From a virus, in IMG/VR virus record IMGVR_UViG_3300027733_000190, positions 1 through 25,245 of that record: a DNA stretch of 25,245 nt. One strand, 5' to 3'. Each line of letters opens with the position of its first letter. Within the stretch, counting starts at the first letter, position 1. The notes under the pieces are model-generated. The model did no database searches. It saw only the letters and a list, made by a program, of their open reading frames with translations, and had not been told where the DNA came from. Below, in pieces: positions 1 to 25,245 of the stretch. The translations under genes were made by a program, and so were the position numbers.

Positions 1-1
1 A

Positions 2-1330
2 TATCTTGATCAAGATTATAGAGAGTATGCAGTTTATGTTGTAGAAGAACGTGCAATTCCATCCGTAATTGATGGATTCAAACCAACGCAACGCAAAGTT
101 ATTTTTGTTGCAGACAAAGTTTGGAAAAACGGTAGCGAAAAACCTCTTAAGATTTTTCAACTTGCTGGTAAAGTTGCATCCGATGCACACTATCACCATG
201 GCGATGGAAGCTTGAATGGTGCAATTATTGGAATGGCTCAAAAATTTAAAAATTCAATGCCAGTTCTCGAAGAAATAGGACAGTTTGGTTCTCTTCGTTC
301 TCCAGAAGCTGGTGCACCTAGATATATCTCTACTAAACTACATAAGAACTTTAGGTTGTTGTATATGGATTTTGATCTACTTACGTCACGATATGAAGAA
401 GGTAATGAAATCGAACCGCAATTCTTCTTACCTATTATTCCAACCGTACTCTTAAATGGCGGTAGCGGAATCGCAGTAGGCTTTGCAACAAATATCTTAA
501 ATCGAAATCCTCTCGATCTAATTGATGCATGTATTAAAGAATTAGATGGAAAGAACTATCGCGAACCTGCTCCATGGTACTATGGATTTAATGGTATTTG
601 TACACAGGATCCAGAGAATCACTTGGCCTGGGTATTTAGAGGTAAATACGAGATTAAAAATACATCAACTATTGATGTCAGCGAATTGCCGCCATCTGCG
701 ACCTATGAAAAATTTGATGCATTATTAAGCTCGCTAGAAGATACTCGACGTATTGCAAGTTATGACAATAATTGTCGTTCAAATATTAATTATGTTCTTA
801 AGTTTAGGCGTGAAGATCTTAAATCATTACTTGATTCTAATCGATTAGATCGAACTTTAAAAATGGAAGAACGCCAGTCTGAAAATTTTACAGTGCTTGA
901 CGAAAATGGCAATCTTAAGATTTTCAATAGTGTGACTGAGATAATTCAATATTTTGTCAAATTTAGATTAGCATATTATATTAAACGTAAGGAGTTTCTA
1001 ATTAATCGATTGACGCAAGAGATGATGGTGCTTACTAATAAAGCAGAATTCATTAAGGCAATAATTAGCGGTAAATTAAAAATTAATAATGTTCCTAAAA
1101 AAGAGATTATCCTATTTCTTCAAGTTGCTAATTTTGACGAAGTAAATGGTTCATATGCATATCTTCTTTCAATGCCAATTCATACCCTAACTAAAGAGAC
1201 ATATGAAGATTTATTGGGTGATTGCTTTGCTAAAGAGAAAGAATTAGAAGAAATCAAGAAGCGGGAACATACTCAAATGTATAGAGATGATCTTCAGGAA
1301 CTTCGTAAAGCGCTAATTAAAACTTATTAG
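2..1330 (+). CDS. 52: T4 gp52-like type II DNA topoisomerase, medium (GyrA/ParC-like) subunit, 5' truncated
   Basis: This is the DNA breakage-reunion subunit of a phage type II topoisomerase, which relaxes DNA during replication. The reading frame is open from base 2 to the stop at 1328-1330 and gives 442 residues, so only the very N-terminus lies outside the window. T4 gp52 has about the same length. Visible family features are the AIPSVIDGFKPTQRKV segment, the YHHGDGSLNGAIIGMAQ segment, the catalytic tyrosine in the PRYISTKL context (codon 323-325), and a PIIPTVLLNGGSGIAVGFAT stretch that closely follows T4 gp52. It has no GyrA C-terminal beta-pinwheel, as expected for the phage form. The ATPase subunit (gp39/gp60 type) is not in the window. 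A later TTG at 212 is not the start, because conserved residues precede it. Confidence 0.95.
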   Translation, partial: YLDQDYREYAVYVVEERAIPSVIDGFKPTQRKVIFVADKVWKNGSEKPLKIFQLAGKVASDAHYHHGDGSLNGAIIGMAQKFKNSMPVLEEIGQFGSLRSPEAGAPRYISTKLHKNFRLLYMDFDLLTSRYEEGNEIEPQFFLPIIPTVLLNGGSGIAVGFATNILNRNPLDLIDACIKELDGKNYREPAPWYYGFNGICTQDPENHLAWVFRGKYEIKNTSTIDVSELPPSATYEKFDALLSSLEDTRRIASYDNNCRSNINYVLKFRREDLKSLLDSNRLDRTLKMEERQSENFTVLDENGNLKIFNSVTEIIQYFVKFRLAYYIKRKEFLINRLTQEMMVLTNKAEFIKAIISGKLKINNVPKKEIILFLQVANFDEVNGSYAYLLSMPIHTLTKETYEDLLGDCFAKEKELEEIKKREHTQMYRDDLQELRKALIKTY

Positions 1331-1335
1331 TCTAT

Positions 1336-1346
1336 TTAGTATAATA
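1336..1346 (+). promoter_or_regulatory. Possible promoter -10 element, copy 1 (TTAGTATAATA)
   Basis: The 11-base string TTAGTATAATA lies between the topoisomerase stop and the zinc-ribbon start, and the same string recurs at 1566-1576 before the lipoprotein gene. It contains TATAAT, the sigma70-type -10 consensus. No convincing -35 box is seen. The exact repetition in front of two consecutive small genes favours a regulatory role, but AT-rich DNA makes chance matches fairly likely. Confidence 0.35.
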
Positions 1347-1370
1347 CCTTTAAATTCTTAGATTAAGTGA

Positions 1371-1544
1371 ATGAAAACACCTTTAAAATATACGATCGAC
1401 GTCGAAATGATGTATTGTCCTAAATGTGAACATATTAGTGCACATACTTTAACTGGAAATTATTGGACTTGTCTTGATTGCGGACATCAGTTGGGTAAAA
1501 AGTTAAGTAGGTATCGACGATTCCTTAATAAAATTTTTGCATAA
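1371..1544 (+). CDS. Small zinc-ribbon protein (57 aa)
   Basis: This 57-residue gene lies between the topoisomerase and the lipoprotein. It has two CxxC knuckles: C16/C19 in YCPKCEH and C34/C37 in WTCLDCGH. That is a compact zinc ribbon, probably binding one zinc ion. The C-terminal third is basic (KKLSRYRRFLNKIF), which would suit nucleic-acid contact. Small zinc-ribbon proteins of this kind are common in phage accessory regions, but I do not recognise a named family. The ATG at 1371 is the only good start, and a TATAAT-containing motif lies about 25 bases upstream. Confidence 0.72.
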   Translation: MKTPLKYTIDVEMMYCPKCEHISAHTLTGNYWTCLDCGHQLGKKLSRYRRFLNKIFA

Positions 1545-1565
1545 TCATTAACCTTTATTAAATAC

Positions 1566-1576
1566 TTAGTATAATA
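1566..1576 (+). promoter_or_regulatory. Possible promoter -10 element, copy 2 (TTAGTATAATA)
   Basis: This is an exact second copy of the 11-mer at 1336-1346. The TATAAT ends about seven bases before the ATG at 1582, so if it is a -10 element the transcript would start at or next to the start codon and be leaderless or nearly so. No -35 element is evident. Confidence 0.35.
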
Positions 1577-1581
1577 GCTAT

Positions 1582-1845
1582 ATGAAAAAACTAATCACCA
1601 TCTTTTTAATTGCAACACTATTTACTGCATGTACTGATAATTCAACAGTTAAAATATTTGGTGGAACTGCTAAATTCAATTTGCCGACTGGTGAAAAACT
1701 TGTAAATGTTACTTGGAAAGACAGCCAATTATGGTATTTAACAACTCCTATGGACTCTGGATATGTTCCTAAGACATATAAGTTTTCTGAGAAATCTTCA
1801 TGGGGCTTAATTGAAGGCACTTATACACTTATTGAATCCAAATAA
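1582..1845 (+). CDS. Small phage lipoprotein (87 aa)
   Basis: The N-terminus is a type II signal peptide: MKK, a hydrophobic core (LITIFLIATLF) and a lipobox ending TAC, with Cys17 as the lipidation site. The mature part of about 70 residues is polar and probably beta-rich, with the segments FGGTAKFNLPTGEKLVNVTW and LWYLTTPMDSGYVPKTYKF. From memory, similar small proteins occur in Bacteroidota phages and hosts, but the function is not established. A phage-encoded lipoprotein facing the periplasm or outer membrane could act in superinfection exclusion, as Llp and Cor do in other phages. That role is inferred from type and location only. Confidence 0.72.
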   Translation: MKKLITIFLIATLFTACTDNSTVKIFGGTAKFNLPTGEKLVNVTWKDSQLWYLTTPMDSGYVPKTYKFSEKSSWGLIEGTYTLIESK

Positions 1846-1870
1846 TTATCTTAAAAAAAACTAATAAAGA

Positions 1871-2119
1871 ATGGCAGAATTTTCAAAACAATACTGTGAT
1901 CTACATGATATTGGATTTCCACACGATTTTGATATCGTTGAAGTTGCAGACGGATTACAGCCCGAACATTACACCGCAATTATTTGTGAAGGATTTGGCT
2001 TTACTGCAATCGCAAAAGATGCAGATGGTAATATTCTCTTAGCAATACCGACTGGTGCTGAGACTAATGATGATGGAATTGAAGTCACTTGGAAAAAATA
2101 CGAAGAAGTAGTAAAATAA
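1871..2119 (+). CDS. Hypothetical acidic phage protein (82 aa)
   Basis: This small acidic protein has no signal peptide or membrane segment. The middle looks like a compact alpha/beta fold, with strand-like stretches YTAIICEGFGFTAIAKDADG and ILLAIPTG, and an acidic C-terminus ending in KKYEEVVK. I do not recognise a family. It sits in a run of small same-strand genes (zinc ribbon, lipoprotein, this gene, DIP1984-like gene) separated by only 15-40 bases, which suggests co-transcription. The leader is A-rich (CTAATAAAGA) and carries no Shine-Dalgarno sequence. Confidence 0.7.
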   Translation: MAEFSKQYCDLHDIGFPHDFDIVEVADGLQPEHYTAIICEGFGFTAIAKDADGNILLAIPTGAETNDDGIEVTWKKYEEVVK

Positions 2120-2133
2120 TAAAATAAAGAAAT

Positions 2134-2565
2134 ATGACAATTGCACAAGCTCTAAAAGAGAAAAACAAAGTAACTGCTAAACTGCAAAAGATTTGGCACA
2201 AAATCGCATCTTACAACTCTGTTGCTGAAGGTGGAGAACAGCCATATGACATCGCAAAATTATGGGATGAACATACTGACGAGACTATAAATCTAGTTAG
2301 GCTTAAAACTGCTATTCATGCAGCAAGTGCACCAGTAAGAGAAGATATTTTTACTCTTTCTGAGTTAAAGTCGAGAGCAGGCCAAGTACGTAACTTAAAC
2401 ACTACTTCTGGTAATCATCGTGATCGTTATTCTTCAGATGCTCCAATCAAAATGCTTGCGCATTTTGGAATCGAGTGGAAAGATGCACAAGTAGATGCGC
2501 TTGAGAAACATATTGATTCGATCCAAGAAAAATTGGATGCATTTAATCATACTACAAATATTTAA
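2134..2565 (+). CDS. DIP1984/septicolysin-like helical protein (143 aa)
   Basis: This is a mostly helical soluble protein of 143 residues. Its layout resembles the DIP1984 (septicolysin-like, DUF6847) family: an N-terminal ALKEKNKVTAKLQKI helix, a central EGGEQPYDIAKLWDEH segment, then a LSELKSRAGQVRNL helix, the RDRYSSDAPIK motif and a C-terminal coiled-coil-like helix (VDALEKHIDSIQEKL). Family members are found in bacteria and phages without a proven function. The assignment rests on remembered motif order, so it is tentative. The leader, TAATAAAATAAAGAAAT, is A-rich. Confidence 0.6.
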   Translation: MTIAQALKEKNKVTAKLQKIWHKIASYNSVAEGGEQPYDIAKLWDEHTDETINLVRLKTAIHAASAPVREDIFTLSELKSRAGQVRNLNTTSGNHRDRYSSDAPIKMLAHFGIEWKDAQVDALEKHIDSIQEKLDAFNHTTNI

Positions 2566-2569
2566 GAAT

Positions 2570-2723
2570 ATGGGCGCTGGAGATCAGCGACGATTATTAT
2601 ATTAATATCTCAGACCGCAAATCTGGTACATATGAAACGACGATCGATTTTGATTTTGACCTCTCAACCTTCATGATTCACGAGCTCAACAAGTTATTAC
2701 TTAAGAAATCAAAAATCATTTAA
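2570..2723 (+). pseudogene. Small gene of about 50 aa that needs a +1 frameshift (or a non-standard start)
   Basis: The frame from 2574 to the TAA at 2721-2723 encodes a protein-like sequence (residues such as ALEISDDYYINISDRKSG, then ETTIDFDFDLSTFMIHELNK) with a basic tail. It has no ATG, GTG or TTG near its beginning. An ATG at 2570, spaced just like the starts of the neighbouring genes, opens the adjacent frame, which stops after 11 codons. Joining the two needs a +1 shift around 2574-2590. Possible explanations are an indel mutation, a sequencing or assembly error, a programmed shift, or use of ATA at 2568 as start. It ends 48 bases before the terminator at 2771. Confidence 0.4.
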
Positions 2724-2770
2724 TATTATATTTTAATCTTTTCTTTTCGAAGGTGCCCACCATTACTAAA

Positions 2771-2793
2771 AAAGAGGACTAATTGTCCTCTTT
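2771..2793. terminator. Bidirectional rho-independent terminator
   Basis: A perfect 9-bp stem (AAAGAGGAC / GTCCTCTTT) with a TAATT loop is followed by T-rich sequence on the plus strand and by a T run on the minus strand. It lies where the plus-strand small-gene run and the minus-strand head/membrane genes converge, so it can end both transcripts. The minus-strand stop codon at 2779-2781 lies inside the loop. Confidence 0.8.
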
Positions 2794-3156
2794 CTTTGTT
2801 TCTAAATCATCAATTATATCATCTATATCTTTTGAAAGGTGTTCTTGCTGCTTTTCAATTAGTCCGGTGAGTTTTTCAATATGTTTAGTCATCTTAAGCA
2901 TATCCCTCATCATCTCATCTGTCTTATCTCCGGACTTTCGTGCAGTATATCCTAGAACTGGCAGTGCAAGTCCCTGAAATACAACTGAACATAAATAACT
3001 TGCCCAAGCGACAATTGAAGTTGGCTGACTGTATAATAATGGAACTGCAACAAGTAATGAGATTACATAAAACGTTGCCATCATCGATAAGACATATGAC
3101 ATTCGATCTGCAATAAAATCATTAAATTGATTAATTAAACTACGTAACCTTTTCAT
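2779..3156 (-). CDS. Two-helix membrane protein with C-terminal coiled coil (DUF1003/Fe-permease-like)
   Basis: The 125-residue protein has a basic amphipathic N-terminus (RLRSLINQFNDFIADRM), two hydrophobic segments at about 22-43 and 48-70, and a charged helical C-terminus (about 75-120) likely to form a coiled coil on the cytoplasmic side. The order of FNDFIADR, two membrane helices and a long helix recalls the DUF1003 and low-affinity iron permease-like families, but the match is loose. It lies three bases downstream of the Dps-like gene and probably shares its late promoter. A membrane-acting role such as holin-like activity or envelope modification is possible but unsupported. Confidence 0.65.
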   Translation of the reverse strand: MKRLRSLINQFNDFIADRMSYVLSMMATFYVISLLVAVPLLYSQPTSIVAWASYLCSVVFQGLALPVLGYTARKSGDKTDEMMRDMLKMTKHIEKLTGLIEKQQEHLSKDIDDIIDDLETKKEDN

Positions 3157-3158
3157 AA

Positions 3159-3527
3159 TTACTTTAACGTAAGCAAGTATTTAAGCTTATTAAGTTCACC
3201 AAGCATCTCGTCCCTAATATTTAATAGATCGCTATCTCGTTGTTCGTTTAATTTGTTATTAAAGGACAATAAGAACTCAGTAAGAGTTTCTAGATAGGTT
3301 CCCATGTTAACCTCGCCGATATTACTCAATTGAATAGAATCTTCTTCTCCTTCAAGAGCAACTCTTCCGTATTTTCCCATATATGTTTCCATGAAACCAT
3401 CAATTAAACCATCGAATTCTCCATAGATACTGTCAAATGCTTTATGTTTAGCATATGAACCTGTTTGCCAGTGAAATACTTTAAACTGAGCTTGTATTCC
3501 TAAAAAAGTTGACACAATTGTTGCCAT
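3159..3527 (-). CDS. Dps/ferritin-like phage protein (DUF5856-type)
   Basis: The 122-residue protein starts with an alpha-helical segment holding FHWQTGSYAKHKAFDSIYG. This pattern is typical of phage DUF5856 proteins and strongly recalls Dps, where HW, then a second His, FD and DE carry the ferroxidase ligands. His28, Asp32, Asp43 and Glu47 have the same 4-11-4 spacing as H43/D47/D58/E62 of Listeria Dps. His19-Trp20 stands in for the first ligand, three residues closer than usual. The C-terminal part (75-120) is helical. At 122 residues it is shorter than true Dps (about 150-165). It may bind iron or DNA or be a structural helper. Its own late-type motif lies upstream at 3547-3560. Confidence 0.68.
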   Translation of the reverse strand: MATIVSTFLGIQAQFKVFHWQTGSYAKHKAFDSIYGEFDGLIDGFMETYMGKYGRVALEGEEDSIQLSNIGEVNMGTYLETLTEFLLSFNNKLNEQRDSDLLNIRDEMLGELNKLKYLLTLK

Positions 3528-3546
3528 AATATTTAATATTTAATAT

Positions 3547-3560
3547 TTTTTATTATTTAT
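3547..3560 (-). promoter_or_regulatory. Late-promoter-like motif ATAAATAATAAAAA (copy c)
   Basis: On the minus strand this 14-mer is identical to the motifs before the protease-scaffold gene and the first baseplate gene. It lies 19 bases upstream of the Dps-like start. It resembles the T4 late promoter box TATAAATA. It sits just after the terminator that closes the capsid transcript, so a fresh start here makes sense. Confidence 0.55.
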
Positions 3561-3572
3561 CTCCTTAACCAA

Positions 3573-3600
3573 AAAAAGAGGATCCGAAGATCCTCTTTTT
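3573..3600 (-). terminator. Terminator after the major capsid gene, with a UUCG tetraloop
   Basis: A 12-bp perfect stem is closed by four bases. Read on the minus strand the loop is C(TTCG)G, the extra-stable UUCG tetraloop that T4 terminators also favour. The stem ends in a T run on the minus strand. It starts 20 bases past the capsid stop at 3620, so it ends the abundant capsid transcript before the Dps-like gene. The symmetric T run means it could also work on the plus strand. Confidence 0.85.
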
Positions 3601-3619
3601 AAACTATATACTAATTTGA

Positions 3620-5281
3620 TTAGCTTAAGTTGTTTGGTGCAACACTACCAGTAAGAACTCCAACGTCTCCGATGATGTTCATGCTTAAGTATTGAGTTTC
3701 AGGATGCCATCCAGCTTCTGTGATAGCATAACGAGACTTCATACCAATTTTTGGAGAGAATGTTCCCTCTGAAATTGTTTGAAGTGACTCAGCCATGATA
3801 TACGGCATGAATTTTACTCCTGGCTCTTCGTCTCCACCTTTACGTCCAAGCGTAATACGCGTATCTCCCCAACGTAAGTTAGGATCTACATAAACTTGAA
3901 CTCCGTAAACTTTACCAGCTGGGTAAAGGTTACCTGCAGTTCCAGCCATATCAGTTGGAACTTGAGCGATTGAATAACCGGCTACATCAGCAAGTGCAGA
4001 TGCGATACGACCATTTGTTACAATGAAAGTAGCAGCACCAAAACGACCTCTGTGGTAGATTAAGTTAGCAAGCTCAAGAATTTTTGTTACTAAACGACGT
4101 TGTAAAGTAGATACGTTTTCGAATCCACCTGTACCACCGTTAAGATCTAAATCAGTGATTCCAGCACCTTCTACCAAAGCAACTTCAGTTGTGTGAGCGT
4201 CTCCCATTGTGAAGATACGATCAGTTAAACGTTTGTTGATTGATTGAGCGATGTCGTTAACTGCAACATTCTCTAACATAGAGATAACGTCGTAGTTCCA
4301 TACACGGTTTAAATCTTGGATTTGCTCTACAGTTGCAGAGATAGACACTTGGTCACCTTCTGCTTCTACGAACTTAGTGAACATTCTTAATCCCATTTGA
4401 CGGAATTTAGAAACCTCAGCTTTTTCTCTCTTCATTGATCCCGGTACTGATCCAGTTGATGGAAGATATGGGCCATTGAATGGAGTACCAGTTGAATACT
4501 CGGTATCAGACATTGAAGTGAAACCAGAAATATGGTTTTCAAGTGCAGATACTAATTGTACGTCTGTTGCTGCAATTGTTACTGTACCGACTGTTGCGGT
4601 ACCGCCGATATCGGTGATATTTCCAGTTAAGTCAGTAGCAACCGAATCTGTAGGATTAGCAGAATTGTCAGTTAATACTCTTAAGATAAGATTACCATCT
4701 ACTCTTGAATATCCAACAAAGTCATACGTTGCATTTGCAGTAGCGTGGGTTAATGCCTCTCCTGGAGTTAAGGTTCCTAAGAAATCATTTGCAGTTACAC
4801 CAGTGATTTTAACCATAAATGGTTCGAATTCGCTGTCTAGTCTACCGCCAGTATAAAGATAATCTAAATACGGAAGGAATCCTACTGGAGAATCCATTGG
4901 AATAACTGGAACAAGATCAAATCCAATTGTCTTAGCTGCAACTTGAATAGCTACAGGAAGCAATGATGGAAATTTGTCACCAGAACCGTTTGCATCTGGT
5001 GCAAAACTGTTTTTTGATGCGCCATTAAACGGAGTCATAGCGTTAGTTGGTGCATTTGGTGCTCCCATATAACCACCTAAAGAAGTTGGTTGTTGGAAGA
5101 ATAAGCCTGGAGTTGACTGTTCAAATAAAGGAGTTGCATTATCGAAGATTGCATGGTTGTGTGCATATTCTGCTAACCATGGTGTTCTTGTCATGTCTGC
5201 TCCGTATCCTTCAAGAACAGGTTTCCAAGTTGATGCTAAGCGAGAATCGCTTGAGCGTTTGAAAATTTTTGTACGTGCCAT
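3620..5281 (-). CDS. 23: Major capsid protein, T4 gp23-like
   Basis: This 553-residue protein forms the head shell. The C-terminal half follows gp23: a long helical stretch (KREKAEVSKFRQMGLRMFTK, then SATVEQIQDLNRVWNYDV), the FGAATFIVTNGRIASAL region, the GVQVYVDPNLRWGDTRITLG region, and the conserved end with VKFMPYIMAESL and IGMKSRYAI. The middle (about 150-270) is beta-rich with many Thr, Val and Ala residues and probably corresponds to the inserted domain of gp23. An LAE sequence at residues 36-38 fits the (L/I)xE cleavage rule of T4 prohead protease, so a short N-terminal peptide may be removed; this is an inference. It lies 30 bases downstream of the protease-scaffold gene and is followed by a UUCG terminator. 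The leader is A-rich without a Shine-Dalgarno sequence. Confidence 0.92.
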   Translation of the reverse strand: MARTKIFKRSSDSRLASTWKPVLEGYGADMTRTPWLAEYAHNHAIFDNATPLFEQSTPGLFFQQPTSLGGYMGAPNAPTNAMTPFNGASKNSFAPDANGSGDKFPSLLPVAIQVAAKTIGFDLVPVIPMDSPVGFLPYLDYLYTGGRLDSEFEPFMVKITGVTANDFLGTLTPGEALTHATANATYDFVGYSRVDGNLILRVLTDNSANPTDSVATDLTGNITDIGGTATVGTVTIAATDVQLVSALENHISGFTSMSDTEYSTGTPFNGPYLPSTGSVPGSMKREKAEVSKFRQMGLRMFTKFVEAEGDQVSISATVEQIQDLNRVWNYDVISMLENVAVNDIAQSINKRLTDRIFTMGDAHTTEVALVEGAGITDLDLNGGTGGFENVSTLQRRLVTKILELANLIYHRGRFGAATFIVTNGRIASALADVAGYSIAQVPTDMAGTAGNLYPAGKVYGVQVYVDPNLRWGDTRITLGRKGGDEEPGVKFMPYIMAESLQTISEGTFSPKIGMKSRYAITEAGWHPETQYLSMNIIGDVGVLTGSVAPNNLS

Positions 5282-5311
5282 TGTGTTACGTTGATTTTTT
5301 TGAATTATTGA

Positions 5312-6553
5312 TTATTTGCGATAATCAGCTTGACGCTGAATCATCTCAATATAACCTTGAGAGTAACCTCTCTGCATCTCAACCACCTGATTTACAGGTA
5401 CTAGGCCTTCTGTACTTTGACTTTCGTTGAGTTGTGCTTTTATTTTTGTGTTATTTTTTGCTATTTCAATTCTTTCGTTCATGCCTCTAAGATCTAATTC
5501 GTCCCAGAAATATTTAGCTTGATACGGAGTCTTTATGTTATATAACTCTGATTTTGCTGCAATTTTCGCTTTTTCGTTTTCATTCATCGATCCGAAGGCT
5601 TGCTTGTATTCAGCCGGCATAAACTTAAGGTATGTTGGAACATTTGCATTTTTGTGAGTAATTACTGCTTCCATGATGTTTACAACATCTGCTTCGTTAA
5701 ACCAAACTGATGCATTAAGTGTTTCAACAATTGAGTGTTTTGTCTCAGAATCAAGAGCATAAAATGCTTTTTGTTTAGCTTCAGTTATTACTTTTAAGAA
5801 TGGATATTTACCTTCTAAAACTGCTTTTGAAGATTTATCATTTACTTCAGTGATAACTTTATCAATTTTAGAAACTAGTGAATCAATTGTAGTTGATTCG
5901 TCAATTTTAGAAACTGATCCAAGAACATTACGTTTTTGAGTAGTGTTGCCGCCTTCGTTTAATGATTCCGCAAGATATTCAGTGTAACCAATAGTTTGTC
6001 CTAATTTCTCAGCAACATATTGTTGATACTCACGATTTAAGTTAATATTCTCAGCTAAGTGCTCAGCATATTCAATTCCTTTGTTTGTACCAATCGCAAC
6101 ATACTCAGTATATTGTAATCCTTTGTCTAACTCTTCAGCTAGGTAGTTTTGGTATTTAAGTGAATTGTTTAAGTTTTCTTTGATATACTCTGCGTAATTA
6201 ATCGATTGATTTAATTTCTCAGCCATATAATCTTGGTGATTAATCGATTGATTTAATTTCTCTCCAACATAATTAGTGTATTCAATACTGTTGTTCGAAG
6301 TTTCTGCAACATGCTCAGTATATTTAATTGACTCATTAAGTTTGTTAGAGATATAATCAGCATAATTGATAACTCCTTCAAGTTGTTCTGCTAAATAATT
6401 AACGAAACCTGCAAGTTTTAATTCACGAGTGTCAGAATCAGCAGATTCAAGTATTGCTTTTTGAGTGCTTAATTCTTTTTTAATACCAGAAAACTGATTT
6501 TTCAAGACTTCTGAGTACTGATCCATTTGTTCTCTTGTTACAAAATCGGCCAT
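5312..6553 (-). CDS. Likely separate scaffold product from an internal in-frame start
   Basis: The ATG at 6551-6553 (Met243 of the long protein) starts MADFVTREQMDQY, exactly where the protease linker ends and the scaffold helices begin. The bases before it (CAAAAAAATAGCACAACAATGGC) resemble the leader of the major capsid gene (CAAAAAAAT, a short spacer, then ACACAATGGC). This suggests a translation start giving a 413-residue scaffold, as lambda makes Nu3 from within gene C. No data in the sequence prove that both products are made. Confidence 0.5.
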   Translation of the reverse strand: MADFVTREQMDQYSEVLKNQFSGIKKELSTQKAILESADSDTRELKLAGFVNYLAEQLEGVINYADYISNKLNESIKYTEHVAETSNNSIEYTNYVGEKLNQSINHQDYMAEKLNQSINYAEYIKENLNNSLKYQNYLAEELDKGLQYTEYVAIGTNKGIEYAEHLAENINLNREYQQYVAEKLGQTIGYTEYLAESLNEGGNTTQKRNVLGSVSKIDESTTIDSLVSKIDKVITEVNDKSSKAVLEGKYPFLKVITEAKQKAFYALDSETKHSIVETLNASVWFNEADVVNIMEAVITHKNANVPTYLKFMPAEYKQAFGSMNENEKAKIAAKSELYNIKTPYQAKYFWDELDLRGMNERIEIAKNNTKIKAQLNESQSTEGLVPVNQVVEMQRGYSQGYIEMIQRQADYRK

Positions 6554-7279
6554 TGTTGTGCTATTTTTTTGTGTTTTTTGAGTCGATTGGAAGATACTTC
6601 CTAACTCTTTATTTGAATTATTTATCTTATAGACTTTAAAATTATCTGCAAAATTTAAACTTTCAGATACATCAACTAAGTTTTTAGCAGAAATAAATGA
6701 AACTTCTTTCAGATGGCTATAGCTTTCAGTAATCATTTGAAATTCATTTTTCAACGATTCGCTTACTGTTTGTTTTAAAATAGCTTCAGTGAAACCTGGT
6801 TCACCAACTAAGTCATATGTAAATATTCTTTGTAATGTAACACGGCCGCTTTCATTCACGGTTCCTGCTGCTCTTGAAGAGATTGATAATTGTACTCCAC
6901 CATCAAGTAGAGCTTTTGCAATTTTTCCAGTAGGAGTGTTTTCTAGGATTCTAAGTTTAATGAAGACTCTATTATCACCATCATAGTTTAATTTTTCAAT
7001 GATATGTGATGCTTCAGTTAACTTTGGTTCAAAGTGTTGTGGGTGGTCGAGTGTCCCAACTAACTGCTTCTTAGTAATCTTTTCGTTAAGATATCCAAGA
7101 TGTGGCAAGTATTCGTTCTTTTCATAAACTCTACGATTATTATTCATTTCACCGAATACTGCACAAACACCTTCTAAAACGGTACCGTTTTGTCCAGAGG
7201 ATTGTACTTGGAGTTTCTGACCGACATTCTCAATAATGAGGACAACGTTGTCACTCAACTTATTGTTTAAATTTATCAA
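5312..7279 (-). CDS. 21: Prohead protease (gp21-like) fused in frame to a prohead scaffold region (gp22-like)
   Basis: The 655-residue protein has an N-terminal protease domain (about 1-185) of the T4 gp21 / herpesvirus assemblin type: His79 in GTLDHP and the Ser134/Ser135 pair in LSISSRA are the likely catalytic residues, followed by RIFTYDLVGEPGF. After a Ser/Thr/Gln/Lys-rich linker (about 220-242) comes a helical, highly charged region typical of scaffolds, with eleven 14-residue repeats (292-445), then a C-terminal part of about 210 residues. In T4 protease and scaffold are separate genes; here one frame covers both, with a likely internal start at Met243. The start is TTG at 7277-7279: no ATG is available upstream before an in-frame stop, and the late motif lies 11 bases away. 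The major capsid gene follows directly. Confidence 0.88.
   Translation of the reverse strand: MINLNNKLSDNVVLIIENVGQKLQVQSSGQNGTVLEGVCAVFGEMNNNRRVYEKNEYLPHLGYLNEKITKKQLVGTLDHPQHFEPKLTEASHIIEKLNYDGDNRVFIKLRILENTPTGKIAKALLDGGVQLSISSRAAGTVNESGRVTLQRIFTYDLVGEPGFTEAILKQTVSESLKNEFQMITESYSHLKEVSFISAKNLVDVSESLNFADNFKVYKINNSNKELGSIFQSTQKTQKNSTTMADFVTREQMDQYSEVLKNQFSGIKKELSTQKAILESADSDTRELKLAGFVNYLAEQLEGVINYADYISNKLNESIKYTEHVAETSNNSIEYTNYVGEKLNQSINHQDYMAEKLNQSINYAEYIKENLNNSLKYQNYLAEELDKGLQYTEYVAIGTNKGIEYAEHLAENINLNREYQQYVAEKLGQTIGYTEYLAESLNEGGNTTQKRNVLGSVSKIDESTTIDSLVSKIDKVITEVNDKSSKAVLEGKYPFLKVITEAKQKAFYALDSETKHSIVETLNASVWFNEADVVNIMEAVITHKNANVPTYLKFMPAEYKQAFGSMNENEKAKIAAKSELYNIKTPYQAKYFWDELDLRGMNERIEIAKNNTKIKAQLNESQSTEGLVPVNQVVEMQRGYSQGYIEMIQRQADYRK
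5945..6406 (-). repeat. Eleven tandem 42-base (14-residue) repeats in the scaffold region
   Basis: Residues 292-445 consist of eleven consecutive 14-residue units with no gaps. The consensus is YxEYVAEKLNQSIx: an aromatic at position 1 (Tyr in nine units, Phe or His in the others), usually Tyr at 4, hydrophobics at 5, 9 and 13, Ala at 6 and Glu at 7. Fourteen residues is two heptads, so the array could form a long helix or coiled coil with a periodic tyrosine face. The units differ at the DNA level, so they are old or under selection. Confidence 0.9.
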
Positions 7280-7290
7280 AGCCTTAAATT

Positions 7291-7304
7291 TTTTTATTAT
7301 TTAT
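7291..7304 (-). promoter_or_regulatory. Late-promoter-like motif ATAAATAATAAAAA (copy b)
   Basis: On the minus strand this 14-mer lies 11 bases upstream of the TTG start of the protease-scaffold gene. It is identical to the copies before the Dps-like gene and the first baseplate gene. A short inverted repeat (CCTTAA / TTAAGG, 7282-7287 and 7304-7309) flanks it. It probably drives the protease-scaffold-capsid transcript. Confidence 0.6.
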
Positions 7305-7336
7305 TAAGGATTATATTGAAAAATTCATGGGCAATA

Positions 7337-8329
7337 TTAAATAGTGCTCAATAAGGATAAGAATGTTTCTTTTTCTTCTTTATTTAATTTGGTTGGATCT
7401 GGAGTAAGTATGTCAAACTTAATGAGATAGTCTCCAAGTATACCTGAGTCATTGAGTATTCCTTCGGAAGGTAATACAAACCTAAGATCAGTTAAGCTTC
7501 TGGGCTGATTTATTTCAGCATCATATTTTTTATTAAGGATTGTTTCAATACGAATTTTTGAGTCCTTAGTAACAACTTTATAGAGCGGAATTTCTACACG
7601 GTGAACAATAGTATTATCAACGATTTCAACTTTTTCTGGAACATCGAATCCGATCTCAACATAAAGATCTCCAAAGATCGGAACTTGTTCAATATCACCC
7701 CAAATATTTCGGCGAGTATGCACATCTTCGTTTCCAAGCTTAGCAACTCGAACCTTGGCCAAGTATCTAGAGCCTTCACGTTTGATTTGGAGGTACATCT
7801 TACGTAAACTTAATTGAATACTAATCTCTTTTTCTTCATCATCTCGAGTGTACGTAATGATTTCGCCTGCCTGTCCAGTATATCGTATCTTTTTTCGAGT
7901 ATATGTCAATTCGATCTTCTTTCCAAGCATTGCATCAGAAAGAGAGATTACTTCGCTCACAGTTATATCTAAATATGTGGTGTTTGGTGGTGGTGCGTGT
8001 GTTTTACCCTGCGAGGCTCGCCCTCGACTATTACTTGTTTCTCGAGATTGTCTAAATTGACTTGTGGAGAACTGTCCACCATATGATTTAACAAATTCGT
8101 CATAATTATATGTCGGATTTGTGCTTTGTTTTGGAGAATCATATTGTTTTCTCTTGGTTTCATCACTAAGAACTTCATATGCTTCTGCAATAGATTTGAA
8201 TTTATCCTCTGCTGTTTTATCATCCGGATTAGTGTCCGGATGGTGTTTTAGAGCCAGTGAACGATATGCCTTTTTAATCTCAGCAGTCGTTGCTGTTTTT
8301 GAAACACCTAATATCGAATAATAATCCAT
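7337..8329 (-). CDS. CbpA/DnaJ-like co-chaperone
   Basis: Residues 1-65 are a full J domain with the HPD motif (His30-Pro31-Asp32), the [12 protein letters not shown] helix and the [17 protein letters not shown] end. HPD stimulates the ATPase of an Hsp70 partner. A Ser/Gln/Arg-rich linker (about 66-115) leads to a DnaJ_C-type substrate-binding region (about 118-320) with strand-rich segments and a GDLYVEIGF motif. There is no CxxCxGxG zinc domain, which makes it the CbpA class. At 330 residues it is slightly longer than CbpA (about 306). It lies immediately upstream of the head genes, so a role in recruiting host DnaK to head assembly is plausible but inferred. It is divergent from the glycan block, with only 56 bases between them. 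Confidence 0.9.
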
Positions 8330-8385
8330 TTGTCTAAACTTTTTGTCATCTATATTGTATAAAAAAAAAAGAAAAAGTTCTACGC
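8330..8385. promoter_or_regulatory. Divergent intergenic region between the dnaJ-like gene and the glycan block
   Basis: These 56 bases must hold starts for both the minus-strand co-chaperone gene and the plus-strand block of about 11 kb. They contain TATATTGTATA, an interrupted palindrome, followed by a run of ten A residues and AGAAAAAG. No exact copy of the 14-base late motif is present, so the glycan block may use a different promoter class. No clear -35/-10 pair can be named. Confidence 0.4.
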
Positions 8386-9006
8386 GTGTCTGTTTTAATT
8401 AAAAGTTTACGAGAATTTATCGGCATACATAAAGGTGAAAACATTATAGTATGCGGATGTGGCATGTCACTACTTCCATTTAAGGATGTTCATTCTAAAT
8501 ACATTACGATTGGTGTAAATGATGTTCCTGCTCTATTTCAACCGACATATTTAGTAGTAACTGATCATCCAAACCGATTTGCAATAGAGCGTCGCCGTAA
8601 ACTCGTCAATGAATCAACGGCAAAATACCTTTTTACTTGTTCCAAAGGCTGGCGGCATAAGAATCTAGTAACTTTTGAGCTTGGGTCAAAAGCAATCAGG
8701 CATCTCGATGACCCAAATCGAATTGACCATTTTGTTAATTCGCCGTATGTTGCAATTGGACTTGCATATAAGCTTGGTGCAAAGAATATTGGATTAATTG
8801 GTGTAGACTTTACCAATGGACACTTCTATAATCCAAAAGATGGAGCCCATCCTGTGATTCAAATAAATTATCTTAACAAGGTAAATTCTGCCTATACTAG
8901 TTTGAAAATTGAACTTGGAAAGCGTGGAGTTTCACTCTATAATCTTAGCCAGCAAAGTCTGGTTGAGCTACCAAAAATAACTCTCGATCAATTCGATAAG
9001 CTATGA
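8386..9006 (+). CDS. GT42/DUF115-like Rossmann protein, candidate sialyltransferase-type enzyme
   Basis: This 206-residue protein opens the glycan block with a GTG start. It begins with a Rossmann-like [14 protein letters not shown] turn and ITIGVNDV, and continues with [24 protein letters not shown], then GAHPVIQ and a C-terminal [15 protein letters not shown] strand. The order and spacing match the GT42 sialyltransferase fold (in CstII: GNGPSL, CNQF, SGVYMCAVAIALGYKEIYLSGIDF, then a catalytic His) and the related DUF115/MptE-like proteins. His in GAHP is a candidate catalytic base. The next gene is CMP-sugar synthetase-like and overlaps by four bases (ATGA), which supports a sialyltransferase-type role. 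The family call is by motif memory and could equally be a DUF115 protein of other function. Confidence 0.6.
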
Positions 9007-9647
9007 AAATAATTATTCCAGCAAGACTTGGGTCAAAGGGTTTACCTTTTAAAAATCGTACTCTTTTCGAACATACTGCGAATATCATACCTGAAAACAT
9101 AATAAGTTCAGTTATTGTAACGACAAATGATCCAGTTGTTAGTTTACAGGCAAAAGATTATGGATTTAAAGTTATTAGACGACCTGATGAACTGGCAGAA
9201 GATACTACATCTGTTCGAGATGTTCTTATGCACGCAATTAACTCAATTCATACTAAGCCGGAAGAATTAATTGTGACACTATACTTAACTTATCCCCAGC
9301 GTACTTGGGAGAATGTCGAGTCGGCTATTCAGTTTTTTCTAGAGTATTATCAACATGGTCTAACAGATTCAATGCTTTGCAAAAAAGAAGCACCGGTCCA
9401 TCCATACCTTTGTCTTCGTGAACATGGAGTAGATGGAATATTTGGAAGACAACTTGTCACACACGACTTATATCGACGCCAGGATTATCCAAAGGTCTTT
9501 GAGATAAGCCACTTTGTTTCAATATTTAAAGCGGGCAGTATATATAATCTAAACAGTAATCTTTACTGTGATACTACTATATTTTACCCAATACCCGACG
9601 TCATTGATGTCGATACACAAAAAGAACTAGACCAATTTAATGGATAA
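9003..9647 (+). CDS. neuA: CMP-nonulosonic acid cytidylyltransferase (NeuA/PseF-like)
   Basis: This enzyme would join CMP from CTP to a nonulosonic (sialic-like) acid. The 214-residue protein has the nucleotide-binding start IIPARLGSKGLPFKN (Arg8, Lys12), VIVTTNDPVVSLQAKDYGFKVIRRP, the LAEDTTSVRDVLMHA segment, and the metal-site IDVDT (Asp202, Asp204) near the C-terminus. Typical NeuA proteins are about 220-230 residues. The usual QPTSPLR segment is replaced by LYLTYPQRT (93-101), which may shift substrate choice. It overlaps the gene before by four bases and the gene after by eight, so it is translated as part of one operon. Relatives such as PseF or LegF are equally possible. Confidence 0.82.
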   Translation: MKIIIPARLGSKGLPFKNRTLFEHTANIIPENIISSVIVTTNDPVVSLQAKDYGFKVIRRPDELAEDTTSVRDVLMHAINSIHTKPEELIVTLYLTYPQRTWENVESAIQFFLEYYQHGLTDSMLCKKEAPVHPYLCLREHGVDGIFGRQLVTHDLYRRQDYPKVFEISHFVSIFKAGSIYNLNSNLYCDTTIFYPIPDVIDVDTQKELDQFNG

Positions 9648-11079
9648 TAATATTAATGTTGCAACTGAGATTAGCGACGCATCATTCCATTTTACGCGAA
9701 ACAGTGTTTTCAGCTTTGTTGAAACGAACAAGTGGTTTACTGGCACACTCTATCTCATATCTCATCAGAGTTTGCCAGTGTCAGATCGAAATATTGAGAT
9801 AGTTAGATCAATTTATCCAAAGGTTGAGGTGATTGATGTTACTGGAGATCCAATATTTGCAAAATATTCAACTGTTTCAAATCGGTCAAATACTGGTGCT
9901 GAAATTTATTCAAATCTTAGATTTACCTTATTTAATTTAGGATTATCAAAAGTATTATTCTTTTCAAGTTCAGCTCTCTTTTTTAAAGAAGTAACTGATA
10001 TTCTTTCAGCAAATGAATTTACTGCAACTCCTGGCCTAAATTTATTTTATCTAGCTCGACCGCTGGATATTTCAAAATACATAAATTCACCCACGTTAGA
10101 GAAATATATTTTAGAACAAGCAATACCGTCGACTATTATATCATACAAGTCGACTGAATTTAGTGATTCAAAATTTCATCAGTTAACTTGGAAATTAAAA
10201 GACGCACATCATATATTATTTGAGACGTTTGGCACAAATTCGACAAAATATTTTAAGATAAATCAAGTATGGTTACATAAAAACCACACAGTTTCCCAGA
10301 ACCTGTTAAAACCTAGTTCATTTACTGAAATAGTTTCACCTGAAATTCCACGAGATATTCCAACTAGAAGTAGAGTATTATTGGACGGAATCAGTATAAT
10401 TATTCCTGCATATAAAGCCAGTGAATATATTGAAGCTTGCTTAGATTCTATACGATGTTTAACAATACCTACTGAAATATTAGTCGGCGTTGATAATTGC
10501 GACTCTACTCTAATTAAATTAATTCAAATTCGAGGAAAATATCCAAATTTAAAAATATTTAGAACGACCGACTCTGTCGGGCCGTATATTATTAGAAACA
10601 GTCTAGTTGATTACATTAAATATTCAAATATCTTGTTTTTTGATGCGGATGATATTATGAAAGACTTACTATTCACCATGCTTTCAACATATAATAATGG
10701 ATCTTCTCAAATACGCTTCAAATTCACAAATTTTAAGAATGATGAAAATCCTGTCGAATCCACTGATAATCACTCAGTAACTGCACATGGAGTCTTCTTC
10801 ATACCTGCAGGATCATTTAAAAGAGTCGGTGGATTTCAACCCTGGATATGCGGTGCCGACACTGAATTTATTAAACGGTGTCAAGCAAATAGATTGCATA
10901 TTATTGAAATTAATCAGTACTTATTTTATCGTCGAATTCACAAAGCAAGTCTTACTCAAAATCCAGAGACGACTCATGGATCAAAGATTCGAAATAAGCA
11001 TTGTGCATGGATTAAACAAAATCGAGATTGGCACATCCCAATTACTAAGAAAATAACTCTACTCGAAAAAATAAATTAA
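9640..11079 (+). CDS. Two-domain glycosyltransferase: degenerate GT8-like plus GT2
   Basis: Residues 1 to about 240 look like a GT8-type domain: FTGTLYLISHQSL, an EVIDV strand and an IYSNLRFTLFNLGLSKVLFF region that in GT8 leads into the metal-binding DxD. Here the DxD position is Ser-Ser-Ser (109-111), so that site is probably dead. Residues about 250-479 are a GT2 domain: GISIIIPAYKASEYIEACLDSI, LVGVDNCDS, the DADD metal motif (335-338), and the acceptor-side RVGGF and GADTEFIKRC segments. The GT2 half looks active. The protein may be a bidomain glycan polymerase-like enzyme in which only one half transfers sugar. The start overlaps neuA by eight bases. Confidence 0.8.
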   Translation: MDNNINVATEISDASFHFTRNSVFSFVETNKWFTGTLYLISHQSLPVSDRNIEIVRSIYPKVEVIDVTGDPIFAKYSTVSNRSNTGAEIYSNLRFTLFNLGLSKVLFFSSSALFFKEVTDILSANEFTATPGLNLFYLARPLDISKYINSPTLEKYILEQAIPSTIISYKSTEFSDSKFHQLTWKLKDAHHILFETFGTNSTKYFKINQVWLHKNHTVSQNLLKPSSFTEIVSPEIPRDIPTRSRVLLDGISIIIPAYKASEYIEACLDSIRCLTIPTEILVGVDNCDSTLIKLIQIRGKYPNLKIFRTTDSVGPYIIRNSLVDYIKYSNILFFDADDIMKDLLFTMLSTYNNGSSQIRFKFTNFKNDENPVESTDNHSVTAHGVFFIPAGSFKRVGGFQPWICGADTEFIKRCQANRLHIIEINQYLFYRRIHKASLTQNPETTHGSKIRNKHCAWIKQNRDWHIPITKKITLLEKIN

Positions 11080-11081
11080 TT

Positions 11082-11681
11082 ATGAAACACATTATTATAT
11101 CGAGACTAAATTTTACTGACCGCTGCTTACTTAATAAATATTTAATTATTACAAAATCCGTTTTAATTCCGGCATTAAAATCTCAAACTCAAAAAAAATT
11201 TACTTGGGTTCTTATAATTAATAAGAACGATGAACAATATTTAAGAGAACAATTAGATTTTTCATTTGATGCGGTATATGATAATACTGGTTTTATTGAA
11301 TACGTAACACATAACAAACCTAATATTCAGACTCGACATGATTGTGATGATTGGATGTCACATAATTATGTCGACCGTATACAGACTGAATATTTACACA
11401 ATATTAAAAAATTTAATTCCTTTATTATACACGTTCAACCCACTAAATTTGATTATTTGACTGGCTCTGAAATTCATTTACCCAAATACCATGATGAGAG
11501 ATGTTCAATGTTTTTAAGTCTATGCCAATTAAATTCAATTCACCACGTTAACGAAAGAAAACATGGACAAATGTATGAAATTACTAAAAATATTATATTA
11601 TTGCCTGAAGGATATTGTAAATGGGTAATACATGGAAATAATAAATCTAAAAAAATAAGTAAAAAATGCAACAACCGATAG
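11082..11681 (+). CDS. Putative rhamnosyltransferase-family glycosyltransferase
   Basis: This 199-residue protein fits the family called putative rhamnosyl transferase (PF11316): an opening IIISRLNF strand, RCLLNKYLIITKSVLIPALK, TWVLIINKND, and the diagnostic QTRHDCDDWMSHNYVDRIQ stretch, where Asp87-Cys-Asp89-Asp90 is the likely metal/nucleotide-sugar site. The sugar donor cannot be read from sequence. The C-terminal tail is Lys/Asn-rich and overlaps the next gene by 16 bases. It starts two bases after the previous stop. Confidence 0.72.
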   Translation: MKHIIISRLNFTDRCLLNKYLIITKSVLIPALKSQTQKKFTWVLIINKNDEQYLREQLDFSFDAVYDNTGFIEYVTHNKPNIQTRHDCDDWMSHNYVDRIQTEYLHNIKKFNSFIIHVQPTKFDYLTGSEIHLPKYHDERCSMFLSLCQLNSIHHVNERKHGQMYEITKNIILLPEGYCKWVIHGNNKSKKISKKCNNR

Positions 11682-12388
11682 ATATTTGTGTAGTAACATA
11701 TAACCGACTCGCATATTTAAAAAATTGTGTATGGTCAATTATTGCCGCCACTAAAATACCATACCGACTCTTTATTATTTCAGATAATTCAAATGATGGA
11801 ACAAATGAATGGCTTCTCGAAATGAAATCATTCGGTAAAATTGATGAAGTTATCATTAATTCTGAAAATTTAGGTAGTGCTAAATCATTTAATAAGGTAA
11901 TTGAAGCAACTTCTTCTGAATACTTTGTGATGACTTGTGACGACATGTGGTTCCATAGAGGATGGGATAATGCCTGTGTTCAAATATTAAATGAATTTAA
12001 AGATTGCGGAATGGTCACCTTCTTTAACTTTCCAATTAAAGAAGGAGATACTCAACTTAAAATGGTAAATAATCATACATATTATCGTCAAGTTACAGGA
12101 TTGGGAAGCACAATAATTAACCGAAAACTGTTTGATGGTATTGGAGGATTTAATTTACCAGATGGACTTAAAATGGGATATTTTGCAAAAGAATTATGTA
12201 AAAAAGCACTATCGACTAATTTGCGTAGAAATAAACATTATTTAACAAACCCTTTTTATTCTGAACAAATGGATCGCCATAATCCTGGAAGTACTGAAAA
12301 AACTCCTCCGAAACTTTCACAAGAATATTTATATTCCGAATATAATATTCGACGCAGTGCTGAAAAAAATAAATTTAAAAATTTATGA
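11666..12388 (+). CDS. GT2-family glycosyltransferase
   Basis: This is a classic GT-A, family 2 start: DICVVTYNRLAYLKNCVWSI, then LFIISDNSNDGTNEWLL and NSENLGSAKSFNKVI. The metal motif is TCDDMW (Asp92, Asp93). The GLGSTIINRKLFDGIGGF segment and the DGLKMGYFAKE segment mark the acceptor side. At 240 residues it is a single-domain soluble enzyme without membrane segments. It overlaps the preceding gene by 16 bases and the next by four, so it is co-translated. Donor and acceptor are unknown. Confidence 0.83.
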   Translation: MQQPIDICVVTYNRLAYLKNCVWSIIAATKIPYRLFIISDNSNDGTNEWLLEMKSFGKIDEVIINSENLGSAKSFNKVIEATSSEYFVMTCDDMWFHRGWDNACVQILNEFKDCGMVTFFNFPIKEGDTQLKMVNNHTYYRQVTGLGSTIINRKLFDGIGGFNLPDGLKMGYFAKELCKKALSTNLRRNKHYLTNPFYSEQMDRHNPGSTEKTPPKLSQEYLYSEYNIRRSAEKNKFKNL

Positions 12389-13164
12389 TTTCTCAAGTTT
12401 ACATATCTCCTACTCTTGAGGCTACCTTTGGAGAAAATTTTAGAAATTTTTGGAAATTAAAAAAATATTCGAATCCTACTTCTCCTGCAATTTTTTTTGG
12501 TCTATACACTCAAGCCGATTTAGACGTCTTGACTGTACATAAGTCAAATTCAATTATTATTTGGGGCGGCGGAGATATGCGGCACGATTCTTTGAGTTAC
12601 GTATATAATATTACAACCAACGGAAATGGATTTACTCTTGCCTATCCTGGAGAATTTTCAAAAATTTTGAAGGACTATTCAATTCCTCATAAATTACTAT
12701 ATCTTCAAATAAAGAACTATTCAGAGTTTGCTTCGTGTCCATTGGGAGATAAAATATATGTTTATCGTGGAATAAAGGGAACTCGATCTAATTATTTTCA
12801 ATGGGATAATGTAATAACTCCATTAATTAAATATTTTGGAGAAAATAAAATCATATATACCGATAATTTATTAATTCCAGAGCTAATGGAAAATTTTTAC
12901 AAAAAAAGTTTTGTATATGTTAAGCCTACTCCAAAGGGAGGCTGTACTGCAATGTTTGAACTTGGACATATGGGAAGAAAAACAATAGGGATCGGTCATT
13001 CAGATCTTCCTAATTTTATTAAGTATAAAAGCATACCTCACTTAATTAAATTAATAGAGCACGAATCTAAATATATTGGTTCAATTCAAACAAATATTTC
13101 AGAAGAAACTCGTAATATTTTTTGTGGAAGAGAGTGGCTTGATTTAAACTTTTGGAAAAAATAA
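12385..13164 (+). CDS. GT-B type glycosyltransferase-like protein
   Basis: The protein (259 aa) lacks the DxD of GT-A enzymes. Its C-terminal half resembles the donor domain of GT4/GT-B enzymes: KSFVYVKPTPKGGCTAMFEL, then GRKTIGIGHSDLPNFI and an LIKLIEHES helix, with Glu192 in the usual acidic position. The N-terminal half has alternating strands (SPAIFFGLYTQADLDVL, NSIIIWGGGDMRHDS). It is smaller than typical GT4 enzymes (350-400 aa), so the N-terminal domain is reduced. It follows the GT2 gene with an ATGA overlap. Confidence 0.68.
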   Translation: MISQVYISPTLEATFGENFRNFWKLKKYSNPTSPAIFFGLYTQADLDVLTVHKSNSIIIWGGGDMRHDSLSYVYNITTNGNGFTLAYPGEFSKILKDYSIPHKLLYLQIKNYSEFASCPLGDKIYVYRGIKGTRSNYFQWDNVITPLIKYFGENKIIYTDNLLIPELMENFYKKSFVYVKPTPKGGCTAMFELGHMGRKTIGIGHSDLPNFIKYKSIPHLIKLIEHESKYIGSIQTNISEETRNIFCGREWLDLNFWKK

Positions 13165-13174
13165 AAAATATACA

Positions 13175-13957
13175 ATGGAAAATATACAAGTTGAAAATTT
13201 AGAAATTGGAAAAAATGTTATTATTTCTCCAACTGCAATTATTCGAGGACTCGATGGAAAAGCTCGCAGAGTAAAACTTGGCGATAATACATATATCGGA
13301 GATCATGTTCAAATAATAGTAGATGACTTAGAGATTGGCGATTATTGTAAAATTCACCATCATACCAATTTACATGGATATAAGCCACTCAAAATTGGTC
13401 ATAATGCTTGGATAGGGCAATATACAATTATTGATAGTATCGGCGGAACAACGATTGGTAATAATTGTGGAATCGGCGCACATTCACAATTATGGTCACA
13501 TATTTTATATGGCGACGATCTTGAAGGTTGTAATTATAATTCAAAAAAGTCTCTTATTGTTGGAAATGATTGTTGGTTCGTCGGCCACTGTATCATTTCT
13601 CCAATAACTGCAAAGGATCGGTCCATGGCATTAGTTGGAAGTGTGATAACGAAAGATATGGAAGAAAATCACATATATGGCGGATCACCAGCTAAAGACC
13701 TAACTGGAAAAATTCCTTCTCAATTTAAAGAAGTGACAATTGCTGAAAAATATAAAAAAATGATAACTTATTATCAGGAATACGGTTCGCCTACATCTAT
13801 TAAAATAATTTTAGATGATTCTGAAATACTAAGCGATAATATTTCATATTTTAATGTTAGTAATAGAACATATACTAAAAGATTAACTAGTGATGAAATT
13901 AATTTTATGAAATATCTTCTTCCAACTAAAGCAAAATTCATACCTAAAAATAATTAA
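13175..13957 (+). CDS. Left-handed beta-helix (hexapeptide) acyltransferase
   Basis: Most of the 260 residues are hexapeptide repeats: LGDNTYIGDHVQII, IGDYCKIHHHTNL, IGHNAWIGQYTII, IGNNCGIGAHSQLW, VGNDCWFVGHCII and the closing GSVITKDMEENHIYGGSPAK. This is the maltose/galactoside O-acetyltransferase superfamily, probably acting as a trimer on a sugar hydroxyl or amino group with acetyl-CoA. Histidines in HHH and GAHS are candidates for the catalytic base. A C-terminal tail of about 65 residues is extra to the family core. Next to an aminotransferase, it could N-acetylate an amino sugar, as in pseudaminic and legionaminic acid pathways. Confidence 0.85.
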   Translation: MENIQVENLEIGKNVIISPTAIIRGLDGKARRVKLGDNTYIGDHVQIIVDDLEIGDYCKIHHHTNLHGYKPLKIGHNAWIGQYTIIDSIGGTTIGNNCGIGAHSQLWSHILYGDDLEGCNYNSKKSLIVGNDCWFVGHCIISPITAKDRSMALVGSVITKDMEENHIYGGSPAKDLTGKIPSQFKEVTIAEKYKKMITYYQEYGSPTSIKIILDDSEILSDNISYFNVSNRTYTKRLTSDEINFMKYLLPTKAKFIPKNN

Positions 13958-13963
13958 TTTATT

Positions 13964-14599
13964 ATGCCAATCAAACAACACAATCCGTACAAGATCGTTC
14001 AAATGTTCGAAGAAGAACTTGCATTATATACTGGTGCAAAATATGCAATATCAGTCGATAGCTGCACAAATGCACTATTTCTTTGCTGTACATATTTAAA
14101 AGTTAAAGAAGCAATTATTCCATCAAAAACATATTTGTCAGTGCCGATGAGTATAACTCAAGCTGGAGGAGAAGTAATTTTTGACACACGCCCTGAAACA
14201 AATCACTGGATTGGAATTTATCAAATTAAACCATATCCACTATATGATTCAGCTAAAAGACTTACATCAAATATGTATATTCCAGGATCATTTATGTGTC
14301 TTTCATTTCATATTAAAAAACAATTAGGAATAGGTAAAGGTGGAATGATACTGACTGATGATTTAGCTGCAGTTGACTGGTTTAAGCGTGCTCGATATGA
14401 AGGCCGAAGCGAACGCTTCTATAAAGAAGATGATATTACATCGTTTGGCTGGAATATGTATATGACTCCGCAGGAAGCTGCACAGGGACTATGCCTATTA
14501 CAAAATTATCCAGAACATGTCGCAGATCAGGGAGAAGTAAACGGCTATCGTGATCTTACTGAATTTTCTATTTTTAAAAGCAATAGAACAATCAAGTAA
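13964..14599 (+). CDS. Short DegT/DnrJ/StrS-type sugar aminotransferase
   Basis: This is a PLP-dependent aminotransferase acting on nucleotide-linked keto sugars. Visible are the SCTNALFL segment (Ser33), Asp95 in YPLYDSAKRL, and the Schiff-base lysine Lys119 in SFHIKKQLGIGKGGMI. The SFGWNMYMTPQEAAQGLCLL segment (about 160-179) matches the conserved interface region. The protein stops at 211 residues, while the family is usually 360-400, so the C-terminal domain is missing. No remnant of it is seen downstream, so the gene appears naturally short rather than frameshifted. It sits six bases after the acyltransferase gene, which suggests amination followed by acetylation. Confidence 0.82.
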   Translation: MPIKQHNPYKIVQMFEEELALYTGAKYAISVDSCTNALFLCCTYLKVKEAIIPSKTYLSVPMSITQAGGEVIFDTRPETNHWIGIYQIKPYPLYDSAKRLTSNMYIPGSFMCLSFHIKKQLGIGKGGMILTDDLAAVDWFKRARYEGRSERFYKEDDITSFGWNMYMTPQEAAQGLCLLQNYPEHVADQGEVNGYRDLTEFSIFKSNRTIK

Positions 14600-14652
14600 C
14601 AAAACTTGAAGTATCCCATATAGTATTAGATGTAGTCTAATAACGTTAAAGG
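14600..14652 (+). other. Small intergenic gap with two AT-rich hairpins
   Basis: This is one of the few gaps inside the glycan block. It holds TCAAGT/ACTTGA (14592-14609, spanning the stop codon) and a perfect 7-bp hairpin TATTAGA/TCTAATA with a TGTAG loop (14624-14642). No T run follows, so neither is a standard terminator. AAAGG lies directly before the next ATG. A weak processing or attenuation site is possible. Confidence 0.35.
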
Positions 14653-15483
14653 ATGAAACTCAGCGTATCATATATTGTATTTGATGGAGTTGAATTGCTA
14701 GAACACTCGATTCGTCAAATTAGGAAGCATGCTAACCACATCAGCGTAATTTATCAGAATTTTTCATGGTTTGGAAAGAAATTATCTGCTGCTGATCTGA
14801 TCATACTTAAATCTCTTGCACGTTCTGGACAAATTGATGAACTAATACTCTTTAGTTCATTTGTGCCTCTTCGAAACAAGACGCAATCTTCAATTCTTAC
14901 TGCAAAGAGTTATGAACGGGCTAAGAGACAGGTCGGTCTTTCTGCGGCTCTACGTAATTCATGTACTCACTATTTATGTATGGACGTCGACGAATTCTAT
15001 ACTTCTGATCAATTTGCAACCGCTAAAAATCTAATTAAAACTTCTGGATTTGAGTCGACTGCTGTTCGCTTAATTAATTATGTAAATATTCCAATTGTAC
15101 ATCGTGGGTATGATTCAATTCGAGTCCCATTTATCTGCAAGATTTCAAATGAGTCTAGGATGAGTACCTCATTTTTCGTAAAATGTGATCCGACTCGAGG
15201 AATTTCTCCAGTGTCTCCTAAGCGACATGAATTTACTCCAAATATTATTACGATGCACCATATGGAAACAGTACGTAAGGATATATTATTAAAATATGAC
15301 TCGACTACTCGAATGATATTTAAACGTGAAAGAACGCAAGATCTAGTAAATAGTATAAAATCAGTAACTGAAAACAGTAAATCAGTTGACTTTAAAAAAA
15401 TAATATTTCCTGGATTAAATCAAGTTACGTTGACTACTTGTGAAAATATATTCGGAATACCATACCGCACATGGAAAAATTAA
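14653..15483 (+). CDS. GT-A glycosyltransferase (GT2/GT92-like, DVDEF motif)
   Basis: The 276-residue protein has a GT-A start (KLSVSYIVFDGVELLEHSI), a long helical segment, and the metal-binding MDVDEFY motif (Asp111, Asp113), which is typical of GT92-like and PF13704-type glycosyltransferases. Downstream, MHHME is a candidate second metal or catalytic segment. There is no signal peptide or membrane segment. It overlaps the following gene by 13 bases. Specificity is unknown. Confidence 0.7.
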   Translation: MKLSVSYIVFDGVELLEHSIRQIRKHANHISVIYQNFSWFGKKLSAADLIILKSLARSGQIDELILFSSFVPLRNKTQSSILTAKSYERAKRQVGLSAALRNSCTHYLCMDVDEFYTSDQFATAKNLIKTSGFESTAVRLINYVNIPIVHRGYDSIRVPFICKISNESRMSTSFFVKCDPTRGISPVSPKRHEFTPNIITMHHMETVRKDILLKYDSTTRMIFKRERTQDLVNSIKSVTENSKSVDFKKIIFPGLNQVTLTTCENIFGIPYRTWKN

Positions 15484-16154
15484 TAGCATTGGAATTTACA
15501 ACAACTGCATGTAATCGATCAGAAATATTAAATAGAACATACTCAAGTTACTGTTCTAAATTACAGGGTGTAGATTTTAAATCGAGCATACTATACATTA
15601 ACATCGATCCTTCACCCACAGTAAATAATATAGACGCTGTTGAGAAAGTCGCTAAAAAATATTTCGGTACAGTTGTTGTCAATTTTCCAAATACCGCAAA
15701 TTTTGCAAAAGCAATTATCTGGTGCTTTTCTCAAGTGAACGGCCCATACTTTTTTCATTTAGAAGATGATTGGGAGCTTTTACGACCTGTTGAAATACCT
15801 AGACTAATATCTGCAGTCGGCTCATCTAATTTGCAGTGTGTGCTAAATAAACAAAAGACGGCAATTGGACTTAATGAAGTCGGAGAGCCGACATTTGTTC
15901 CAAGCATCTTTTCAACAACTCATATTAAAAAATATTTACCGCATATGGTAGATAACTTGAATCCAGAATATCAGATGAAGCTTATTTTTAGAAATAAAAA
16001 AAATAATTTACATTTACATAAAAGTGTTTTAGTAAATCAACAATTTGAATTTTCAAAAGATATCGGTAGATCATGGTTATCAAAAAATGGACTATCTCGT
16101 AATTACACTAAATCTAAAAAATGGTCACCTTGGATAACATGGAAAAAACAATAA
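15471..16154 (+). CDS. GT-A glycosyltransferase with EDDW motif
   Basis: This 227-residue protein has a short GT-A core: FTTTACNRSEILNRTYSSY, a strand LYINIDPSP, NFPNTANFAKAIIWCF, and the metal motif HLEDDWEL (Glu98, Asp99, Asp100). The C-terminus is basic and Trp-rich. Its last bases overlap the NeuB-like gene by 16 bases. It reads as another single-domain transferase for the same glycan. Donor and acceptor cannot be told from the sequence. Confidence 0.7.
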   Translation: MEKLIALEFTTTACNRSEILNRTYSSYCSKLQGVDFKSSILYINIDPSPTVNNIDAVEKVAKKYFGTVVVNFPNTANFAKAIIWCFSQVNGPYFFHLEDDWELLRPVEIPRLISAVGSSNLQCVLNKQKTAIGLNEVGEPTFVPSIFSTTHIKKYLPHMVDNLNPEYQMKLIFRNKKNNLHLHKSVLVNQQFEFSKDIGRSWLSKNGLSRNYTKSKKWSPWITWKKQ

Positions 16155-17029
16155 TAATTGCAGAAATCGGTATTAATTATGCATATGGAACAGATTCTTC
16201 AAAGTTTATAGAAAATGCAAAAGCTCTAATTGATGTTGCACACGCAGCTGGTGCAAACTATGTTAAATTTCAGAGACGCGATCCTGAATTATGTGTTCCT
16301 ATTGAAGAACGCAGCAAATCAAAGATCGTTCCTTGGAGAAATGGTGAAACTACTTATTTTCAATATAAGTTAGATATTGAGTTTTCACAAGCACAGTATG
16401 ACATACTTGATGATTATTGTCAAGCTAAGGGTATTCCATGGTTCGCATCAGTTTGGGATAAAAAATCAGTTGATGCAATGCGTCGATTTAACACAAAACT
16501 TCCAAATGGTAAATGGGGAGTAATGACAAAAATACCGTCGGCTCTTATTCATGACTTAGATCTAGTTGAATATGCTCGAGAAAATTCTGATTTTCTATTA
16601 ATTTCAACCGGCATGAGTACACAGGATGAAATTGATCTTGCGATTCAAACTGGCAAGCCAGACGTAGTATTTCATACAAATTCAACATATCCGTCGCCAA
16701 TTGAAGAATTGAATTTAGAGTATATTCGTTATCTTTCTCATTTGAATGCATCACACGAATTTAACAATGCATTTGAAGTAGGATATTCATCTCATGAAAG
16801 ATCGATTGTTACTTGTGCTTCATCTATTTTATATGGAGCAACTTGGATAGAGAGACATATCACACTAGATAGAAATTTCTGGGGAAGTGATCAGTTAAGT
16901 TCATCAGATCTTCCTGAATTTGCATTGTTAATTAAAAACATTCGCGAAATCGAGTCATCTAGAGGCATATATGGATTGCGTAAAGTATTTGAGTCAGAAT
17001 TACATAAAAAGAAGACTTTAAGAGGATAA
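16139..17029 (+). CDS. neuB: Nonulosonic (sialic-like) acid synthase, NeuB-like, without SAF domain
   Basis: NeuB enzymes condense phosphoenolpyruvate with an N-acetyl-hexosamine-type sugar. The TIM-barrel motifs are all present: IIIAEIGINYAYG, AGANYVKFQ (Gln45), KIPSALIHDLDLV, LLISTGMSTQDEI, HTNSTYPSPIEELNL, VGYSSHE (His219) and WIERHITLDRNFWGSDQLSS (His240). Gln45, His219 and His240 correspond to metal/PEP ligands of known NeuB. The protein ends at 296 residues, so the C-terminal SAF (antifreeze-like) domain of about 60 residues is absent. I start at the ATG at 16139; an in-frame ATG at 16121 would add six residues inside the upstream gene. The preceding glycosyltransferase overlaps by 16 bases. 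Confidence 0.9.
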   Translation: MEKTIIIAEIGINYAYGTDSSKFIENAKALIDVAHAAGANYVKFQRRDPELCVPIEERSKSKIVPWRNGETTYFQYKLDIEFSQAQYDILDDYCQAKGIPWFASVWDKKSVDAMRRFNTKLPNGKWGVMTKIPSALIHDLDLVEYARENSDFLLISTGMSTQDEIDLAIQTGKPDVVFHTNSTYPSPIEELNLEYIRYLSHLNASHEFNNAFEVGYSSHERSIVTCASSILYGATWIERHITLDRNFWGSDQLSSSDLPEFALLIKNIREIESSRGIYGLRKVFESELHKKKTLRG

Positions 17030-17039
17030 ATAACTAAAA
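17026..17039 (+). promoter_or_regulatory. Near match to the late motif (12 of 14) before the endonuclease gene
   Basis: ATAAATAACTAAAA matches the 14-base late motif at 12 of 14 positions and lies 15 bases before the endonuclease ATG. It overlaps the neuB stop codon. It is the only good match found on the plus strand inside the glycan block, so the endonuclease gene may have brought its own late-type promoter. Chance is possible in this AT-rich DNA. Confidence 0.35.
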
Positions 17040-17054
17040 TAGGTTATTCAGGAT

Positions 17055-18020
17055 ATGAATCAAATTAGTTGTAAAATATGTAATGAAACCGACTTGGCTA
17101 AAATGAAAAGTATAGTCTTTAAAAAAACGAATAGTAGAAAATACTATAATATTTGTATATTATGCTATTCAAAAAAGATGAAAGACTCTCTATTGGCTAC
17201 CTGTAAAAACTATTCTACTGAAAAAATAGAAAAAGCTAAACAAAAAAGAAAAGAAACTAATTTGAAAAAATATGGAACTGCCTTCCCTCAAAAATTAGAT
17301 TCAGTAAAATTAAAAACGAAGCAAAATAATTTATTAAAACATGGAGTTGAAAATCCGTGGCAATCCACACAAATTAAAGACAAAATAAAAAAGACCAATT
17401 TAGAAAGATATGGAGTTGAATATGTTTCTCAATCTAATCTTATTAAAAATAAAAAATTAAATTCATGGTTTTCTAAAAAACCAGAAGAACGTCAAAAAAT
17501 AATAAATAAAACAAATTCAACAAAGAGATCGAAGACTGATTCTCAAAAATTAAAAACTAAGGAGCTGAGGGAAAATACAAATTTACATAAATATGGAGTC
17601 AAAAATATTGGTCAATTAAATTATTCATATTCTAAAATATCTCAAGAATTATTTAATTCGATATATTTAAAATTACCCGCATTTCTTCAGCAAAAAACGT
17701 ATTATGCATCATTGAATTTTGAATTTATAAGAAAATTTAATGAATCGACATATCTATATGATTTTACCATAACGTCAATAAAGAAAATTATAGAGTTTAA
17801 TGGAGATCTATGGCATGCGAATCCACTAAAATATCCTGATCCTAACTTAAAAATGAAAAGATTAAATGGAATTACATGTAAAGAAATATGGGATAGAGAT
17901 TTAAAAAAAATACAACACGTCGAGTCAATTGGATATTCGGTTAAGGTCATTTGGGAAAATGACTATGTAAAAAATAAAGAAGAAACCATCACTTCTTGTA
18001 TATCATGGCTTTTAAATTAG
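17055..18020 (+). CDS. Homing endonuclease with zinc knuckles, TNLxKYG repeats and Vsr-like nuclease domain
   Basis: The 321-residue protein has an N-terminal zinc site (C6xxC9 and C34xxC37), then a Lys-rich region with three or four TNLEKYGVENVSQS-like repeats (for example TNLKKYG, NLLKHGVENPWQS, TNLERYGVEYVSQS), a DNA-binding pattern of phage free-standing endonucleases. The C-terminal nuclease part has YDFTITSIKKIIEFNGDLWH (Asp and Glu metal ligands), then a DRDLKKIQHVESIGYSVKVI stretch and IWENDY. This is the Vsr/EDxHD fold of the I-Bth0305I group. It is intensely A-rich, more so than its neighbours, which fits a selfish gene inserted between neuB and the small Cys-rich gene. Its cut site is unknown. 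Confidence 0.82.
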   Translation: MNQISCKICNETDLAKMKSIVFKKTNSRKYYNICILCYSKKMKDSLLATCKNYSTEKIEKAKQKRKETNLKKYGTAFPQKLDSVKLKTKQNNLLKHGVENPWQSTQIKDKIKKTNLERYGVEYVSQSNLIKNKKLNSWFSKKPEERQKIINKTNSTKRSKTDSQKLKTKELRENTNLHKYGVKNIGQLNYSYSKISQELFNSIYLKLPAFLQQKTYYASLNFEFIRKFNESTYLYDFTITSIKKIIEFNGDLWHANPLKYPDPNLKMKRLNGITCKEIWDRDLKKIQHVESIGYSVKVIWENDYVKNKEETITSCISWLLN

Positions 18021-18060
18021 TACAATTACTTTTAAACATTTTAAAAACACTTAGAGGAAA

Positions 18061-18363
18061 ATGAAAATCACACCAAAGAAAGTCTTTCAATTTATTGAAG
18101 GCAACCTAAAAATGCTAGGCGATAAAATGCATCTTCTTCCAAAACATGAGCGTGAACAGGTTCTATATCGTTCACTTGTCTGCAAAGATGATTGCATGGA
18201 ATATGGATATTGTGTCTACTGTGGATGTTCTGTTCCAGGTAAAATGTATGTGAAAAAATCATGTAATGGTGGAGAACGTTTTCCAAATCTTATGAGTGCG
18301 TCGGACTGGGAGAAATTTAAACTCGAAAAAAATATCGAAATCGAAGGTGATATATTACATTGA
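18061..18363 (+). CDS. Cys-rich small protein (100 aa), probably zinc-binding
   Basis: The protein has an N-terminal helix (PKKVFQFIEGNLKMLGDK), then a cluster of cysteines: C41, C45, C51, C54, C56 and C68, in the pattern VCKDDCMEYGYCVYCGCSVPGK. The closing segment NGGERFPNLMSASDWEKFK is well ordered and, from memory, conserved in phage homologues that sit beside sugar genes. Zinc binding is likely; the role is unknown. The start has the clearest Shine-Dalgarno in the window (AGAGGAAAATG). The following HAD gene starts inside its 3' end. Confidence 0.72.
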   Translation: MKITPKKVFQFIEGNLKMLGDKMHLLPKHEREQVLYRSLVCKDDCMEYGYCVYCGCSVPGKMYVKKSCNGGERFPNLMSASDWEKFKLEKNIEIEGDILH

Positions 18364-18661
18364 TATTGACGATACGATTTGTAAATTAACTGTGCGTGGC
18401 GGTACACTCGACTATTCATCATCTGTGCCAATACCCGCAGCAATTACCAAAGTTAATAAGTTATATGCAGAAGGACACTACATCGTTTTCTGGACTGCTA
18501 GAGGCACTGGGTCTGGTCTGGATTGGAGACAATTAACTGAGTCACAACTCCTCGCCTGGGGTGTCCAGTATCATGAATTGAAGTTCGGAAAGCCAATATA
18601 TGATGTATTCATTGATGATAAAAATATGAATGCTGAGGATTGGTTAAATGGCAAAGACTAG
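18347..18661 (+). CDS. HAD-superfamily phosphatase, polysaccharide-biosynthesis type
   Basis: HAD motif I is YYIDIDDTIC (Asp6, Asp8), motif II is FWTARG (Thr50), and the C-terminal GKPIYDVFIDDKN supplies the lysine and the acidic motif (Lys82, Asp90, Asp91). This small 104-residue form resembles phosphatases found in capsule and phosphosugar clusters. I place the start at GTG 18347, because the motif begins at residue 3, as in the family. An alternative GTG at 18296 would add 17 unrelated residues that overlap the gene before. It overlaps the Cys-rich gene by 17 bases and the next gene by 14. Confidence 0.8.
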   Translation: MIYYIDIDDTICKLTVRGGTLDYSSSVPIPAAITKVNKLYAEGHYIVFWTARGTGSGLDWRQLTESQLLAWGVQYHELKFGKPIYDVFIDDKNMNAEDWLNGKD

Positions 18662-19259
18662 AGTTCTCGTTTTAGGAAACGATCCACAGATTAATCAAAT
18701 CTCGTTTGATAAACTTGCACCAGACGTCATTACCTTTGGCGTAAATCGCATTTGGCTAAAACATATCCCAAACTATTTTTTCTTCCATGATTATGATATT
18801 GTTGAAGAATTAGAGGTTGCTCCAGAAATAAGATCTAAACTTATTCAAAAGTCCAATATTTTTGCAAGTGACTGGTTGCTTCCTGCTGCAAAAAAGAGAA
18901 ATGCGAATATTCCAAGTTGGGTGAAAGTATTTGAACGATCAAATAAATTACAATTTCCAGATTCAATCTCTACTGGACTTCAGATTTTTTCTAGAGAACA
19001 CAGACAACAGAGCGATTGTATCTTCTATATTGCTGGTGTTTCTCTGACTTGGCAAGAACCAAGCCACTTTTGGAAAACTGCAGAACATACTACCCGAAAT
19101 AATCATGGAGACGATTGGTATGCTCCAAGATTCGATAAAATGCTCGATAATTTTAGAAGGCTAAAGAGTCTAGGCTACAAAATGGTCTCAGTTAACCCAA
19201 CATCTGCCCTAAATAAAGTTATCCGATATGAGAATATTGGAAATCTATACCGTCGGTAA
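18648..19259 (+). CDS. Second GT42/DUF115-like Rossmann protein
   Basis: This is the last gene of the plus-strand block. Its layout parallels the first gene (8386): VLVLGNDPQI, VITFGVNRI, SISTGLQIF, CIFYIAGVSL, and an RLKSLGYKMVSVNPTSALNKV end that matches the NPxS segment at the C-terminus of the CstII-type fold. The histidines between the IAGVSL strand and the C-terminal helix (EPSHF, AEHTTRNNHG) are candidate catalytic residues. Function could be glycan transfer or a DUF115-type role. It overlaps the HAD gene by 14 bases, and its stop abuts the stop of the convergent spike gene. Confidence 0.55.
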   Translation: MAKTRVLVLGNDPQINQISFDKLAPDVITFGVNRIWLKHIPNYFFFHDYDIVEELEVAPEIRSKLIQKSNIFASDWLLPAAKKRNANIPSWVKVFERSNKLQFPDSISTGLQIFSREHRQQSDCIFYIAGVSLTWQEPSHFWKTAEHTTRNNHGDDWYAPRFDKMLDNFRRLKSLGYKMVSVNPTSALNKVIRYENIGNLYRR

Positions 19260-20051
19260 TTACAACGATACTTTTACTGTCTTGGAAAGTGTACCTTCTT
19301 TAAAGGTGTTCACAACTGCTGAAATCGCACCCGGAGTAGGTGGATATTTTCCATCAATTGCGCTGGCCATGGCAGTCAGCAACAGGAACAAAGTATCGCC
19401 TAATACTGCTGGTCCAGTTACTGGATTATGACCTACTTTTACGAAATTTCCATTTATCCAAATATCATTTGATGCAGCTTCTATTTCGCTGCCTGAAGTC
19501 ATCTCAATTCTAGAGTTGGCATGCATCGTAATATTTCCACCACGTAATTCAATAATTGATTGGGTTTGGTCATGTTCAATTGTAATTGCTTTATCACGAC
19601 CAATATTTACTCTGGAACCTTTTAGTTGCATCGTAATGCCTTTACTGATGGAGAACCATATTTTTAACTCTTCATCTCCATCAAATAGAACAATGTGTGA
19701 ACCTAAATATTCTCCATCTTTTCCAAGTTCTTCTCGAACATCGTCTCCGATTTCATGTAAGGAATAGTATTCTGGTGAATATTGATTTCCATTATCAAAC
19801 CGAACTGCAACGACCGATCCTTTCTTTGGAACAGAAAGGGATCCTCCAAGACCACCTTTACCAAAGAATGCAGATTTCTGTTTAGGATATGCCCATGGTA
19901 AATCTTCAACTGCAATATCATCAAAGATACTAATCACACGAATCTTTGCTCTGCCCTCTTTTCTAGGGTCATTTGGATCTTCTACAATTCCTAGAAATTG
20001 TTTATCAATTAAATCGCTTGCTCTTCTGTTTATATCGTGATTACTTTCCAT
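19260..20051 (-). CDS. gp5-like baseplate central spike (OB fold plus beta-helix, no lysozyme)
   Basis: Residues about 17-105 are the OB-fold of T4 gp5/VgrG-type spikes: FLGIVEDPNDPRKEGRAKIR, DLPWAYP, SLSVPKKGSVVAVRFDNGN. The region 130-215 is made of short beta repeats (ELRGGNITMHANSRIEMTSG, then GSEIEAASNDIWINGN) as in the spike needle, and VGHNPVTGPAVLGDTLF closes it. The 170-residue lysozyme domain of T4 gp5 is absent, so peptidoglycan hydrolysis would need another protein. It is the fifth and last gene of the baseplate operon and ends flush against the glycan block. Confidence 0.8.
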   Translation of the reverse strand: MESNHDINRRASDLIDKQFLGIVEDPNDPRKEGRAKIRVISIFDDIAVEDLPWAYPKQKSAFFGKGGLGGSLSVPKKGSVVAVRFDNGNQYSPEYYSLHEIGDDVREELGKDGEYLGSHIVLFDGDEELKIWFSISKGITMQLKGSRVNIGRDKAITIEHDQTQSIIELRGGNITMHANSRIEMTSGSEIEAASNDIWINGNFVKVGHNPVTGPAVLGDTLFLLLTAMASAIDGKYPPTPGAISAVVNTFKEGTLSKTVKVSL

Positions 20052-20082
20052 ATTAGATTATATCTTAAAAAGGTGATTTGGT

Positions 20083-21141
20083 TTATTTGCCATAAACATT
20101 TCCTAAATCTGTTACTGGCGGTTCTAAGAAATTACTTGCTGCACCTAATGCTGGATTAATTAATCCGCCAACGGTCGCTAGGGCATTCTGTATTTTTTGA
20201 CTCTCCTGTTGAATATCATTACCGATTACTGGTAATCCAGAAAGGAATGATACTGCGTTTTGTGCAAGAGTACCAACATTTCGTGCACTCCATGGGTTAT
20301 GTATGCTTGCTTTTATAGCATCATCATATAATTTACTACCATCTGCATATTTGCTTTCTTCTTCAAAGTAACCAATATTGATTTTAAATGAATTTGTCGC
20401 TGGAGTATTTTTTGGAGTAACATCAAGTTTGCTTCCTCCAGCAAAAGTATCAGAAAAATCAAATTCGCACTGGCGACACTTGAATTTGATATATCCATAC
20501 TGTTCTAATACATTAGATAGAATATTTCCTCCACCGACAATATTTCCAATTGCGCCAGTATTAACTCCCAATAGAGTCGCGACATTTTGTCCAACTCCTG
20601 GGATTCGGTATCGAATATTTCGAGCTTCTGCAACATATATGTCCATTGAGAACCATCTTAAATTATCCGGAACGCGTTCACGCATATATACTTTATCATA
20701 CACGGCATTACGATAAATATCCGCTAATTCGGTTATTCTTAAGTCAACTGCTTCAAGTGTTTCAACAGTTAATGATGCGGTTTTTCCTTTCCAACCCGTT
20801 TCCATGTCTGTTGCGCCTTTCCACATTGCGCCAAGTCCGCTAATACTTTGAAAATACCACGGTGCATCAAATGTTAGGAAGCGTAGGACATTCTTAAATA
20901 CTTTCATGCCATGCGCTTTATCTTCATGACCTCGATTCTTTAGAAACGTAATCATACTGTCTTCTTTTTCGCCAAATAGTGGAGATACTGCAAGATGTGT
21001 TGAGTCATATACGATTTCTGCATCATCAAAATTAAAATCTAACGCAAACGTCAAGTATGTAGGTTCATCGTATGGATCAATGAAGGTTCCTTTTCTAAAA
21101 TTGTCTACTTTATTTTGTATTCCATAAAAATTATGTGGCAT
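20083..21141 (-). CDS. Baseplate/tail structural protein, possibly tail-tube cap (gp48/gp54-like)
   Basis: This 352-residue protein has no recognised catalytic motif. It contains LRFLTFDAPWYFQSISGLGA, a helical ETLEAVDLRITELADIYRNA segment, LRWFSMDIYVAEARN and a C-terminal CRQCEFDFSDT followed by SFKINIGYFEEESKY. The C-terminal strand pattern (Cys, polar FD, later hydrophobic-charged strand) is like the end of tube-cap and tube-initiator proteins such as T4 gp48/gp54. It sits in the baseplate operon between hub and spike. The exact part is uncertain. Confidence 0.55.
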   Translation of the reverse strand: MPHNFYGIQNKVDNFRKGTFIDPYDEPTYLTFALDFNFDDAEIVYDSTHLAVSPLFGEKEDSMITFLKNRGHEDKAHGMKVFKNVLRFLTFDAPWYFQSISGLGAMWKGATDMETGWKGKTASLTVETLEAVDLRITELADIYRNAVYDKVYMRERVPDNLRWFSMDIYVAEARNIRYRIPGVGQNVATLLGVNTGAIGNIVGGGNILSNVLEQYGYIKFKCRQCEFDFSDTFAGGSKLDVTPKNTPATNSFKINIGYFEEESKYADGSKLYDDAIKASIHNPWSARNVGTLAQNAVSFLSGLPVIGNDIQQESQKIQNALATVGGLINPALGAASNFLEPPVTDLGNVYGK

Positions 21142-21143
21142 TG

Positions 21144-22637
21144 TTAACTAGTTTTTTTAGATGGCGCCCATTCGCGTCTTGATAAAAATAATTCTGTGTA
21201 TAGACCGGCATGGTGCATTTTGTCATAGTGATATTTTGCTCCCGATACATAATAATATCCACTAAGCTGTTTATCAACGGTTTGTCGATTTAATTTTTCA
21301 TCATTTGGATCTTTTGCTTTCTGCGTTTCAGAAGGTTCAGTTGCTTTCATCACTTTCTCTGCCTGCTGTATTGAAACCATTACTGGAATCGTAAATCCTC
21401 GAGCCACTTGAAAATTAATATTATCTACTGTTACTTTAAGACGAATTTTATCTAATTCTTTTAAATTATGTGAGTTGACAAGTCGTGCGGCATTCCATTC
21501 TGGATGATTATTTCCATAATCGATATTCATCCATTTTTTAATTTCATTATTTGCTAGACTGAGTTCAGTTGGGACCAAATGTTGATCTTGTGAACGATCA
21601 ATACTTTTAATTGGGCTCATAAAGAAATCTTTTAACTTCTCAACGGGTTTCTTTGTTGCTTTTAAGTGATCGTAATAAAAAATATGTTTTTTATATCCTT
21701 GGTTTTTAATAATTTGTCCCTGGTCAGAAAGTAAATTCATGGACACAATATAATTTGACTTGCCTTTATATTCTAGTTCAGTGGTCAAATAATTAATCGT
21801 TGTTTCTTCTTCAAGTTGATCTCGAGTCGCAGAATCTTTCACATTTTGATTTATTCCGCTCATTAATGGATTTGCTGCAGTTAAAAAAGTTTTTTGAGCC
21901 TCTTCAACTTTTAATTGCTTATTTACTTCAATATAATTCAAATAGTAATACTTATCAATGAATGCCATAAAGAATGAATCATCGTCTTGATAGGCATGTG
22001 CTGCAATTGTTTGCATAAATTGCAAAGTGCCCATATTTGTATTAATCCAGGTCATCTTATCATTTGGCGTGCTTTCATTTTCAGCAAAGCCTAAACCGAC
22101 ATTATCACAGATCTTTTTAAGTGCATCTTTTGAATTCAGGTTAGGATAGCTTTTTGAAATATTCATATAGATCGTTGGAATATACAATTCACCACGTATC
22201 ATATATGTTATACCGATTGAGACTCCTTTTCTTTCGCCAGTGTATTTTGGTGGAATTGATTTGACCCCAGTAATTAAGAAGTCACAGCGAATTGGTTTAA
22301 GTTTTTCAGTACCTACTTTTAAATATACGCTGAGTATAAGATCAGTCTTTGGAAAATAGTCTCCAGCAAATTCGCCAAATTGATCAGCAAATGTTAATTG
22401 AATAGTTGGAATAAAACCCGTCTCATCGATCGTCATGGTTTCAATGTCCTTTACTATTTGTCCTCCGATTTTAATATATGGAGTGGTTGATCCAGTTTTT
22501 TCTGCAGCACTCGGTAAAGATTTTGGTGCTTTATATCCAGCCTGGGCAGTAGAATCAGCAGAAGTATCTTCTTCAAATAGCGTTTTTAACGGTACTTTCG
22601 GTAAGAGTGTTCCTTTTATAATTTGTCCAAATGACAT
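21144..22637 (-). CDS. Baseplate hub protein, gp27/gpD-like
   Basis: Residues about 50-130 have TPYIKIGGQIVKDIETMTID, ETGFIPTIQLTFADQFGEF and a CDFLITGVKSIPP region. These are the first barrel of gp27/late-control-protein-D hub proteins. Residues 165-240 (NSKDALKKICDNVGLGFAEN, MTWINTNMGTLQFMQTIAAH, then SFFMAFIDKYYYLNYIEV) match the central hub domain. The C-terminal SGYYYVSGAKYHYDKMHHAG segment is typical of the second barrel. At 497 residues it is longer than T4 gp27 (391), with inserts around 270-350. The spike that plugs into it is encoded two genes downstream, consistent with hub-spike assembly. Confidence 0.75.
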   Translation of the reverse strand: MSFGQIIKGTLLPKVPLKTLFEEDTSADSTAQAGYKAPKSLPSAAEKTGSTTPYIKIGGQIVKDIETMTIDETGFIPTIQLTFADQFGEFAGDYFPKTDLILSVYLKVGTEKLKPIRCDFLITGVKSIPPKYTGERKGVSIGITYMIRGELYIPTIYMNISKSYPNLNSKDALKKICDNVGLGFAENESTPNDKMTWINTNMGTLQFMQTIAAHAYQDDDSFFMAFIDKYYYLNYIEVNKQLKVEEAQKTFLTAANPLMSGINQNVKDSATRDQLEEETTINYLTTELEYKGKSNYIVSMNLLSDQGQIIKNQGYKKHIFYYDHLKATKKPVEKLKDFFMSPIKSIDRSQDQHLVPTELSLANNEIKKWMNIDYGNNHPEWNAARLVNSHNLKELDKIRLKVTVDNINFQVARGFTIPVMVSIQQAEKVMKATEPSETQKAKDPNDEKLNRQTVDKQLSGYYYVSGAKYHYDKMHHAGLYTELFLSRREWAPSKKTS

Positions 22638-23224
22638 TAAAATAGATTTGCTTTAGTTAATTGCTGAATTAGTCTTGCTCTAGAAATAGGTATTGGGCAA
22701 TTATCTTTTTTTACCTGAGTTACGTCTTCTCCAAAGATAACTTTACCGTCTTTTACTTTCACATTCTTGTTTCCACCAGTATTTACGTTTGGTGGAACTA
22801 TTTCTTTTACTCTATCTTTTAGAGCCTCTAATCTCTTCTTATCTTTAACTGTTTTTGGATTAAGAAGTTTAGACTCATTACTGTCTTTCTTCTGTGCACC
22901 CTTATCTACTACCTGTTTAGGTGATACTAACATCGCTTCTAAACTTTTAAATTGTGGAGTAAGTAGAAGATCTCCTTCGTCTAGTGAAAATGGATTTGAG
23001 ATTCCATTATATTTCAATAGAGCTTCATAATATTGTTGATCTGCATAGAGTCTAATCGCCAATAGGTCAGGGCGCATTATTTCTTCTTCCTTTACTCGAA
23101 TAATACCTTCAGAGATGCCTGAGTCCTTTTTGAAATCGAATGATGAACTAATTAAGTCAATAATTCGATCTCCGACTGGAGTTGTAAAAATATTCTTTAA
23201 TCTAAGTAGTCTAGTTATTAGCAT
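22637..23224 (-). CDS. Baseplate wedge protein, gp53-like, with LysM-type segment
   Basis: The 195-residue protein has an N-terminal domain ending around residue 90 in MRPDLLAIRLYADQQYYEAL, then KYNGISNPFSLDEGDLLLTP. This is the LysM-like pattern seen in gp53 and gpX baseplate proteins, where it packs in the wedge rather than binding peptidoglycan. Residues 100-165 are Lys/Asn-rich and probably unordered. The C-terminus (CPIPISRARLIQQLTKANLF) is again ordered and may dock another wedge part. Its stop shares one base with the hub start (22637). Confidence 0.68.
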   Translation of the reverse strand: MLITRLLRLKNIFTTPVGDRIIDLISSSFDFKKDSGISEGIIRVKEEEIMRPDLLAIRLYADQQYYEALLKYNGISNPFSLDEGDLLLTPQFKSLEAMLVSPKQVVDKGAQKKDSNESKLLNPKTVKDKKRLEALKDRVKEIVPPNVNTGGNKNVKVKDGKVIFGEDVTQVKKDNCPIPISRARLIQQLTKANLF

Positions 23225-23225
23225 A

Positions 23226-25139
23226 TTAGTCTTTTGTTTTTAGAGTTCTAAAGTAATCAGGTAGTGAGTTTGACTCTGCAAATTTTGTACCGTACGCTCG
23301 AGCAACCTTTGATTTAAAATAGCCGGCCAGCTCATCTGCTCCAGCCGTGCTTAATATTCCGGTTTCTGCACCAGCACTATCATATTCGAATATTTGAGCG
23401 CTTGATGTCCTTTGTGTAGGCGACTGGCTTGCTGGGGCAGTAGTATCACTCCTTCCTTTTTTTGCGTTATTTGCGGTGATACTATTATGTTCACCATATG
23501 AGTTATATGATGCAGATGATTGTGGTAATGCTGTGAATCCCATAGATCCACCACCAAAATTAAACATTGATTCAATATCCTGTTTTGCTCTAGGTCTACC
23601 GTGATCTAGAGTTACTGTGAATGTAACTTCTGTTGGAAAATCGTCTAATCCTAATGCATCTGAAAATTCAATTTTTGTACTAGTCATACATAAATTTCCA
23701 ATAACAGCCAGTGGATTCATTGGATTTCCAATAGTTAGGTGCCATTCGCCGACTGCTCTGCCATCTAAGAATGAACGCATAAGCAGTGGAGTTGCCATTA
23801 ATTGACTTACCCAAGATCCAGCAATATTCTGTGCACTTTGAGATTTTTGTACGGCACCTAAAACTCCGCCTAGGTCTTCATCTTTTACTCCTTGTGAAAT
23901 ACTGCCAATTGCTTTTGTAAGTTCTTCCCCTTTTCCTTGCAATTGACCTAGCATATATTGAATAACATCTTGGATTCCGCCAATAAAATCGCCGCCTTCA
24001 AATTTTTGACTCGGTATTCCAGGAAGGATAAATCCAGTTTTTTGGAAGTATCGGATTCCTCCACCCCAAAATTCTGCTTTATTGTATGTTAGTGATAAGA
24101 AATTCGTAATTAGGTCAAGCATTGCTATTCGAGGATTAATATTCGAAAATGATCTTAATTTATATGCGAACTTCATAGTGATTGGATGTTGATATGTAAA
24201 TCCTTGAGTACGAATCTTTGTTTCGTTAATCACGTTTAGTGGACCTCGAACACGATTCCAGTATTGCCCCTCTTCACCATATGCAGTTTTAATCCAATCC
24301 TGCATTTTCTCATCATATCCGGTCGCGGCATATGGATTGTCATTATTACTAAACAGTGTCGCTAGTAGTATGCTGCGAAGATTTGGATTTTCGGCTTGTG
24401 TTAGTCCAGCAGCATCTAGTAATGCCGCTGCACTAATTTCATTTCCGGTAACATCTTGTACTTTTGCAGTCTTAGGTGTCCAATTCCAACCATACTGAAT
24501 TCCAAGTAGGCTTGATAGTTTATTATCAGTATCTCCGCCCCACCAAGTTACTGCTTGTGCAATAGGAATTAGCGGTGCTTTTTCAGCAGCAAGCTGAACG
24601 CTATCTTCTACTGGAATAGGATATCTGCGTAGAGTTAGAAGACGATTATTTGGTATCTTTCCATACCATTTACACCATAGGAAGTCATTCCATTGATATG
24701 GAAGCGCTCCAACTATTGTGTCTGCTTTATTTTGATCTCCATTTGCTGCTGCCCATTTAATTATTTCACCAGCAGATGGATTTTCAGAGTATGCTTTATG
24801 TTCTTGTATTTTAGTCAGAGGACTCTTTGCACCTGCTTCCAATAGATTTGCACTACTCATGTCATTTAGATCACGATGGTATTCTGGAGAATAGTCTTTG
24901 CCTGCAATTGATCCATATTTTGCGTATCTAAATATATAAAATGGATTAAATGCAGAATCTGTGCCCTGAACGGCCATTGCGTTTCCTCCAGGACCATCAA
25001 CTGCACCATGTGCTTTATCAGTATATGTGTCCTTCAATTGAGGTAATGAATCAGTTATACTGAGCATATCACTCGTAGACTTTCCTGCTTCACCAGTGTT
25101 TGAGTTTCCTCCAAGTAAGTTAAAATTGCCTAGACCCAT
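23226..25139 (-). CDS. Large baseplate/tail structural protein (637 aa)
   Basis: This is the first gene of the baseplate operon and the longest there. Residues about 90-440 form a structured region rich in Trp and Tyr (for example WNDFLWCKWYGKIPNNRLL and MKFAYKLRSFSNINPRIAML). The stretch around 460-530 (EWHLTIGNPMNPLAVIGNL, STKIEFSDALGLDDFPTEVT, then FTVTLDHGRPRAKQDIESMF) matches a recurring tube/cap-like module also hinted at in T4 gp48/gp54. The last 100 residues are Ser/Ala/Thr-rich. It is likely structural, without enzyme motifs. The late motif lies 12 bases upstream of the start. Confidence 0.6.
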   Translation of the reverse strand: MGLGNFNLLGGNSNTGEAGKSTSDMLSITDSLPQLKDTYTDKAHGAVDGPGGNAMAVQGTDSAFNPFYIFRYAKYGSIAGKDYSPEYHRDLNDMSSANLLEAGAKSPLTKIQEHKAYSENPSAGEIIKWAAANGDQNKADTIVGALPYQWNDFLWCKWYGKIPNNRLLTLRRYPIPVEDSVQLAAEKAPLIPIAQAVTWWGGDTDNKLSSLLGIQYGWNWTPKTAKVQDVTGNEISAAALLDAAGLTQAENPNLRSILLATLFSNNDNPYAATGYDEKMQDWIKTAYGEEGQYWNRVRGPLNVINETKIRTQGFTYQHPITMKFAYKLRSFSNINPRIAMLDLITNFLSLTYNKAEFWGGGIRYFQKTGFILPGIPSQKFEGGDFIGGIQDVIQYMLGQLQGKGEELTKAIGSISQGVKDEDLGGVLGAVQKSQSAQNIAGSWVSQLMATPLLMRSFLDGRAVGEWHLTIGNPMNPLAVIGNLCMTSTKIEFSDALGLDDFPTEVTFTVTLDHGRPRAKQDIESMFNFGGGSMGFTALPQSSASYNSYGEHNSITANNAKKGRSDTTAPASQSPTQRTSSAQIFEYDSAGAETGILSTAGADELAGYFKSKVARAYGTKFAESNSLPDYFRTLKTKD

Positions 25140-25194
25140 TTATTGTATTTCTTTTTATTATTTATTGTGATTAAAAAAAGTATGCAAGTATTAC
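25140..25194 (-). other. Intergenic region upstream of the baseplate operon
   Basis: These 55 bases hold the late motif (25152-25165) and AT-rich flanks. The right part contains GTAAGTAAGTAATA on the minus strand, overlapping the stop region of the upstream gene end. Nothing else is seen. Confidence 0.5.
25152..25165 (-). promoter_or_regulatory. Late-promoter-like motif ATAAATAATAAAAA (copy a)
   Basis: On the minus strand this 14-mer lies 12 bases upstream of the start of the 637-residue baseplate gene. It is identical to copies at 7291-7304 and 3547-3560. It probably drives the five-gene baseplate transcript down to 19260. Confidence 0.6.
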
Positions 25195-25245
25195 TTACTT
25201 ACGTTGCATAAAATCTGAAAAACTCGAAACTCTATTATTTACAAC
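25195..25245 (-). CDS. C-terminal end of an upstream gene (partial)
   Basis: Reading the minus strand from the window edge, one frame gives VVNNRVSSFSDFMQRK and then a TAA stop at 25195-25197. It reads like the tail of a phage protein and is open to the edge, but only 16 residues are visible, so the call is weak and no function can be proposed. Confidence 0.4.
   Translation of the reverse strand, partial: VVNNRVSSFSDFMQRK

Follow-up and report, generated by a model that had tools for sequence, protein, structure and literature searches.

A T4 prohead holds about 580 copies of the scaffold protein gp22 and 55–100 copies of the protease gp21 (PMC9958956, PMC5694885), a scaffold-to-protease ratio that has been given as about 10:1 (PMC9958956) or as 576:100 (PMC5694885). 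In the viral DNA analyzed here, a stretch of 25,245 nt that we call the window, both functions lie in a single reading frame, and because a fusion alone would deliver them at 1:1, it would be insufficient for a scaffold excess like that of T4. How, then, might such a phage obtain enough scaffold?

A protease and a scaffold in one reading frame

The frame and its parts are as follows:

5312..7279, minus strand: protease-scaffold fusion frame at full length, 655 codons from TTG, about 74 kDa
6800..7216, minus strand: gp21-type protease domain, residues about 22–160, with His79 and Ser134
6758..6760, minus strand: E174, candidate self-cleavage site V-S-E/S (cut after E) in the disordered linker
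6662..6664, minus strand: E206, second candidate cleavage site V-S-E/S (cut after E)
5312..6553, minus strand: proposed nested scaffold gene from the ATG of Met243, 413 codons, about 47 kDa
5945..6364, minus strand: 14-residue scaffold repeats, e.g. YAEYIKENLNNSLK, with self-identity peaks at lags 14 and 28

Read on the minus strand from 7279 to 5312, the frame leads from a gp21-type protease through a disordered linker into a helical scaffold. Protease and scaffold domains share one frame in 170 of 170 related contigs, a count that says nothing about the fused share among all gp21-type phages, as the searches for relatives favor full-length matches. Residues 30–144 match Pfam Peptidase_S77 (41.9 bits against a cut-off of 27, E = 1e-10), residues 11–270 match PHROG 207 ‘head maturation protease’ (5.6e-36), and hhalign of the frame's profile against T4 gp21 gives E = 5.8e-10. 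In the profile comparison His79 and Ser134, both invariant among 37 sequences, align with T4 His85 and Ser140, the catalytic residues of gp21. The only solved structure that we found among relatives of the protease is that of T4 gp21 itself (5jbl). On these profile matches the domain is of the T4 gp21 type, and its predicted activity is the proteolysis of head proteins. An AlphaFold2 model of the full frame, of moderate to low confidence (mean pLDDT 57), places the protease at residues ~22–160, followed by a low-confidence linker to ~248 and the first scaffold helix at residue 249, with the repeat region helical. Within the linker, the column of E174 holds Glu in every sequence that has a letter there, with Ser next in nearly all, and E206 is Glu in 55 of 56 representatives; the protease may release itself at these x-E-S sites.

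An earlier note on this DNA had read the 655-residue frame as holding both gp21 and gp22. The single frame with a protease and a scaffold stands, whereas the assignment to gp22 by sequence does not: hhalign gave a probability of 0.1 with nothing aligned in the scaffold part, and among the 37 members no gp22 PHROG was found. Homology to gp22 is thereby ruled out at the level of detectable sequence similarity, and the scaffold part is an analogue of gp22 by position and architecture only. In the huge phages (L041–L045, L130–L209) the 14-residue repeats form an enlarged array, YSEYLAENLDKNI, of varying copy number, and the length of this array could bear on head size.

An invariant methionine at the domain border

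Two further features bear on the border between the domains:

6554..6571, minus strand: A-rich leader CAAAAAAATAGCACAACA of the nested start
3620..5281, minus strand: gp23-type major capsid gene (3.4e-33), the next gene downstream, with a similar A-rich leader

Met243 (window 6553–6551, minus strand) sits at the protease/scaffold border, and had been put forward in the earlier note as a likely nested start whose conservation, together with that of its leader, could be checked in relatives. We found Met at the aligned border position in 170 of 170 distinct relatives, down to ~32% protein identity, and the leader is kept in the closer clades. The outcome named in the note as refuting, relatives devoid of both, was not observed. 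The relatives came from three scans and five huge-phage records of 462–735 kb; the last 80 of the 170 were fetched after the Met had been predicted, with huge-phage sequences as the query, and among the first 90 the Met is kept in all 24 representatives below 70% identity.

In a 37-sequence alignment, Met243 is the sole column conserved at 90% or more between Tyr217 and Val247. The residues flanking it are hypervariable, and its distance to the FVT block that follows differs by several residues between sequences. An invariant Met amid variable flanks and variable spacing shows the pattern of a start codon, unlike that of a structural residue. The same observations bear on the reading that only the fusion is made and that free scaffold arises from it by proteolysis, with Met243 marking a site of cleavage or having a structural role. 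P2 is cited in PMC8508860 as having protease and scaffold in a single gene, and the conserved x-E-S motifs of the linker would likewise speak for proteolytic release; however, the hypervariable flanks and the differing distance to the next block rule out either role for Met243, the candidate cleavage sites E174 and E206 lie away from it, and the constraint described below falls on synonymous positions. We regard this reading as very improbable, and retain Met243 as a probable translation start.

The leader of Met243 (CAAAAAAAT...ACAATGGC) resembles that of the capsid gene, a likeness already pointed out in the earlier note and borne out by the pattern AAAAAAAT-N(6-14)-ATGGC, which is rare (1–3 copies per related contig). 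In all 8 of the contigs searched a copy stands at the Met243 homologue, and in 7 of them a copy stands at the start of the capsid gene. Genome-wide statistics were taken from related contigs, the record of the window itself comprising only 25 kb. The start profile of these phages is an A-rich leader with no Shine-Dalgarno signal, and the Met243 leader reaches a matrix score of 5.63, compared with a median of 4.78 for 269 confident starts of the same phages. Among 2,042 internal in-frame ATGs this score falls within the highest 0.5%, and the homologous ATG ranks within the best 40 internal ATGs in 8 of 9 contigs. For stable RNA structure at the nested start the signal was weak (z −1.34).

Synonymous positions at the Met are constrained as well. 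Across 11 sequences of the window's own clade, codons 234–244 show 0.09 of the expected synonymous differences, the lowest of 652 such 11-codon segments and a ratio that one column permutation in 5,000 attained; these synonymous figures are to be read as rankings and not as exact probabilities, because sequence pairs are not independent. The 22 sequences of distant clade D likewise have the synonymous minimum of the frame at the Met. In a larger clade A set the segment at the Met stands at 0.32, rank 17 of 652, with the upstream motif described below and the 3′ end lower, and in the huge phages it is the upstream motif that is constrained, with no excess synonymous constraint at the Met itself. 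Invariance in the relatives, the leader and the synonymous constraint confirm, on comparative grounds, a conserved in-frame internal start at the protease/scaffold border.

A late-promoter-like motif before the internal start

One further element precedes the nested ATG:

6618..6625, minus strand: internal motif ATAAATAA, resembling a late promoter, 72 nt upstream of the nested ATG

Across nine related contigs, no 8-mer is more strongly enriched upstream of genes than ATAAATAA (72 occurrences against 6.9 expected); its usual distance is 20–29 nt before the gene start, and it is very similar to the T4 late promoter TATAAATA. Of 15 large related contigs, 10 encode a late sigma factor of the gp55 type (phrog_234), compared with 0 of 14 control genomes. 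The upstream motif follows the clades, being ATAAATAA in A–C and GATATATA in D (L102–L123), where GATATATA stands upstream of genes 29 times against 0.4 expected, and this difference suggests a change in late sigma specificity.

Inside the fusion frame, 43 of 44 non-redundant clade A–C sequences contain ATAAATAA 42–75 nt ahead of the internal ATG, while just six further copies occur in 86.6 kb of the same frames. ATA makes up only 18% of the Ile codons in these frames, yet it is kept at the motif in 43 of the 44 sequences, and the synonymous constraint covers the motif; one relative, L006, has a low-scoring copy. In clade D, 15 of 22 sequences have GATATATA instead, 67–79 nt ahead of the internal ATG, with 7 of 22 lacking a full GATATATA, and sequences of the huge-phage clade retain GGATATATGA near −48. 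The internal motif is probably the late promoter of the scaffold gene. We grade it as probable because its spacing is unusual (42–79 nt, compared with the usual 20–29), its matrix scores are lower (15.0, inside the range of known sites and below their median) and it overlaps a conserved peptide, IYKIN.

The unusual spacing and the conserved peptide speak for a purely translational nesting, as in lambda C/Nu3, with one late mRNA carrying two in-frame starts and no internal promoter; the upstream motif would then be kept for some other cause, such as the peptide IYKIN or an RNA structure. The capsid gene lends this alternative some support, since it also lacks a promoter motif at the usual place and has an A-rich leader like that of Met243. 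It has to contend, however, with the retention of a minor Ile codon in nearly all sequences, with the synonymous constraint on the motif, and with the switch to GATATATA in precisely the clade whose genes bear GATATATA, and on balance we consider it rather unlikely.

An internal promoter at this position would serve the capsid gene too, which raises the further alternative that the constraint reflects nothing but a promoter or leader of the capsid gene within the frame and that the ATG is idle. Conservation of the motif would fit, but this alternative leaves unexplained an ATG that is invariant in 170 sequences, a leader that matches the genome-wide start profile and a constraint that extends to the codons beside the ATG; we give it hardly any credence. 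The reading that we favor is that of an internal start with, probably, a late promoter of its own.

A hairpin at the full-length start

The upstream end of the frame contains three elements:

7277..7279, minus strand: TTG start of the full-length product, TTG in most clade A–C relatives
7290..7304, minus strand: external late-promoter-like motif ATAAATAATAAAAAA, matrix score 22.9
7282..7309, minus strand: inverted repeat CCTTAA...TTAAGG, with the external motif in its loop and its 3′ arm adjoining the TTG

We take the TTG at 7279 as the start of the full-length product because it is conserved in relatives and is preceded, 25 nt upstream, by a perfect copy of the promoter-like motif; the first in-frame ATG of the frame is codon 45. 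In a few clade A–C relatives the start is GTG or ATG, and in these clades it follows the motif by 24–26 nt. The arms of the inverted repeat covary across 30 sequences, where arms paired with their own partners give −8.25 kcal/mol and permuted partners −5.52 kcal/mol, a difference matched in 0 of 20,000 permutations; the window's own copy has a short, weak stem. With the motif in the loop, RNA begun at the late promoter would be devoid of the 5′ arm. In read-through RNA, the hairpin would hide the full-length TTG and guard against early synthesis of the protease. A hairpin around the promoter as a general feature of these phages was also considered and is ruled out (P = 0.58).

Neighboring genes and elements

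At the 3′ end of the frame lies a second conserved element, apart from the nested start:

5359..5431, minus strand: conserved structured element, upstream of the capsid gene

This stretch of ~75 nt is nearly invariant and can form the stems CTCAAC/GTTGAG, CCTG/CAGG and GAGAG/CTCTC, with a fold z of −4.5, a synonymous constraint of 0.12–0.3 and a few compensatory pairs between clades. No Rfam family matched anywhere in the window, this element included, and a role in control of the capsid gene is possible. Directly upstream of the protease gene, at 8329–7337 on the minus strand, lies a gene for a DnaJ-type J-domain protein; a J-domain motif is found upstream in 30 of 30 clade A, 12 of 13 clade B and 13 of 15 clade C sequences, is rare in clade D and is found in none of the huge phages. 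The plus-strand genes at 8386–18020, which separate the head genes from the baseplate genes, include several whose products resemble, as judged by eye, sugar-nucleotide, glycosyltransferase, acyltransferase and sialic-acid-synthase-type enzymes, perhaps for changes to surface glycans.

A model for two head proteins from one gene

We consider it quite likely that this locus is a nested late head-gene pair giving a scarce protease-scaffold fusion and an abundant free scaffold, with an internal promoter being probable. In this way one gene seems to supply two proteins for head assembly in a large, widespread group of T4-like phages. From the layout we infer the activity of the motifs as promoters, the synthesis of both products, their ratio, their co-assembly and the self-cleavage. 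Before the late phase, the hairpin, formed only in read-through RNA, would keep the TTG hidden. In the late phase, mRNA made from the T4-type late promoter just upstream would yield little of the 655-residue fusion from the weak TTG, and initiation at codon 243, whose ATG follows an A-rich leader and probably has a separate late promoter 72 nt upstream, would yield more of the 413-residue scaffold. Fusion and free scaffold would then co-assemble via their common scaffold domain, so that the protease would enter the prohead at a set low ratio. When the shell is complete, the protease may cut itself loose at the x-E-S sites of the linker and digest the scaffold, a release that would be in line with the C-terminal autocleavage of SPN3US gp245 (PMC5694885). 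A weak TTG and a strong internal ATG, with or without a promoter of its own, would restore the scaffold excess, and nesting would thereby solve the copy-number problem of a fusion.

Comparison with known systems

T4 genes 21 and 22 encode the same protease family and have the same order before gene 23, but are two separate frames, as the earlier note had said and the T4 record bears out, lying 30 nt apart, compared with a single frame here. In that record TATAAATA stands about 35 nt upstream of gene 22, where it shares bases with the gene 21 stop codon. A possible evolutionary route is a frame change across a promoter of the gene 22 type, which would fuse the two genes and leave promoter and start inside the fusion. 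Shorter in-frame proteins are annotated for T4 genes 17 and 49, and the gene 17 record notes internal transcription and translation; these products involve no protease/scaffold split. The proposed hairpin has its counterpart in T4 e, soc, 49 and I-TevI, where a hairpin in read-through RNA hides the start and late RNA lacks the 5′ arm (PMC3014915). The device of gene e differs in that here a head protease is concerned, the start is TTG with no Shine-Dalgarno sequence, and repression is only predicted.

Fusion need not entail nesting. The ‘prohead core scaffolding protein and protease’ of Tenacibaculum phage PTm1 is a single fused CDS followed by the capsid gene, but has no Met at the border, so that a nested start is not apparent, and its annotation carries one listed product. 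In phage C48C1 the protease and scaffold genes are separate, and the fused and split forms therefore coexist among gp21-type phages. Two more distant phages, Prevotella phage Lak-A1 (L046) and Streptococcus phage GXN1 (L050), each have one frame over the protease and a presumed scaffold, with Mets of doubtful homology in their linkers, the Lak frame being read with TAG as sense. A 2017 paper on giant phages of the SPN3US/phiKZ type, a different group, states that no counterpart of gp22 had been confirmed in any giant phage (PMC5694885). In the open literature, with most subscription journals lying outside the search, we found no report of a nested gp21-type protease/scaffold gene.

In lambda, C and Nu3 are head genes beside the capsid gene, and gpC is a different type of protease. 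The scaffold Nu3 is read in the frame of C and occupies the 3′ end of that gene (PMC8508860, citing Shaw and Murialdo 1980). The present locus differs from this arrangement in its gp21-type protease and in the promoter motif before the internal start. The earlier note had likened the locus to lambda C/Nu3 as a T4-type protease under a lambda-type expression scheme; in-frame nesting with a T4-type protease is retained, whereas the scheme itself is probably not purely lambda-like. The internal late-promoter-like motif and the hairpin-sequestered TTG make UL26/UL26.5 of HSV-1 the nearer parallel.

The second gene of that pair, UL26.5, has its own promoter. UL26 also encodes the protease first (247 residues) and the scaffold second in one frame, and UL26.5, which starts inside it, yields just the scaffold, with the sequence of the C-terminal part (PMC12474303). 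The two systems differ in host, sequence and type of promoter, and on the phage side the second promoter and both products are predicted ones; if that promoter is real, a separate scaffold transcript would be common to both. The herpesvirus protease and T4 gp21 are reported to share structural elements and catalytic residues (PMC5694885), and with the same layout on both sides it becomes testable whether nesting is ancestral or arose repeatedly. Conservation alone makes it very likely that a broad group of large and huge phages expresses a T4-type protease and its scaffold from a nested gene, and this names a scaffold candidate for the huge phages. For the full proposal, we lean towards an internal late promoter and ATG that are common to a very large group of phages with genomes of up to 735 kb, forming a counterpart of UL26/UL26.5 and supplying the huge-phage scaffold candidate; in the part of the group to which the window belongs, a hairpin-guarded TTG would keep protease levels low.
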